Part shown: positions 1-64,000 of the stretch, one piece after another
How the letters are laid out: each line of letters starts with the position of its first letter
Position numbering within the stretch: position 1 is the stretch's first letter
Origin: Tolumonas auensis DSM 9187
GTDB taxonomy: Bacteria; Pseudomonadota; Gammaproteobacteria; Enterobacterales; Aeromonadaceae
Length of the DNA: 64,000 nt
NCBI RefSeq assembly: GCF_000023065.1
Contig: NC_012691.1
Location: forward strand, 1,966,501-2,030,500
Direction: 5' to 3'
Translations under genes and position numbers: made by a program
Notes under the pieces: generated by a model
Told to the model about the DNA's origin: nothing
Seen by the model: only the letters and a program-made list of their open reading frames with translations
The model's database searches: none

Positions 1-324
1 CAGAAAGCCGGTTATAAAGTCGCACTGGTGACCGATGGCCGGTTATCCGGCGCCTCCGGAAAAATTCCTGCTGCGATTCATGTCACTCCGGAAGCCGCCA
101 AAGGTGGTCCGCTGGCGCATCTGAAAAACGGTGATCGCATTCTGCTGGATGCCACCGAAGGCAGACTGGCAGTGTTAACGGACATTAGCCTGCGTGCTAC
201 TGCAAAACCTGACTTGCAAAGCCAACATCGGGGAATGGGACGCGAGCTTTTCTCGTTGTTCCGCCAGAACGTTTCCAACGCCGAACAAGGTGCCTGTGTG
301 CTGTTTTCTGACAATACCGATTAA
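1..324 (+). CDS. edd: Phosphogluconate dehydratase, C-terminal part (cut by window edge)
   Basis: This is the last 107 codons of 6-phosphogluconate dehydratase. The enzyme makes 2-keto-3-deoxy-6-phosphogluconate (KDPG) in the Entner-Doudoroff pathway and belongs to the IlvD/Edd iron-sulfur dehydratase family. The reading frame is open from base 1. It contains the family signature [19 protein letters not shown], followed by a conserved '[17 protein letters not shown]' stretch, and it ends at a TAA at 322-324. The aldolase gene eda starts 15 bases downstream on the same strand, the usual edd-eda operon. The N-terminal three quarters, with the cluster ligands, lie outside the window. Identification is firm from the C-terminal signature plus the neighbour. 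Confidence 0.95.
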
Positions 325-339
325 TCATAAGGAAAGAGA

Positions 340-987
340 ATGAACTGGAATTTATCTCCGGCGGCGATTTTTGCCGCTTCCCCGCTGGTGCCGGTTATGG
401 TGATCGACGACCTGAATCAGGCTGTGCCGATGACTAAAGCACTGGCTGCCGGTGGCATCACCGTCTATGAAGTAACACTGCGCACCCCTGCCGCCCTTCA
501 GGCCATCAAAGCGATCCGGGAAGCCTTGCCGGATGCGCTGGTCGGTGCCGGTACGGTGCTGAATCCACAGCAATATGATGCCGCCGTTGAAGCGGGTGCG
601 CAGTTTGTGATCTCCCCCGGTTGTACATCTGAATTACTGGTACATGCCCGTCAGAACGCAGTGCCGTTAATTCCGGGTGTCGCCACGCCAAGTGACATTA
701 TGGCGGCATACAGCCTGGGTTATGATCATCTGAAATTTTTTCCGGCAGAAGCCAACGGCGGAGCACCGGCTTTAAAGGCTATTTCAGCACCATTACCACA
801 AATTCGGTTTTGTCCGACCGGCGGCATCAGCCCGAAAAACGTGCATGACTATCTGGCACTTTCTTGCGTGGGAACCGTGGGAGGATCGTGGATGTTACCG
901 GCCGATGCGCTGAAACAAGGCGACTGGCAACGTGTGACACAACTGTCGAAGGAAGCTGTTGAGCTGGTTAAATCACTACGTCGTTAA
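340..987 (+). CDS. eda: KDPG / 4-hydroxy-2-oxoglutarate aldolase
   Basis: This 215-aa cytosolic class I aldolase cleaves KDPG to pyruvate and glyceraldehyde 3-phosphate, completing the Entner-Doudoroff pathway. The Schiff-base lysine is K132 in LKFFPAE, and the general-base glutamate is E44 in YEVTLRTP. The phosphate-binding CPTGGISPKN and VGGSWMLP segments are present. Length and motif spacing match the E. coli enzyme (213 aa). The start is preceded by AAGGAAAGAGA, a good ribosome binding site. It forms an operon with edd. The LacI-type regulator now at 5151-6182 may be its old neighbour, separated by the inserted gene pair; that is an inference. Confidence 0.97.
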   Translation: MNWNLSPAAIFAASPLVPVMVIDDLNQAVPMTKALAAGGITVYEVTLRTPAALQAIKAIREALPDALVGAGTVLNPQQYDAAVEAGAQFVISPGCTSELLVHARQNAVPLIPGVATPSDIMAAYSLGYDHLKFFPAEANGGAPALKAISAPLPQIRFCPTGGISPKNVHDYLALSCVGTVGGSWMLPADALKQGDWQRVTQLSKEAVELVKSLRR

Positions 988-1279
988 TCATTTCGGTGAT
1001 AAGAACTGTAGGAGATGAATAAAGTTTCATACTGGAATGGCAGAAGTAGCAACAACTTGCTGCCATTTCTAACACGAAAATGCCCCGTTCGGTGTTACAG
1101 CTATCTAGAGGGGAATTCCGTATCACCTAGGTGCACAAATTTTAGTAATGTTCTCTGTGCCCCATCGCTTCGAATCAAGTGGAATTGCATCCATGTGATT
1201 CATACCTCGTTGATTTGACACGTCTCATGGCATGATTTAGCGTAAACGTAAATCCATTCAAATAGCATGGGAAATAGAA
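988..1279. other. Intergenic region between eda and the inserted pair
   Basis: This 292-base stretch shows no convincing gene. Base composition shifts here from the GC-richer edd-eda to the AT-rich inserted pair. A TTGACA hexamer at 1215-1220 could be the -35 element of a promoter for the downstream genes, but the matching -10 is poor, so the promoter is only a guess. A 67-codon open frame at 1015 has no recognisable protein features. Confidence 0.3.
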
Positions 1280-1627
1280 ATGTTTGATTATCTAACCTCA
1301 ACGGTTTTATCTGGTATGGTTTACGATGCAATTTGTGCGGGCGCAACCATTGGTGTCGATATGTTGAAATCAGTTCTTCAAGATTGGATCGTAGATGATG
1401 GTCAAATTTGCAAAATTGTAGAAAAAATGAAAGAGGCTGGCATTAACGAAGATTTGAATCCACAGGCAATTGAGCGAAAAATCAATCAGCATCCTGATTT
1501 AGTCCAATTGTTAGCGCAAATTCACCCATCGAGTACTGTGACGCAAACATCTCATATCGGAAATAATATCAACGCCGGAGCTGGCAGCAATGTTTCGGTT
1601 GGCGGTATCCATATTCATAAGAATTAA
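1280..1627 (+). CDS. GapS6a-like small protein, first gene of a putative two-gene anti-phage system
   Basis: This 115-aa protein has an N-terminal helical part (about 1-80) and a Gly/Asn-rich tail. Length, tail and the very large partner match what I recall of GapS6a, the first component of GMT-encoded anti-phage system 6; a profile search is needed to confirm that. Residues 93-115 align without gaps to residues 12-34 of the next protein, with 10 of 23 identical (Ile, Gly, Asn, Asn, Gly, Val, Gly, Ile, His, Asn). Shared short motifs at the C-terminus of one partner and the N-terminus of the other recall bacterial amyloid signalling motifs or a co-folding beta segment. The next gene begins 14 bases after the stop, so the two are almost certainly co-transcribed. 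The ribosome binding site (GGGAAATAG) is weak. Confidence 0.65.
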   Translation: MFDYLTSTVLSGMVYDAICAGATIGVDMLKSVLQDWIVDDGQICKIVEKMKEAGINEDLNPQAIERKINQHPDLVQLLAQIHPSSTVTQTSHIGNNINAGAGSNVSVGGIHIHKN

Positions 1628-1641
1628 GCGGTGATTTCGGC

Positions 1642-4600
1642 ATGACAGACGCTTCAAACAGTCAATATACAGCTATAGGATCAAATCTTAATTTGGCAGA
1701 AGGAGCCACCGCAACTGTTGGTGCCATAACCGTTCACTTTAATGACTTGACCTCACAACGGCTAGTAACCACAGCCAAAGAGATCCTTTTGGCTTTAACT
1801 CGCCATGAGTATAAAACTGCAGAAACTTATTTGGCTGTTTTAGAAGCAGTTAACACAACGAATGATGATTGTCGTGCGTTCATCCAGGTGCTTGAGTACA
1901 AATTCAAACTCAGCCAAGGAGAACCGCCCGCCATTAATACGAATTTATTTCTTCAATTGCTTCGTAGTCAATCATCGGATCCCGTAATAAAAGACATCGT
2001 AGAATCGATTTATATTCAATTTCTCCTGCAGCCATCTCCAGATGAAGCCAGAAGCCGATATGCAGAATCGCAATACAAAGATAGTTATTCCAAGGAAGTG
2101 TATTTTTCATTTCTTGCCAGCGAAAATGAACTTCAGCAAGAAATTGATGCCGGAATAAATGACCTCTTCGAACATGAATTATCCGCATTTGTTCGATGTG
2201 CTCTTCTGTGTCAAAAATTGGATTTAGCTAATGAGCTTTCAACAAGGTTGGTAAAACAGTTCCATAACACCAATAGTGAACTTCTGCATTTTTATATATC
2301 AACTTTAAAGCTGAATCAGGAAGTCCAAGGCCGCCATCTTTGGATATTGCCAGAGCAAATCAAGAAGGATTTTCTGAAGCAGCTAGAATATTGCTTATCG
2401 TTGATTGGTAAAAATAAAGATAAAAGGATCATATATATAGCGACGACGTTACTGGCCACCACAGGTTTTACCGATCCAGAACTCGCTGCATTTTGTAAGC
2501 AAAACATTTCTGAAGCGTCGAAGGTTTACCCAGAGATAGAAACAATTTTATCTGAACGCCAATACAATGAAAATGAAGTTACTGCATTAGATATTCTGGG
2601 TCAGAAAACGCTTAATGAAGATGATTTTATTACTCTGGGTACTGCTTTTTTTGCGGGCGATCTTAAAAGAAACAAGATTAAAAACTGGTGGGATGGCGGT
2701 GTTGAAATATCCTTAACGCAACCAAATGAAAGCGCCGCTAGGTTTATTGAGATCGAATTGAATGCGATCACATGCACCGATCGTGATTTTGAACAAAAAC
2801 AGCGAATATACAATTTATTAGAGATGTTTATTGCGACGGATATTGAACAGATCCATCTATTCAGTATTCCTTATCTTTATCGCCTTTGTGCTCAACTAAA
2901 CAGGCTAGGCGATCACGTCCATGTCATTAAATTATTAGAAACACTGATCCCGAATAACCCTTGGGCTTCACCGATTATTGATGAATATACTCATGCTTTG
3001 TTGGAGGCTGATCAATTAAGCAGGCTAGAAGAGTTACTGACAAGCATAAATGACGATGAAAAGAGCTTTGCATTATTAGTAGTCGAGATAAAAAGAGCCT
3101 ATCAACTAGGTGAAGAATCAGTATGCATTTCTAAGAATCGGTTTGCGTTAACAAAATACTCAAAGTCATGCTATTTGTGGTGGCTTTTGTTGAATAATTT
3201 ACATCATTTTCAGTCATCACAAGAAGAAATTGACTCTGTTGTAGATGATATTCCAAAGGATATATTAAAAAATTATAGTGCTGACGGATTAACTTTACTT
3301 AATGTCATATCACAATCCGACATAGCGCTTGCACAAACATTAATGCTTGAATGGTTTATTGATAATCCCACAGCAATGGCAAGAAGTATCACCAATTTAC
3401 TATTGGTGAATATTGGTCAAAAACAAGATTGGTCAGTTAAATATAAATCAGAAAGATGCGCTTCAGCAGTGGTTTATATGGTTGACGGTAAAACACAAAC
3501 CCGATTGCTGGTTGAAGATTGCGACACAAATGGATATTTAATAAACATTGATACCCAGTTAGGTAAATTACTCGACTCAACCGATGTTGGTGATTCATTT
3601 GAGCTAGGAATGAAAACCTACACCATCAAGGAAAAATTATCGCCCATTGTTGGTGCTTTTCGTATTTCTACAGTTATTCGAGAAGAAATAAATACGGGGA
3701 ATGATTGTTTTTACCAGTTATCTGTTCAAGAAAACAATATCGATGAACTATTGCGTTTTCTTGATAAAACAGACAAACAACCACAAATTGTAAATCCAGA
3801 AGTTGATGGTCAAAAAATCCCATTATTGCTAAGGTTAATACATTCTCATGGAAATGATTTACTACGTGGTTGTTATCATTATTTAACTGATGTCCATAGT
3901 AATAAATCATTGGGTTTATATAATGCCGGAGTGGGTTTTAATCAATCAGTTGTGCTTGATGTTTTATCCCTTACTTATTTATCGCTTACTGGATTCTGTC
4001 ACGGGCTGATCGCTGGCGGAAAGAGTTTATTTGTAACCCGAGAAACAAAAGCAATCGTCACAAGTTGGTTGCAGAGGGTCGGTAGTCCTGAATATTTTTC
4101 GCTGTCGAAGATAGGTGATGCTTATGTCAGGGCTACAGCAGATGACGTCCAAAATCATCCTTTTTATAATAACTTAGATATTCTGATCAATCATTGCTCA
4201 CTGTTGTCGCCTCGACAAATAGATATGCCCGAGCCAATCACCAGAGTAAGAGAGCATTTAGATATTTCGCACTATTCCTCCGTTAAGGCCTCAATCTCAC
4301 ATTCAATCCCGATTTTGTGTCTCGATCCGATGATGTGCACGTTATATAAAGCCGAAAAGTTAGATCTGATCAATACATATGAGTTTATGTTGGATGCAAG
4401 TAGATTGACGCCGAACAAAGAAAATCATGCCATTGAACTTTTCATTGAATGCTATTTGCCCGTTCCTATTTTGAATGGGAATATTTATTGGCTATGTACG
4501 CAGAAAAATCGCGGGCAATATTTAGCGTCAAAAATTATTTCACGGCCATCCGATAACACCGCTGATCCAGATACAACGTTAGCCTTTTTAACTCAATGTT

Positions 4601-4902
4601 CATGTTTTGCTATACATTCATTATTTGGCAGTTATTATCTTGACCTAGTGTATGCGTATGCAGAGTGGCAATATACAGTAAATATTGTATATGCATGTTG
4701 TGAATCAGCAATTAAAATCCTGAAAGGTGATACAAGAGAAGCCCGTCTTGCATTGTTTATCGTAAATGTTTATAACAATACAGTTCAAGAAAGCAACTTA
4801 TTAAACTTCATGTCGAATTCTTTTAACCTCTTTGCGCGTGGTCATTTCTTAAATGTCGAAAAAATAAATGATGAAATTAAGGTATTACAAGAACTAAACT
4901 GA
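1642..4902 (+). CDS. GapS6b-like large protein: helical repeats plus C-terminal PIN-like region
   Basis: This is a 1086-aa soluble protein with no signal peptide or membrane segment. Residues 12-34 repeat the Gly/Asn-rich motif found at the end of the preceding protein. About 35-560 are almost entirely amphipathic helix pairs of TPR-like character. About 590-690 are richer in beta strands. About 765-900 look like a PIN-type nuclease fold: a strand ending in Asp (VVLDVLSL, D773), then FVTRETKAIV, then a second strand ending in Asp (ILCLDPMM, D895). The order fits GapS6b, the putative effector of GMT-encoded anti-phage system 6, as I remember that family. RNA cleavage is an inference from the PIN-like pattern. 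The gene is AT-rich compared with edd-eda and the tonB operon on either side, which suggests horizontal transfer. Confidence 0.65.
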   Translation: MTDASNSQYTAIGSNLNLAEGATATVGAITVHFNDLTSQRLVTTAKEILLALTRHEYKTAETYLAVLEAVNTTNDDCRAFIQVLEYKFKLSQGEPPAINTNLFLQLLRSQSSDPVIKDIVESIYIQFLLQPSPDEARSRYAESQYKDSYSKEVYFSFLASENELQQEIDAGINDLFEHELSAFVRCALLCQKLDLANELSTRLVKQFHNTNSELLHFYISTLKLNQEVQGRHLWILPEQIKKDFLKQLEYCLSLIGKNKDKRIIYIATTLLATTGFTDPELAAFCKQNISEASKVYPEIETILSERQYNENEVTALDILGQKTLNEDDFITLGTAFFAGDLKRNKIKNWWDGGVEISLTQPNESAARFIEIELNAITCTDRDFEQKQRIYNLLEMFIATDIEQIHLFSIPYLYRLCAQLNRLGDHVHVIKLLETLIPNNPWASPIIDEYTHALLEADQLSRLEELLTSINDDEKSFALLVVEIKRAYQLGEESVCISKNRFALTKYSKSCYLWWLLLNNLHHFQSSQEEIDSVVDDIPKDILKNYSADGLTLLNVISQSDIALAQTLMLEWFIDNPTAMARSITNLLLVNIGQKQDWSVKYKSERCASAVVYMVDGKTQTRLLVEDCDTNGYLINIDTQLGKLLDSTDVGDSFELGMKTYTIKEKLSPIVGAFRISTVIREEINTGNDCFYQLSVQENNIDELLRFLDKTDKQPQIVNPEVDGQKIPLLLRLIHSHGNDLLRGCYHYLTDVHSNKSLGLYNAGVGFNQSVVLDVLSLTYLSLTGFCHGLIAGGKSLFVTRETKAIVTSWLQRVGSPEYFSLSKIGDAYVRATADDVQNHPFYNNLDILINHCSLLSPRQIDMPEPITRVREHLDISHYSSVKASISHSIPILCLDPMMCTLYKAEKLDLINTYEFMLDASRLTPNKENHAIELFIECYLPVPILNGNIYWLCTQKNRGQYLASKIISRPSDNTADPDTTLAFLTQCSCFAIHSLFGSYYLDLVYAYAEWQYTVNIVYACCESAIKILKGDTREARLALFIVNVYNNTVQESNLLNFMSNSFNLFARGHFLNVEKINDEIKVLQELN

Positions 4903-5112
4903 ATAAATAACGGTCTTAATGACAATTGATTGACGGCACCCTAAGATGGCTAAATGACCAAATTTTAGAAGATGCTCCCTGCGCAATCAAAACCATATCT
5001 AACCGCATCGCGGTTAGACTAGCCGTTATAAACAGAAACTACTTTTTATCTCAATAGTTTTAATTAAACTCTTCTTGTGAATTATTCCTGTAGGAGAGGA
5101 ATAAGAATACCT

Positions 5113-5137
5113 ATCTCCGGCTGAATTTGCCGGAGAT
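5113..5137 (-). terminator. Perfect hairpin after the LacI-type regulator
   Basis: A 9-bp perfect stem (ATCTCCGGC / GCCGGAGAT) with a 7-base loop lies 13 bases past the stop codon of the minus-strand regulator. No long T-run follows on that strand, so efficiency is uncertain. It may also stop reading from the inserted pair on the plus strand. Confidence 0.5.
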
Positions 5138-5150
5138 ATTTCAGCCCGTT

Positions 5151-6182
5151 TTATAACGTTGTCGAACCGCGAATAATCAGTTCACCGTTAAACAGATATT
5201 GTGCTGGCGGATGATCCGGCTTATCCAGTTTCTCCAGCAGACAGGTCACCGCTTTTCGCCCCATTTCCGACGTGGGTTGAGAAACCGAGGTGATACCTTT
5301 ACCGGCTAATGCCGCCCATTCCAGATTATCAAAGCTTAAGAATCCGATATCGGAACCCCAGTTCAGCCCCAGACGACTTAATGCCTGAGCAACCTGTAAC
5401 GTCAGCACCCCATTTGCCGCAATCACGGCCTTACGCATACCACGGTGACTGGCGCAAAACTCCGCAATCAGGCGTTCAATTTCATCGGGTGCCGGTAGCA
5501 CCACTTCATGACTTTCGCCCTTGATATGCGGATGCTGTTCCAGCATGTGATGGAAAGTGTGCAGACGCTCCTGACGCGCACTGATATAACGAACCGGTTC
5601 GGTCAGAAACAATAACGCTTCAAAGCCCTGTTCGATCAGGTGATTGGTGGCTAATTGCGCGGCCTGCGGGTTATCCAGCCCGACCATGTCACAGGGGAAA
5701 TCATCGATTTTTCGATCGAGTAAAACGAAGGGTAATGTGGTCGCTTTCAGCGCTTGCAGAAAATGCGCATTGATACCGGCAGAGTTGATGATCAGACCAT
5801 CCACCCGATAACCATTCAGCAGATTCAGGAACTCACATTCCAGCTCAATACTGTTGCGGGCATTACACACCACCGTCATAAAGCCCTGTTTGATCGACTC
5901 GGCTTCAACGCCTTTTAAAACCTCGACCGAAAACGGGTTACTGATATCGGCAATGATCAGCCCGATCAACCGGGTACGGCCATACTTCAGGCTACGCGCC
6001 ATCTGGTTGGGGCGGTATTCCAGTTCCTGGATCGCGTTTTCAATGCGCTGGCGCAGATCATCCGATAGCAGATGAAACTCGCCATTCAGATAACGCGAAA
6101 TACTGGTTTTTCCTGCCTTCGCTCTGGCCGCAACATCCCGAATGGTGGCATAAGAACGTTTACGGTTTGCTGGTTCGCTCAC
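5151..6182 (-). CDS. LacI-family transcriptional regulator (PtxS/KdgR-like)
   Basis: This 343-aa regulator has an N-terminal LacI helix-turn-helix (about 13-60: IRDVAARAKAGKTSISRYLNG) and the hinge PNQMARSLKYGRTRLIGLI. A periplasmic-binding-protein-like effector domain follows to the C-terminus. The recognition helix is slightly unusual, with AGKTSIS where most family members have VSxxTVS, a pattern also seen in PtxS-type 2-ketogluconate regulators. It lies near edd-eda and may control sugar-acid catabolism, but no operator was identified. The inserted pair at 1280-4902 separates it from eda. The effector is unknown. Confidence 0.85.
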   Translation of the reverse strand: MSEPANRKRSYATIRDVAARAKAGKTSISRYLNGEFHLLSDDLRQRIENAIQELEYRPNQMARSLKYGRTRLIGLIIADISNPFSVEVLKGVEAESIKQGFMTVVCNARNSIELECEFLNLLNGYRVDGLIINSAGINAHFLQALKATTLPFVLLDRKIDDFPCDMVGLDNPQAAQLATNHLIEQGFEALLFLTEPVRYISARQERLHTFHHMLEQHPHIKGESHEVVLPAPDEIERLIAEFCASHRGMRKAVIAANGVLTLQVAQALSRLGLNWGSDIGFLSFDNLEWAALAGKGITSVSQPTSEMGRKAVTCLLEKLDKPDHPPAQYLFNGELIIRGSTTL

Positions 6183-6297
6183 TCACGACTCCCGGTCTTA
6201 ACATCAATGATGTCAGCATCGGACTATATTACCTGAAAAATCCACAACATAACGAGTAGTGCGTAGCGCTGAGCCGAAACTGGTTACAGGAGCATGC

Positions 6298-6717
6298 CTA
6301 TTCTCCGGCAGGCTCACTGACAAAAGCGATCTTGCTGACCCCGGAACGGGACGAGAGCGCCATAATGTCGGCCACTTTGCCGTAGTCGAGATTGCGATCA
6401 GCATGGATATGCAACTCTGGTATGGGTTGCCGTTTCGCGGCATTCACCAGACGAATTTCCAACTCCTCACGACTAATCGCTTCCCCGCTCCAGAACAATT
6501 CGCCACCGACCTTCATGGCTAATTTAATATCGTCGTTTTTCACCTCTTCCGGTGTGCTGCTGGCTTGTGGTAAATCGACCTTAACCGCATTACTCAGCAA
6601 GGGTGCCGTGATCATAAATACGATCAGCAACACCAGCATCACGTCGATCAGCGGGATCATGTTGATCTCGCTCTGTGGCTGTCCGCCACCGTCATCCGAT
6701 AACTTGCCAAACGCCAT
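6298..6717 (-). CDS. exbD: TonB-system proton channel component ExbD
   Basis: This 139-aa inner-membrane protein has one N-terminal transmembrane helix (INMIPLIDVMLVLLIVFMIT) and a periplasmic C-terminal domain. The functionally essential membrane aspartate is present in PLIDVMLVLL. With ExbB it uses the proton-motive force to energise TonB, which drives outer-membrane receptors for iron chelates and similar ligands. Its start codon overlaps the stop of exbB by one base (TAATG), indicating translational coupling. It is the last gene of the tonB-exbB-exbD operon. Confidence 0.95.
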   Translation of the reverse strand: MAFGKLSDDGGGQPQSEINMIPLIDVMLVLLIVFMITAPLLSNAVKVDLPQASSTPEEVKNDDIKLAMKVGGELFWSGEAISREELEIRLVNAAKRQPIPELHIHADRNLDYGKVADIMALSSRSGVSKIAFVSEPAGE

Positions 6718-7478
6718 TACGCTTCCCCCGCCTGCAACTCAGTGACGACCGCACGGGATGTCGTTTTTACTACCGGCTGCATGACTGATCTGGCCTGCCC
6801 CGTACTAAGCAGCGCAAAAACATCATGCGCAAAACCATCCAGTTCAGCCAGATACACACGATTCATGCGTACGAATGCGTTATAAGCCAGCACAGCCGGT
6901 AAGGCCACCGCCAAACCGAAGGCCGTCATAATCAGGGCTTCACCAACGGGCCCGGCCACTTTATCCAGCGTGCTCTGTCCGGAGACACTGATACCGATCA
7001 GCGCGTTATAGATGCCCCACACCGTCCCGAACAAACCCACGAACGGAGCAGCTGACCCCACAGAAGCCAGCAACGTCAGACCGGCTTCCAGCCGAAGGGT
7101 GCTGCGGGTAACCGAGCGACGCAGTGCACGTAACACAAACTCTTCGCGGGAGCCCATTTCCACCAGCCCCTGATCCGGATTCTGAACCTGACGCGCTGCC
7201 TGCAAACCACTGATCATCAGCTCCGCACAAGGTTCCGGTTTGACTTGCTTCAAAACCTGTTCTTCGACCTGTTTCAGGTTGCGGCACGACCAGAATGCTG
7301 CAAGAAATGCCTTGGTATTCCGGCGCAACTTCCAGCTCTGATAGACCTTCAACACAATCCAGTACCAGGTTGCAACCGACATCAGCAGCAATAAAACAGC
7401 CGGAATCAACCCCATGCCTGAGGTCTGGGTTAACACATGTGCCAGTCCCATTTGTGTTACTTCTTGTTGAGTTTCCAT
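6717..7478 (-). CDS. exbB: TonB-system proton channel component ExbB
   Basis: This 253-aa MotA/TolQ/ExbB-family protein has three transmembrane segments: one near residue 20-45, and two in the conserved C-terminal block GLTLLASVGSAAPFVGLFGTVWGI and EALIMTAFGLAVALPAVLAYNAF. It forms the pentameric channel that surrounds the ExbD helices. It starts six bases after the tonB stop codon and overlaps exbD by one base, so the three genes form a tight operon. Length and motif order are normal. Confidence 0.95.
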   Translation of the reverse strand: METQQEVTQMGLAHVLTQTSGMGLIPAVLLLLMSVATWYWIVLKVYQSWKLRRNTKAFLAAFWSCRNLKQVEEQVLKQVKPEPCAELMISGLQAARQVQNPDQGLVEMGSREEFVLRALRRSVTRSTLRLEAGLTLLASVGSAAPFVGLFGTVWGIYNALIGISVSGQSTLDKVAGPVGEALIMTAFGLAVALPAVLAYNAFVRMNRVYLAELDGFAHDVFALLSTGQARSVMQPVVKTTSRAVVTELQAGEA

Positions 7479-7484
7479 CTTTTA

Positions 7485-8186
7485 TCAGCTCCTTAACTTG
7501 AACGAAACGGGCACAATCACCCAGCCTTCGATGGATTGATCACCCCGTTTTGCCGGCACAAAACGCCAGTTCTGCACTGCGGCTAATGCCGCATCATCCA
7601 GACGGGAAAACCCGCTACTTTTAAACAACTGCACGCCCAGAGCATTACCCTCTGCAGAGACATGCACTTTCAGTTTTACAACGCCCTCTTCTTCCAGCAT
7701 GCGAGAACGACGCGGATAAACAGGTGCAGGATTCGATAAATAAGCCGCATTAAATTTTGGCGCTTCAACCGGTGGCGGTGCGATATCCACTGTTTCCGAC
7801 GCCTGTTTTACCGGCTGAGCAGGAACTGAAACCGGCGGTACAATTTTGGGCTTTATTTGCGGCTGTACCTGCCTGACCACAGGTTTCGGTTTTACCGGTG
7901 GTTTGGGTTTCATTTTCACCGGTGACGGTTTTTTAACTTCCGGCGGTGGCGTTAATGGTTCAGGTTCAGCTACAGGTTGAGGCTCTGCCTTGAGCTCTGG
8001 TTTTGGCTCTTCGGCCGGGGTCACCCAACGTACGGTCATTGGTGTCGCCGCTGTCATTTCAGGTTTGGCTACGACTGACTGATAATTCAGCATTCCGGCC
8101 AGTACTACCCCGTGCAGCAGGACTACCCCGCCAAACACAGGCCAGCCAGAGCGATTTTGTTGATAGGAAACAGCGTCGTAGATCAT
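7485..8186 (-). CDS. tonB: Energy transducer TonB
   Basis: This 233-aa protein has one N-terminal membrane anchor (about 17-35). A long Pro/Lys/Glu-rich periplasm-spanning region (about 55-140) follows, with repeated KP and EP dipeptides. The C-terminal TonB domain (about 150-233) carries NPAPVYPRRSR and VQNWRFVPAKRG. The protein transmits energy from ExbBD to outer-membrane receptors. It is the first gene of the operon. The 226-base upstream region holds a good Fur-like box at 8243-8261, so iron repression is likely. Confidence 0.95.
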   Translation of the reverse strand: MIYDAVSYQQNRSGWPVFGGVVLLHGVVLAGMLNYQSVVAKPEMTAATPMTVRWVTPAEEPKPELKAEPQPVAEPEPLTPPPEVKKPSPVKMKPKPPVKPKPVVRQVQPQIKPKIVPPVSVPAQPVKQASETVDIAPPPVEAPKFNAAYLSNPAPVYPRRSRMLEEEGVVKLKVHVSAEGNALGVQLFKSSGFSRLDDAALAAVQNWRFVPAKRGDQSIEGWVIVPVSFKLRS

Positions 8187-8242
8187 ATGTGCCGAATCAG
8201 ATGTTGATTAAATCTGTGACACAAATCATATGATAATTTTTA

Positions 8243-8261
8243 CGTAATGAGAACCATTATT
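8243..8261 (-). promoter_or_regulatory. Fur-like box upstream of tonB-exbB-exbD
   Basis: CGTAATGAGAACCATTATT matches 14 of 19 positions of the classical Fur consensus GATAATGATAATCATTATC, with both core half-sites intact. It lies 57 bases upstream of the tonB start, a plausible promoter position. It could also act on the small gene starting at 8413 on the opposite strand. Confidence 0.7.
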
Positions 8262-8412
8262 ATTTACAGTGAATATGAAGATGAATTCGTTTGTATAAAA
8301 AGCCATCAACTGACGGCAAAAACCGAAATTTTTTTGATCTAAAACAGATACAAGTGATTCCATAAGCGTACGCTGATCACAGTTTTTCTGGTGCATAAAA
8401 AAGGAGGTTAAT

Positions 8413-8613
8413 ATGGCTAAGATTTATGACCGGAATCGCAACCTGCTGTCAGCAGGACAACGAGTGATGATTGTGGGGACTGGTGAAATCGATGTTCTGG
8501 AAACAGCACTTACCGATGGTCTTACATCATCTCAGGCTGAACGCTCAAAATGTGTTCTGCTTACTCACGCTCAGGAACGGTATGCACCGATTGAATTGGT
8601 CAAACTTGGCTAA
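8413..8613 (+). CDS. Small hypothetical protein (66 aa)
   Basis: I do not recognise this gene. It begins after a near-perfect Shine-Dalgarno sequence (AAGGAGGTTAAT), which makes it likely to be translated. The product is a soluble protein with a mixed strand-helix pattern (RVMIVGTGEIDVLETAL ... CVLLTHAQERYAPIELVKL). No signal peptide, membrane helix or metal-binding cysteine cluster is visible. It is transcribed divergently from tonB and shares an intergenic region with the Fur-like box, so an iron link is possible but unsupported. Confidence 0.6.
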   Translation: MAKIYDRNRNLLSAGQRVMIVGTGEIDVLETALTDGLTSSQAERSKCVLLTHAQERYAPIELVKLG

Positions 8614-8707
8614 AACAATCAACTCAAATACCAAGCCTTAAGCTATATCAACCTGACAGCTACTGCCTTCTGCGACATAACTGTCAGGTCATGAAACTGA
8701 TATCAGC

Positions 8708-9145
8708 TTATGGATTAATACGTACAGCCTGACGCGCTAACAGTTTCCACTCTCCTGCCGCTTGTTTCTGCCAAACCTGAAGTACTTTCAGACTTACATT
8801 ACCTGGTTTACCGGAATCATTGGTGGTGGCAGTTAAGGTGTGACGAATGACCGCAGTATCACCAGTCACTTTTGCTGTTTGATCTGTGATGTTCAGCGTT
8901 ACAAAATCAGATTTGCCCTTCATCAGATCACCAATAAAACTTTCCTTGGTATCCAGTCGGCCGCTTGAATGGCCGTAGCTCAGATCATCCAGCACCAGTT
9001 TATTGAGCTCGTTTTCTGATGGCTCAACCATTTGAATTCTAAGCTGTTCTGCTGTTGAAACCACATCCGTGTTTTGCGCATTCGCAACAGGAACAAACCA
9101 GGCAGCGGAACAAATGGAAGCAACACACAGCATTTTTTTAAACAT
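8708..9145 (-). CDS. Secreted NTF2/SnoaL-like (DUF4440-type) protein
   Basis: This 145-aa protein has a clear signal peptide (MFKKMLCVASICSAAWFVPVANA, cleavage near residue 23). The mature part has the helix-strand pattern of the NTF2-like cone fold. Conserved-looking pieces include RLDTKESFIGDLMKG, DTAVIRHTLTATTND and LKVLQVWQKQAAGEWKLLARQAVRI. Such proteins are usually exported ligand-binding or enzyme-like proteins of unknown role. It appears monocistronic. No catalytic residues can be assigned. Confidence 0.75.
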   Translation of the reverse strand: MFKKMLCVASICSAAWFVPVANAQNTDVVSTAEQLRIQMVEPSENELNKLVLDDLSYGHSSGRLDTKESFIGDLMKGKSDFVTLNITDQTAKVTGDTAVIRHTLTATTNDSGKPGNVSLKVLQVWQKQAAGEWKLLARQAVRINP

Positions 9146-9381
9146 ACGTTTCTCCGGATTTTATGAATATGAATGTTCGTGCAGCGAATCCTGCAGCCAG
9201 AAGAACATAATTTAAATAAAACAATAGATCGATATTTATGAAACGTTGTTTTAATTATTTGTGAGCCAGACTACTTTTTGACACAGTTCCCCTGATTTTC
9301 CCACGCATCTGATCACCGGAATGTCAGGCAACAATTAAGTTAAATTAATAAAAACTCCCCGCTTACTGGATTCAGAGGCGT

Positions 9382-10506
9382 ATGATCCAGAATGGCAAAG
9401 TTCGCAATGGAGTCGTCATGCACAGAGGTATATTTCAGCTGGGAAAGATAAAACCGGTGTTCCAGTGGATATTGCTGATTGTGCTTTCTGCTGTTTTTGC
9501 CTTTTTGATGGAATTAATTCATCTTCCCGGTGCATTGCTGCTCGGCCCGATGCTCGCCGGTATTGTCTGGAGCCTGCATGGCGGTACGTTGCAGGTGCCC
9601 CTCAATCTGTTTGTCGCCGCACAAGCGATTATTGGCTGTTTAGTGGCGCAATCCATCTCCTCCGGGATGCTGTCTACCTTTGCCCAGCACTGGTTATTGT
9701 TTCTGCTGATTGTGCTCTCAACCATTGCTGCCAGCAGCCTGATGGGATGGGTGATCAGTAAACTGAAAGTCCTGCCCGGCACCACCGCGATCTGGGGTTC
9801 TTCCCCCGGCGCTGCCGCTGCGATGGTGCTGATGGCAGAAGAGTTCGGTGCCGATGCGCGGTTAGTGGCTTTTATGCAGTATCTGCGGGTAATTGTCGTC
9901 GCCAGTGCCGCATCGGTTATTGCTCGGTTCTGGGTTGATACCTCCGGTACAACCGCTGCTGCCATTATCTGGTTTTCCCCGCTGCAGTGGGCAACCGCCG
10001 AAACGCTGTTGCTGGCATTGGCCGGGATTATCATTGCGCGTCTGGCGCGTATTCCATCCGGTGCCATGCTGGTGCCGATGATACTGGGCATGGCGTTGCA
10101 AAGCAGTCAGCTGATGAAAATTGATTTACCGGAATGGCTGCTCAGTATCGCGTATGCGCTGATGGGCTGGCGTATTGGTCTTGGCTTTACCCGTGCTGTG
10201 CTGAAACATGCCTTCCGCGCGTTACCACAAATTATTCTGTCTATCGTGTTACTGATTGGTTTTTGCGGTGGTCTGGCCTGGTTGCTGGCGGAACATTTCC
10301 ACCTTGATCCGCTCACTGCTTATCTCGCCACCAGCCCCGGGGGGATGGATACTATCGCGGTAATTGCTGCGACCAGCCAGAATGTCGATCTGGAGTTTGT
10401 GATGGCGCTGCAAACCGTTCGCCTGTTTCTGGTGATCTTCCTCGGCCCGGTACTGGCGCGGCTGATCGCCCGAAAAACGGTAACCGAACCCTCCGTCGTC
10501 AGTTAA
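9382..10506 (+). CDS. AbrB-family integral membrane protein
   Basis: This 374-aa, very hydrophobic protein has roughly ten transmembrane helices arranged as two similar halves, as in the AbrB (PF05145, 'ammonia monooxygenase'-named) family. Gly-rich loops recur in both halves: PGALLLGPMLAGIVW and SSPGAAAAMVLMAEEFGAD in the first, PSGAMLVPMILGMAL and SPGGMDTIAVIAA in the second. Despite database names suggesting a regulator or monooxygenase, the architecture is that of a transporter-like membrane protein of unknown substrate. An in-frame ATG at 9418 is an alternative start. It appears to be transcribed alone. Confidence 0.85.
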   Translation: MIQNGKVRNGVVMHRGIFQLGKIKPVFQWILLIVLSAVFAFLMELIHLPGALLLGPMLAGIVWSLHGGTLQVPLNLFVAAQAIIGCLVAQSISSGMLSTFAQHWLLFLLIVLSTIAASSLMGWVISKLKVLPGTTAIWGSSPGAAAAMVLMAEEFGADARLVAFMQYLRVIVVASAASVIARFWVDTSGTTAAAIIWFSPLQWATAETLLLALAGIIIARLARIPSGAMLVPMILGMALQSSQLMKIDLPEWLLSIAYALMGWRIGLGFTRAVLKHAFRALPQIILSIVLLIGFCGGLAWLLAEHFHLDPLTAYLATSPGGMDTIAVIAATSQNVDLEFVMALQTVRLFLVIFLGPVLARLIARKTVTEPSVVS

Positions 10507-10576
10507 AGATTGTTGCTGGTGATAGCCGAAAGGTTGTGGTAACGTCGCCGGCCGCTATAAACGAGGACGATTAGCT

Positions 10577-11866
10577 ATGTACGCAGGCCTGGACTTTGGA
10601 ACATCAAACTCTGCATTAGGTATCTGGGAAGACAACCAGCCTAAATTACTTTCGCTGGATAACGGCAGTCGTTTTATCTCCTCAACGGTTTATATCGGTA
10701 AATCGCAGCAGTTCATGCAACTGCGCCCGCAAGATCAAACGCTGGCGCATGCAATTAACGGCGACGGTGAAAAGATTTTCGGTAAAGACGCGATCAGCAA
10801 GTTTTTAGAATCTCCGGAAGATGGTTTTTTCGTGAAATCACCCAAGTCGTTTTTAGGTGCCCGGCTTAAACCACAGCAACTGCATACTTACGAAAAAATT
10901 GTTCATCTGATGATGAGCAATATCAAACGGCTGGCAGAATCACAAACGCACACCCCGATTGATTCCGTTGTGATCGGTAAACCGGTGAAATTCCACGGTA
11001 CCCAGGGTGAAGTCGGTAACCAGCAAGCGATTAAAGTGCTGACTTCTGCCGCCCTCGATGCGGGATTCAAGCGCATTGAATTTCAGTTTGAGCCGATTGC
11101 AGCAGCGCTGGATTACGAACGTTCACTGAATGAAAACCTGACTGCGCTGATTGTCGACATCGGCGGTGGTACGACCGACTGCTCAATGATCAAAGTGGGC
11201 CCGGCCTATCGGGAACTGACGGATCGGAATGAATCCATTCTGGGTTATTCCGGCGATCGCATCGGGGGTCTGGATCTGGATATCAAACTCGCTTTCCGTC
11301 AGTTAGCGCCGCTGTTTGGCAAAGATGAACTGCTGAAAACCGGTCTGCCGACGCCAGCCAATATATTCTGGAATGCCGTTTGTATTAACAACGTCGACGC
11401 ACAGACGACCTTCTATTCTGCAGTCAATGGCCGTGAAATTCATAAACTGCTGCGCGATGCCCGGCCGGATTCTGTGCTGGATCGTCTGCTGCATATTTAC
11501 GAAACCATGCTCAGTTATCACATCAGCCAGAGTGCGGAAGCCGCGAAAATTGCCCTCTCTTCCGATGAAGTCACCTCCGTCGATATGTCTTATCTCGAAG
11601 CTGGTTTGCGCACAAACATTGACCGTGAGCAACTGCAAACGGCAATCAGTAATGAGCTGAATAAGTTCATCGGCTTGATGAAAGAAGTTGAGCAACAGGC
11701 ACAGGTTGCGCCGGATGTGATCTACGTAACCGGTGGTACCGCCCGTTCACCGATTGTTGATGCTTATATCCGTGCCGCCTATCCGGAAGCACGGATTGTG
11801 TTCGGGGATCTGTTCGGTAGTGTGGCCTCAGGCTTGACCACCTGGGCACACCGGATTTTCAGTTAA
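10577..11866 (+). CDS. yegD: Hsp70-like protein YegD
   Basis: This 429-aa member of the actin/Hsp70 ATPase superfamily corresponds to E. coli YegD. The phosphate-1 loop (GLDFGTSNSALGIW) is at residues 4-17. The phosphate-2 motif is VDIGGGTTDCSM and the adenosine motif is YVTGGTARSP. The YegD-typical block FVKSPKSFLGA is also present. The canonical Hsp70 substrate-binding domain is missing, as is usual in this family. Its client and function are unknown. The last eight bases overlap a convergent small gene. Confidence 0.92.
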   Translation: MYAGLDFGTSNSALGIWEDNQPKLLSLDNGSRFISSTVYIGKSQQFMQLRPQDQTLAHAINGDGEKIFGKDAISKFLESPEDGFFVKSPKSFLGARLKPQQLHTYEKIVHLMMSNIKRLAESQTHTPIDSVVIGKPVKFHGTQGEVGNQQAIKVLTSAALDAGFKRIEFQFEPIAAALDYERSLNENLTALIVDIGGGTTDCSMIKVGPAYRELTDRNESILGYSGDRIGGLDLDIKLAFRQLAPLFGKDELLKTGLPTPANIFWNAVCINNVDAQTTFYSAVNGREIHKLLRDARPDSVLDRLLHIYETMLSYHISQSAEAAKIALSSDEVTSVDMSYLEAGLRTNIDREQLQTAISNELNKFIGLMKEVEQQAQVAPDVIYVTGGTARSPIVDAYIRAAYPEARIVFGDLFGSVASGLTTWAHRIFS

Positions 11867-12119
11867 AACGCAGCCAATCCCAAAACGACCGCCGCTGTTT
11901 CTGTTCCTTGACCCAGTTCAGTAATTCATTGTTCTGTATACGAACTCGTCGTTTTATGACCAGGTAGTAGCCGGAATCCAGCGGTGGTTTTTTGATGATG
12001 TGATAACGAATCGATTTGATAAACCGGATCGCCTCTTTTTTATCATTGGTTTCAAAAACCGGATATGAACCGGTGATCACATGACGATAAATCACATATT
12101 TACTGTTTGTCTGCTGCAT
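11859..12119 (-). CDS. Small basic hypothetical protein (86 aa)
   Basis: I do not recognise this gene. The protein is Lys/Arg-rich and soluble, with strand-helix-strand character (KYVIYRHVITGSYPVFETNDKKEAIRFIKS). It ends in an aromatic tail (RRSFWDWLRFN). Its last codons overlap the end of yegD by eight bases in convergent orientation. The SDR gene lies upstream on the same strand, 11 bases away, so the two may be co-transcribed. No function can be inferred. Confidence 0.6.
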   Translation of the reverse strand: MQQTNSKYVIYRHVITGSYPVFETNDKKEAIRFIKSIRYHIIKKPPLDSGYYLVIKRRVRIQNNELLNWVKEQKQRRSFWDWLRFN

Positions 12120-12130
12120 TGCTCATCCAC

Positions 12131-12841
12131 TCAGCTGAATACGGCAATCCGTGCACCGCTCGTTGCATCTGAATGTAATATTTTTACCACCCCCGCAGCA
12201 ACCATCTCTGGTGTACGAAGTTCACCGGTCTCTTTACGGTGGATGAAATAGTCCACGGCCGGAAAATCTTCTTTATGTGAACTGCGGATCAGCGACTGCA
12301 TATCGGTATCCATCACCCCCGGATCGACATTCAGCACCACAAACGGGTGTGCTTCACTCGCCTGCTCGACTGCCACCGTGCGGATATAACTCTCCAGCCC
12401 CGCTTTGGCGGAACAATACAACGACCAGCCGGAATAGGCCTTCAACGCCGCACCTGACGAAATACTGACCAGCACTTTACGGCAGGCATGCGACTGGAAG
12501 TGTTTCATCACCTCACTCATAAAGAGGATGGCACTGGTAAAGTTAGTATTGATATTCGCCAGCACCGCCATGGAATTTTTCTTCGCTGTCGGGCCAATCG
12601 GACTAAGAGAAGCGGCGTTACTGACCACCAGAATTTCATCCCATACTTGTGCGGCAAGCTTTTCCAGATTCGATGTCAGCACGGGTAACATCTGTTCCGG
12701 TGATGAAAAATCAAGTTTCACCGAATATGCATGCGGTGCACTGCGGGAAAACTCCACCACCTGATAACCGGCGGCATGGAGATTTTCTGCAATCGCAGAA
12801 CCCAGGCCTTTAGAACCGCCACTGATGATCGCTAATTTCAT
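12131..12841 (-). CDS. Short-chain dehydrogenase/reductase
   Basis: This 236-aa classical SDR with a Rossmann fold has the cofactor motif ISGGSKGLGSAIAENL at residues 6-21. The middle segment VVSNAASLSPIG corresponds to the NAG motif. The catalytic Ser is in VSISSGAALKAYSGW and the YxxxK pair is in YCSAKAGLESY. Spacing and the 'SRSAPHAYSVKLDFSS' region are reminiscent of the sepiapterin reductase/benzil reductase subgroup, but the substrate cannot be fixed from sequence. The small gene at 11859 follows 11 bases later and may share the transcript. Confidence 0.88.
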   Translation of the reverse strand: MKLAIISGGSKGLGSAIAENLHAAGYQVVEFSRSAPHAYSVKLDFSSPEQMLPVLTSNLEKLAAQVWDEILVVSNAASLSPIGPTAKKNSMAVLANINTNFTSAILFMSEVMKHFQSHACRKVLVSISSGAALKAYSGWSLYCSAKAGLESYIRTVAVEQASEAHPFVVLNVDPGVMDTDMQSLIRSSHKEDFPAVDYFIHRKETGELRTPEMVAAGVVKILHSDATSGARIAVFS

Positions 12842-12930
12842 CTTAATTCCTCGCTGTATCAGGTAGTTAAATTTTGGTTTGCCCTGACAATAATAGACAC
12901 ACTTACCTTACCACAGGCAACAAAATCATA

Positions 12931-12965
12931 TAAAAAACCCCTATATCCATTGCTGGATACAGGGG
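12931..12965 (-). terminator. Rho-independent terminator after the GH3 gene
   Basis: Read on the minus strand, a strong stem of CCCCT.TATCCA paired with TGGATA.AGGGG around a GCAA loop is followed by TTTTTT. It starts 27 bases after the stop of the glycoside hydrolase and clearly ends that transcript. Confidence 0.9.
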
Positions 12966-12991
12966 AACATACGGGAACCAAGAGGAGTTAA

Positions 12992-15025
12992 TTAATAGGT
13001 CAGACCAAACCCGTAATTAAACAGCGGGTTTGCTGAATCGTACGGTACATCAGATTGCTGATTTTCTACTGCGCTCCAGCTTGAAGGCAGTTCAAATGGC
13101 AGTTTACCCTGCGCTTTGACTTTGCCGGTCAGGACATCAAAGAACGCCGTATCCAGCGCACCAAAGTTGGCCAGAATGACATCGGCATTATCTTTAATTT
13201 CAGTCAGAATCGCCGGGCGATCCAGATAGACAGAGACAATCGACGGTACCCCTGCCGCTTTCGCCGCTTTAATGGCAGCATAATCATCACTGCCGGTGTA
13301 AACGCCAGGATGAACACTGTCATGCACCACACTTTCTGCATCCGCATAGCCTAACTGGCCAAAATGAACGCTGCCAAACGGGTAACGAGGATCAGTCTCA
13401 TATGGTGTATTGGTACGGATAATGGCCAGATCCGCCTGTGATACATCAGTTACCACCGTAAATCCGTATTGCGCGGCAACTTCCGCATTCACGTTATACA
13501 GATACACTTTTTTCGCGGTATCACTGATTGGCAGTATTGCACTGTCATTCTTCAGCAGAACATGGGCTTTACTTTGCGCAGCTTGTGCTTTTTCCTGGAA
13601 GGTACTGTTACCGACCAGCGCCACTGCCGCATCGACATCCACATAAGGGTTTTCAAATAATCCCTGTTGGAACTTCTGAACTAAAACACGGTTTGCCGAT
13701 TCACTGATTCTGTCCTGAGTTAACAAGCCATCGTTAACCGCAGCCAGCAAATAGGAAGGATCATCGACACCACCGAACTGGTCGATACCGGCATCGACCG
13801 CTTTAGCATACCGGTTTTCAATACTTAAGCTTTCAACACCCCATGGGATCCCGAATTTATAGAAGAAGCTCCACGCACTGACGCCGTCGGCGACCTGCTC
13901 ATCGGTCAGGCCATCCACACATTCTTCATAACAGTCGTTCACAATCAGCCAGTCACTGAGAATGACGCCTTTAAAGCCGAAATCACCACGTAAAATACCG
14001 CTAAGCACCTGTTTATTAAAACCAAAACCGACAGGTTCTATTTCTTCCCCGTTGTAAGTTACATCCATCGGTTTGCCATAATAAGGCATGACAGAAGCCA
14101 CTTTTGCATTAAAGGCCCCTTCAAACGGCACCAGATGATAGGCAAACTGATTACCCGGATAGACCTGCTCTTTACCGTAGGAATTATGCGGATCCAGACC
14201 ATCTTTCTGCGGGCCACCACCCGAGAAATGTTTTACGACTGTGGCGACGCTATCCGTCTTCAGGCCATCACTGCCATGCTGGAAGCCTTCGATATAAGCC
14301 TGAACCAGACTTTTTGAGACCTGATTATCTTCACCGAACGTCCCGGTGATACGACCCCAGCGAGGTTCCGTCGCCAGATCCGCCTGTGGGGATAACGCGA
14401 TCTGGATACCTACCGCCCGATATTCCTGGCGTGCAATGTCACCGAATTCTTCAACCAGCGTCGGATCGTTAATTGCCGCCAGACCCAGAGCTTCCGGCCA
14501 TTGTGAAAAAGCACCGGCACTGACGCTCGTGGCATTCGGGTCATTGGTAAAATGGTTACGGGGATCGGTACTGATACTCATCGGGATGCCCAATCCAATG
14601 CTTTCCGCCGTTTCCTGTAATGCATTATTATCAGCCGCAATTAATGCCGGATCACCCGCCATACGCGTGATAAATGTATTAACAAAACTCTTTTTAAGCA
14701 CATCGTCCATGGCTGCAGAATCAACACGACCCGATGTCAGGGTTAATGTTCCATGCAGCATCAAGCCCACTTTTTGCTCCAGCGTCAGTCTGGAAGTTAA
14801 ATCTGTCGCACGAGCTTCCGCACTAAGGCGCCAATCTTCATATGGAGTCAATTCTCCATCACGGTTAAGGTCTTTAAACTGATACCCATCGTCAGTGATT
14901 ATTGCAACGGAACGGGTTCCCAGAACAGGCTGAGTGTATTTTGCAGAATCGGAGTCTGAACCACATCCGGATAGCAGCGCTATCCCCGTCAAACCGGCTA
15001 TAGGAAGTACGTATTTTCCTTTCAT
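12992..15025 (-). CDS. Glycoside hydrolase family 3 lipoprotein (beta-glucosidase-type)
   Basis: This 677-aa protein begins MKGKYVLPIAGLTGIALLSGC, a lipoprotein signal with the lipobox cysteine at 21. The start at 15025 is chosen because GGGG lies about nine bases upstream; the longer open frame to 15133 would bury the signal peptide. An EF-hand-like DLNRDGELTPYEDW follows the signal. The GH3 TIM-barrel domain includes SPQADLATEPRWGR, KHFSGGGPQ and the nucleophile region GVILSDW (D358). The C-terminal half is the alpha/beta sandwich domain. It probably removes terminal beta-linked sugars from oligosaccharides in the periplasm or at the outer membrane. It is monocistronic with its own terminator. 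Confidence 0.9.
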   Translation of the reverse strand: MKGKYVLPIAGLTGIALLSGCGSDSDSAKYTQPVLGTRSVAIITDDGYQFKDLNRDGELTPYEDWRLSAEARATDLTSRLTLEQKVGLMLHGTLTLTSGRVDSAAMDDVLKKSFVNTFITRMAGDPALIAADNNALQETAESIGLGIPMSISTDPRNHFTNDPNATSVSAGAFSQWPEALGLAAINDPTLVEEFGDIARQEYRAVGIQIALSPQADLATEPRWGRITGTFGEDNQVSKSLVQAYIEGFQHGSDGLKTDSVATVVKHFSGGGPQKDGLDPHNSYGKEQVYPGNQFAYHLVPFEGAFNAKVASVMPYYGKPMDVTYNGEEIEPVGFGFNKQVLSGILRGDFGFKGVILSDWLIVNDCYEECVDGLTDEQVADGVSAWSFFYKFGIPWGVESLSIENRYAKAVDAGIDQFGGVDDPSYLLAAVNDGLLTQDRISESANRVLVQKFQQGLFENPYVDVDAAVALVGNSTFQEKAQAAQSKAHVLLKNDSAILPISDTAKKVYLYNVNAEVAAQYGFTVVTDVSQADLAIIRTNTPYETDPRYPFGSVHFGQLGYADAESVVHDSVHPGVYTGSDDYAAIKAAKAAGVPSIVSVYLDRPAILTEIKDNADVILANFGALDTAFFDVLTGKVKAQGKLPFELPSSWSAVENQQSDVPYDSANPLFNYGFGLTY

Positions 15026-15446
15026 GTATTGCATCCCCACACAAAGATTATCGACATAGAGCCGCGCTACATTAGGGCAAAATGAAAATCCCGAATTGAC
15101 ATTCAGAAACAAAAATTTAACATTTGGGTGCACGATAGTGATTGTGTGACACAGGTTTGCAAATTCACTCTCTGGTCTTCAAGAATCAAAATCCCCCCTG
15201 TTTTCGAAATAAACCAGCCTGAAACCTGACCAAAATCAAGCGCCGCATTTGAAACTGAGTTCAAATGGAAATAGTATGGAGTATCCCTGTAGATCCTGAC
15301 AGGCACCGCCCAGACCGCAAATGTGGCCCTGCGGTAGCTATATCCTCCGGAAAATATAGCTGACAGCGCATGAGGGTTTTCCGTATTTGGTGCGGGATTT
15401 TGGGTAAAGACTGGGGTAGGTCGGGATAGTGAATTGTTAAACTCTT
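15026..15446. other. Intergenic region with an AT-rich hairpin
   Basis: This 421-base stretch between the divergent GH3 and NYN genes contains no convincing gene. A perfect 8-bp stem (AGCTATAT / ATATAGCT, 15336-15343 with 15354-15361) surrounds a ten-base loop. No T-run follows it. It may mark the boundary of the AT-rich accessory patch. Confidence 0.4.
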
Positions 15447-16133
15447 ATGCAAATTACGATTGAGAATTCTCCTATGACAGAAGAACCATCAACAGTTGAT
15501 ACTGTGAAAACCACAAAAATTTTATTAATTGATCTTGAAAATTGCCCGAGTCAGATTAATGAATTACAGAAAATTTTAAATGAATACAGCCTAGTCGTAA
15601 TTTGTTATGCACATTCAAACGCTAAAATTCCGCTAGATTGGTTGATGCCACTAAATGACACAATCAATGCAGACCGCCTTAAAGTCTTTAAAATGACAAC
15701 AACCGGTAAAAATGCAGCTGATTTTGGTATTAGTTTTTATGCTGGCATGCTGATGCAACAAATGCCTAATAACGCTCATTTTGTGATCATGTCTGATGAT
15801 GCCGATTTAGATCATGTTGTTAATTTATTACGTTGTCAAAGCCGTACTGCCGAACGCATAGGCATGAAAAAAGAAGATCATAAACCAGCACAAATTGTCA
15901 TAGGTACCGATACAGCATCGATTAAACTTTATTGTGCACATTTAGTTACATATAAAAGTAATCGTCCTGCTAAAAAAGAAACCTTACTCAATAGCATTAA
16001 AAACAAGTTTAAAGACACACCTGATGTCACAAACAATGTGTTGTCTTCATTAATTAAACAAGGTGCTCTTGCATTTCAAGAAAACAAGGTCATCTATAAC
16101 GACAAAAAAATTGTTGAACTATCACTTCAATAA
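15447..16133 (+). CDS. NYN/PIN-like ribonuclease domain protein
   Basis: This 228-aa protein has a clear NYN (PIN-like) domain at about 24-160. The three acidic motifs of the fold are visible: IDLEN (D29, E31, N32), AADFGI (D92) and SDDADLDHV (D117, D118, D120). Such proteins are metal-dependent ribonucleases acting in RNA decay, toxin systems or phage defence. A C-terminal helical domain follows (about 170-228: LLNSIKNKFKDTPDVTNNVLSSLIKQ), possibly winged-helix or OST-HTH-like. Neither ATG 15447 nor ATG 15474 has a strong ribosome binding site, so the start is uncertain. It is followed on the same strand by two HEPN-type proteins, making a run of putative RNases. Confidence 0.8.
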   Translation: MQITIENSPMTEEPSTVDTVKTTKILLIDLENCPSQINELQKILNEYSLVVICYAHSNAKIPLDWLMPLNDTINADRLKVFKMTTTGKNAADFGISFYAGMLMQQMPNNAHFVIMSDDADLDHVVNLLRCQSRTAERIGMKKEDHKPAQIVIGTDTASIKLYCAHLVTYKSNRPAKKETLLNSIKNKFKDTPDVTNNVLSSLIKQGALAFQENKVIYNDKKIVELSLQ

Positions 16134-16250
16134 TAAAAGTTTAACAAAAACTTAAAGTTGTGCGGTTTCATCGCAACAGCACGACATAAATTTAACCTAG
16201 GATGCTTCAGCGACCACCTTTATTAGACATTAGAATATAAGGTTTACATT

Positions 16251-16979
16251 ATGAGTGATTGGGACTTTCTTTACGAAATGAATGCTCGTGGCTGCAGTGC
16301 AGCTGAAATATCTGATGCCGCCGCATGTGGATACGCTCCGTGGGACTTAATCGACGAAGACGAATATGAAGATGCGGATGAACCAATCTCACAACAAAAA
16401 AAGAAACCAATCAAACAAAAACAACCAGAAATATATTCACAGTCATTTAACACATTTAAATATTCAATCCAGGATGCAACGGAACTTTTAGATCATTTTG
16501 ATTCAATTAATTCAAATCCACCGCCAAGTAATGCCGAAATTCTAAAAAGAGCAAGCCTCATAATGGCATTGGCTGCACTTGAAACATACATAGAAGACCG
16601 AGTCACAGAAGCAGCAAACAAGATTTCCAGTAGTAACAACAAAAATAGTAAACTGCAGATCTTCTTTACAAAATCACTTCAAAACGATCTCAAAACATTT
16701 CATACGCCAAGTGCCGACAGAATAAAATCACTTTTCGAAAAATATTTTGATATTGATGTAACAAGTGGATGGGTATGGAACCACTTTGATCAAAATAAAG
16801 CAAAATCTGAGCTTAATAAAATAGCCAAAAAGCGAGGTGATATTGCACACCGTTCGCTTAGACCACAACCCGGTCAGCCGATGCCTCACGCAGTAACTCG
16901 CGACGAGCTGGCAAAACACATTCGGTTTATATGCAATTTGGTTAATGCAACTGAAAAATTTCTCTCCGATAAGCTCTAA
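16251..16979 (+). CDS. HEPN-domain protein (RiboL-PSP-HEPN-like)
   Basis: This 242-aa protein has an acidic N-terminal region (about 1-45), a Lys/Gln-rich linker, and an all-helical HEPN domain at about 75-240. The domain has the helix SLIMALAALETYIEDRV and the putative RNase motif R195-x4-H200 (KRGDIAHR). This pattern resembles the RiboL-PSP-HEPN family. HEPN proteins are often metal-independent RNases in toxin-antitoxin or defence systems. The gene is AT-rich. An attC-like hairpin follows its stop codon. No dedicated antitoxin (MNT-type) gene is next to it. Confidence 0.75.
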   Translation: MSDWDFLYEMNARGCSAAEISDAAACGYAPWDLIDEDEYEDADEPISQQKKKPIKQKQPEIYSQSFNTFKYSIQDATELLDHFDSINSNPPPSNAEILKRASLIMALAALETYIEDRVTEAANKISSSNNKNSKLQIFFTKSLQNDLKTFHTPSADRIKSLFEKYFDIDVTSGWVWNHFDQNKAKSELNKIAKKRGDIAHRSLRPQPGQPMPHAVTRDELAKHIRFICNLVNATEKFLSDKL

Positions 16980-17077
16980 CATTTTCGACAAGCGGACAGC
17001 CAAATACCTGAGCGTGGTGCGCGTTGCTCACTGGACTGCACCGCTTCGCGCCGCAGTCCGTTAACTTAAAATTATGT
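16974..17077 (+). repeat. Possible degenerate integron attC site
   Basis: The stretch starts with CTCTAAC overlapping the HEPN stop codon. CAAGCGGAC (16989-16997) comes next, and its CGGAC pairs with GTCCG at 17056-17060. A perfect inner stem follows (GGACTGC 17033-17039 with GCAGTCC 17053-17059) around CGCTTCGCG. The site ends TTAACTT ... ATTATGT. This order (R'', L'', hairpin, L', R') is that of attC sites, but both outer core sequences deviate (CTCTAAC, ATTATGT) and no integrase is in the window. Confidence 0.4.
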
Positions 17078-17092
17078 GCTTAAGACATATCC

Positions 17093-17674
17093 ATGGACAA
17101 CCAAAGCTTACGTAATATTCTATACAAAGTTATTGATAGCCATACAGCTGCAACAGCTCATTATCAGATATGGTTTACTCTAAGAAACCGAGCTTTACCT
17201 GATTATTTTAAAACAATGAACAATCAAGATTATCTTGATTTTTTCGATGCTTCAAACAGTGGGAGCTTCAAGTTAATGTTCATTGAAATAGGAAATTTAT
17301 TTGACTCTGACCTTCGATCTTCAAGTATATCTAACTTAAAGAAATCTTTGATTGAATATGGTTTCCTTCATTTTAAGGATAACATAGAAAATAATCTCAA
17401 GTTACACTCAAAGTTAGTACACAACATTATATCTATTAGAAATAAATTAATGGCTCACAAAGACATTGATGCTGACTCCGATGCTTTGTTTGAAAAACAT
17501 GGCATCATTCCCGATGAGATAAAAAAATTGCTATTTGACTTAGGACTTGCGTTACAAAAAATTGAACATCACATCAATAATGACTCAAGTTTTACGAGAG
17601 TTTGCTTAAATAATAGATTCGGTGACGCAACAATAAATTTACTAAAAACTCTAAAAAAAGGTTCCGTCTCATAA
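17093..17674 (+). CDS. AbiU2-like HEPN protein
   Basis: This 193-aa all-helical protein has the candidate HEPN catalytic motif R116-x5-H122 in IISIRNKLMAHKDID. It also has an early helix HYQIWFTLRNRALPDYF and SFKLMFIEIGNLFDSD. The pattern matches AbiU2-type HEPN proteins linked to abortive infection. It follows the attC-like hairpin on the same strand as the other putative RNases. It is strongly AT-rich. The gene ends shortly before a short open frame that could be transposase debris. The RNase activity is inferred from the motif only. Confidence 0.7.
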   Translation: MDNQSLRNILYKVIDSHTAATAHYQIWFTLRNRALPDYFKTMNNQDYLDFFDASNSGSFKLMFIEIGNLFDSDLRSSSISNLKKSLIEYGFLHFKDNIENNLKLHSKLVHNIISIRNKLMAHKDIDADSDALFEKHGIIPDEIKKLLFDLGLALQKIEHHINNDSSFTRVCLNNRFGDATINLLKTLKKGSVS

Positions 17675-17828
17675 CAAAATTGGTGTGGAATTTGGTCTTC
17701 ACCCACTTTTTCAGACACGCATCGCTGAACTTGAAGAGGAAAATGACATCCTAAAAAAGTGGCAACGCGTATCCGATTTATCGGGTGAACATGACAAAAG
17801 AAAACACCTGGCAAACAATAAATAATAT

Positions 17829-18107
17829 TTATTGAATCGGGAATTTCTGTTTCTGGTGAAGCACTCGCATGACATAGATATCTGCATCATCAAATCGGTA
17901 AGACACTATCATTGATACCTCCGGGATGATCAGCAGCCGGCCCCTTAGGCCACTACGTCTGACGCCCATCAAGGGCTGCTCCAGCAGATTTTCAACTTTT
18001 GCATCTATTATTTCGTCCGTCTTTTCGGCTGCAACAGGGTTAAACTCATAAAGAAACTCAAAAATTTTTTCCCGATCATTCAGAGCTTCTTCTTCCCAAT
18101 AAATCAT
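17829..18107 (-). CDS. RelE/ParE-family toxin
   Basis: This 92-aa toxin has the ParE/RelE fold pattern: an N-terminal helical pair (YWEEEALNDREKIFEFLYEFNPVAA), a central RRSGLRGRLL turn, and the terminal strand pair IVSYRFDDADIYVMRVLHQKQKFP. It probably inhibits gyrase (ParE-type) or cleaves mRNA on the ribosome (RelE-type); the sequence alone does not decide. The antitoxin gene is immediately upstream, ending three bases before this start. A 34-base relic of a homologous toxin gene lies at 20216-20249. Confidence 0.88.
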   Translation of the reverse strand: MIYWEEEALNDREKIFEFLYEFNPVAAEKTDEIIDAKVENLLEQPLMGVRRSGLRGRLLIIPEVSMIVSYRFDDADIYVMRVLHQKQKFPIQ

Positions 18108-18110
18108 GGC

Positions 18111-18389
18111 TTAGCCTCTGCTGCGAATTTTTGCTTTACGTTCTGCCATTCGTTTTTGAGCTTGTTCATGCGTTAGAAACACAGCGTTTCCTGAATCCAG
18201 TTTTTCAAACGCCATATTCACTTGCTCTGTTAGCCATGCATCGTGTGCCATGATTTTTCTTTGTTCGTCAGCGAGTTGTTCTGTTAACTGACGGCAGGCA
18301 TCACTTAATGTACGCCCCTGGCTTTCAGCCATAAGCTGTGCCAGATGTTTCGTTTCTTCATCAATACGAAATTGAATTCTGGTATCCAT
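18111..18389 (-). CDS. RelB/DinJ-like ribbon-helix-helix antitoxin
   Basis: This 92-aa protein has an N-terminal RHH-like DNA-binding segment (TRIQFRIDEETKHLAQLMAE ... GRTLSDACRQL). A charged C-terminal tail would neutralise the toxin. It precedes the toxin gene on the same strand, the standard type II order, and should repress its own promoter in the 18390-18500 region. I found no clear operator there. Confidence 0.85.
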   Translation of the reverse strand: MDTRIQFRIDEETKHLAQLMAESQGRTLSDACRQLTEQLADEQRKIMAHDAWLTEQVNMAFEKLDSGNAVFLTHEQAQKRMAERKAKIRSRG

Positions 18390-18547
18390 GTACTGTTACC
18401 TCTCGACCATTATTGTCACACAAATGTTAGCACAGCGTATAGTACCCAACAACTGCGGTGCGCTGTTATCAAGGCAAGTAGCAACACCGTCACGATAATG
18501 TGATTTATTGCAAAATCAGTGATACAACTGCAAATAACGGAGAAGAA

Positions 18548-19186
18548 ATGACTAATTTATTGAAAAACTTAGAATGGCGTTATGCTGCCAAGAAAATGGA
18601 CGCATCACACTCGGTCTCAGAAGAAAAAGTTGATTTCATTCTGGAGGCTATCCGCCTGACAGCAAGCTCCAGCGGCCTTCAACCCTATCAGGTTATTGTT
18701 GTTACTAATCCGGAATTAAAGGCACAAATTCAGCCTCACGCCTGGGGACAAAGTCAAATCACCGATTGCTCTCATTTACTTGTTTTTGCCGCATGGGATA
18801 ACTACACGGCAGAGCGGATCAATATGATGTTTGATCTGGTAAATGAAGAACGGGGTTTCATCAATGAAGATTGGGAAAATTATCGCAAGATGATCCTTAG
18901 TAACTACACCAGGCGGGATGCAGAAACTAACTACCAGCATGCTGCACGACAAGCGTACATTGGTTTAGGAACAGCGCTCATAGCTGCCGCCGAAGTTAAA
19001 GTTGACTGTACGCCAATGGAAGGATTTGATCCTGCAAAGGTTGACGACATATTAGGGCTCAGCAAACTTGGTTTACGCTCAGTCATACTGCTTCCTCTCG
19101 GATATCGTGCCACTGAAGGCGACTGGCTGGTTGATCTGAAGAAAGTACGACGTGCAAAAGAAAATTTTGTAATTGAAATGAAGTAG
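18548..19186 (+). CDS. NAD(P)H-dependent nitroreductase-family protein
   Basis: This 212-aa flavin-dependent oxidoreductase of the NfsB/nitroreductase family has an FMN-binding N-terminal region (EWRYAAKKMD) and ASSSGLQPYQVIVVTNPE. A mid region (HAARQAYIGLGTALIAAAE) and a C-terminal dimer segment (LRSVILLPLGYRATEGDWL) follow. The start at 18548 is preferred over 18500 because AACGGAGAAG lies just upstream and the frame before it shows no conserved residues. Substrate could be quinones, nitroaromatics or flavins. It sits among toxin-antitoxin genes and relics in the accessory patch. Confidence 0.88.
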   Translation: MTNLLKNLEWRYAAKKMDASHSVSEEKVDFILEAIRLTASSSGLQPYQVIVVTNPELKAQIQPHAWGQSQITDCSHLLVFAAWDNYTAERINMMFDLVNEERGFINEDWENYRKMILSNYTRRDAETNYQHAARQAYIGLGTALIAAAEVKVDCTPMEGFDPAKVDDILGLSKLGLRSVILLPLGYRATEGDWLVDLKKVRRAKENFVIEMK

Positions 19187-19202
19187 TTACTTCATGATAT
19201 AA

Positions 19203-19252
19203 CGCCAGCACAGGGAATGTGCTCGGTTCACTGGTGAACTGATATTTAGGCA
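19203..19252 (+). pseudogene. Relic of a yqaA (DedA-like) gene
   Basis: Forty-six of 50 bases match positions 21371-21420 inside the intact yqaA gene, without gaps. In that frame the fragment reads through the 'STGNVLGSLVN' segment, then a TGG codon has become TGA. The match ends abruptly on both sides, so it is a small duplicated or left-over piece, not a gene. Confidence 0.8.
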
Positions 19253-19433
19253 TCGTCCGATGGTTTTTATATTATTTATAGCGTTGCATTTAAAAGTACA
19301 TCTGTAAATTCATTGAATAGCCAATTTAATGAGATGCATGGGTGCATTATTGATAATTCTAGGCGTTGTAGTTTTAAAAGTATCACACTGATACTCTGGC
19401 ATTCATTGTGTTAGTTATCGAATGAGTGAAATT

Positions 19434-19456
19434 AAAAAGCCCCCAGGTTATGGGGG
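19434..19456 (-). terminator. Hairpin with T-run on the minus strand
   Basis: On the minus strand CCCCCA-TAACC-TGGGGG is followed by CTTTTTAATTT. It lies downstream of the CusF-like gene and of that gene's own terminator, so it may be a second stop or a relic of a lost gene. Confidence 0.6.
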
Positions 19457-19568
19457 AAAGTGGAGTGTAAAATCAGTGGGTTTGAAAGCGCATTCAGCGA
19501 TATCGGCGTTATTCGCTGATGAATAAATGCACACTAACTTTTACCCCAAAAAGGCAGGATTTAAAGCA

Positions 19569-19593
19569 TAAAAAAGGGGTATTTCAATACCCC
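19569..19593 (-). terminator. Rho-independent terminator of the CusF-like gene
   Basis: On the minus strand GGGGTATTGAAATACCCC is followed directly by six T residues. It lies about 25 bases after the stop codon of the 102-aa gene. Confidence 0.9.
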
Positions 19594-19617
19594 TCTCTTT
19601 TAATCATGCGTCGCCTA

Positions 19618-19926
19618 TTATTGGCTAACCGGTGTTACAAAGCGCGCATCGGCATTGAATGAGTTGGTTGATGTGAATTTAACATCAACAGTCTGGCCGA
19701 CAGCGATATCTTTCAGTACATTGCTACCTGCAGCGGTATACGTGAAAGTGCGTGCTGGCCAGCCCAGTTCAGTGACTGCATTTTGTTGCACAGTGATTTC
19801 CTGTGCGGCTGCATCAACCGCAACCACAGAGCCATGTGCCATATAGGTGTTCACGCTTGCTTGTGATGAGAAAGCTGCCAGTGATAAAGCCGCGACTGCT
19901 GCAAAACGTACGATTGTATTTTTCAT
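19618..19926 (-). CDS. Periplasmic CusF-fold protein lacking the copper ligands
   Basis: This 102-aa protein has a signal peptide (MKNTIVRFAAVAALSLAAFSSQA). The mature domain follows the small beta-barrel pattern of CusF copper chaperones: HGSVVAVDAAAQEITVQQ, then LGWPARTFTYT, then DIAVGQTVDVKF. In CusF the copper site is one His, one Trp and two Met. Here the Trp of GWP is kept, but the Met-Thr-Met positions read Arg-Thr-Phe and the His position is Gln. Copper binding in the usual way is therefore unlikely. The gene is monocistronic with a strong terminator and lies among accessory genes; the function is open. Confidence 0.75.
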   Translation of the reverse strand: MKNTIVRFAAVAALSLAAFSSQASVNTYMAHGSVVAVDAAAQEITVQQNAVTELGWPARTFTYTAAGSNVLKDIAVGQTVDVKFTSTNSFNADARFVTPVSQ

Positions 19927-20324
19927 GTTTTCTACTCCACATAGATTCAGTTCAGAACCAGCCTGCGCTGGATTTATTTTTTGCTTTTGTGAAACGCATC
20001 ACGTTTCGTTGGAGCAAGAATACTTCCGCAATGCCTGGAGATAAATCACGCATTGTTGAATTGACTATGTCTAAAAATGGAACAATCGAAAGTGAACTTT
20101 TTTGAATTTTGATCGTAATGCGAGCAATCCAGATAAAATTGCCATACTAAAACAGTAGGTTATGCAAATATCTCATATCCACGATGGCTCATTTCTAAGT
20201 ATCAGAGTTGTGATTATTGATACCTCTGGGATGCTCAGCAACCGCCCCCCAAGCTGTTATTTTTTACATTCTTAGCTCCAAATGAAAAATGCTAAGGTCA
20301 GCTTTTCATTTCGGAGATTATTTG
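19927..20324. other. Non-coding stretch with a parE relic
   Basis: These 398 bases carry no intact gene. Position 20216-20249 is a relic of a ParE toxin gene, listed separately. A GTTATGC heptamer at 20159-20165 matches the right core of attC/attI sites but has no flanking attC structure. Confidence 0.5.
20216..20249 (-). pseudogene. Relic of a parE toxin gene
   Basis: Thirty of 34 bases match 17911-17944 inside the intact toxin gene. Translated on the minus strand it reads GRLLSIPEVSII, against GRLLIIPEVSMI in the intact toxin. The reading frame is not continued on either side. It shows that a second, related toxin gene was once here. Confidence 0.7.
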
Positions 20325-20471
20325 ATGCCTTCTATTTCAAGAGTGGGAGATGCTCACACCTGTCCTAAAACAGGCCATTCTGTAAATGCGGTAACATCGG
20401 GCTCACCGGATGTCATTATTAATGGGGTCCCTGCTGAACAAGTTTGCCATCTATACGCATATCACGTATAG
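20325..20471 (+). pseudogene. Truncated PAAR-domain protein
   Basis: Forty-eight codons begin MPSISRVGDAHTCPKTGHS and continue with SGSPDVIINGVPA, the canonical first half of a PAAR spike-tip protein of type VI secretion systems. The start has a good ribosome binding site (CGGAGATT). PAAR proteins are normally about 85-100 aa. Here the similarity ends after about residue 40, and the frame closes inside the palindromic promoter region of higBA. The gene was probably cut when that module arrived. No other type VI gene is in the window. Confidence 0.75.
20451..20471. promoter_or_regulatory. Palindromic operator upstream of higBA
   Basis: CTATACG and CGTATAG form a perfect 7-bp inverted repeat around seven bases, ending six bases before the higB start codon. 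This is the expected place for autoregulation by the HigA antitoxin. Confidence 0.6.
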
Positions 20472-20477
20472 TTATCT

Positions 20478-20810
20478 ATGAAAAGTATCTTTGTTGAATC
20501 AACCATTTTTGAAAAGTACCGTGAGTCGTATTTGACTGACGATGAGTTCAGCCTTTTCCAAGCAGAGCTTATGTCTGATCCCAAGAAAGGCGAGGTGATC
20601 CAAGGTACTGGTGGTTTGCGGAAAATTCGAGTCGCAGGTAAAGATAAGGGCAAACGCGGCGGTTCACGTGTTATCTACTACTTTCTCGATGATTTGCAGC
20701 GTTTCTACTTATTGACGATTTACAGTAAAAATGAAATGTCTGACTTAACCGCAGATCAAAAGAAACAGTTAAAAGCGTTTATGGAGGCATGGCGCAATGA
20801 GCAATCGTGA
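20478..20810 (+). CDS. higB-2: HigB-2 type toxin (RelE-superfamily mRNA interferase)
   Basis: This 110-aa toxin closely resembles, from memory, HigB2 of the Vibrio cholerae superintegron. Marker pieces are KSIFVESTIFEKYRESYLTD, IQGTGGLRKIRVAGKDKGKR, GGSRVIYYFLD and FYLLTIYSKNEMSDL. It belongs to the RelE/HigB family that cleaves mRNA at the ribosome. The toxin gene comes first, the order typical for higBA. Its last 14 bases overlap the antitoxin gene. The nearness to V. cholerae sequences suggests recent transfer, probably on a mobile element or cassette. Confidence 0.93.
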   Translation: MKSIFVESTIFEKYRESYLTDDEFSLFQAELMSDPKKGEVIQGTGGLRKIRVAGKDKGKRGGSRVIYYFLDDLQRFYLLTIYSKNEMSDLTADQKKQLKAFMEAWRNEQS

Positions 20811-21111
20811 TTTGTTTGCTGAATTAAGCTCGGCTCTAGTGGAAGCTAAAGAACATTCTGAGGGCAAGCTAACGCTGAAGACTCATCAGTTCACTAATGT
20901 TAGTGAACTCAACATATCTCCTGATGAGATCGTGAATATCCGAGAACGATTTCATATGTCTCGCGGCGTATTCGCTCGCCTACTCCATACATCATCAAGA
21001 ACGCTGGAAAATTGGGAACAAGGCCGTAGTGCACCAAATGGCCAGGCAGTCACATTACTGAAATTAGTTCAACGCCATCCTGAAATCTTAGCTCACATCG
21101 CTGAGCTCTAA
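20797..21111 (+). CDS. higA-2: HigA-2 type antitoxin (XRE helix-turn-helix)
   Basis: This 104-aa antitoxin overlaps higB by 14 bases. A toxin-binding N-terminal region (LFAELSSALVEAKEHSEGKL) is followed by an XRE helix-turn-helix at about 45-95. Key stretches are IVNIRERFHMSRGVFARLL and TLENWEQGRSAPNGQA. It should neutralise HigB and repress the operon through the palindrome at 20451-20471. It closely resembles HigA2 of Vibrio cholerae. Confidence 0.93.
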   Translation: MSNRDLFAELSSALVEAKEHSEGKLTLKTHQFTNVSELNISPDEIVNIRERFHMSRGVFARLLHTSSRTLENWEQGRSAPNGQAVTLLKLVQRHPEILAHIAEL

Positions 21112-21218
21112 ATCAAGTTTATCGTACGCTCACTGTGTAGTCGCCTGATTAAAAGTCAGGGCTGTTATTGATTATCAGGTAGAGAGCCACAGATAATGTT
21201 TACCGTTATCAATAACTA

Positions 21219-21665
21219 ATGGCTGACCATGGAATGATAGAGTTATCGGTTTATGCGGGGTTATTTTTTGTTGCCCTGCTTTCCGCTTCCATCTTGCCGC
21301 TGCAATCAGAAGCGGTATTAGTTGGCTTGTTGCTGAGTGAGACACATCCGGTCTGGTTGTTACTGGCTGTCGCCAGCACAGGGAATGTGCTGGGTTCATT
21401 AGTGAACTGGTATTTAGGCAAATATCTGCAGCATTTCCAGCACCGTCGCTGGTTTCCGGTAAAGCCAGACCAGCTGGACAAAGCCAGCCGCTGGTATCAG
21501 AAATACGGCAAGTGGTCGCTGTTACTGAGCTGGGTGCCGATCATCGGTGATCCCCTCACCGTGATCGCGGGTGTATTACGCGAGCCTTTTGTGCCGTTTC
21601 TGCTGCTGGTGACGGTTGCTAAAGTCTCGCGATACCTGGTGCTGGCCGGGATAACGTTGTATTAG
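21219..21665 (+). CDS. yqaA: YqaA/DedA-type inner membrane protein
   Basis: This 148-aa member of the YqaA branch of the SNARE-associated/DedA family has several membrane segments and the amphipathic family core. Typical pieces are LPLQSEAVLVGLLLSE, ASTGNVLGSLVNWYLGKYL, YQKYGKWSLLLSWVPIIGDPL and AGVLREPF. DedA-family proteins are linked to lipid-carrier recycling and membrane homeostasis; the YqaA branch has no firm role. Fifty bases of this gene are duplicated as a relic at 19203-19252. An in-frame ATG at 21234 is an alternative start. Confidence 0.88.
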   Translation: MADHGMIELSVYAGLFFVALLSASILPLQSEAVLVGLLLSETHPVWLLLAVASTGNVLGSLVNWYLGKYLQHFQHRRWFPVKPDQLDKASRWYQKYGKWSLLLSWVPIIGDPLTVIAGVLREPFVPFLLLVTVAKVSRYLVLAGITLY

Positions 21666-21669
21666 GCTA

Positions 21670-22017
21670 TCAAATGCACCCACCACATGAGCTGCAGCGC
21701 CAGTCGGCTATATTCACGGCCTGATAAAACCAGCGGAAAAATTCTTCTTCTACCGGAATGTCATTGTCGATAAAACACTGGCTCAGCCAGTCGATGTTAT
21801 CAACAATCCACTCGTCTTCTTTAAGCCCCTCTTCCCAATCCGGGTCATCCTCAAACAGGTAACTGAAATTACCGAAGGTGCCCATATCTTTCACCTTGAC
21901 TGACTCCGGTAACGCGAGTTCCTGATCATTAAAACTGATTTGCCAGAAGCCGAGACACATCGTATGGCCTTTGGCACTCCATTCCGCCTGAAATGGGTTT
22001 ACCTCGTTAACAGACAT
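21670..22017 (-). CDS. Hypothetical acidic protein with C-terminal Cys cluster
   Basis: I do not recognise the family. This 115-aa soluble, strongly acidic protein has many Trp, Phe and Asp/Glu residues (FLFEDDPDWEEGLKEDEWIVDN-type composition). It ends in a Cys-rich tail (CSSCGGCI) that could bind metal or form disulfides. It is convergent with yqaA, five bases apart, and divergent from nsrR, sharing the region with the NsrR-like box at 22091. No function can be assigned. Confidence 0.65.
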   Translation of the reverse strand: MSVNEVNPFQAEWSAKGHTMCLGFWQISFNDQELALPESVKVKDMGTFGNFSYLFEDDPDWEEGLKEDEWIVDNIDWLSQCFIDNDIPVEEEFFRWFYQAVNIADWRCSSCGGCI

Positions 22018-22090
22018 CGCAACGTCTCCTGATGTTGTTTTGTTAACGCATTTTTGCCATTTGTTAACATTCTGTTATTGATATCTATCA

Positions 22091-22113
22091 AATATGCATT
22101 AGAAATATCTATT
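22091..22113. promoter_or_regulatory. NsrR-like operator upstream of nsrR
   Basis: AATATGCATT then AGAAATATCTATT resembles the 23-base NsrR palindrome built on AAnATGCATTT half-sites. The left half is good and the right half is imperfect. It lies 71 bases upstream of nsrR and suggests autoregulation. Confidence 0.5.
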
Positions 22114-22184
22114 TTCTGTTGAAGCAGCGCCGCAGCAGGCCGGGTTGTGATATATTTTGGATGTTATTCTGATGAGCGAACTAA

Positions 22185-22649
22185 ATGAAACTAACCACCT
22201 ATACTGATTATGGTCTGCGCACCCTGATGTTCATGGCTTGTTTGTCGCCCGGTGCCCGCAGCAGCGTAGTCGAGATCAGCAACTACTATGACATCTCGCG
22301 TAACCATATGGTGAAAGTGGTCGTTCAGCTGGTTAGTCTTGGTTATCTCAGTTCTGTTCGTGGTAAAAACGGTGGGATCACCCTCGCCCGTTTACCACGC
22401 GATATCCGCATCGGACAGGTGATCCGCGATTTGGAAAGCAATCTGAATGGCGTGGATTGTGGTTCTCCCGGCTGTAAGCTGGTGCCTGTCTGCCGGTTGA
22501 CGAATGCGCTGAAAGTCGGGATGGAGGCTTTTCTGGCGGCGATGGATGAATTTACGCTGTCGGATCTGGTTAACAACGCCGATCAGATCATTGCGATACT
22601 GCAGATCGACGTTGATGCGATTCCTGTTCCCATAAAAAAGGCAGATTAA
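22185..22649 (+). CDS. nsrR: NO-sensing Rrf2-family repressor NsrR
   Basis: This 154-aa protein begins with the NsrR-type winged helix (MKLTTYTDYGLRTLMFMA, then ISRNHMVKVVVQLVSLGYL and VRGKNGGITLAR). The three cluster-ligand cysteines lie in VDCGSPGCKLVPVCRL. NsrR holds an iron-sulfur cluster, and nitric oxide destroys its DNA binding. It is convergent with fpr, three genes from norVW. NsrR-like boxes occur here and in front of norV. Length matches the family (about 141-155 aa). Confidence 0.93.
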   Translation: MKLTTYTDYGLRTLMFMACLSPGARSSVVEISNYYDISRNHMVKVVVQLVSLGYLSSVRGKNGGITLARLPRDIRIGQVIRDLESNLNGVDCGSPGCKLVPVCRLTNALKVGMEAFLAAMDEFTLSDLVNNADQIIAILQIDVDAIPVPIKKAD

Positions 22650-22653
22650 CGCC

Positions 22654-23397
22654 TCACCAGTAATTTTCCATCGTGATCTGCCCGGGCTCCCGGCGCAGAT
22701 TCTTTTTCAGTCCTTTTTGCTGCAATGCCTGTAACGTGTCTTTCACCATTGCCGGATTGCCGCAAATCATGGTCTGGGAATAATCTGGTGAAAGCACCAG
22801 TTCCGCAGCTTCTTCCAGCAGGCCATGATCGAGTAATGCCGGAATCCGGCCGCGCAGCAGATCAGTGCAATCTTCCCGGCTGACAACCGGAATATAGCGG
22901 AACTGCAGAGGCTGCTGAGTCTTGATCGTGTGAATCAGTTCCTGATAAGTCAGATCATTGCGTTCACGAACGCCATGCACCAGTACGATATTTTCAAATC
23001 GCTGAAAGACCTTTCTTTCCGAGAGAATGGACAAAAATGGCCCGATGGCGGTGCCGGTTGCCATCATCCAGAGATCACGGCCTTCCGGTACTTCCGCTAA
23101 AGTCATAAAGCCGCTGGCCTGATGTGATAGCTGTATTTCATCGCCGGGCTGCAGATTAAACAGATAAGGCGACAGACGGCCTTCAGGAATTTTGATCAGA
23201 TAAAACTCATGCTGATCAGCCTTCGGCGCATTCACAAAAGAATAGGCCCGGCTGACCCGTTCGCCGTTGATGATCAGGGAAAGTTTGCCGAACTGCCCCG
23301 CAGCATACGGGGCCAGATCAGCTTTGATTTTGAGGGAAAAGAGCTTGTCACTCCACTGAATGACTTCATACACTTTCCCGTTTACCCAGTCTGTCAT
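22654..23397 (-). CDS. fpr: Ferredoxin/flavodoxin-NADP+ reductase
   Basis: This 247-aa flavoprotein has the FAD motif RAYSFVNAP and the NADP-binding segment MMATGTAIGPFLSIL. The C-terminal MENYW aromatic end is typical for bacterial Fpr. It moves electrons between NADPH and flavodoxin or ferredoxin. It lies 80 bases downstream of norW on the same strand. It may therefore be co-expressed with the NO reductase genes, although fpr usually stands alone and is controlled by oxidative stress regulators in E. coli. Confidence 0.92.
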   Translation of the reverse strand: MTDWVNGKVYEVIQWSDKLFSLKIKADLAPYAAGQFGKLSLIINGERVSRAYSFVNAPKADQHEFYLIKIPEGRLSPYLFNLQPGDEIQLSHQASGFMTLAEVPEGRDLWMMATGTAIGPFLSILSERKVFQRFENIVLVHGVRERNDLTYQELIHTIKTQQPLQFRYIPVVSREDCTDLLRGRIPALLDHGLLEEAAELVLSPDYSQTMICGNPAMVKDTLQALQQKGLKKNLRREPGQITMENYW

Positions 23398-23477
23398 GTG
23401 CGCTCCTTATCCTTCCGAAATAAAAAGCTGCTGCGGTTAAATGCAGCTCAATCTGAAATTCATTTAGTAAAGTATGG

Positions 23478-24623
23478 CTAACTTTCCTTTAACTGCTTGA
23501 TCAAATTCATACTACGACTAATGTGTTGCCCTGCGGTGACAAAACCCACGGTTTTATCCTGCTGCAATGCCTGAGCGGTCAATCCATTTCCGTCCTCATC
23601 CAGCTGCCAGATCAGATCGTCGCTCCGGACATCACCGGCTAACTGAAGCGGATAACTGGTCGTTTTGACATTGACCGGCATCACCGGCCAGCGAATCGCC
23701 GTTGGTGCTCCGGCCAGGGTTTTTGCCAACGCCTGTGCACTGACGGTGATCGGTTGCAGGTAAGGCAGTAACCGGCCGCCGATTTCCGCACAATCCCCTA
23801 ACGCATAAATATGTGGATCGCTGGTCATCAGATAATCGTTCACCACAATGCCGCGATTTACCGTCAGTTCCGCCGCTTTAGCCACGGCGATCCGCGGACG
23901 TAATCCGGCGGCACAAACGATGCTGTCGACAATAATTGATTTGCCATCACGGAATGTTGCCCGCACACCATCAGCCACTTTTTCGACCGATGTCACGGTG
24001 TTCAGCAATTCAAACTGACAGCCCGCCGCCCGCAATACAGTGTGCAGTTTTTCGCTGGCAAACCCCGGCAGTAATGCATTCAGCAAGCTGTCTGCCGGAT
24101 CACAAACGGTCACCTGTTTCCCCGCCAGCAGAAAATCATTCGCCAGTTCACAGCCGATCAAACCGGCACCAATCAATAAAATGCGTTGGCTGATCGCCAG
24201 CTTGTCCTGATGCTGCCGGTATTCCTGCAGACTGTTCAGGGTAATAATTTCATTGGCCGCATTACCACTGACCGGCGGGATCCAGGCCTCGGCACCGACT
24301 GCCAGAACCAGATCACGGTAAGGTAATTCCCGTTCCTGCAGCTGGATGGTTTGCCGCGCTGTATCTATGGCTATCACCGTCTGCTCAGTCAGAATTAGTG
24401 CTTTCAGCTCCTGCGCCAGTTCTCTGGCTGATTTGCGGATCAAATCAGCGGCGGTCTGTCGTTTGCTGACGACATGACTAAGCTGTGGTTTGGCATAGTC
24501 TGCGCCGTCATCCGCGCAGACGATAACCAGAGGAGCTGAGGGTGCAAGCTGGCGATATTGCCGGGCCAGTTGCAGACCTGCATAACCACTCCCCACGATG
24601 ACAACCGGATGATGTGCGCCCAT
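23478..24623 (-). CDS. norW: NADH:flavorubredoxin reductase NorW
   Basis: This 381-aa pyridine nucleotide-disulfide-type reductase has the FAD motif VVIVGSGYAGLQLAR at the N-terminus. The NAD motif is ILLIGAGLIGCELAND, and the second FAD motif is HIYALGDCAEIGG. It passes electrons from NADH to the rubredoxin domain of NorV. The start at 24623 is chosen because GAAGGAGACAACC lies just upstream; the longer frame to 24725 runs into norV and shows no family residues. norV ends 13 bases upstream. Confidence 0.93.
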   Translation of the reverse strand: MGAHHPVVIVGSGYAGLQLARQYRQLAPSAPLVIVCADDGADYAKPQLSHVVSKRQTAADLIRKSARELAQELKALILTEQTVIAIDTARQTIQLQERELPYRDLVLAVGAEAWIPPVSGNAANEIITLNSLQEYRQHQDKLAISQRILLIGAGLIGCELANDFLLAGKQVTVCDPADSLLNALLPGFASEKLHTVLRAAGCQFELLNTVTSVEKVADGVRATFRDGKSIIVDSIVCAAGLRPRIAVAKAAELTVNRGIVVNDYLMTSDPHIYALGDCAEIGGRLLPYLQPITVSAQALAKTLAGAPTAIRWPVMPVNVKTTSYPLQLAGDVRSDDLIWQLDEDGNGLTAQALQQDKTVGFVTAGQHISRSMNLIKQLKES

Positions 24624-24636
24624 GGTTGTCTCCTTC

Positions 24637-26052
24637 TTACGCGGCTTTGGCAGCAGCGTCTGCCACCGGCACAAAGTCATCTTTGCCCATAAAGCAAACC
24701 GGGCAGAGGAAACTTTCCGCGACATTTTCCCAGGCAGTGCCGGCTTCTACGCCCTGATTTGGCTCCCCGGTTTCCGGATCGTAAACCCATGAACAGGTAC
24801 GGCAAACCATGGACGGAAGTTCAGTCGCGACAGTCGTTTGTTTAGCATCATCAGCTGATACACCGCCCAATTGCGCCACCAGATTTTTACCGTAGGCTTC
24901 GCATTCCTGCAGCGCTTCCTGCGTCGGACGCCACTCTACTTTGGTGCCTTCCAGTGTATTAAAACCGCACTCTTTCAAACGCTGAGTAATACGATTCACC
25001 GCACCACCATTCCAGCCATGGCTACCAAATGCAGCGGCAGTCTTACCGGTAAAACGCAGACCCTGGATCTCTTCCAGCAAGGCAGCTACCTGCGGCAGCA
25101 TGACGTTATTAATAGTCGGTGAACCGATCAAAATCGCTTTTGATTTAAATACCTGCGTTAACACATCGTTCTTGTCTGAATTCGCCAGATTGAATTGTTT
25201 AATTGTCACTGTCGGGTCAGCTTTACGAATACCGGATGCGATCGCTTCGGACATTTTGCGGGTACTTTCCCACATGGTGTCGTAAACCAGTGTGATCTGA
25301 TTTTCCTGATAGGAATCGGCCCATTTCAGATACTGTTCGACAATCTGCGCCGGATTATCACGCCAGATGATGCCGTGCGAGGTACAGATCATGTCCAGTG
25401 GCAGATTGAATGACAGCACTTCATGAATTTTCTGCGTAACCAGCTTGCTGAACGGCGTCAGGATGTTGGCGTAATATTTGATGCATTCATTATGCAGTTC
25501 ATTTTGATCAACCAGATCGTTATACAGCTGATCGCTGGCATAGTGCTGACCGAACGCATCGTTACTGAATAACACGGCATCTTCGGTCATGTACGTCATC
25601 ATGCTGTCAGGCCAATGCAGCATTGGCGCTTCAACAAACACCAGCTTTTTACCGTTACCCAGATCCAGCGTGTCGCCAGTTTTTACAACCTGAAAATTCC
25701 AGTCCTGGTGATAGTGACCCTTCAGCGATTTAACGCCATTCGCCGTACAGTAAATCGGTGTACCCGGAATTTTCGCCAGTAATGCTGGCAGTGCACCGCT
25801 ATGATCAATTTCTGCATGGTTGGCAATGATGTAGTCGATTTTCTCCAGCGGAATTTCATTCGCCAGATTCGTCACAAACTCATCGGCATACGGACTCCAC
25901 ACGGTATCAATCAACGCGATCTTCTCTTCTTTGATCAGATAGCTGTTATAGCTGGAACCCTTGTGCGTGGAGTACTCACTGCCGTGAAATTCGCGCAGTT
26001 CCCAATCCTGTTTGCCAACCCAGTAGATATTGTTCTTAACGTGCAGTGTCAT
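24637..26052 (-). CDS. norV: Anaerobic nitric oxide reductase flavorubredoxin
   Basis: This 471-aa NorV has three domains: a metallo-beta-lactamase-like diiron domain (about 1-250) with H79-x-E81-x-D83-H84; a flavodoxin domain (about 253-395) starting [15 protein letters not shown]; and a C-terminal rubredoxin (about 415-462) with CRTC and CPVC iron ligands. It reduces NO to N2O without oxygen, taking electrons from NorW. No norR gene is adjacent, unlike in E. coli. The upstream region instead has two NsrR-like palindromes. Confidence 0.96.
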
Positions 26053-26069
26053 GATTTCATCCTCAACAT

Positions 26070-26092
26070 AATGTGCATCTCATATGCAGTGT
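26070..26092. promoter_or_regulatory. NsrR-like operator, norV-proximal
   Basis: AATGTGCAT and ATATGCAGTGT form an imperfect palindrome with the NsrR spacing. It lies just upstream of the norV start (26052), where it would block transcription. Confidence 0.5.
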
Positions 26093-26106
26093 TTGCATCT
26101 TAGTTT

Positions 26107-26129
26107 AATATGCATTTCAAATGCAAGTT
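26107..26129. promoter_or_regulatory. NsrR-like operator upstream of norV
   Basis: AATATGCATTTCAAATGCAA followed by GTT matches the NsrR consensus AAnATGCATTTnAAATGCATnTT at nearly all positions. With the second box at 26070 it suggests that norVW here is an NsrR target. Confidence 0.75.
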
Positions 26130-26233
26130 ATGTTTGAGAGATTTTTTGTCTCGTATCTATGCGGGCATGCAATCGGGGAAATGGCGGAAACGGGCAACAG
26201 TTATGCGAATTCAGAAGGGAATTGGTTAGAAGG

Positions 26234-26878
26234 TTAAACTATCGTGTTGGTATTCTTATCCTTAATACCTTGCATGACTACAAAAGCACCCTGGCCATAG
26301 CCATCCAGAATTGTGTCATTCGGCGATGCAGGAATAAGCGTTTGCTTTGACATTACAGAACTGAATCCAGCCTGCCGGAGAAAAGATAAAACCTCTGGTG
26401 CGGAGTAAAAAACAGCGTCCTGATAAAACAGACTTTTCTCACGTTTTTCCATATATTGCCGGCCAAGAACGCTCTCTTTATCAATAAAACCGACCAGAAT
26501 ATAACCGCCAGGTTTCAATACTCTGTATGCCTCTTTGAATGCCTGCAAGACATCATCCAGAAAACAGATCACGGTAACCATCAGCACTAAATCAAACTGA
26601 TTGTCTTCAAATGGTAGTTGCTCTGCGATTGCAGAAAAAACAGAAATGCCAGATTTTGCAGCTATGGCAGCCATCGCAGCTGAAGGTTCTATTCCGGTTG
26701 TAATACCAAGCGGGATTGCAAACCGTCCTGTACCAATACCAACTTCTAACCCATTCCCTGAATAAGAACGCATAAACTCGCGAATAATGGCTAACTCGGC
26801 TTCATATATTTCAGAATGCTCATCAAACCATTGGTCATATTCATGACTGTGTTCATCAAAGGATTTGGTCTTAGGCAT
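26234..26878 (-). CDS. Class I SAM-dependent methyltransferase
   Basis: This 214-aa protein has the SAM-binding motif I LEVGIGTGRFAIPLG and the acidic motif II 'GIEPS'. Motif III is FDLVLMVTVICFLDD and the post-motif segment is RVLKPGGYILVGFID, placing it near the UbiE/Methyltransf_11 group. The substrate is unknown. It lies between norV and the SorC-type regulator on the same strand, 21 bases from the regulator, so it may be read from the regulator's promoter. Confidence 0.85.
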   Translation of the reverse strand: MPKTKSFDEHSHEYDQWFDEHSEIYEAELAIIREFMRSYSGNGLEVGIGTGRFAIPLGITTGIEPSAAMAAIAAKSGISVFSAIAEQLPFEDNQFDLVLMVTVICFLDDVLQAFKEAYRVLKPGGYILVGFIDKESVLGRQYMEKREKSLFYQDAVFYSAPEVLSFLRQAGFSSVMSKQTLIPASPNDTILDGYGQGAFVVMQGIKDKNTNTIV

Positions 26879-26899
26879 ACACCTATCAGCTCTCTTGAA

Positions 26900-27847
26900 T
26901 TAACGGAGAAGTGCCTCGGCTGTAAATCGATCGGTAATTAATACATCTACATAACCACCGATTAATGCACCTTTGATCGCCACACTTTTTTCGAGGCTAC
27001 CAGCCAATGCGACAACACGTGGGCACTTTTTAACCAGATCAAGCGGCATACCGATAACCGGATCTTCTTCATCACTTAATACCGGCTCACCATTTTCGTT
27101 ATAGTAGTGCAAACATATGTCGCCAACAGCACCTCGCTGAGCAAGTTTGCCCAGCATTTCTCCATGATAATAATTTCCTGAACTTCGCAATAATTCAGAA
27201 GGTTCCAGCATGCCAATACCGACAATGGCCAGATCGACCTCTTTGAATTGATCAACAACCTCTGATACTTCCTGCGCGGCCATTAAACGCTTTTTATCGT
27301 CAATAGAACGCTCAATACTCTGTGACGGAAGTAAAGACGGTGAACAGTTCAGCATATTCGCAAGAGAATGCGTTAACAAAGTGGCCTGCACGTTACCATT
27401 CGGACCAACACCGCCCAGCAACTGGATAACGCCCCGGGCCTTCACATTTAGTGGATGCATATTATCCACCATGGCGGTGATCGTGCCGCTCCAGGCAGAC
27501 ACACCGACTAAATCATTTGGCCGCAATGATGTTTGTAAATAATGGGCAGCAGCGGATCCAATAGCCTGTTTAATCTGGCTCTCATCCGGATTATCTGGCA
27601 CATCAACGACAATTGCCTGTGTGATGTTATAGCGCTTCTGTAACTGAGACTCTAACCCCAGAAAGACATGAGAAGGTTGAATTACACTGATCTTTACGAA
27701 GCCTTCATTTACACACCGGGTCAAAGCCCGCGATACAAATGACTGAGACAGATCCATCGTCTTCGCTATATCAGATTGCTTTAATCTGTCGACATAATAC
27801 AGCGTTGCAATTTTCACTAATTGTCTTTGTTCATCACGCTTTGACAT
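26900..27847 (-). CDS. SorC-family sugar-binding transcriptional regulator
   Basis: This 315-aa regulator has an N-terminal winged helix (about 8-55: LVKIATLYYVDRLKQSDIAK, then SQSFVSRALTRCVNEGFV) and a C-terminal sugar-phosphate-binding domain of the SorC/DeoR type. It is divergent from the RibB-like gene and next to a pentose catabolic cluster on the same strand. It is the best candidate to read the GAATATTTATTC elements before the transporter, transketolase and transaldolase genes. A related inverted repeat, TATTC-N6-GAATA, lies in its own upstream region at 27895-27910. Confidence 0.88.
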   Translation of the reverse strand: MSKRDEQRQLVKIATLYYVDRLKQSDIAKTMDLSQSFVSRALTRCVNEGFVKISVIQPSHVFLGLESQLQKRYNITQAIVVDVPDNPDESQIKQAIGSAAAHYLQTSLRPNDLVGVSAWSGTITAMVDNMHPLNVKARGVIQLLGGVGPNGNVQATLLTHSLANMLNCSPSLLPSQSIERSIDDKKRLMAAQEVSEVVDQFKEVDLAIVGIGMLEPSELLRSSGNYYHGEMLGKLAQRGAVGDICLHYYNENGEPVLSDEEDPVIGMPLDLVKKCPRVVALAGSLEKSVAIKGALIGGYVDVLITDRFTAEALLR

Positions 27848-27894
27848 CGGAATAACCCATCAAAAATTATTGATATAAAAAATCATAGCATTTT

Positions 27895-27910
27895 TATTCA
27901 GCATCGAATA
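27895..27910. promoter_or_regulatory. Candidate operator TATTC-N6-GAATA
   Basis: This inverted repeat in the divergent promoter region uses the same half-sites as the 12-mer found three times in the pentose cluster, but in the outward order. Autoregulation is possible; the evidence is weak because the half-sites are short and AT-rich. Confidence 0.35.
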
Positions 27911-27992
27911 GATAGAACTTAGCTCTTTTGATGTTATAGTTGATGCCACATTCTATGCAGGTAATTTTCAATATCAGAGCAGAGGTGAAGAG

Positions 27993-29084
27993 ATGGCATT
28001 AAGTAGCACAAAAGAAATTATTGAGGATATTCGTCAGGGCAAAATGGTTATCCTGATGGACGATGAAGATCGCGAAAATGAAGGCGACATCCTGATTGCT
28101 GCCGAAAAAATTACACCTGAAATTGTGAATTTTATGGCAATGCATGGCCGAGGACTGATCTGTCTTACCCTGACCCGGGATCGTTGCGAACAATTGAAGC
28201 TGCCACTGATGGTGAAGAATAACACCGAACAGTATGGCACTAATTTTACAGTCTCTATTGAAGCAGCCGATGGCATCGAAACCGGCATCTCCGCTTATGA
28301 CCGTGCCATGACGATCAAAGCGGCAACAGCACCGAAAGCGATTCCTTCTGATATCGTATCCCCGGGCCACATCTTTCCTGTTATGGCAAAAGATGGCGGT
28401 GTGCTGGTTCGTGCCGGACATACCGAAGCAGGTTGTGATCTGGCCAGACTGGCAGGCTTAGAACCAGCCTGTGCCATCGTAGAGATCCTGAATGAAGACG
28501 GCACAATGGCCCGTCGCCCACAGCTGGAAATCTTTGCGCAAGAACATGGTATTAAGCTGGGTACAATTGCTGATTTGATTGAATACCGTATTGCTAACGA
28601 AACGATCATCGAAAAAGTAGCAGAGAATAAGCTGCAAACAGAATTTGGTGAGTTTGACCTGGTTACTTACAAAGATCACATTGATAACCAGTTGCACTAT
28701 GCGTTATGCAAAGGTGAAATTACACCGTCAAAACCAGTTCTTGTCCGCGTGCATACCCGCGATACGTTTAAAGACATTCTGCATGTGCAGGATAGTCGCT
28801 GGACGATTACTGAAGCCATGAAAACGATTGCTGCATCAGGTGGTGTAATGGTCATCATCAGCAAAGCAGAAACACCTGAATATCTGGCGCAGAAAATTAC
28901 TGAACTGACTAAGGCGCCAGCAACTCAAAATATAAATAAAGGGAAATCCCGTGATATCGGGATCGGATCGCAGATCCTGCACAATTTAGGCGTCACCAAA
29001 ATGCGCTTAATTTCATCTAACACACAGAAATATCATGCACTTTCCGGATTCGGTCTTGAAGTTGTTGAATATGTTTGTGAATAA
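27993..29084 (+). CDS. RibB-type DHBP synthase with degenerate GTP cyclohydrolase II domain
   Basis: This 363-aa protein has a complete 3,4-dihydroxy-2-butanone-4-phosphate synthase domain (about 1-205), with [20 protein letters not shown] and [16 protein letters not shown]. The C-terminal half has the GTP cyclohydrolase II layout but not its three zinc cysteines: the expected SECLTGDVFGSLRCDCG region reads [17 protein letters not shown]. It should make the four-carbon riboflavin precursor from ribulose 5-phosphate but not open GTP. Proteins like this are called RibBX. It stands divergent to the SorC regulator, beside pentose genes that would supply or compete for ribulose 5-phosphate. Confidence 0.9.
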
Positions 29085-29094
29085 CAGTTCCAAT

Positions 29095-29125
29095 AAAAAA
29101 GGAGCAAACTGCTCCTTTTGTTTTT
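29095..29125 (+). terminator. Rho-independent terminator after the RibB-like gene
   Basis: AAAAGGAGCA-AAC-TGCTCCTTTT is followed by GTTTTT. It lies ten bases after the stop codon and, being A/T-symmetric, can also end the convergent fucU transcript. Confidence 0.9.
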
Positions 29126-29139
29126 ACCATTACTTGCAA

Positions 29140-29586
29140 TCAATCAAAAACAACACCCTTCTTGAGAATAAAGCATCCATAAGGCCGATTCTCGCTGGTT
29201 TGCACGACAGCAAAGCATTTTTTGGCTGCTGCGTAATAATCAAAACGTTCAATAACATAGTGCCCTACTTCAGCGTTTTCAGCTTTCTTGCAGGCAGCCA
29301 ATACGTCATGATGCACTGACAGGATTGTCCCAGGCTGATCGACCGGATCCATCCACCCTACCGGTGTGGGCACAAAGTTATCAAGAGGCATCAATTCCAG
29401 AATGCCGCTGATGCAGGTTGGCGCGTCCATCCCACCCAAACTCACAAGTTTGCCAGATGTAGTTTCATTTGCGATTGATCTTGCAGGGAAATTACGATCA
29501 ACCACGGCCAATTCATCACCATGTCCCATAGCTGCCAATATCCACAACAACTCAGCATCCATAAATGGCGGGATGTTCTTCAACAT
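29140..29586 (-). CDS. RbsD/FucU-family sugar mutarotase
   Basis: This 148-aa protein has the FucU/RbsD signature ILAAMGHGDELAVVDRNFPA, with the catalytic His in GHGDE. LSVHHDVL and RFDYYAAAKKCFAVVQT (Tyr active-site region) follow. It interconverts sugar anomers to feed the isomerase or kinase. It is the last gene of the minus-strand pentose catabolic operon, 89 bases after the isomerase with a hairpin in between. Confidence 0.9.
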   Translation of the reverse strand: MLKNIPPFMDAELLWILAAMGHGDELAVVDRNFPARSIANETTSGKLVSLGGMDAPTCISGILELMPLDNFVPTPVGWMDPVDQPGTILSVHHDVLAACKKAENAEVGHYVIERFDYYAAAKKCFAVVQTSENRPYGCFILKKGVVFD

Positions 29587-29620
29587 GTTGTTTCCTCAGA
29601 TAAAATTCAGAGAATTATTT

Positions 29621-29646
29621 AAGGCACGGACATTCAGCCGTGCCTT
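29621..29646 (-). terminator. Intercistronic hairpin between isomerase and mutarotase genes
   Basis: AAGGCACGG and CCGTGCCTT form a perfect 9-bp stem with an 8-base loop. The following T content is low on the minus strand, so partial termination or mRNA stabilisation is more likely than a full stop. Confidence 0.55.
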
Positions 29647-29675
29647 TTCCATATTGGGTTTGCTAACAGTGGATT

Positions 29676-31094
29676 TTATTTGTGGTAATAACACTCAACG
29701 CCTAAATATTTGGTGAATGCTTCGTTTAACACGGCAGCACTGGCTGAATGGTTCAGCGCTACGTGATGTTCAAAGCCGTTATTGCAGATGTGGGAAAGTA
29801 GATCTTCCAGCCCTGGGACCTGAACAACCGCACGGCAGCCAACAGTATCAAGTCTGTCATCCACAAATTTACCTTCCCCGACATAGGCTTTTACCTTGCC
29901 GGTAAAATCGTCGGTAGAGAGACGGAAGTAAGTCAACGGACCCGCTTTCATACGACCATGAATCGCGCCACAGGTATTTTCACAACCAACGGTGGTACCG
30001 ATGATGTCAGCGGTTCCCATAACCGGATTTTCCAACTCTTCAGTTGCAAAGTTACCGCAATGGAACAGTACGCATTTATCGCGGTCATCACCAAAGTTGT
30101 TATTCCAGTCAGCAATAGAAGCTGGTTTTTGCGAGGTAACAGTCAGGGCGTACATGGATAAGGCACCCATAACATCCACTTCACAAGCGCTTGGCATCAG
30201 CTGGCCTGACATGACACTCATGATAGAGCAAACGTTGATACCCAGCGTTTTTTGCAGAGAAGTCCAGCATTGAATCGCCGTGGTATTGATATCGTTTTCA
30301 ATGATCCACTGACTGATGACGACAAACAGTTTTGCCATCAGTTGCAGCTTATCTGCCGGGATCGCGCCGGTATCAGCATTTGCTTTCAGTAATGCCAGCT
30401 TCTCATCAATGCGCAAGTCATCATCTTTCAGATTGTCAACACGGGTAAATATTTCTGACAGATCGATGGTTTCAACAGTAACGCCCATTCTTTCCAGCAA
30501 TTTTTCACTGTAACGCACAGTGTTAAAACTGGCCGGACGCGCGCCAATAGCACCAACGCGGCAACCACGCATAGCGCTGACAACACGACACAGCTGGGTG
30601 AAACGCCCCAGATCTTTTTTGAACACATCACTGTTCAGCCCACAAACATGCTGAGTGGTCAGGGTATAAGGGATACCGTATTGACGCAGGTTATTACACA
30701 GTGAAATTTTACCGCAGAAACTGTCGCGACGTGTCGCCAGGCCCATCTTGTCCAGAGAGTCTTCTTCCGCCTGAATCAGTACAGGCACAGTGATACCTGC
30801 CAGACGGATTGCATCAGCAATCGCTTTTTCATCCCCGAAGTTAGGTAACAGAACAACTACACCCTGAATTTCTTCACGATGTTTTTTTAATAATTCAGCA
30901 GCAACTTTTGCATCCTGATAAGTTTCTACCCCACCATAAGCGGTTTGCTCTTCGGTGAGCATAACAGTGTTAATACCCATTGTTTCGAAAATGGCACTGG
31001 CTTCACGGCGAGCATCACCCACCAAATAACTAGGGAAGAAACCACGGTTACCAAACAACACTGCTACTGTTACTTTATCGGTAGTTTTAGTCAT
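29676..31094 (-). CDS. L-fucose/L-arabinose isomerase-family sugar isomerase
   Basis: This 472-aa member of the FucI/AraA superfamily has an N-terminal Rossmann-like domain (TVAVLFGNRGFFPSYL). A middle segment (IQCWTSLQKTLGINVCSIMS) and a conserved late stretch (CVLFHCGNFA) follow, with ENTCGAIHGRMKAGPLTYFRLSTDD in the C-terminal barrel. It should convert an aldose to a ketose with a divalent metal. Its operon partners (FGGY kinase, split transketolase) suggest a branched pentose such as D-apiose as substrate, isomerised to D-apulose. This is an inference from the gene set; L-arabinose or a fucose-like sugar is an alternative. Confidence 0.8.
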   Translation of the reverse strand: MTKTTDKVTVAVLFGNRGFFPSYLVGDARREASAIFETMGINTVMLTEEQTAYGGVETYQDAKVAAELLKKHREEIQGVVVLLPNFGDEKAIADAIRLAGITVPVLIQAEEDSLDKMGLATRRDSFCGKISLCNNLRQYGIPYTLTTQHVCGLNSDVFKKDLGRFTQLCRVVSAMRGCRVGAIGARPASFNTVRYSEKLLERMGVTVETIDLSEIFTRVDNLKDDDLRIDEKLALLKANADTGAIPADKLQLMAKLFVVISQWIIENDINTTAIQCWTSLQKTLGINVCSIMSVMSGQLMPSACEVDVMGALSMYALTVTSQKPASIADWNNNFGDDRDKCVLFHCGNFATEELENPVMGTADIIGTTVGCENTCGAIHGRMKAGPLTYFRLSTDDFTGKVKAYVGEGKFVDDRLDTVGCRAVVQVPGLEDLLSHICNNGFEHHVALNHSASAAVLNEAFTKYLGVECYYHK

Positions 31095-31112
31095 TTCAAT
31101 TTTCCTTCAAAA

Positions 31113-32594
31113 TTATTTAGGCTGAAAACGGGCACGAGCAACGGCCGTTTTCCATTGCAGATAGTTAGCCAGCATTTCTGCTGATTGCGCTCTTGGTTCG
31201 ATATATTCCACTTCCCGTGGCAATGCAGATAACTGTTGGTGATCTTTCCACCAACCAATCGCTTTCCCTGCCAGATAGGCTGCCCCTAAGGCTGAAATTT
31301 CCGCCACCTGATTACGGACGATGGTTCTTTGCAGTAAATCCGCCTGGAATTGCATCAGCCAACGATTTTTGGTGGCACCACCATCAACCAGCAAGGCATC
31401 CAGACGACAACCCGCAGCTTGTTCCATAGCATGGAACACATCGGCGATTTGATAAGCGATTGACTCAAGACCAGCACGAGCCATCACGGCTGGCGTAGTG
31501 GCATCGGTGAGTCCGCAGAACATCCCGCGGGCCTGAGTATCCCAGTAAGGTGCACCCAATCCTGATAACGCAGGGACGAAGTAAACTCCGGCATTATTTT
31601 CTACTGATTCCGCCATCTGACTCAGTTTGTCGAAATCATTAATTCCCAAAATACGGGAAACGAAGGCCAGGCCAGCACCGGTATGAGTGATATTGCCTTC
31701 CAAAGCCAGACTCGCTTCACCGTCATGCCAGGCAACCGTTGAACTCAAACCGAAATCACCGACAGGCGCTTTATCGATGCGGGTCATCAACGAACTGCCT
31801 GTGCCATAAGTGGCTTTGACTGTCCCGGGATTAAACCCGCCCTGGCCATATAGCGCGGCATGCGAATCACCGACCTGCGACAGCACGGGAATACCATCCG
31901 GTAAAGAGGCACACCCTTTGGTATCACCTCGCAGTTCAGACGATGGCAGAACCTTCGGCAAACAGGCCCGGGGAATACCAAAAATACGAAGTAATTCATC
32001 ATCCCAGCTCAGGGTATGGATGTTGAATAACTGATAACGCGATGCATTAGAATGATCGGTAACGAACGACTCGCCACCGGTCAGATTCCAGACCAGCCAC
32101 GCATCAACCGTTCCGACACAAAGTTCACCTGCTTCTGCGCGGTGACGACCATCCTGAAGGCTATCCAGCAACCAGGCGATCTTGGCTGCCGGGAACAATG
32201 GATCCAGCGCTAATCCGGTTAGCTGTATGACACGGGCTGCTTCCGGTTTATTGGCTATCTCCCGGCAAAGTGCTTCAGAGCGACGGCATTGCCAACTGAC
32301 AATAGGTGTTAACGGCTGACCTGACTGGCGTTCCCATACCAGAACTGACTCACGCTGATTACTGACCGCAATTCCCTTCAGAGCTGAAATATCTGAAGAT
32401 TGAAGACATTGCGTAATCGCCTGTTCAGTTGCATTCCAGATTTGCCACGGATCCTGTTCTGCCCACCCCGGCTTGGGGTGGTTCAGAGAGACAGGCACAC
32501 TACCTTTCGCGACAATATTGCCATCAGAATCAACAGTGATCGCTTTGGCATTGGTGGTGCCTTCATCAATAGCAATGATAAAAGGCTTAAGCAT
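31113..32594 (-). CDS. FGGY-family carbohydrate kinase
   Basis: This 493-aa kinase has the two actin-like FGGY domains. Key parts are FIIAIDEGTTNAKAITVD at the N-terminus and the FGGY signature region GTVKATYGTGSSLMTR. The C-terminal ATP-site segment is LDALLVDGGATKNRWLMQFQADLLQ. It phosphorylates the ketose made by the upstream-encoded pathway; in a D-apiose pathway this would be D-apulose to apulose 4-phosphate. Its start overlaps the end of the transketolase C-subunit gene by eight bases, showing tight coupling. Confidence 0.87.
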   Translation of the reverse strand: MLKPFIIAIDEGTTNAKAITVDSDGNIVAKGSVPVSLNHPKPGWAEQDPWQIWNATEQAITQCLQSSDISALKGIAVSNQRESVLVWERQSGQPLTPIVSWQCRRSEALCREIANKPEAARVIQLTGLALDPLFPAAKIAWLLDSLQDGRHRAEAGELCVGTVDAWLVWNLTGGESFVTDHSNASRYQLFNIHTLSWDDELLRIFGIPRACLPKVLPSSELRGDTKGCASLPDGIPVLSQVGDSHAALYGQGGFNPGTVKATYGTGSSLMTRIDKAPVGDFGLSSTVAWHDGEASLALEGNITHTGAGLAFVSRILGINDFDKLSQMAESVENNAGVYFVPALSGLGAPYWDTQARGMFCGLTDATTPAVMARAGLESIAYQIADVFHAMEQAAGCRLDALLVDGGATKNRWLMQFQADLLQRTIVRNQVAEISALGAAYLAGKAIGWWKDHQQLSALPREVEYIEPRAQSAEMLANYLQWKTAVARARFQPK

Positions 32595-33543
32595 CCAGGC
32601 CTCCTTTTATCAGCTGAACTGACTGCTTAACAATGCTGTTAGCATCAAAGCCATGATAGGCACGCATTGCAGCCCGACCAGCAGCCAAAGCATAGCCACC
32701 ATCCGGAATACCTAAACGCAATAACGGAATTGCAGCACCATGTTCAGCCAGCACTTCTGACACAAGGCTACCTAAACCACCATTGATATTGTGTTCCTCA
32801 ATAGTGATCACTTGTTTGACATGACCAATTGCATCTAACAACGCAGCCCGATTACAAGGGCGAATGGACGGCACGCTAATGACAGTTACAGAAATATGCT
32901 GATCTTCGAGCTGCGCAGCCGCATCGACGGCTTCATGCACCGTAGACCCCATCGCAATCAACGCAATATCAGAGCCGTGACGAAGAACATCAATATTTCC
33001 AGGGACAAACTTATAGTTCTCATCGTGTAACACGGGTAATTCTTTTCCATCTAGCCGGACGTAAACAGGGCCGATAGTTGTTAAAGCATAATCAATGATT
33101 TGTCGACATTCTTCAGGGCAAGATGGGGCGAAGATCTGAATATTACCGAAACCGCGCAATATAGAGATATCATCCAGACAATGGTGTGTACTCGCCAATG
33201 GACCATAACTGGCGCCTGAGTTCAGACCAAACAATTTCACGTTGGTATTGTTGTAGCAAACGTCGACCTTCACCTGTTCATTGGCACGTGAAATCAAAAA
33301 TGGCGCGGCATTACAGGTAACGGCAACTTTGCCGCCCAATGCCAAACCAGCCGCTGTACCAACCATGGCCTGTTCTGCAATACCCACATTGACCAATCGA
33401 TCCGGAAATTTCTTCACAAAAGGTGCGATCTTGGCAGTTGAAGTTGAATCGGCAACAACGGGAACGACATCAATACCGTTATCAACTGCGGCGATTAACC
33501 GCTCGACCATTACGCTGGCTAAATGTTCTGCGTTACTCATCAT
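32587..33543 (-). CDS. Transketolase-like protein, C-terminal subunit
   Basis: This 318-aa protein corresponds to the pyrimidine-binding and C-terminal domains of transketolase. Seen are VADSTSTAKIAPFVKKFPDR, the VNVGIAEQAMVGTAAGLA motif with the thiamine-activating Glu, and a C-terminal GSTVHEAVDAA ... VITIEEHNINGGLGSLV part. With the N-terminal subunit next to it, it forms a two-polypeptide enzyme. Such split transketolases act in dedicated sugar pathways, including apulose-4-phosphate transketolase (AptA/AptB). It overlaps the N-subunit gene by 11 bases. Confidence 0.88.
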   Translation of the reverse strand: MMSNAEHLASVMVERLIAAVDNGIDVVPVVADSTSTAKIAPFVKKFPDRLVNVGIAEQAMVGTAAGLALGGKVAVTCNAAPFLISRANEQVKVDVCYNNTNVKLFGLNSGASYGPLASTHHCLDDISILRGFGNIQIFAPSCPEECRQIIDYALTTIGPVYVRLDGKELPVLHDENYKFVPGNIDVLRHGSDIALIAMGSTVHEAVDAAAQLEDQHISVTVISVPSIRPCNRAALLDAIGHVKQVITIEEHNINGGLGSLVSEVLAEHGAAIPLLRLGIPDGGYALAAGRAAMRAYHGFDANSIVKQSVQLIKGGLDA

Positions 33544-34363
33544 TCAACTCCTTCAATGCCAATTCTACTTCTTCACCTTTTGGCACCTTGTGATGCCATT
33601 CAGGACGCCCCTGAATAAATGAAACACCAGCGCCTTTTTCGGTATGAGCAATCACCACATTTGGTTTGCCCTCTTGTTTCAAGCCTTCCAGCGTTTCAAC
33701 TACAGAACGCATGTCGTTGCCCTGACATTCAGAAACCTGCATACCAAACGCTTTCCATTTTTCATCCAACGGATCGGTATTCATGATTTCTTTGGTGTAG
33801 CCAGCAAGCTGGAGTCTGTTCTTATCATTAATGATGATCAGGTTGTCGAGTTTGTAATGAGCGGCAACCAGTGCTGCTTCCCAATTACTGCCTTCTGCTA
33901 ATTCACCATCACCCGTTACAACAAAAATCCGGCGTTTGCTGTTACTTTTTTTCGCTGCAATTGCTAAACCGACAGCCACTGGTAACCCATGACCTAATGC
34001 ACCAGTGTTCAGCTCTACGCCAGGAGTTTTCTGACGTACCGGATGACCCGGAAGCTTGGAATCTGCATGTTGATAAGTTGGCAACCACTCTTCCGGAAAA
34101 TAACCCGCTTCAGCCAGACAGCAGTAATAACCACCGGCTGCATGACCCTTGGATTGGATATAAATGTCACGTTCCGGGTCATTCAGATCTTTCGGGCTGC
34201 GATTAAGAATCCGGAAGTACAGTGCAGTCACGATATCAACCTGAGACAGGTCCGCACCGGTGTGTCCGCCAGCCGGACTTTCAGCATTCAGAACTACAAT
34301 ACGTCGACGTATTGCTTTTGCTTTCTTTTCCAACTCTTTGATAGATAGTGAGAATGGATTCAT
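33533..34363 (-). CDS. Transketolase-like protein, N-terminal subunit
   Basis: This 276-aa thiamine-diphosphate-binding subunit has GHTGADLSQVDIVTALYF and GALGHGLPVAVGLAIAA. The metal/ThDP motif GDGELAEGSNWEAAL ends about 28 residues later at NDKN. It is the first gene of the catabolic transcript (tkN-tkC-kinase-isomerase-fucU). It is preceded by AACCTC-type spacing and, 26 bases upstream, by GAATATTTATTC. A full-length housekeeping transketolase (tktA) exists at 40389, so this split enzyme is likely pathway-specific. Confidence 0.88.
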   Translation of the reverse strand: MNPFSLSIKELEKKAKAIRRRIVVLNAESPAGGHTGADLSQVDIVTALYFRILNRSPKDLNDPERDIYIQSKGHAAGGYYCCLAEAGYFPEEWLPTYQHADSKLPGHPVRQKTPGVELNTGALGHGLPVAVGLAIAAKKSNSKRRIFVVTGDGELAEGSNWEAALVAAHYKLDNLIIINDKNRLQLAGYTKEIMNTDPLDEKWKAFGMQVSECQGNDMRSVVETLEGLKQEGKPNVVIAHTEKGAGVSFIQGRPEWHHKVPKGEEVELALKELNDE

Positions 34364-34388
34364 AACAACCTCTAATATATTCGATGTT

Positions 34389-34400
34389 GAATATTTATTC
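34389..34400. promoter_or_regulatory. 12-mer GAATATTTATTC before the split transketolase operon
   Basis: One of three exact copies in the pentose cluster. The half-sites GAATA and TATTC form an inverted repeat. It sits 26 bases upstream of the tkN start, in the position of an operator. Confidence 0.6.
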
Positions 34401-34486
34401 CTTCCAGGTAAAAAAGATCTTTCGATTCAAATTTTACCGGTTGAAACCTCTGCCAAATAACCTGTTCATATATAACCGGGACTTAC

Positions 34487-35536
34487 TTATGCACTATGTG
34501 CTTTCTGAGACATAATCGCTGCTTTGTACTGCAGACGGCTTTGCATCTGATCGATGATGACCGCAACAATGATCACGATACCTTTAATGACCATTTGCCA
34601 GAATTCACTTACACCCATCATCACAAGACCATCAGCCAGAATGCCGATAACAAATGCACCGATAAGTGTGCCAGTAATCGTTCCGCGGCCCCCGGCCAGA
34701 GAAGTCCCACCTAATACCACTGCCGCAATGGCATTCATTTCAAATGCAGTACCTGTTGCCGGATGACTTGCGACCAACTGAGATGACACCACAATCCCGG
34801 CTATAGCAGCACAGAAACCAGAGATGGTATAAACCCATATCTTTATATTTTTTACTTTAATGCCTGATAATTCAGCTGCGCGTTCATTATCACCGATAGA
34901 ATATACGTGGCGTCCAAATGGTAGTTTCTTCGCAATGTATGCAACAATTGCAGCCAAAACAAACATCATCCAAATTGCATACGGTAAACCCAATAAAGTA
35001 CCTGCACCAATTTGTTCAAAACCAGTATTACCTAATTGAGAATTTCCTGATAACCCAGGGAATGTTTCCCCTCCGGAAAGTAACATCGCAGCACCACGAA
35101 CAATATACATTGTTCCCAGAGTACAAATAAATGGCGCTACGTTATATCTGGTAATTATCAGCCCATTTATTGCCCCAATTAATGCGCCCACAACCAGCAC
35201 AACAGGAACAACAACCCAGATACTAGGAAATATTGCTATACCTAAAGGAGAAAGAACAATCCCTTTTGCAATCATATAACCAGCAACCATACCACAGAAG
35301 CCAAGTGTGGCACCTATCGAGAGGTCTATACCCGCCGTAATAATAACAAAAGAGATACCCAACGCTAAAAAAGCATTAATAGAAATATGTTTAACCATAA
35401 TAACCAAACTGGTAGGTTCAAGAAACCCATCAACCATTATGGTAAAAAAACCAAGAATAACAAATAACGCAATAAACGTTCTTAACTTCAACAGCAAAAG
35501 AAATATATTCTCTTTTGAAAATGATGCTTTTGACAT
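34487..35536 (-). CDS. Sugar ABC transporter permease (RbsC-like)
   Basis: This 349-aa inner-membrane permease of the ribose/branched-chain amino acid type has about nine to ten helices. It includes the family segments GISFVIITAGIDLSIGATLG and NAIAAVVLGGTSLAGGRGTI. The start at 35536 (MSKASFSK) is preferred because GGAAGGTGGA lies just upstream; an in-frame ATG at 35569 lies three bases from the end of the ATPase gene. It is the last gene of the transporter operon, and the substrate is probably the pentose degraded by the adjacent enzymes. Confidence 0.9.
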   Translation of the reverse strand: MSKASFSKENIFLLLLKLRTFIALFVILGFFTIMVDGFLEPTSLVIMVKHISINAFLALGISFVIITAGIDLSIGATLGFCGMVAGYMIAKGIVLSPLGIAIFPSIWVVVPVVLVVGALIGAINGLIITRYNVAPFICTLGTMYIVRGAAMLLSGGETFPGLSGNSQLGNTGFEQIGAGTLLGLPYAIWMMFVLAAIVAYIAKKLPFGRHVYSIGDNERAAELSGIKVKNIKIWVYTISGFCAAIAGIVVSSQLVASHPATGTAFEMNAIAAVVLGGTSLAGGRGTITGTLIGAFVIGILADGLVMMGVSEFWQMVIKGIVIIVAVIIDQMQSRLQYKAAIMSQKAHSA

Positions 35537-35571
35537 AGGGATTCCACCTTCCAGCGCTTTAACTTTCATAA

Positions 35572-37098
35572 TTAAAACCCTTGTGCACTTGCAGTTACGA
35601 GTTGAGATTCAGTTGTACCAGAACGGGGCAAGTCTGCTGTCAAAAGACCATTTGACATAACCAGGATCCGATCTGACACCGCCATAATTTCTTTCAAATC
35701 TGATGTTGAAAATAAGATACCGATTCCCTGTTCAGAGAGTTTTACCATCATTTCAAAAACATCCCCTTTGGCTCCAACATCAATACCTCGGGTCGGCTCA
35801 TCTAATAACAATACCTTTGGCTCAGTAAGCAGTGAGCGGCCAATAACCACTTTCTGCTGATTACCACCACTTAATGCCTGAATTTCAACTTTTGGTGATG
35901 AAACCTTAATGGATAGATTTTTAATTGTGTCATCTACCACCTTGTTTTCATCTTCATCTAAAATGGAAATTCCATTCTTCAATCTTTTCCACAGACTTGA
36001 AATGGTAAGATTATTTGCAACAGAACTAATTGGGAAGATACCGGTTTTCTTTCTATCTTCAGGTACCAGGCTTAGCCCCATCCGAATTCGATCTGATGTA
36101 TGAATACTTGGGCTTATAATTTTACCATTTAAAGAAAACCGCCCCTGATATTCTGATTGCCCTAATAAGCACTCAAACAATTCTGTGCGACCAGCCCCCA
36201 TCAAACCGTAAATTCCAACTATTTCGCCAGCGCGTAAAATAAATGAAACGTCATTAACAACTTTATTTCCAGACTCATTAATTAAAGTGATATGCTCAGC
36301 CTCCAGCATCGGAGGGCCAAATTCTCTGTTTTCCGGCAAGAAGTCAGTGACAGGATCACTGCCTAACATTTCTCTGACAATCCATGGAACATCAATATCA
36401 GTAACCGCAGCTTCTGCCTGGAAATGACCATCCCGCAGAATCGTGATGTAATCACCTATCTCCATCAGTTCTTCTAACCGATGCGAGATATAGATAATAG
36501 ATACACCTTGATTAGTTAAATCTCTGATTACCTGAAATAATATTTCAACTTCTTTTTTGCTGAGTGCTGATGTTGGTTCATCCAGAATAAGAACATCAAC
36601 TTTTTCAGCTAATGCTTTTGCTATTTCAACAAGTTGTTTCTGACCCACTTTAAGGTTTGAAACTATTTCATTAGGATCAATATCCTGTTTCAGACGGGCG
36701 ATTAATTTCTGTGTAACCTGATATTGCGCTTTATTATCTATGGGGTGAAGACCATGCTGAATTTCACGACCAAGGAATATATTTTCAGCAACAGTAAGGT
36801 TTTCAGATAAATTTAACTCCTGATGAACCATGCCAACACCATGTTCAGCAGCACTACGAGTATCCAAAAGCTTTACTTCGTTATCATTGATAAAAATATG
36901 TCCTTCTGTCGGTTGTTGAACACCGGCCAGAATTTTCATCAAAGTTGATTTACCAGCACCATTTTCACCTATGATAACATTCACTTTCCCTTTGTAGACT
37001 CGATAATTAACATTATCCAGTGCTTTTGTTCCGGGGAATACCATAGAGATTTTTTCAGCGCGCATAATAATATCTGGTTTATTATTCACAGCAATCAC
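35572..37098 (-). CDS. Sugar ABC transporter ATP-binding protein (RbsA-like)
   Basis: This 508-aa tandem ATPase has a first half with Walker A GENGAGKSTLMKIL, signature LKVGQKQLVEIAKAL and Walker B VLILDEPTSAL. The second half has the degenerate Walker A GLMGAGRTELFE, signature LSGGNQQKVVIGRSL and Walker B VLLLDEPTRGIDVGA. This arrangement defines RbsA/XylG/MglA proteins. Its last codons come three bases before the open frame of the permease. Its start overlaps the DUF2291 gene by four bases. Confidence 0.94.
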   Translation of the reverse strand: MIAVNNKPDIIMRAEKISMVFPGTKALDNVNYRVYKGKVNVIIGENGAGKSTLMKILAGVQQPTEGHIFINDNEVKLLDTRSAAEHGVGMVHQELNLSENLTVAENIFLGREIQHGLHPIDNKAQYQVTQKLIARLKQDIDPNEIVSNLKVGQKQLVEIAKALAEKVDVLILDEPTSALSKKEVEILFQVIRDLTNQGVSIIYISHRLEELMEIGDYITILRDGHFQAEAAVTDIDVPWIVREMLGSDPVTDFLPENREFGPPMLEAEHITLINESGNKVVNDVSFILRAGEIVGIYGLMGAGRTELFECLLGQSEYQGRFSLNGKIISPSIHTSDRIRMGLSLVPEDRKKTGIFPISSVANNLTISSLWKRLKNGISILDEDENKVVDDTIKNLSIKVSSPKVEIQALSGGNQQKVVIGRSLLTEPKVLLLDEPTRGIDVGAKGDVFEMMVKLSEQGIGILFSTSDLKEIMAVSDRILVMSNGLLTADLPRSGTTESQLVTASAQGF

Positions 37099-37703
37099 CT
37101 TTTAATAATCTCAATAGGAATAATATCAACAACACCATTATCACTTATTGTCGCTGCAGCTAACACATCAACCGACTTACCTTGCCAGGCAGCATCAGGC
37201 ATTGATATTCCAAGCAGAGCCTTTTTATTTAACTCTTTAGATAATTTGGCAAATTGAACCTGATTTTTAAACTGATCAAACTGAATAAATGATGCCGCAT
37301 CACGAATTGCATTTCCTTTTACGATCGGACCTAACTGCAATGACACATTATCGCCAGCAACATTTATTTTTATAGAGCGTTCTTTTGTCGAAGTATCCAA
37401 GGCATCAACAACCCCCTCAAAACTCACAAAATAACTTTTATTCTTGCCAGATTTAGCAGTCGTTACCTCAGATTTAATTTTCTCCCAGGTAATAGACTTT
37501 TGTTTAGCTTCAGGAACAATTTGCCCCCATAATTTTTCAGCAATATCTTTTGGTGTCATATTTTTAATCGAGGCAGCATCTTCTGCCGACATAGGTAAAA
37601 TCGGCTTTCCATCCTGATCCAATTTTACAACATCACACCCGGACAGCATGGTGCACATCCAAACAACAATCACACCAAATTTTATGTTTTTAGAGCACAG
37701 CAT
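37095..37703 (-). CDS. DUF2291 lipoprotein associated with the sugar ABC transporter
   Basis: This 202-aa lipoprotein has a signal peptide ending in the lipobox TMLSGC (Cys 23). The mature domain (DAASIKNMTPKDIAEKLWGQ, then NAIRDAASFIQFDQFKNQVQFAKL) matches the DUF2291 family as I know it. These lipoproteins are found almost only inside RbsABC-type transporter operons. The role is unknown; a docking or accessory part for substrate delivery is likely. It overlaps the ATPase gene by four bases, so translation is coupled. Confidence 0.85.
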   Translation of the reverse strand: MLCSKNIKFGVIVVWMCTMLSGCDVVKLDQDGKPILPMSAEDAASIKNMTPKDIAEKLWGQIVPEAKQKSITWEKIKSEVTTAKSGKNKSYFVSFEGVVDALDTSTKERSIKINVAGDNVSLQLGPIVKGNAIRDAASFIQFDQFKNQVQFAKLSKELNKKALLGISMPDAAWQGKSVDVLAAATISDNGVVDIIPIEIIKR

Positions 37704-37717
37704 AATGTTTCTCCATT

Positions 37718-37743
37718 GGTGGTGTATCAGTTAATACACCACC
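37718..37743 (-). terminator. Intercistronic hairpin after the binding-protein gene
   Basis: GGTGGTGTAT and ATACACCACC form a perfect 10-bp stem around CAGTTA, between the binding-protein and DUF2291 genes. Hairpins here commonly protect or attenuate so that the binding protein is made in excess. Confidence 0.65.
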
Positions 37744-37752
37744 ACTGTCTGA

Positions 37753-38717
<965 letters not shown>

Positions 38718-39140
38718 ACACTAGGGTATATATTCGTTATGAAAACTAGACCTCCCCTGACAACTTGTCCATAACGGAGTAAAAGAAACTAGAGCAGACT
38801 CACAATAATCAGCAGATCAGGAAACAAGAGAAAGAGATAACTCGCTGAGATATCTAAAAAAATAAAAAAGCTTGGAAAAACATGTGTAATTAATTGGATT
38901 ATAAATACAAATCTAAAGCTCACGCTCTCAATCAAATATTGCAATGATTATAAATTCACCAAAGAACACCAATCAGGTCCGCATAATATAAACTGATTAT
39001 GCATATCTATATCCGATCATTTGCATCTGCTCAGACCGCTTGAAACCTCAATTGTGTGAACGACATCCATTTTTTACTCCTTTGTTATAGACACTAGCCT
39101 CAGGTATCAACATAAAATATCTGCATATTAATACCATATG

Positions 39141-39152
39141 GAATATTTATTC
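39141..39152. promoter_or_regulatory. 12-mer GAATATTTATTC before transaldolase
   Basis: Third exact copy, 56 bases upstream of the transaldolase start. It is followed by ATTCATTCCAGG, similar to the CTTCCAGG that follows the copy at 34389. Confidence 0.6.
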
Positions 39153-39207
39153 ATTCATTCCAGGCGTATTTACACATGTTTTCCACCCAGCGTGACAAGG
39201 AGTTACC

Positions 39208-40161
39208 GTGAGCAGTTTGTTAAATCAATTACGTGCCATGACCACCGTGGTGGCTGACACTGGCGAATTACCCGCCATTAAATTGTATTCCCCCGAAGAT
39301 GCGACAACTAACCCATCACTGATTTTAAAAGCCGTCTCCAGTCCGGAATATGCGCCACTACTGGAACAGGTAGTGTCTCAGGCCAAACAACTTTCTGCCG
39401 ATATCGCTGTGCAGGTCGAAGAAGCCGCCGACCGTCTGATTGTGGCGATTGGTTGTGAAGTCCTGAAACATGTGCCGGGCCGTATCTCCACCGAAGTCGA
39501 TGCGCGTTTGTCGTTTGATACCGCCGCCACCATCGAAAAAGCCCGCAAGCTGATTGGCTTGTATGAGTATCAGGGTATTCCCCGTTCCCGTGTGCTGATT
39601 AAAATCGCCTCAACCTGGGAAGGTATCCGTGCCGCGGAACAGCTGGAAAAAGAAGGCATTAACTGCAACCTGACGTTGCTGTTTTCATTCGCTCAGGCCC
39701 GCGCCTGTGCCGAAGCCGGTGCCTATCTGATTTCGCCGTTTGTCGGCCGAATTCTGGACTGGTACAAAGCCAAAACCGGTGAAACCTATACCGCCGAAAA
39801 TGACCCGGGCGTGAAATCGGTGAAAGCGATTTATCAGTATTACAAACAGCATGGCTACAACACCGTGGTAATGGGCGCGAGTTTCCGCAGTGCGGAAGAG
39901 GTGCTGGCACTGGCAGGTTGTGATCGTCTGACTATCAGCCCGAACCTGCTGCAGGATCTGGATGCGCAGTCCGGTGAGCTGGTACGTCAGCTGGCTGATG
40001 ACGGTTTGCGTCTGCCACGCCCAACGCCGCTGAGTGAAGCCGAGTTCCGCTGGCAGCACAATGAAGATGCGATGGCGACCGAGAAGCTGGCGGAAGGTAT
40101 CCGTAATTTTGCGATTGATCAGGTGAAGCTGGAGCAGTTGCTGGCTACTCGTCTGGCTTGA
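39208..40161 (+). CDS. talB: Transaldolase
   Basis: This 317-aa enzyme of the pentose phosphate pathway starts with GTG after AAGGAG. The Schiff-base lysine is K132 in [49 protein letters not shown] and [10 protein letters not shown] are present, all highly conserved with E. coli TalB. It moves a three-carbon unit between sugar phosphates. It is followed 227 bases later by transketolase on the same strand, separated by a large inverted repeat. The upstream 12-mer ties it to the pentose regulon. Confidence 0.97.
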
Positions 40162-40204
40162 TGGCTTGTCTGGTGTGTTTGCTGTATTGCGTGTGCAGCG
40201 GGTC

Positions 40205-40304
40205 GGACAGTTATCCCTGTCTCCTGACTCGCTGTAAATCCATCCCTGGACGCTCCGCCGCGCCATCCCTGGCGCGGAGGGTCATCCGACAGGGATAACT
40301 GCCC
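40205..40304. repeat. Large nested inverted repeat between talB and tktA
   Basis: The outer arms (GGACAGTTATCCCTGTC at 40205-40221 and its complement at 40288-40304) match at 16 of 17 positions. A second hairpin, CTCCGC(CG)CGCCA with TGGCGCGGAG, lies inside at 40253-40279. The words ATCCCTG recur four times in some orientation. The structure is GC-rich and resembles a palindromic intergenic repeat unit; it may also act as terminator or attenuator. Confidence 0.65.
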
Positions 40305-40388
40305 TCTGCCAATACTTCTGCATAGCTACACCTGACCGCCTGTCTTTTCCCTATTTTTTATTATTTAGCTGATTTCTGGAGCTTTCTG

Positions 40389-42389
40389 ATGAGTTTAGAC
40401 CCGAAAACCCTGGCTAATGCCGTGCGTATGCTGAGCGTGGATGCTGTACAGCAGGCCAATTCCGGCCACCCCGGTGCGCCGATGGGTATGGCGGATATCG
40501 CTGAAGTATTGTGGCGTCATCATCTCAAACACAACCCGACTGACCCAACCTGGATCAACCGCGACCGCTTTGTGCTCTCTAACGGTCATGGTTCGATGCT
40601 GCTGTATTCGCTGTTGCATCTCACCGGTTATGACCTGCCACTGGCCGAGTTAAAACAATTCCGTCAGCTGCACAGTAAGACGCCGGGCCATCCGGAATAC
40701 GGTTATGCGCCGGGTATCGAAACCACCACCGGCCCGCTCGGTCAGGGCATTGCCAATGCGGTGGGTATGGCTTTAGCGGAGAAAACACTGGCGGCACAGT
40801 TTAATAAACCCGGCCATGACATCGTTGACCACTACACCTATGCCTTTATGGGCGACGGCTGTCTGATGGAAGGGATTTCGCATGAAGTGTGTTCACTGGC
40901 GGGAACCTTGGAGCTGGGTAAGCTGATTGCGTTCTGGGATGACAACGGTATCTCGATTGATGGGCATGTGGATGGCTGGTTTACAGATGACACCCCCGCC
41001 CGCTTTCGCGCTTACGGCTGGCAGGTTATCGACGCAGTGGACGGTCATGACCCGCAGGCGATTGACCGGGCGATTAAAGAAGCGAAGAAAGACCAGCAAC
41101 GGCCGACGCTGATTTGCTGTAAAACCATCATTGGTTACGGTTCACCAAATAAATCCGGCAGTCACGATTGTCATGGGGCACCACTGGGTAAAGATGAAGT
41201 CACCAAAGTGCGCGAATTACTGCACTGGCCGCATGCGCCATTTGAAATTCCACAGGATATCTATCAGGCGTGGGATGGCAAAGCCCAAGGCCAGCTAGTT
41301 CAAAAACAGTGGAACCAGCAGTTTGCGGCTTATCAGGAAGTGTTCCCGCAGGAAGCGGCTGAGTTACTGCGTCGTAGTGCTGGCACCTTAACGGCGGATT
41401 GGGCAGACAAAGCCAACGCCTACATCGCGGATTTACAGGCCAACCCGGCCAATATCGCCAGCCGTCAGGCCAGCCAGAAAGCGCTCAATGAATACGCGAA
41501 AATTTTACCTGAATTACTCGGTGGTTCCGCGGATTTAGCGCCGTCCAATCTGACCCGCCACACATCAGCGTTAGACGTCAGCGCAGAAACACCACAAGGC
41601 AACTACATGCACTACGGTGTGCGTGAGTTTGGTATGTCGGCCATCATGAACGGTATTACCCTGCACGGCGGTTTCATTCCTTATGGCGGCACCTTCCTGA
41701 TGTTTATGGAATATGCCCGTAACGCAGTCCGCATGGCAGCACTGATGAAGCAACGCTCCATCTTTGTATATACCCACGACTCGATTGGTCTGGGTGAAGA
41801 CGGCCCGACCCACCAGCCGGTGGAGCAACTCGCCAGCTTACGACTGACCCCGAACATGGAAACCTGGCGCCCTTGTGACCAGGTGGAATCTGCGGTGGCA
41901 TGGAAAGCAGCGATTGAACGTCAGAATGGCCCGAGTGCGCTGATCTTCAGCCGTCAGGCACTGACGCAGCAGCCAAGAACCACCCAGCAAGTCAGTGACA
42001 TTGAACGCGGTGGTTACACCCTGCTGGACTGCGACGGCACCCCGGAACTGATTATTCTGGCCACCGGTTCGGAAGTGGGCCTGGCGGTTAACGCTGCCAA
42101 CACGCTGAGTGCGGAAGGCAAGAAAGTCCGCGTTGTTTCCCTGCCCTGCACCGAACGGTTTGACAAACAAACGGCGGAATACAGAGAACAGGTGCTGCCG
42201 AAAGCCATCCGCGCCCGTCTGGCGATTGAAGCCAGCGTTGCCGATTACTGGCAGCGTTATACCGGCCTCGATGGCACTGTGATTGGCATGACCAGCTTCG
42301 GTGAATCCGCTCCGGCAGAGCAGTTGTTCAAGCTGTTTGGTTTCAGTGACGAGAATGTGCTGAGTAAAGCACGCGAGTTACTCAGTTAA
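40389..42389 (+). CDS. tktA: Transketolase
   Basis: This 666-aa full-length transketolase has the ThDP motif [20 protein letters not shown] ending near [26 protein letters not shown], the [13 protein letters not shown] motif with the activating Glu, and [20 protein letters not shown] with substrate-binding residues are also present. It works with transaldolase in the non-oxidative pentose phosphate pathway. Together they would process xylulose 5-phosphate made by the upstream pentose cluster. A strong hairpin follows 12 bases after the stop. Confidence 0.97.
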
Positions 42390-42400
42390 TGTGATTAATA

Positions 42401-42431
42401 CAGGAAAGCATCTTTCATCGGTGCTTTCCTG
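42401..42431. terminator. Hairpin between convergent tktA and norR
   Basis: CAGGAAAGCA and TGCTTTCCTG form a perfect 10-bp stem with an 11-base loop. It lies between two convergent genes and probably serves both, though neither side has a long T-run. Confidence 0.7.
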
Positions 42432-42438
42432 CCCTCCA

Positions 42439-43983
42439 TTATTTCAACCCCAACCGCTTCGCCAATTTGTGCAAATTACTTGGATCAAGCTCCAGCCGGC
42501 GGGCAACATTAGCCCAGTTACCCTGACAAATTTCCAGCGTCTGGCGGATCAACTGCCGCTGATAACCATCCACCGCAATCTTTAAAGACACCGCTGGTTC
42601 ATTACTCTCTATCTCAGGAATAAGCGCATTTTCTGCTTTGTTTATCGTCCTGATAATGGTTGCATCAAGCGCCAGATGCTCCGGCTCAAGAGTGACAATC
42701 TCGGTTCTTAATGCCCCGCGGCTGACAGCTCGTAAAGCGGCCCGGCTGATCACATGTTCCAGCTCGCGTACATTGCCCGGCCAGTCATAGGAACAGAGCG
42801 CTTGCTCGGCAGCCGGTGATAGCCGCAGACTGCGAAATCCAAGCCGTGCGCGATTAAGCTCAAGGAAATTACCTGCCAGTAACAGCACATCATTGCCGCG
42901 TTCGCGCAACGGAGGGATCGGCACCGGATATACCGACAAACGGTGATAAAGATCGGCACGGAACTGTCCTTCCCTTACCTGTTCATGCAACTGACGGTTA
43001 GTTGCGGCAATGATCCGGACATCTACTTTTCGTGGTTGATCCGCACCCAGTCGCTGGATCTCGCCGTTTTGCAGCGTGCGCAGCAATTTAGCCTGCACCG
43101 TCAATGGCAACTCACCCACTTCATCCAGAAATAAAGTACCGCCATTGGCTGCCTCAAACCGGCCGGGACGATCGCTCATGGCACCGGAGAACGCGCCTTT
43201 TACATGACCAAATAACTCACTTTCCGCCAGCGACTCCGGTAACGCCGCACAGTTCACATGAATAAGCGGCGCATTATGCCGGGGGGATTTACGGTGTAAA
43301 CGGCGGGCAAACAGCTCTTTCCCAACGCCGGTTTCACCTAACAGCAATACCGGCAATTCTGAATTAGCGACGACATCCAGCTCATGCAGCAGCTTCAGCA
43401 AAATGGCACTTTGCCCAATAATTTCGCCTTCTCCAGAACCTTGTTCATCCACCAGCAAGGTTTCTGAAACGAGGCTGCCAGCACGCGAAGCACGAATCTC
43501 TTCCTCAAGACGGCTCATGCGTACTACGGCTTCAGCCAGAATGGCGCTGTGAGCCAGTTTATCTCCGGCCTGTTCATCAAACACACAGCCGTCAAAAGCA
43601 TCCAGCGTTAATGCGCCCCACAGCCGGCCTTCCAGATACAGGCTGATCCCCATGCAATCGTGCACAGGTAATGGCATCCCGCGTTGCGAATCCAGTAACC
43701 CATCATAAGGATCAGGCAAAGGACTTCCCGGCTCAAAACGAACCGCTGATCGACTGGATAAAATAGTAACGAGACGGGGATGTTGCGCCACCACAAAGCG
43801 GCGACCTAAGGTTTCATGTGCCAGGCCATCAACCGCCACCGGACACAGACAATCGCCGTCCAGCTTCAGTAAACCAACCGCCCCACAACCGAAATAAGTC
43901 CGGATCGCCACCACCAGCCGTTCCTGACGAACAGAGCGCGGTAACTCGCTGGTGAGATCAAGCAAAATTGAATCATCGAACAT
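42439..43983 (-). CDS. norR: Nitric oxide-responsive sigma-54 activator NorR
   Basis: This 514-aa activator has an N-terminal GAF domain (about 20-165) that binds NO through a non-heme iron. An AAA+ domain (about 190-420) follows, with LLGETGVGKELFARRLH, the sigma-54 contact loop ESELFGHVKGAFSGA and GGTLFLDEVGELP. It ends in a Fis-type helix-turn-helix (LEICQGNWANVARRLELDPS). It is divergent from ytfE-hmp. Three GT-N7-AC sites and a sigma-54 promoter lie between, the first site right next to its own start codon, so it probably also limits its own expression. The norVW genes, its usual target, are 16 kb away with NsrR-like boxes. Confidence 0.95.
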   Translation of the reverse strand: MFDDSILLDLTSELPRSVRQERLVVAIRTYFGCGAVGLLKLDGDCLCPVAVDGLAHETLGRRFVVAQHPRLVTILSSRSAVRFEPGSPLPDPYDGLLDSQRGMPLPVHDCMGISLYLEGRLWGALTLDAFDGCVFDEQAGDKLAHSAILAEAVVRMSRLEEEIRASRAGSLVSETLLVDEQGSGEGEIIGQSAILLKLLHELDVVANSELPVLLLGETGVGKELFARRLHRKSPRHNAPLIHVNCAALPESLAESELFGHVKGAFSGAMSDRPGRFEAANGGTLFLDEVGELPLTVQAKLLRTLQNGEIQRLGADQPRKVDVRIIAATNRQLHEQVREGQFRADLYHRLSVYPVPIPPLRERGNDVLLLAGNFLELNRARLGFRSLRLSPAAEQALCSYDWPGNVRELEHVISRAALRAVSRGALRTEIVTLEPEHLALDATIIRTINKAENALIPEIESNEPAVSLKIAVDGYQRQLIRQTLEICQGNWANVARRLELDPSNLHKLAKRLGLK

Positions 43984-44040
43984 GGTATTAATAACCCTAA
44001 ATGGTTTATTTAACCCTATCAGGTAATGGTGAAAACAACC
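43984..44040. promoter_or_regulatory. Three NorR enhancer sites
   Basis: GGTATTAATAACC (43984-43996), GGTTTATTTAACC (44003-44015) and GGTGAAAACAACC (44028-44040) each fit the NorR pattern GT-N7-AC with flanking G and C. Three such sites upstream of a sigma-54 promoter is exactly the arrangement NorR needs to assemble its hexamer. Confidence 0.85.
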
Positions 44041-44080
44041 ATAAAAATATATTTATCTTATAATTCAATGAATTAAATTT

Positions 44081-44095
44081 AGGCACGATGTTTGC
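44081..44095 (+). promoter_or_regulatory. Sigma-54 promoter of ytfE-hmp
   Basis: AGGCACGATGTTTGC matches the -24/-12 consensus TGGCACG-N4-TTGC with correct spacing. It lies downstream of the three NorR sites and 52 bases before the ytfE start codon. Confidence 0.85.
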
Positions 44096-44146
44096 CATAT
44101 ATTGATCGAGATCAATCTACCCTATTCCCCCTCAAGGAGATCCATT

Positions 44147-44812
44147 ATGTCCTTACTCGAACAAACTATTGCCAGCATTGCCTGTGAAATTCCTGGTGCT
44201 ACCCGCGTATTCCATAAATTTAAACTGGATTTCTGCTGCGGTGGCCAGCAACCGTTAAAAGATGCCATTGCTCATCGTAATCTGGATGCCGCTCTGGTCG
44301 TGGCTGAACTGGAACAGGTACAGCAATTACCGAGTGAAGATACCGACTGGCGTACCGCTGAACCGGCTGCATTGATCGATTTCATTCTTGAGCGCTTTCA
44401 TGCCCTGCATCGCATTCAGTTACCGGAACTGGCTCGTCTGGCCCGCCGCGTTGAGCATGTACATTCCGACAAACCAGGTTGCCCGTTAGGTCTGGCCGAC
44501 CACCTGCTTTATATGCAGCAGGAAATGGAAAGCCATATGCAGAAAGAAGAACAGATCCTGTTCCCGATGTTAAAAGCCGGCCACAACAACATGGTTCAGG
44601 GGCCGATCGCCATGATGCGTTTTGAACATGAACAGCATGGTGAAGGCCTGGAAGAGCTCTCCCGCCTAACCAACGATATCACACCACCGGAAGGTGCCTG
44701 TGTGACATGGCGTGCGCTTTATACCGGTCTGACCCAGTTACGCGAAGATCTGATGCAGCATATCCATCTGGAAAACAACATTCTGTTTGCGAATGCCACT
44801 TTGCCGCAATAA
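44147..44812 (+). CDS. ytfE: Iron-sulfur cluster repair di-iron protein (RIC/YtfE)
   Basis: This 221-aa protein has an N-terminal ScdA-type region with the Cys pair in FHKFKLDFCCGGQQPL. The C-terminal hemerythrin-like four-helix bundle carries diiron ligands in RFHALHRIQLP, HMQKEEQILFP, RFEHEQHGEGL and HIHLENNILF. It repairs iron-sulfur clusters damaged by NO or oxidants. The start at 44147 follows AAGGAGATCC; the open frame reaching back to 44102 is not needed. It leads a two-gene transcript with hmp, driven by the NorR/sigma-54 promoter. Confidence 0.94.
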   Translation: MSLLEQTIASIACEIPGATRVFHKFKLDFCCGGQQPLKDAIAHRNLDAALVVAELEQVQQLPSEDTDWRTAEPAALIDFILERFHALHRIQLPELARLARRVEHVHSDKPGCPLGLADHLLYMQQEMESHMQKEEQILFPMLKAGHNNMVQGPIAMMRFEHEQHGEGLEELSRLTNDITPPEGACVTWRALYTGLTQLREDLMQHIHLENNILFANATLPQ

Positions 44813-44877
44813 GCCGGTTTATCTCAGCAATGCCGGAGGCTCGTTATCAGCCTCCGGTTTCTCATCATGGAGAGCCT

Positions 44878-46074
44878 ATGAACGAACAACAAAAAGCCTT
44901 AGTTAAAGCAACTGTTCCGGTATTAAAGACCAATGGCGTAGCACTCACCAAACATTTTTATCAGCGTATGTTTACGCATAATCCTGAGCTGAAAAACATA
45001 TTCAATCAGGGACACCAGAATTCAGGTCGTCAGCAGGAAGCGCTGGCAATGGCCGTTGCGGCTTACGCAGAAAATATTGATGATCCATCAGTGCTGCTTC
45101 CGGTGGTCGAACGGATCGCGCATAAGCATGTCAGCCTAGGTATCAGAGCAGAACATTACGCGATCGTCGGTCGTCACCTGCTGGCATCCATTAAAGAAGT
45201 ATTGGGCGATGCGGCCACCGATGAACTGGTCAGCGCCTGGGCAGCAGCTTATACCGAACTGGCCGATCTGTTTATCAATCTGGAATCCGATCTGTATCAG
45301 CAGGCCACACAGCAGGATGGCGGCTGGACTGGCTGGCGCCCGTTCCGCATTGGCAAAAAAGTACAGGAAAGTGACGAAATCACTTCATTCTATCTGTACC
45401 CAATCGATGGCGGAAAAGTGCCGTCTTACAAGCCAGGGCAATACATCAGCGCTAAACTGTTTGTACCGGAATGGAATCTTTTCCAGCCACGTCAATATTC
45501 CCTTTCCGATGCACCGGGTAATGACTACCTGCGTATCTCCGTAAAACGGGAACAGGGCAATGCGGAAAAACCGGAAGGTCAGGTTTCCAACCTGTTGCAT
45601 GATCAGTTTGCTGAAAATGCAGTTCTGGATATCTCCATGCCGCAAGGTGAGTTTTTCCTGAATGAAACGGTACAAACACCGGTGGTATTACTCAGTGGCG
45701 GGGTCGGCATTACGCCTATGGTTTCCATTCTGAATCATCTGGTGGCAACAAATTCGTCGCGGAAAATCCATTTTATCCATGCCTGCCGTAATAACGCCGT
45801 GCATGCATTTAAACCACACGTGGAACAACTAGCTGTAAATCAGGCGAATGTCGAAGCCCGGTTTTTCTATGATCAGCGAACAGAACAGGATACAAACGCA
45901 GAACATGCTCCTTTCGCGATTGAAAGTCTGCTTTCGCCTGAACTGGCAGATGCAGAATTTTACCTCTGCGGACCAGCGCCCTTTATGCGCCATTACCTCA
46001 GTGAATTACAACGCAGTGGTGTTGCCGGCGAACGAATTTACGCAGAAGCATTCGGTTCCGGCGGTGTGAACTAA
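44878..46074 (+). CDS. hmp: Flavohemoprotein nitric oxide dioxygenase
   Basis: This 398-aa Hmp has a globin domain (about 1-138) with the proximal His in IAHKHVSLGI and a B-helix Tyr in HFYQRMF. The FAD domain (about 150-255) has RQYSLSDAPG. The NAD domain has LLSGGVGITPMVSIL, and FYLCGPAPFMRHYL lies near the end. It turns NO and oxygen into nitrate, and slowly reduces NO without oxygen. The start at 44878 follows ATGGAGAGCC and gives a normal family length; a longer frame overlapping ytfE is spurious. It is co-transcribed with ytfE. Confidence 0.96.
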   Translation: MNEQQKALVKATVPVLKTNGVALTKHFYQRMFTHNPELKNIFNQGHQNSGRQQEALAMAVAAYAENIDDPSVLLPVVERIAHKHVSLGIRAEHYAIVGRHLLASIKEVLGDAATDELVSAWAAAYTELADLFINLESDLYQQATQQDGGWTGWRPFRIGKKVQESDEITSFYLYPIDGGKVPSYKPGQYISAKLFVPEWNLFQPRQYSLSDAPGNDYLRISVKREQGNAEKPEGQVSNLLHDQFAENAVLDISMPQGEFFLNETVQTPVVLLSGGVGITPMVSILNHLVATNSSRKIHFIHACRNNAVHAFKPHVEQLAVNQANVEARFFYDQRTEQDTNAEHAPFAIESLLSPELADAEFYLCGPAPFMRHYLSELQRSGVAGERIYAEAFGSGGVN

Positions 46075-46104
46075 CGGGTAGCATATTTGCCCCGAACTGA
46101 GCGA

Positions 46105-47283
46105 TCAGACTACAGCGCCAAAGCAACGCACCTGATTTCTGCCGTTTTCTTTGGCCTGATACAAAGCAATATCCGCTTGTCTGATCGCTTCATCAAATGC
46201 GGAATGCTTGTCTTTTCCGGGTAATGCCACAACACCAATACTCAGCGTGATCTGAATAGCATGCTGATCAACCTGTATGGGTTTCGCTGCAACCTGCGCC
46301 CTGACCCGCTCCGCCCAATGTAACGCGTCCGTTATGTTCGTTCCCGGCAAGACGACAATGAACTCTTCCCCGCCATAACGCGCCAGAATATCGTGGTGCC
46401 GGATGTTCTGCCGCAACCGCTCCGCCACTTCCTTCAGGACAGCATCCCCCACCGGATGACCATAATCATCATTGGTCTTTTTGAAATAATCGATATCAAT
46501 CATTGCGACGCTGTAATCAGTTGCTGATAACTTGCCGTCAGAATTAAACAAAGCAGCCGACTGCTCATTCAATCCGTACCGGTTATAAATCCCGGTTAAG
46601 GCATCGTACGACGCAAAAGCTGCCAGCTTTTGCTGCAGCCACTGCGAGGTGATCAACATGATGCTGAAACTTAATCCCAGCAGCACGATAATAACGTTAA
46701 AAACCAGCAAAAGATTACTGATGTTGGTATTCAGCAGGGAGTAGGAAGGTTCGTACTGATAAGTCAGAAAACGCAATAAGGAACCGGCGGTTGCCAGAAT
46801 ACAGGTGAGCGCAAACATCAATCGTCCTGATTCATATTGCGCTCTGTCCTTTAATGCTTCCCGGATGCACAGGATACTTTGCACGTTAAACACAAAGGAA
46901 ACCAGCTCCGCGCGTTTTATTTCCGGTACCCCGGTATGCAGCATGAACAGCAGCAAAAGTGCTATCAGGAGTGAAAAGGCCAGAATGGAATAATGAACCG
47001 ATTTGAGACGCTGGTTATATTGCAGCAATCCCAGCCATAACAGATTGGTACCGATAAAGCTGAAGGCATTACCGAAAAAGACACTAACCCATAACGGCGC
47101 ATAGGCACGATATACAGCGAAAAATATACCAAGTGTAAAAAAGCAGAATCCGATCACCCAGTAAGGCATGCCCGGACAGACATAACGATCCCGCAGTAAA
47201 GCGGCAAGCCCGCCGGAAATAAGAAAGCCGATGAAAACACACATCAGCATCATGCTTTTAATATCGAGATGAATAATATCCAT
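46105..47283 (-). CDS. Membrane-bound diguanylate cyclase (GGDEF)
   Basis: This 392-aa protein has seven to eight transmembrane helices in the first 215 residues, followed by a GGDEF domain (about 222-392) with FASYDALTGIYNRYGLNE, MIDIDYFKKTNDDYGHPVGD, the active site ARYGGEEFIVVLPG and IALYQAKENGRNQV. GGEEF is a fully active variant, so it should make cyclic di-GMP. A recognisable RxxD inhibitory site upstream of the active site was not found. The signal sensed by the membrane part is unknown. Confidence 0.92.
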   Translation of the reverse strand: MDIIHLDIKSMMLMCVFIGFLISGGLAALLRDRYVCPGMPYWVIGFCFFTLGIFFAVYRAYAPLWVSVFFGNAFSFIGTNLLWLGLLQYNQRLKSVHYSILAFSLLIALLLLFMLHTGVPEIKRAELVSFVFNVQSILCIREALKDRAQYESGRLMFALTCILATAGSLLRFLTYQYEPSYSLLNTNISNLLLVFNVIIVLLGLSFSIMLITSQWLQQKLAAFASYDALTGIYNRYGLNEQSAALFNSDGKLSATDYSVAMIDIDYFKKTNDDYGHPVGDAVLKEVAERLRQNIRHHDILARYGGEEFIVVLPGTNITDALHWAERVRAQVAAKPIQVDQHAIQITLSIGVVALPGKDKHSAFDEAIRQADIALYQAKENGRNQVRCFGAVV

Positions 47284-47385
47284 ATAGAACCGACAAATAA
47301 GCGTTATATAAAATGTACCTTATATCCGGCGCTGATGTGCAATGGTTTAGCTAATTTAAATCGCAGTAACTCCTGACATACAGGT

Positions 47386-50046
47386 TTACTTGCTGAAAAA
47401 ACGACGAGCCACCAATTTGCGGCCTTCTTCCAGAACACCAAGACCCAACGCCAGCACAATCATCAACCCCCACACGGCGAGTTCGAGCGGATGCGTACCA
47501 AATAACTCATTCCCCCATGGGGTATAAACCACCAGCAGGATCAGTACCACTTCAACAGCGATCCCCAGCCATAACATCGGGTTATGACTCAGTTTCATTG
47601 GAAAAGCAGAGGCTCTCGGGTGCCGGCAGACAAAAAGATTGATGACCTGCGCCATGACAATCGAGGCAAGGCAGGCAGTGGTCGCTTGCAGATAAAGCGG
47701 GTCGGTGTTACCCAGCATGGAACCATATTCCCAGCCAGACTGACGCAAGACAAAAAAGAAGACAAACAGCGATGCGGCGGCTTCCAGCATTCCCAGCCAC
47801 AGATACGCGCGGATCACCACACCCCAGGATAACAAGCGTTCCTTCGGCGGTCGCGGTGGTTGTTGCATTAGTTTTTTATCGGAAGGTTCCGCACCCAGTG
47901 CTAACGCCGGCAACATATCTGTCCCCAGATCCACGGCCAGTATTTGTATAATGGTCAGCGGTAACGGAATTCTGAAAATCACAAACGCAATATAAGGCAG
48001 TATTTCAGGAATATTCGACGTCAGAATATACGTCATGAATTTGCGGATATTTTCAAAAACGGTCCGCCCTTCCTCTATAGCATTTACAATGCTGGCGAAG
48101 TTGTCGTCTAATAAAATAATGTCCGCAGCTTCTTTGGCAACATCGGTACCGGATATTCCCATCGCAATCCCGATATCGGCGATTTTCAGTGCCGGGGCAT
48201 CATTTACGCCATCCCCGGTCACCGCCACAATTTCCTTTTTCCGTTTCAGGGCTTTCACGACATGCATTTTCTGCTCTGCCGTCACACGGGCAAAAATGAT
48301 CTCGGGGCTTTCCAGCGCCAGATGCAAATGTGCCGCGGTCATTTTCCGTAAAGCTTCACCTTGTAAAACCAGTGGATTATCCGATTTTATCAGACCAATC
48401 TGCCGGGCAATCGCAACAGCCGTCTGCGGATGATCCCCCGTCACCATGATGACCTTGATCCCCGCTGAATGGCAGCGCTCAATCGCCTCTTTCACCTCAG
48501 GACGTGGCGGATCCTGCAAACCAATCAGTGCCGAAAAAATCAGATTTTCTTCCTGCGGCGTCTGCTCTGCTTCCAGACGGCAATAGGCAAAAGCGAGTAC
48601 CCGCAAGCCATCCTTCGCCATCCTGTTCTGCGCCGCAATGATTTGCTGTTGTACCGCCTGATCGGCAGGGCTGATCACATTCCGGCTATCAATATGACTG
48701 CAGAGCGGTAGCACCATTTCTGGTGCGCCCTTACAATAAAGCCAGCGAACACCGTCATGTTCGATCACCACCGACATACGTTTCCGCTCACTGTCAAAAG
48801 CAATTTCAGATAACACCGGAATATCGCCAAAATCATGGCTTTTTCTGCCAAACTCGGCCAGCGCAATCTCCATCGGATCACCCAGCAAAACATAATGTTT
48901 CTTCTGAAAACTTTTCTTCAGGTTATGACAGTATTGTGCATTCTGAATCAGCCGGATTTCATTCTCATACTGTGCATGATCAGCAACGGAAACGAGTTGT
49001 TCATGAATATAAATCTGTGCGGCAGTCATCTTGTTCTGGGTCAGCGTGCCCGTTTTATCCGAACAAATCACTGTTGTGGAACCCAGGGTTTCTACTGCTG
49101 GTAAATGACGCACCAGTGCATTCCGCTTTGCCATACGCTGCGTGGCCATGGCCAGACTCAGCGTCACCGTCGGCAGCAACCCTTCCGGCACATTGGCCAC
49201 AATAATGCCAATCGCAAACATCAGACTTGTCCAGAAGGGCAACCCGATTACAGTTCCGACCACAAAGAATACCAACCCCAGAAAAGCGGCAAACGCGGCG
49301 ACCAGTTTTGAAAGACGGGCGATCTCCTGTTGCAGATGAGAGACACTGCTTTTTTCTGTCTGCGTAAGATGTGCAATCTGGCCAAACTCAGTATGCAGTC
49401 CGGTTGCAAAAATTATTGCCCGGCACTGACCAGACATAATTGACGTACCCGCCAGCAGCAGATTTTTAGCGTTCAACACAGAATTATCTGTCACTGCATC
49501 TGCAATCCGCGCCTTTGGCAACGACTCGCCGGTGATCGTTGCGGTATTTACCCGCACTCCGGAGGCATAAATAACCCGGCAATCGGCAGGAACATTGTCC
49601 CCTTCTTCCAGAACGAGACAGTCACCAGGCACCAGAATTTCTGCAGACACCGTTTGCATCTTGCCATCCCGGTATACCAGAGCTTGCTGTGGTAACAACT
49701 TAGTTAATGCGGCAATAGCCCGTTCAGCACGATATTCCTGCCAGAAGGAAAAAATGCCATTGATTAAAATAACGCCAAGAATGGCTATTCCCAGAGCCAG
49801 CATTCCTTCACCGGGTGCATTGACTTCCGCAAAAAATGCCAGCCCGGCGGCAACCCACAGAATAATGGCAAAGAAATGAGTAAATTCTCTGAGAAAGAGA
49901 AGCAGAATGGATTGGCGTTTGATCTCTTCCAGTTTGTTATAACCAAACTCTTTCAGGCGGCGTTGTGCCTCATCATTACTTAACCCTTCCTCCGTCGTTC
50001 TGAGGCTTTCCAGTGCTTCTGCAACTGACAAATTGGCGATAAACAT
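47386..50046 (-). CDS. Cation-transporting P-type ATPase (P2-type)
   Basis: This 886-aa pump has the phosphorylation site CSDKTGTLT near residue 332, the actuator loop TGESLPKA, the nucleotide domain KGAPEMVLPL and the hinge VTGDGVNDAPALKIADIGIAMG. There are about ten membrane helices, with VANVPEGLLPT in helix 4 (PEGL is typical of P2-type pumps). A cation-ATPase N-terminal domain (ALESLRTTEEGLSNDEA) begins the protein. The ion is probably Ca2+, Na+/K+ or Mg2+-like; sequence inspection does not settle it. It appears monocistronic. Confidence 0.92.
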   Translation of the reverse strand: MFIANLSVAEALESLRTTEEGLSNDEAQRRLKEFGYNKLEEIKRQSILLLFLREFTHFFAIILWVAAGLAFFAEVNAPGEGMLALGIAILGVILINGIFSFWQEYRAERAIAALTKLLPQQALVYRDGKMQTVSAEILVPGDCLVLEEGDNVPADCRVIYASGVRVNTATITGESLPKARIADAVTDNSVLNAKNLLLAGTSIMSGQCRAIIFATGLHTEFGQIAHLTQTEKSSVSHLQQEIARLSKLVAAFAAFLGLVFFVVGTVIGLPFWTSLMFAIGIIVANVPEGLLPTVTLSLAMATQRMAKRNALVRHLPAVETLGSTTVICSDKTGTLTQNKMTAAQIYIHEQLVSVADHAQYENEIRLIQNAQYCHNLKKSFQKKHYVLLGDPMEIALAEFGRKSHDFGDIPVLSEIAFDSERKRMSVVIEHDGVRWLYCKGAPEMVLPLCSHIDSRNVISPADQAVQQQIIAAQNRMAKDGLRVLAFAYCRLEAEQTPQEENLIFSALIGLQDPPRPEVKEAIERCHSAGIKVIMVTGDHPQTAVAIARQIGLIKSDNPLVLQGEALRKMTAAHLHLALESPEIIFARVTAEQKMHVVKALKRKKEIVAVTGDGVNDAPALKIADIGIAMGISGTDVAKEAADIILLDDNFASIVNAIEEGRTVFENIRKFMTYILTSNIPEILPYIAFVIFRIPLPLTIIQILAVDLGTDMLPALALGAEPSDKKLMQQPPRPPKERLLSWGVVIRAYLWLGMLEAAASLFVFFFVLRQSGWEYGSMLGNTDPLYLQATTACLASIVMAQVINLFVCRHPRASAFPMKLSHNPMLWLGIAVEVVLILLVVYTPWGNELFGTHPLELAVWGLMIVLALGLGVLEEGRKLVARRFFSK

Positions 50047-50261
50047 AGTCTGATCCCAATCATTGCTCTCTGATCTCTCATCACTAAGCGTAGTTCAGAA
50101 CCCTCAATGTCTCTATTGCCACTATTGAAGATTCAACCAGAACCACATGTCATATGACGCAAACGGAAAGACCAGGCGTAGACATTTACGATAAAGCCTA
50201 CTAATAATGGGGAAAGATTTTTAATCCAAATAATCCAAAGCATTAACAGGAGTACAACCGT

Positions 50262-50699
50262 ATGAGCATGCACTTCAAACCACGCAGGGCGACCTGTATT
50301 GTGGAATGTGAACATGGCATTTTACTGACTGAAACCAGTCATGATTTGTTGCTGCTTCCGGGCGGTCAGGCTAACCGGGGAGAATCCCGTCTGGAAGCTG
50401 CGATCCGGGAACTAAAAGAAGAAACCAATCTGCAGGCGCATGCCGCCATCTTCCTGTTTGATCATGAATCCCGTTCTAACCGGCATAAAGTGTTTTATCT
50501 GATCGCTTCCGGCACGCCGATCCCGATGGATGATGCCAAGGCGCTGTATTACTACGATACCTTGCCAGCCAATAAAGCCGCCAAGCTATCACCGGCAACG
50601 AGAGAGATCATTGAGCATTTCAAAGCGGTAAAAGCTGAACATCAGCATCATCTGGATGCATTAAAAGCGATTTGTCTGAAAGACAAACTGCCACTGTAA
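50262..50699 (+). CDS. Nudix hydrolase
   Basis: This 145-aa protein has the Nudix box G-x5-E-x7-REL-x-EE (GGQANRGESRLEAAIRELKE). The Gly normally found after EE-x is replaced by Asn (EETNLQA). It hydrolyses a nucleoside diphosphate linked to another group; the substrate is unknown. The start follows ACAGGAGTAC. The C-terminal tail (HFKAVKAEHQHHLDALKAI) is helical and outside the usual fold. It stands alone between the ATPase and LysR genes. Confidence 0.9.
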   Translation: MSMHFKPRRATCIVECEHGILLTETSHDLLLLPGGQANRGESRLEAAIRELKEETNLQAHAAIFLFDHESRSNRHKVFYLIASGTPIPMDDAKALYYYDTLPANKAAKLSPATREIIEHFKAVKAEHQHHLDALKAICLKDKLPL

Positions 50700-50763
50700 G
50701 TTGCTTACACTGCAATCGGGGCCAGCAATACAGGTACTTTCCCACTTGCTGGCCCGCTGAACG

Positions 50764-51726
50764 TTATTCAATTCCTTTCTTCACCTCAAATCGTTTCGCG
50801 ATCTGGCTGATAATGTCTCTTTCAGTACGAATGAAATTAACAAACGCCTGAGCAACCGGCGACAATCGTTTCCCGCGCGCATGCACCAGACACCAGCTGC
50901 GATAAAGCGGCAGCCCCTTCACTGGCAGCTCCCGCAAATCCCCGGTCTGCAACTCACGATACACCGCATGTCGTGGTAAAAATGCAATCCCCAGTCCGGC
51001 CATCACGCCTTCGCATTGTGCCTCGTGCGAGTTAAGTTCCATCGTTCTGGTGAAATGCACCCGCTTCTGCTGGAAAAACTCTTCACAGGCTTTTCGTGTA
51101 CCGGAGCCTGACTCACGGATCAGTAAAGGGTATTCCTGCAGATCATTCAGCGTTAACTCTTCCGCTTTAATCTGACATAACGGATGCTCTGCAGGGGCGA
51201 CTGCCACAATCGGGTTATTCAGAAATGGCATAAACTCGAGCGCCATATCTTCAGGCACCAGCGACATGATCACCAGATCATCACGGTTATCGGCCAGCCG
51301 GCGTATGATCTGCGCACGGTTTACAACCCGAAGTAATGGGCTGACATCAGGAAATCGTTGCTGGAATGCCGACAATAAATGAGGTGTCAGATATTTGGCG
51401 CTCGACTCAGCCGCGATACGTAACTGACCTTTAAGTGAGCCACGCAGATCAGAGAGCTGCATATCCAGCTCATCCAGTCGCTGAAAGATATCTGTGGTCG
51501 CCTCGGATAATCGTTCGGCAGCGGCCGTGAGATACAGTTTTTTACCCACATACTCAAATAATGGCTGATCGATCAGTTCTTCCAACTGACGGATCTGCAA
51601 ACTGACCGCCGGTTGAGTCAGCGACATCGCCTCGGCGGCACGACTGTAAGAGAGCAACTTACAGACGGATCTGAACACCTGTAATTGTCTTAACGTGATT
51701 CGCATCAATGAATTTCGCATCGCCAC
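50764..51726 (-). CDS. LysR-family regulator, probable regulator of pycAB
   Basis: This 320-aa protein has the LysR winged helix (TLRQLQVFRSVCKLLSYSRA, SLTQPAVSLQIRQLEELI) and a CbbR-like effector domain. It is divergent from pycA with 125 bases between. The same arrangement, LysR facing the pyruvate carboxylase genes, is known as PycR-pycAB in Pseudomonas, so control of the downstream pair is likely. Several in-frame ATG codons near the start (MAMRNSLMRIT) leave the exact N-terminus open. Confidence 0.88.
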   Translation of the reverse strand: MAMRNSLMRITLRQLQVFRSVCKLLSYSRAAEAMSLTQPAVSLQIRQLEELIDQPLFEYVGKKLYLTAAAERLSEATTDIFQRLDELDMQLSDLRGSLKGQLRIAAESSAKYLTPHLLSAFQQRFPDVSPLLRVVNRAQIIRRLADNRDDLVIMSLVPEDMALEFMPFLNNPIVAVAPAEHPLCQIKAEELTLNDLQEYPLLIRESGSGTRKACEEFFQQKRVHFTRTMELNSHEAQCEGVMAGLGIAFLPRHAVYRELQTGDLRELPVKGLPLYRSWCLVHARGKRLSPVAQAFVNFIRTERDIISQIAKRFEVKKGIE

Positions 51727-51851
51727 CCCTGATGTATAAGTATTTACTTATAGTAAACACAATAAGAATTAATTTAAATTAATTCCTAATGTGTCGTAGG
51801 GTTAGGTGTTAGGAATCGTTCACCAGTGAACATACAAGGAGGCAGTTTTTC

Positions 51852-53267
51852 GTGATCAAAAAAATTCTGATTGCCAACCGTGGTGAAATTGCAGTGCGTA
51901 TCGTCCGCGCTTGCGCTGAACTGGGTATCCGCTCGGTGGCTGTTTATTCAGAAGCCGACCGCCATGCATTACACGTGAAACGTGCAGATGAAGCTTACAC
52001 CCTGGGCGCTGATCCACTCGCCGGCTATCTTAGTCCGCAACGTCTGGTGAGTCTGGCCGTAGAAACCGGCTGTGATGCCCTGCATCCCGGTTACGGATTT
52101 CTTTCGGAAAATCCCCTGTTAGCCGATCTTTGCGATCAGCACGGTATAAAATTTATCGGCCCGAGCGCTGAAGTTATCCGCCGTATGGGCGATAAAACTG
52201 AAGCCCGTCGCAGTATGATCGCCGCAGGCGTTCCTTGTACCCCGGGTACTGAAGGCAATCTGGCTGATCTGGCCGAAGCAATCAGTGAAGCTGAGCGTAT
52301 CGGTTACCCGATCATGCTGAAAGCAACTTCCGGTGGTGGTGGCCGTGGTATTCGTCGCTGTAACAGCCGCGAAGAACTGGAACAGGCTTATCCTCGTGTT
52401 ATTTCCGAGGCTACAAAAGCGTTCGGCTCAGCAGAAGTTTTTCTGGAAAAATGCATTGTTAATCCAAAGCATATTGAAGCGCAGATCCTTGCTGACAGCT
52501 TTGGTAACACCGTTCATCTGTATGAACGCGACTGTTCGATTCAACGTCGTAACCAGAAACTGATCGAAATTGCACCAAGTCCGCAACTGACACCGGAACA
52601 ACGCGCTTATATCGGTGAACTGTCGGTACGTGCAGCGAAAGCTGTAGGTTACGAAAACGCCGGTACGGTTGAATTCCTGCTCACCGGCGATGAAGTTTAT
52701 TTCATGGAAATGAACACCCGCGTGCAGGTGGAACATACCATCACCGAAGAAATCACCGGCATCGATATTGTCCGTGAACAAATCCGTATTGCTTCCGGAT
52801 TGCCACTGTCAGTAAAACAGGATGACATCCGTCATCAGGGTTTTGCTCTGCAGTTCCGAATCAATGCTGAAGATCCGAAAAATAATTTCTTCCCTTCTTT
52901 CGGCAAGATAACCCGTTATTACGCACCCGGTGGTCCGGGCGTACGTACCGATACAGCGATTTATACCGGCTATGTTATTCCGCCTCACTACGACTCTATG
53001 TGTCTGAAACTGATCGTATGGGCAATGACCTGGGAAGAAGCATTAGCACGTGGTTTGCGAGCACTGGACGATATGCGGTTACATGGCGTGAAAACGACCA
53101 CTGCGTATTATCAGGAGATCCTGCGTAACCCTGAATTCCGGACCGGCGAGTTCAATACCAGCTTTGTGGAAAACCATCCCGAACTGCTGGAATATTCAGA
53201 AAAACGCAGCCCTGACCAATTGGCACTCGCTATCGCAACGGCTATCGCGGCATACGCCGGATTATAA
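51852..53267 (+). CDS. pycA: Pyruvate carboxylase subunit A (biotin carboxylase)
   Basis: This 471-aa ATP-dependent biotin carboxylase starts with GTG after AAGGAGG. The N-terminal ILIANRGEIAVRIVRA, the ATP-grasp loop MLKATSGGGGRGIR, the KHIEAQILAD segment and the active-site MEMNTRVQVEHTITEEITGIDIV are present. Together with the biotin-bearing subunit encoded next, it makes oxaloacetate from pyruvate. A separate acetyl-CoA carboxylase AccC would look similar, but the neighbour (pycB) and LysR gene identify it as PycA. Confidence 0.93.
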   Translation: MIKKILIANRGEIAVRIVRACAELGIRSVAVYSEADRHALHVKRADEAYTLGADPLAGYLSPQRLVSLAVETGCDALHPGYGFLSENPLLADLCDQHGIKFIGPSAEVIRRMGDKTEARRSMIAAGVPCTPGTEGNLADLAEAISEAERIGYPIMLKATSGGGGRGIRRCNSREELEQAYPRVISEATKAFGSAEVFLEKCIVNPKHIEAQILADSFGNTVHLYERDCSIQRRNQKLIEIAPSPQLTPEQRAYIGELSVRAAKAVGYENAGTVEFLLTGDEVYFMEMNTRVQVEHTITEEITGIDIVREQIRIASGLPLSVKQDDIRHQGFALQFRINAEDPKNNFFPSFGKITRYYAPGGPGVRTDTAIYTGYVIPPHYDSMCLKLIVWAMTWEEALARGLRALDDMRLHGVKTTTAYYQEILRNPEFRTGEFNTSFVENHPELLEYSEKRSPDQLALAIATAIAAYAGL

Positions 53268-53306
53268 GAATTTCAGACCGGACGACCGGAAGAGGAAGAA
53301 TTAAGA

Positions 53307-55118
53307 ATGAGCAAGAAAATTACTGTCACCGATACCATCCTGCGTGATTCCCATCAGTCCCTGCTGGCAACCCGCATGCGTACCGAAGATATGCTGCCAA
53401 TCTGCAGCAAGCTGGATCAGGTTGGCTACTGGTCTCTGGAAGTCTGGGGCGGTGCGACATTTGATTCCTGTGTACGTTTCCTGAAAGAAGATCCGTGGGA
53501 ACGTCTGCGCGAACTGCGTCGTGCATTACCAAACACCCGTCTGCAGATGTTGCTGCGTGGTCAGAACCTGCTGGGCTACCGTCACTACAGTGACGACGTG
53601 GTAGAAGCCTTTGTCGCGAAAGCAGCTGAGAACGGCATCGACGTATTCCGTATATTCGATGCCATGAACGATGTGCGCAATCTGGCAACCGCCATCCGTG
53701 CAGTGAAGAAAGTCGGTAAACACGCCCAGGGCACCATTTGCTACACCACCAGCCCGGTACATACTACCGAAGCTTTTGTTGCGCAGGCGCGTGATCTGGT
53801 CGATTTAGGCGTTGATTCTATTGCCATCAAAGATATGGCCGGCCTGCTGACACCGTTTGCCACCGGCGAGCTGGTTAAAGCGCTGAAAGAAGCGGTAGAC
53901 CTGCCTATCTTCATCCATTCGCATGATACTGCCGGCATCGCCACTATGTGTCAGCTGAAAGCAATTGAAAACGGCGTGGATAACATCGATACCGCCATCT
54001 CCAGCATGGCCTGGGGTACCAGCCACCCGGCAACCGAATCCATGGTTGCTGCACTGCGCGGTTCAGAATATGACACGGGTCTGGATCTGGAACTGCTGCA
54101 GGAAATCGGCATGTATTTCAATGCTATTCGCAAGAAATACCACCAGTATGAAAGCGAGTTCACCGGTGTGGACACCCGCGTTCAGATCAATCAGGTTCCT
54201 GGCGGTATGGTTTCCAACCTGGCGAACCAGCTGAAAGAACAAGGTGCACTGAGCCGCATCAACGAAGTATTTGATGAAATTCCTCGTGTACGTAAAGACC
54301 TTGGCTATCCGCCGCTGGTCACACCAACCTCTCAGATCGTGGGTACTCAGGCCGTATTCAATGTGCTGGCAGGCGAACGTTACAAAACCATCACCAACGA
54401 AGTAAAACTGTATCTGCAAGGCCGCTATGGTAAAGCACCAGCAGCTGTTAATGCAGCGCTGCAGCGTCAGGCGATCGGTAACGAAGAAGTGATCGATGTG
54501 CGTCCGGCTGACTTGCTGAAACCTGAACTGACTAAGCTGAAAGCAGAAATTGGTGCACTGGCAAAATCAGAAGAAGATGTGCTGACGTATGCCATGTTCC
54601 CTGATATCGGTCGTAAGTTCTTGCAGGAACGCGAAAACGGCACTCTGACTCCGGAAGTATTACTGCCACTGCCAGATTCAGCCGCTGCACAGTCAGTAGC
54701 CAAAGAAGGCATGCCGACTGAGTTTGTAATTGATGTGCATGGCGAGTCTTACCATATCGATATCACCGGTATCGGTATCAAGAGCGACAACAAACGCCAC
54801 TTCTACATGTCGATTGATGGTCTGCCGGAAGAAGTTGTTTTTGAACCACTGAATAATTACGTGGGCGCAGCTTCAAGCAGCAAACGTAAACAAGCCACGG
54901 CACCTGGCGATGTCAGCACCGCTATGCCGGGTAACATCGTTGACGTACTGGTAAAAGAAGGCGACAGCGTTAAAGCCGGTCAGCCACTGCTGGTTACAGA
55001 AGCGATGAAGATGGAAACTGAAATCATGGCGCCGGTTGCCGGCACAGTGAAGGCTATTCACGTGGCTAAAGGTGATCGTATCAATCCGGGCGATGTCCTG
55101 GTTGAGATTGCAGAGTAA
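53307..55118 (+). CDS. pycB: Pyruvate carboxylase subunit B (carboxyltransferase plus biotin carrier)
   Basis: This 603-aa protein has an N-terminal HMGL-like carboxyltransferase barrel (about 1-270), with [17 protein letters not shown] and FIHSHDTAG metal-binding His residues. A conserved carboxylase domain follows. A Lys/Ala/Thr-rich linker (about 530-540) leads to a biotinyl domain with the acceptor K568 in TEAMKMETE. It is homologous to OadA, but no oadB or oadG (sodium-pump subunits) are nearby, and pycA precedes it by 39 bases. A two-subunit pyruvate carboxylase is therefore the right reading. Confidence 0.93.
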
Positions 55119-55156
55119 AGATACGCCGGAAAACCAGATAAAAACCGGTAAACTTT

Positions 55157-55185
55157 AAGCCCCGTTCATTCGGGGCTTTTTTTTA
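55157..55185 (+). terminator. Rho-independent terminator of pycAB
   Basis: AAGCCCCG and CGGGGCTT form a perfect 8-bp stem with a six-base loop, followed by a run of T. It lies 38 bases after the pycB stop. Confidence 0.95.
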
Positions 55186-55276
55186 TTTGCACAGAAAGAA
55201 CCGGCTTAATTCTCTGTTAAGGTTCATTCAATATCATGACACACTCAGGTTTCAGATTTATTAAACAGGTAGCAGA

Positions 55277-56905
55277 GTGCCATTAAGATTTAACCTTAAG
55301 AGTCAGTACTTTACATTATTGCTGGCAATCTATTTCACCCTGATCCTCAACTATCCGTTTTTCCGTGAATCATGGAAGGTATTGGGAAAAATTGAACAGG
55401 TGAAAGCCGGATTCATTGTTTCCATTCCTTTTTTTGTTCTGTTTGCCTTAATCATTCTGTTTTCGCTGTTCACGATCAAATACATCAGTAAACCCATCTT
55501 CATTTTTCTGACGGTATCTTCTTCTTTGGTGTTCTATGCCGGGCTGACGTATGGCGTCGTATTTGACTATGGCATGATCCAGAACTCATCTCAGACCAAC
55601 TTGGCTGAAGCACTGAGTTACCTCAATCCGTCCCTGATTATCAGTTTTATCCTGACCGGCATACTGCCTGCGTTTTTTATCACCAGAGCCAACATTATCT
55701 ATCGCCCTCTGGTTAAAGAAGTTTTAAGCAAAACAGCTCTGATGAGTCTTTCACTGTTAGGGCTCCTGATCATTGCATTTTTCTACTATCAGGATTACGC
55801 CTCTATCGGGCGTAATAATCGGTTCCTGCAGAAATATATCGTTCCGACCCAATACGTCTCGAGCGGTTATAAATATCTGAAGAAGAACTATTTCACGACG
55901 CCACTGGTTTATCAGCAACTGGGGCTCGACTCAAGAAAAGCGGCCGCGGCGACCGTTACCCGCCCGCAAGTCACCGTCATGGTATTGGGTGAAACAGCCC
56001 GCGCGATGAACTACCGCTACAATGGTTATTCCCGCGATACGAATCCGTTCACCGTATCCGACAATCTGATTTCCTTCCGCCACGTGTCTTCCTGTGGAAC
56101 AGCCACGGCCGTTTCTGTGCCCTGCATGTTTTCATTCATGGGCCGCGCAAATTATGACGAAAACCGGGCCGCTAATCAGGATAACGTATTAGATGTGATC
56201 CAACGATCCGGCATTAATACCCAGTGGATAGATAATGATGGCGGCTGTAAAGGCGTTTGCGGACACGTACCCACCATCAGTATCAGCACCAAGACCGATT
56301 CACCGCTGTGTGATGGCGAATACTGTTTCGATGACATCATACTGCCTGAGCTGGAAAAAGCGCTGGCGAAAGCCAACGGCAAAGATACGCTGATCGTATT
56401 GCATCTGATTGGTAGTCATGGCCCGACTTATTACCGTCGTTATCCGGCCTCGCACCGTAAATTCACACCGGATTGCCAGCGGAGTGACATTCAGAACTGT
56501 ACCCGTGAAGAACTGGTCAATACCTACGATAATACGATCGCTTACACTGACTACATGCTGTCGCGGATTGTAAATGTCCTGAAAGTGCACACTGACCAAT
56601 ACAACACCAACATGCTGTACATGTCCGATCATGGCGAATCACTGGGGGAAAACGGGCTCTATTTGCACGGCACACCGTATGCGATTGCCCCGAAAGAACA
56701 GACCCATGTACCGGCATTACTCTGGTTATCGGATAACTATGTAAGAGAAAACCGGATTGATACGACCTGCCTGCGCAAAAATGCAGAATCAGAACAGATC
56801 TCCCAGGATTATCTGTCCCACAGCCTGCTTGGCTTAACGAATGTTGCGACATCAGTCTACAAACCAGAACTGGACTTTCTGTCTGGTTGTCGTGAAGCCA
56901 GCTGA
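55277..56905 (+). CDS. eptA: Phosphoethanolamine-lipid A transferase (EptA/MCR-type)
   Basis: This 542-aa inner-membrane enzyme starts with GTG. Five membrane helices lie in the first 180 residues, followed by a periplasmic sulfatase-fold domain. The zinc and catalytic residues are in VLGETARAMNYRY, CGTATAVSVPCMFS (T277 as likely nucleophile), HLIGSHGPTYYRRYP and YMSDHGESLGENGLYLHGTPY. At least eight cysteines form the usual disulfides. It adds phosphoethanolamine to lipid A and lowers binding of polymyxins. No PmrAB-type two-component genes are next to it. MCR-type resistance proteins belong to the same family; the sequence does not show which branch this is. Confidence 0.93.
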   Translation: MPLRFNLKSQYFTLLLAIYFTLILNYPFFRESWKVLGKIEQVKAGFIVSIPFFVLFALIILFSLFTIKYISKPIFIFLTVSSSLVFYAGLTYGVVFDYGMIQNSSQTNLAEALSYLNPSLIISFILTGILPAFFITRANIIYRPLVKEVLSKTALMSLSLLGLLIIAFFYYQDYASIGRNNRFLQKYIVPTQYVSSGYKYLKKNYFTTPLVYQQLGLDSRKAAAATVTRPQVTVMVLGETARAMNYRYNGYSRDTNPFTVSDNLISFRHVSSCGTATAVSVPCMFSFMGRANYDENRAANQDNVLDVIQRSGINTQWIDNDGGCKGVCGHVPTISISTKTDSPLCDGEYCFDDIILPELEKALAKANGKDTLIVLHLIGSHGPTYYRRYPASHRKFTPDCQRSDIQNCTREELVNTYDNTIAYTDYMLSRIVNVLKVHTDQYNTNMLYMSDHGESLGENGLYLHGTPYAIAPKEQTHVPALLWLSDNYVRENRIDTTCLRKNAESEQISQDYLSHSLLGLTNVATSVYKPELDFLSGCREAS

Positions 56906-56930
56906 CCTTCAGAGAAATCATGTTCAGACA

Positions 56931-56968
56931 AAAAATCCGGGGATCAACTCTCCGGGTTTGGTTTTTTG
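56931..56968 (+). terminator. Rho-independent terminator of eptA
   Basis: AAATCCGG pairs with TCCGGGTTT (one G-T wobble), with ten bases between and GGTTTTTT following. It lies 26 bases after the eptA stop. Confidence 0.8.
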
Positions 56969-57070
56969 GGGGTTAGACAATACTTGCTGGACTGATATCA
57001 GAATTCGACATATCCAGTACAGAACGCAGTCACAGGTATTTAACCAGCGATAGGGCATCTAGGAATGCAA

Positions 57071-57391
57071 CTACATCCATAAGACCCAGAAACCGAGCAG
57101 CGTCCTTATGGCATAAATAAATCCTTTACGGATGGTGGAGTTGACGCAGGAACGCCAAGCTCCTACCAGTGTGACATAGCACCACCACACCACAAACAAT
57201 GAACAAATAAACAACAGAGAGATATTTTCACCCAGCGATGTTCCAGTAAAAGCTGGGCAGTAGACCAACTGGATAGCTAGATTACTTCCGATCACGTACA
57301 GCTAGAACGTCTTGGCTAAACTATGATCGCCATCAACCATCTTTCTGTAAAAAGATTTCCTGATTATTCTATCGCCATCAATAAAGTCCAT
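57071..57391 (-). pseudogene. Small membrane protein gene interrupted by an in-frame TAG
   Basis: Read from the ATG at 57391, which has a good ribosome binding site (AGAGGAAC), the frame gives MDFIDGDRIIRKSFYRKMV and then SLAKTF. It meets TAG at 57302-57304 and continues LYVIGSNLAIQLVY to 57071. The place of the stop is where related small proteins have Trp (KTFWLY), so TGG to TAG is the simplest explanation. The rest has two membrane helices (ISLLFICSLFVVWWCYVTLV; FIYAIRTLLGFWVLW). It starts 11 bases after the repressor gene and would have been co-transcribed with it. Confidence 0.7.
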
Positions 57392-57402
57392 TTTATGTTC
57401 CT

Positions 57403-58089
57403 CTACAGATTGACCACCGCTTGTTTTACAACGCCAATCACTCGGAAATTAACTGCGTTCAGTATGGGATAGGATGGATTGAAGGAACGCAGGAAGACCA
57501 ATGGACCATCCTGAATGAATTCTCTGACCATCGCTACCGGAGCGTCCTCAACCGCGACCACCACTACCTTTTCATTCAGTTCATTCGGTTTAAACTCCGG
57601 CTCCACTACCAACTGACAGCCAGCTTGCAGACTGCGGGGATTGTTTGGTCCCACCATACTGTCATTCGGCATGATGAGAATGAATCCTCCTTTAGAAGTA
57701 GCAATGGAGACTATATTGCTCTTGCTTGCTGCCTTGTTCTGTTCGTCCGGCGATAAATCACACCATGTAAGTGCTTGCGCTATGGTGATAACAGGTAACT
57801 GTCTTGAGAAGCTATCAATCACCTTGAACTCGTCAGTACTTGGCCGCACCAGTACATAACGAGCATCTGGATCGCCTTCTCCCCAAGTGAGCCAGTCGCT
57901 ATTAGTGCGCAGGATCTCTTCCAAGCGGCGCATATTCTGGCCTTTCGGCAGTGTCAAATCTGATTCCCATTGACTCACCGTCGGCTGGCTCACACCAACG
58001 TAATCCGCCAACGCCTGCATGGTTAATCCAAACATCTTGCGGCGCATTTTTATCCTCTTACCGGACGTCATTACATCTGCTGCACACAT
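57403..58089 (-). CDS. Phage-type repressor (XRE HTH plus S24 peptidase-like domain)
   Basis: This 228-aa protein has an XRE helix-turn-helix at about 12-65 (LTMQALADYVGVSQPTVSQW). The C-terminal LexA/CI-like domain has the catalytic-Ser segment MPNDSMVGPNNPRSLQAG. The lysine that completes the Ser-Lys dyad is usually in a FKRL-like strand; here that strand reads VAMVREF, so self-cleavage may be lost. Starts at residue 7 (MTSGKRIK) or 1 are possible. No phage structural or integrase genes are near, so this is a domesticated or left-over repressor. Confidence 0.85.
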   Translation of the reverse strand: MCAADVMTSGKRIKMRRKMFGLTMQALADYVGVSQPTVSQWESDLTLPKGQNMRRLEEILRTNSDWLTWGEGDPDARYVLVRPSTDEFKVIDSFSRQLPVITIAQALTWCDLSPDEQNKAASKSNIVSIATSKGGFILIMPNDSMVGPNNPRSLQAGCQLVVEPEFKPNELNEKVVVVAVEDAPVAMVREFIQDGPLVFLRSFNPSYPILNAVNFRVIGVVKQAVVNL

Positions 58090-58334
58090 AGCTATATCTC
58101 AAAAATGAACTGAATAAATCTTTTCTCTCCTTAATATAGTTCTAATATCTATAGCGGTTTAATAAAACTGGAAGCCTTTTATCCGAGAACCGTGAGTCTT
58201 TAATCGCTGAATCACAACCAAAGTCTGTATCTGATGCGACAACCCATTTCATCTCTTCCCTGCCTGAATTACCTTTCTGCAATCATTTTTCGGGAAAATC
58301 GGGCTTTATAGAGAAAATTGCTTTATACCTTCGT

Positions 58335-58577
58335 TTATTGCGTCTTCAATTGCATTAGATCCTTGAAAAGAAAATAGTATTTGCTCCCTACTTTATAAGC
58401 ATCCGGAGGCATCCAGCCTCTGATGCTTTGTGATTTCAGGATTGCATCTTTCAGTTCGATGACTGACACATTAAGCATTCTGGCCGCTTCGAGCGTTTCC
58501 AATATATATTCATCATGATTATTGATTCCATACTTTATTTTATTCAGCAGCCAGCCATTTGATACATTAAATATCAT
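58335..58577 (-). CDS. Small AlpA/excisionase-like protein (80 aa)
   Basis: This 80-aa protein has a strong ribosome binding site (GATGGGGGGCTT). The pattern LEAARMLNVSVIELKDAI ... GWMPPDAYKVGSKYYFLFKDL resembles a winged-helix AlpA or excisionase-type DNA-binding protein: a helix-turn-helix, then a Pro-rich turn and a beta hairpin. It lies upstream of the phage-type repressor on the same strand, with 245 bases between. Both suggest a prophage or integrative-element remnant. The similarity is by pattern only. Confidence 0.55.
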   Translation of the reverse strand: MIFNVSNGWLLNKIKYGINNHDEYILETLEAARMLNVSVIELKDAILKSQSIRGWMPPDAYKVGSKYYFLFKDLMQLKTQ

Positions 58578-59014
58578 AAGCCCCCCATCTTTTTATATCA
58601 TGAAAATTAAAGTCATTAATGATCTGCCAGAACATTTTTAAATTTGTTTTGATTAAAACATTCATTGCCAGGCGCTGTATCTGGGAGAAAATAAAGTAAA
58701 AAACCAAAATCACTATAATACAAACATACACCAGCAGCCTTTACATACGGGTGCAGATATTTTTCATCTGGGTGAAATGTTTGTATTTGTGCGAATGATC
58801 ACACGTAAGATTGTCGGTTTGAAGACGAGGCCTGCCAAGCGTAATGATAAGAGTTACCGGATACAATAATTGCCGCTGACAATTCCTTATTTTGGCTTTA
58901 TTAATTCCACACATAGGAATTATAAGTTCCTCTCTACCATATAAAATAAAACATCCTATGTTTAATTTAATTTCTAAACATACCCGCTGATTTAAATGCT
59001 AATGAGTTAATACG
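58578..59014. other. Intergenic region without recognisable features
   Basis: These 437 AT-rich bases between divergent genes show no open frame of interest, no strong hairpin and no repeat I could identify. Promoters for both neighbours must lie here. Confidence 0.5.
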
Positions 59015-62179
<3,165 letters not shown>

Positions 62180-62209
62180 AAATAATCCGGTATTTGAATA
62201 GGTAAGTAA

Positions 62210-63415
62210 TCAACTCATCGCTCTGACGGAATAACGCATCCGATAGGCAATAAAACTTAATGCCGCCGCGCATAGCAGGATAAAAGCACTGGTACTGAAC
62301 GTTGTTTTGTAGCCATGATGATCATATAGAACGCCCCCGATACCAGCACCTAATGTGATAGCGAGTTGAATCACTGCAACCATCAGACCCCCACCTTGCT
62401 CCATATCGTTGGGCGCAACGTTGGCAAGCCAGACAGACCACCCCACACATGCCGAAGTACCGATAAATCCCCATGCTGCCACGACCCAAATAGTCGAATA
62501 CTCGTCAGAACCGAAAGAAATAAAGCCTAAACCAATCAGGCTCATGATAAACGGCCAGCCTATCAGGATCGGGAAAAGCGTTTTACTGAGTAACCGCCCA
62601 ACAACGATGGTTCCGATAAAGCCGGTCACGCCTAAAACCAGCAGGGTAAAAGAGAGTCTGGATACAGTCATTCCGGTCACGGTTTCCAGAAATGGCCTCA
62701 TATAAGTAGACAGAGAAAACTGCCCCATGAATAAACAGAGAATTGCAGCCATGCCGATCGAAAATTCCAGCCGGCCGAATAATTTGAACACATTCAATGA
62801 AATAACCCGGATATGGATCGGCTTCATTGACGGAAAGGTTTTCATTTGCCAAATCAATGAAATAATAGCCAGTGGGACAATTGTAAAAAATGCTCCTCGC
62901 CAGCCAATAGATTCCCCCAGAAAGCTGCCAACCGGAGCGGCAACTGTCGCTGCCAGTGCATTCCCCCCGTTCAGAATCGCCAGACCTTTCGGTAACGCTT
63001 CAGCAGGAAGTAGCCGCATCAGGGTCGCGGTTGAAAGTGACCAAAACCCGCCAATGACAATGCCCAGTAATGCCCGTCCTACCATCAGCACAAAATAATT
63101 TGGCGCAAAAGTGACCACAAAGCCGGATAAAATCATAATGAATGTGAGTGTGAGCATCACAACTCGCCGATCCATTGTGCGGGTGATCACAGCCACATAC
63201 AGGCTTGTGATAACAGCAAAAATACCCGAGACAGAGATGGTTTGTCCGGTTTGCCCTTCCGTCATCATCAAATCCGATGCAATCGGTGTTAACAGGCTGA
63301 CCGGCAGAAATTCAGAAGCTATCAGCACAAAAACACATAACGACATCGCAAAAACTGCGCCCCAATTGGCAGTTTCATCTTCAATCCGGGTATTTACAGT
63401 TGAATCTATCAGCAT
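62210..63415 (-). CDS. MFS exporter (NepI/AraJ-like)
   Basis: This 401-aa, 12-helix transporter of the major facilitator superfamily drug:H+ antiporter type resembles E. coli NepI (purine ribonucleoside efflux). Shared stretches are LIASEFLPVSLLTPIASDL, the motif-A loop TRTMDRRVVML, GRALLGIVIGGFWSLSTATLMRLLP and GSFLGESIGWRGAFF. It leads the operon with the DUF3737 and MalY-type genes. The exported compound could be a nucleoside or a sulfur compound made by the lyase; neither is proven. Confidence 0.9.
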   Translation of the reverse strand: MLIDSTVNTRIEDETANWGAVFAMSLCVFVLIASEFLPVSLLTPIASDLMMTEGQTGQTISVSGIFAVITSLYVAVITRTMDRRVVMLTLTFIMILSGFVVTFAPNYFVLMVGRALLGIVIGGFWSLSTATLMRLLPAEALPKGLAILNGGNALAATVAAPVGSFLGESIGWRGAFFTIVPLAIISLIWQMKTFPSMKPIHIRVISLNVFKLFGRLEFSIGMAAILCLFMGQFSLSTYMRPFLETVTGMTVSRLSFTLLVLGVTGFIGTIVVGRLLSKTLFPILIGWPFIMSLIGLGFISFGSDEYSTIWVVAAWGFIGTSACVGWSVWLANVAPNDMEQGGGLMVAVIQLAITLGAGIGGVLYDHHGYKTTFSTSAFILLCAAALSFIAYRMRYSVRAMS

Positions 63416-63642
63416 AAAACAATTACCTGTTTTAAAATGGTCAAAGGCATCAAAAAATGACTAAAACACCGTCCTTTCAAGTTTTAAATTATTATTCTTT
63501 GCCATATGAAAATTAATTCTAAAATTACAATTTCACTATTCCAAAATACGAAATAATAGAAACAAGATGAGAAAAAAGCCATACAACTACGGTATTGATA
63601 ATAAAAAATCCCGTAAATACGGGTTATAAAATAAATCTATTT
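63416..63642. other. Promoter region of the MFS operon and downstream terminator
   Basis: AT-rich sequence without a gene. It ends with the terminator at 63602-63623, described separately. Confidence 0.5.
63602..63623 (-). terminator. Rho-independent terminator of the 48-codon gene
   Basis: On the minus strand CCCGT-ATTT-ACGGG is followed by ATTTTTTAT. It lies about 20 bases after the stop of the small gene at 63643, which supports that gene being transcribed from this strand. Confidence 0.75.
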
Positions 63643-63789
63643 TTATTTACAGAGCCAGATCTTATCTTTGGTTTCAGCTTTCGTGATCACCGCACCTTTT
63701 GATTTGCGTTTTTCATGACGAATGAATAGTGAGTGAACACTGCAGAACCATAATAAAATAATGCCTGACCCATGACTTAGCCATTCCAT
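63643..63789 (-). CDS. Putative 48-aa small membrane protein
   Basis: The frame begins MEWLSHGSGIILLWFCSVHS, a likely single membrane helix. It continues FIRHEKRKSKGAVITKAETK and ends DKIWLCK. The basic patch after the helix fits the positive-inside rule for a small inner-membrane protein. A terminator follows directly. No strong Shine-Dalgarno is visible (GGGGAATTGATAATTCC upstream contains a short palindrome), so the start is uncertain. I do not recognise the family. Confidence 0.4.
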   Translation of the reverse strand: MEWLSHGSGIILLWFCSVHSLFIRHEKRKSKGAVITKAETKDKIWLCK

Positions 63790-64000
63790 TTTATGGAATT
63801 ATCAATTCCCCAATAGAGGGGTAATCACCACTTTTATTCCATTATTTGTATATTATGATGACAGTCATTCCGGCCATGAAATTCCCCCATCTGGCGAAGT
63901 CGAGGATGAAACCATGTTTAAAATGATTCGTTACACTAGCAATTGATCTTTCTTTCTGGAGCGAAAGCGCTGGTGAACCACGTAATGCAGTGTCTCCGGA
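63790..64000. other. Unassigned end of window
   Basis: These 211 bases carry a short palindrome, GGAATT-ATC-AATTCC, just upstream of the small gene. The last 100 bases have plus-strand open frames without recognisable protein features. A gene running off the window cannot be excluded. Confidence 0.3.

Follow-up and report, generated by a model that had tools for sequence, protein, structure and literature searches.

What links the two proteins of a gene pair in which the first protein ends, and the second begins, with the same short motif? The pair lies in the window, a stretch of 64,000 nucleotides of Tolumonas auensis DSM 9187. It consists, on the + strand, of gapS6a (1280..1627; 115 aa) followed after 14 nt by gapS6b (1642..4902; 1086 aa), the gene order found in GapS6. 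Both products exceed the curated NCBIfam cut-offs, GapS6a for NF047935 (114.5 bits, cut-off 90) and GapS6b for NF047936 (1160.5 bits, cut-off 850). On these family models the window genes are identified as GapS6a and GapS6b, as an earlier note on this DNA had proposed; the protein lengths and coordinates it gave proved exact. Mahata et al. 2024 is reportedly the source paper for the GapS6 (GAPS6a/GAPS6b) anti-phage system.

The inserted pair is flanked by a 17-nt direct repeat, with a left copy at 1006..1022 and a right copy at 5088..5104, both on the + strand. Between eda and gntR, the + strand of the window contains only the GapS6 pair and a 67-aa ORF, and no gamma-mobile-trio gene was seen there, whereas the pair of a Photobacterium plasmid (L017) adjoins a gene annotated gmtX. 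The eda-gntR site of a sister genome is occupied by a Hachiman pair, which gives the GapS6 locus a defence context. PADLOC matched neither GapS6a nor GapS6b, Rfam returned no family at 900-5300, and neither a near match in E. coli genomes nor a phage match was found. A genome scan with GapS6b alone as query gave 0 relatives among 22 stretches, and viral contigs queried with GapS6a gave 0 among 4 stretches.

GapS6a matches Pfam HetE-N (PF20701; 4.9e-36) and, over residues 2-84, the solved protein ‘Babybass’ (PDB 9h9v; phmmer, 2e-11), and thus consists of a HetE-N domain followed by the motif. Babybass resembles the HetE-N part of GapS6a but differs in that its listed chains comprise 82-85 residues, without the motif. 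The name alone suggests that the depositors link 9h9v to BASS, and this solved relative may mean that others know part of the connection between GapS6 and BASS; the name did not occur in the papers searched for it. The single-sequence model of GapS6a was poor (pLDDT 59.1), and the Foldseek rows obtained with it were meaningless.

GapS6b is, as judged from sequence matches and an AlphaFold2 model, a TPR-GreA/B-C-PIN protein. A helical-repeat (TPR-like) array covers residues ~38-592 (1753..3417, + strand), as indicated by AlphaFold2 secondary structure, by Foldseek and by a small number of relatives in which Pfam detects TPRs; the best 50 of 968 Foldseek matches were helical-repeat proteins, and among the matches listed none was named PIN or Gre. 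The array precedes a predicted GreA/B C-terminal-like domain (residues ~606-666; 3457..3639, +), which forms strands in the AlphaFold2 model and aligns by hhalign with GreA/GreB C-terminal domains from related genomes at probability 86 (E 5e-6), the crossed controls giving 0.1 and 0.5; the Pfam GreA_GreB family was absent from hmmscan results up to E 10. The predicted PIN domain (residues 771-903; 3952..4350, +) matches PF20698 at E 1.1e-20 (74.7 bits, cut-off 27.8), and the same family is matched at E 0.01 or better in 20/27 GapS6b proteins. In the 27-sequence alignment, which excludes the short proteins of L016 (851 aa), L023 (550) and L037 (594), D773 is conserved in 27/27 and D895 in 26/27, while E801 is E in 16/27 and D874 is D in 18/27; the window protein has all four classical acidic positions. 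These results support the earlier proposal of a PIN-like region containing D773 and D895 but not its C-terminal placement, since ~180 residues come after it, including a helical region in the AlphaFold2 model (residues ~905-1085; 4354..4896, +). A comparison of the PIN region with 12 ordinary PIN sequences by hhalign gave no match (probability 0.3), which leaves the Pfam match and the conservation of acidic residues as the grounds for predicting nuclease activity. No NTPase (NLR) family appeared among the GapS6b Pfam matches up to E 10.

The motif occupies the facing ends of the two proteins. Residues 93-115 of GapS6a (1556-1624) and 12-34 of GapS6b (1675-1743) share 10/23 identities without gaps, exactly as the earlier note had counted, and no ungapped 23-residue alignment of one whole protein with the other scores better. 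The gapless similarity reaches further, to residues 88-115 of GapS6a (1541..1624, +) and 7-34 of GapS6b (1660..1743, +). Shuffling the whole of GapS6a gave at least 10 identities in 10/1000 trials, which makes the window pair taken alone modest evidence; shuffling both terminal segments did so in 0/5000. The Smith-Waterman score of the facing ends is 60, attained by 0/2000 shuffles, and when the GapS6a tail was compared with 396 ORF ends of the window the GapS6b head scored best (60; next 34). At the DNA level the copies agree at 35/69 nucleotides, 6/10 of the identical residues are encoded by different codons, and no direct repeat was found at 1540-1760. In the model of GapS6b by itself residues 1-34 have pLDDT below 50, as would be expected whether they form a templated motif or a tail without function, so that the refutation by disordered tails proposed in the earlier note is not decided by this model. 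Both segments are short, poorly ordered (in the GapS6b model and in the poor single-sequence model of GapS6a) and rich in glycine and asparagine.

The match proved to be a property of the family. In 32/32 scored pairs the tail/head Smith-Waterman score exceeds 34, the 99th percentile obtained with shuffled heads. Own pairs average 57.4 against 44.7 for mismatched partners, a mean reached by 0/20000 re-pairings, and the own partner is top-ranked in only 9/32. L021, in which the record ends within the partner, and L035, whose partner frame is broken, were left out, with the head motif visible in both, as were plasmid rows H9 and H10, which have the coverage and identity of H11; L009/L106 was scored separately (51). 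The motif was one of two patterns in the scan that yielded L022-L040, so that these loci were in part selected for their GapS6a motif, though not for their GapS6b heads. Apart from the presence of the head in the query, selection on the motif was avoided in the 12 relatives found by the whole GapS6b protein or HMM, and all 12 have tail/head scores of 48-77. Across 200 adjacent same-strand gene pairs from the window and the loci, with genes taken as mechanical ORFs rather than annotations, 31 score at least 34, all 31 being motif systems; the next score is 31. The usual form is QxHxGxGDNVxGxK, from which the window pair differs in carrying a longer variant shared with a Pseudoalteromonas pair (L011), and some heads contain two copies (L017, L106). 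Hosts are mostly gammaproteobacteria.

Do the two copies evolve together? Family-wide they co-vary within pairs (partial r 0.59 over 30 pairs, reached by 0/5000 permutations), a result carried by six divergent pairs (window, L011, L017, L019, L040 and L008); control segments in the same test gave at most 0.14. Among the 24 pairs with the common motif type partial r is 0.14 (reached by 261/3000 permutations), and among the 20 that remain without near-duplicates it is 0.09 (625/3000). The expected co-variation is therefore present between subtypes and not within the common type. Fine co-variation inside that type was also considered as proof of specificity and rejected, being absent once relatedness is taken out.

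We also compared GapS6b with its fused relatives. PF20698 was found in 10 of 398 genomes. Two of these, the window genome and G891, have a split pair with the motif; the other eight have fused proteins of 1288-1459 aa without the motif or a motif-bearing upstream gene, the best score of any GapS6a tail against them being 21-32. Restriction-endonuclease Pfam matches occur in 4/8 fused N-termini, one above the cut-off. Kaur et al. 2021 describe a TPR-GreA/B-C-PIN core that takes exchangeable N-terminal effectors, one of which is shared with fungal HetE proteins (PMC8195603). GapS6b resembles such systems in PF20698, the GreA/B-C-like domain and the helical repeats, and GapS6 differs in that the N-terminal effector would be a separate HetE-N protein, with a short motif in its place; no covalent fusion of HetE-N to the core was found among the relatives examined. 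The motif also occurs elsewhere: Pfam, applied to five of 12 weaker loci (L041, L043, L045, L048 and L049), placed a HetE-N protein with the same motif beside a motif-bearing NACHT NLR (L041) and, probably, beside a STAND-like (NB-ARC-TPR) protein (L048), while L020-L022 combine motif and HetE-N with a different ~925-aa partner. Since all eight fused relatives lack motif and partner, and HetE-N is re-used with a NACHT NLR, the motif most likely stands in for the covalent link between effector and core.

This arrangement recalls BASS. In the adjacent-gene BASS pairs described in a review of amyloid signalling, the effector ends and the NLR begins with the motif (PMC7889193), and BASS1-10 and the Bell/NLR pairs, as described there and in PMC8086366, share with GapS6 a motif that ends a small helical protein and starts a large receptor-like one. 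The earlier comparison with bacterial amyloid signalling pairs holds in this respect, the same motif standing at the facing ends of neighbours. The differences are that GapS6b matches no NTPase (NLR) domain, that the GapS6a domain is HetE-N rather than Bell, and that descriptions of BASS come mainly from multicellular actinobacteria, cyanobacteria and archaea, whereas the hosts of GapS6 are mostly gammaproteobacteria. By this comparison GapS6 has the BASS layout without an NLR, its amyloid being putative. The fungal GDQN amyloid motif (NxxxGxQYxxxGxGDQNxVSxxxxQxN; PMC12261475) likewise occurs at paired effector/NLR ends and has the GxGD(Q)N core, a resemblance for which we do not claim homology; its partners in that account are a fungal NLR and SesA.

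It seems somewhat more probable than not that GapS6 is a split TPR-GreA/B-C-PIN anti-phage system in which a homotypic motif couples a HetE-N effector to GapS6b. The latter, with its helical repeats, GreA/B-C domain and PIN domain, would be the sensor/core, and its GreA/B-C domain could dock on RNA polymerase. On sensing phage-altered transcription or another phage cue, GapS6b would cluster, and by its exposed head motifs the tails of the small helical GapS6a, the other half of one homotypic assembly element, would be templated into a shared cross-beta assembly. HetE-N domains concentrated in this way might bring about cell shutdown or death, perhaps alongside RNA cleavage by the PIN domain. 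Counting against this model are the lack of detectable fine co-variation beyond relatedness in the 24 common-type pairs, the low frequency with which the own partner comes first, the PIN domain that GapS6b itself possesses, the difference in host range from BASS and the lack, among the relatives examined, of a covalent HetE-N fusion to the core.

An unlikely alternative is docking without amyloid, in which the GapS6a tail either pairs as a strand with GapS6b or lies in its TPR groove, a place that the look-alike GapS6b head fills until triggered. The character of the segments noted above would suit it, and TPR arrays frequently bind peptides. However, this pair of motifs is also found where the partner is built differently (NACHT, NB-ARC-TPR and the ~925-aa protein), which favours motif-to-motif contact over a single receptor pocket, and the double copies in some heads also speak against docking.

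Less likely again is the order proposed in the earlier note, in which GapS6a is the sensor or nucleator and the GapS6b PIN domain becomes a killer RNase on assembly. The PF20698 match, the conserved aspartates and the four acidic positions of the window protein agree with it, and a GapS6b with its own PIN domain could be the executor, which would count against GapS6a as effector. Part of the family nevertheless has an incomplete acidic set, and fused relatives have a nuclease-like domain besides PIN, at the place where GapS6a plugs in. In the BASS pairs described, moreover, the side with the C-terminal motif is the effector and the N-terminal motif belongs to the receptor (PMC7889193). Given this motif order and the effector-like domain of the fused relatives, we favour the reverse direction, with GapS6a the probable effector and GapS6b the sensor/core.

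That the similarity is a functionless product of chance or DNA duplication is vanishingly improbable, being ruled out by the family-wide match, the codon differences and the lack of a direct repeat.

Returning to the coupled effector and core, the chances seem about even that GapS6 is an amyloid signalosome without an NLR, whose portable self-templating motif couples HetE-N to interchangeable sensors (NACHT NLR, STAND-like TPR, TPR-GreA/B-C-PIN and the ~925-aa protein) and replaces the covalent fusion of sister systems. Whether signalling amyloids act in NLR-independent bacterial or fungal pathways is a question raised in the review cited above (PMC7889193). GapS6 is a concrete candidate whose hosts are culturable and mostly gammaproteobacterial: a known virus-defence family whose facing-end tags are arranged as in prion-like immune switches, with the usual receptor type absent. 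Its motif amounts to two short peptides that are directly testable, and suggests a way in which the pair may signal that is itself open to test. The comparison of fused and split forms proposes a means of effector swapping in conflict systems, in which a short homotypic motif would serve instead of gene fusion.

The gene pair lies on the forward strand, gapS6a at 1280-1627 and gapS6b at 1642-4902, in a source genome of 3,471,292 bases on a single contig. Both proteins exceed the NCBIfam cut-offs for the families named in the earlier note (GapS6a, 114.5 bits, cut-off 90; GapS6b, 1160.5 bits, cut-off 850). The 115-aa GapS6a is also a Pfam HetE-N match (4.9e-36), and the PIN region proposed for the 1086-aa GapS6b was recovered by Pfam as PIN-TPR-GreABC (1.1e-20, residues 771-903); PADLOC 2023 gave no match for either protein. 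As to the motif shared by the GapS6a tail (residues 93-115) and the GapS6b head (12-34), the ungapped match at 10 of 23 positions is confirmed exactly, and no other 23-mer of the two proteins matches better. Taken alone it is moderately unusual (reached in 10 of 1000 whole-protein shuffles); as a match of two facing ends, its level was reached in none of 5000. The tail/head local alignment scores 60, equalled by 0 of 2000 shuffles, and the DNA behind the likeness is not repeated.

Thirty-two pairs were collected: the window, three genomes found with the GapS6b HMM, nine plasmids found with the GapS6b protein, one plasmid found with GapS6a and 18 of 31 genome-scan loci. Thirty are GapS6b-type, and NF047936 hits all 27 long GapS6b proteins scanned, with E-values of 0.01 or lower. 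In all 32 pairs the tail/head score exceeds the 99th percentile obtained with shuffled heads, the lowest being L040 (35, threshold 34) and L026 (40). Among 200 adjacent same-strand gene pairs, 31 score at least 34, every one a motif system; the next score is 31. The usual motif reads Q-x-H-x-G-x-G-D-N-V-x-G-x-K, with a longer, two-part version in the window and a Pseudoalteromonas plasmid (L011) and a GDA(V/F)xGDK version in L017 and L019. Two tandem copies stand in the GapS6b heads of L017 (2813-2970) and L106 (2053-2160), recalling HET-s, which carries repeats.

Tails score higher with their own partners than with others (means 57.4 vs 44.7; 0 of 20000 re-pairings). The co-variation within pairs that the earlier note proposed to test for holds between subtypes, with a partial r of 0.59 over 30 pairs once the relatedness of both protein bodies is removed (0 of 5000), against maxima of 0.14 for 26 other segments of GapS6b and 0.12 for six of GapS6a; it falls to 0.14 (261 of 3000) inside the 24 pairs left when six divergent ones are set aside. 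Since the signal rests on those six pairs, and the own partner ranks first in only 9 of 32, the sequences indicate motif subtypes matched within pairs, with no finer specificity seen.

The genome scan also placed the motif in other systems. L041 (5833-8837 of that locus) has a motif-bearing HetE-N protein (27.8 bits, cut-off 25) beside a motif-bearing NACHT protein (27.4, cut-off 26.7), and L048 (5764-8558) a motif pair of a HetE-N-like protein (23.8, just below cut-off) and a TPR protein that weakly matches STAND-type ATPases. Related end motifs occur in two Bacteroidota loci, on a TIR-like protein (weak, 17.8 vs 28) and a TPR protein in L043 (5425-8777) and, by eye, on EAD11 and NB-ARC-TPR proteins in L049 (5611-9063); an NB-ARC-TPR protein in L045 bears the motif at its N-terminus. 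GapS6a-type proteins also adjoin a motif-headed partner of ~925 aa (L020 5004-8098; L022 6001-9119; L021 5001-6065), possibly another sensor class; Pfam, PADLOC and NCBIfam gave no match for the copy in L020. In these systems the effector-like domains go with the C-terminal motif and the receptor-like ones with the N-terminal motif, a layout that the accessible part of PMC7889193 also gives for pairs with bacterial amyloid signalling sequences (BASS). Amyloid would be the most likely form of motif assembly, because of this layout and of a resembling fungal GDQN pattern (PMC12261475, accessible part); docking of the tail on GapS6b without amyloid is a less likely alternative.

In an AlphaFold2 model of GapS6b built from 16 sequences (mean pLDDT 78.2), residues 1-34 are unordered. 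Helical repeats follow (38-592), then a beta domain (606-666), a region of mixed alpha/beta structure (~769-910) and a helical end. Profile comparison matches the beta domain with the C-terminal domains of GreA/GreB at probability 86 and E 5e-6 (0.1 and 0.5 in the crossed controls); neither this method nor Foldseek gave independent support for the PIN fold among the matches listed. Across 27 GapS6b sequences D773 is kept in 27, D895 in 26, D874 in 18 and E801 in 16, and all four are present in the window protein. The alignment of GapS6b from Pantoea, Rahnella and Rouxiella plasmids (L012-L015 and L018) keeps D773 and D895 and has no acid at 874, so their PIN domain may have reduced activity or none. 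The direction first suggested, GapS6a sensing or nucleating and the PIN RNase of GapS6b killing, agrees with the Pfam match and is a less probable alternative, given the BASS-like placing of effectors.

The eda-gntR interval (988-5150) is a variable insertion site in the genus: empty (~60-75 nt) in G002 and G003, it holds the GapS6 pair here and a Hachiman pair in G005 (HamA 3.6e-104, HamB E=0), while G006 and G009 have other inserts there, ~1.6 and 10 kb long. It is a defence hot spot and fits a defence role for the pair, whose G+C is 37% vs 55 and 51% in the flanking genes. The insert start (1000-1095) is common to unlike inserts beside eda in G005, G006, G009 and G010 (51-108 bases at 83-94% identity), a 17-nt direct repeat stands on both sides (right copy 5088-5104), and the insert end sequence in G005 is an inverted repeat. 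The insert resembles a mobile cassette whose ends are conserved, and within it there is no evident recombinase gene.

GapS6, the TPR-GreA/B-C-PIN core and BASS are already known. No paper on GAPS6a or babybass was found, and none of the matches listed joined GapS6 with amyloid motifs, most subscription papers, including Mahata et al. 2024 and the BASS paper of Dyrka, lying outside the search; PDB 9h9v, 'Babybass', may mean that others have seen part of the GapS6-motif finding. The accessible part of Kaur et al. 2021 (PMC8195603) reports that the N-terminal effectors of this core are exchangeable and that one of them is a domain common to fungal HetE proteins, which we infer to be Pfam HetE-N. 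In a set of 398 genomes from across the phylum, 10 have the PF20698 PIN domain; of these we examined the eight with long reading frames and G891, the second split system after the window. The eight are single fused proteins of 1288-1459 aa (some starts possibly too long), all with a D...QxK pattern near the N-terminus by eye and four with restriction-endonuclease Pfam matches, one above cut-off. None carries the motif (best score of 32 tails, 21-32) or has an upstream gene with an end matching its head (scores at most 26), and no covalent fusion of HetE-N to the core was seen among the relatives examined. Both split systems have the motif and an upstream gene with a matching end. We lean towards a reading in which the motif would be a homotypic assembly element standing in for a covalent link, with GapS6b as the sensor and core and GapS6a as its effector.
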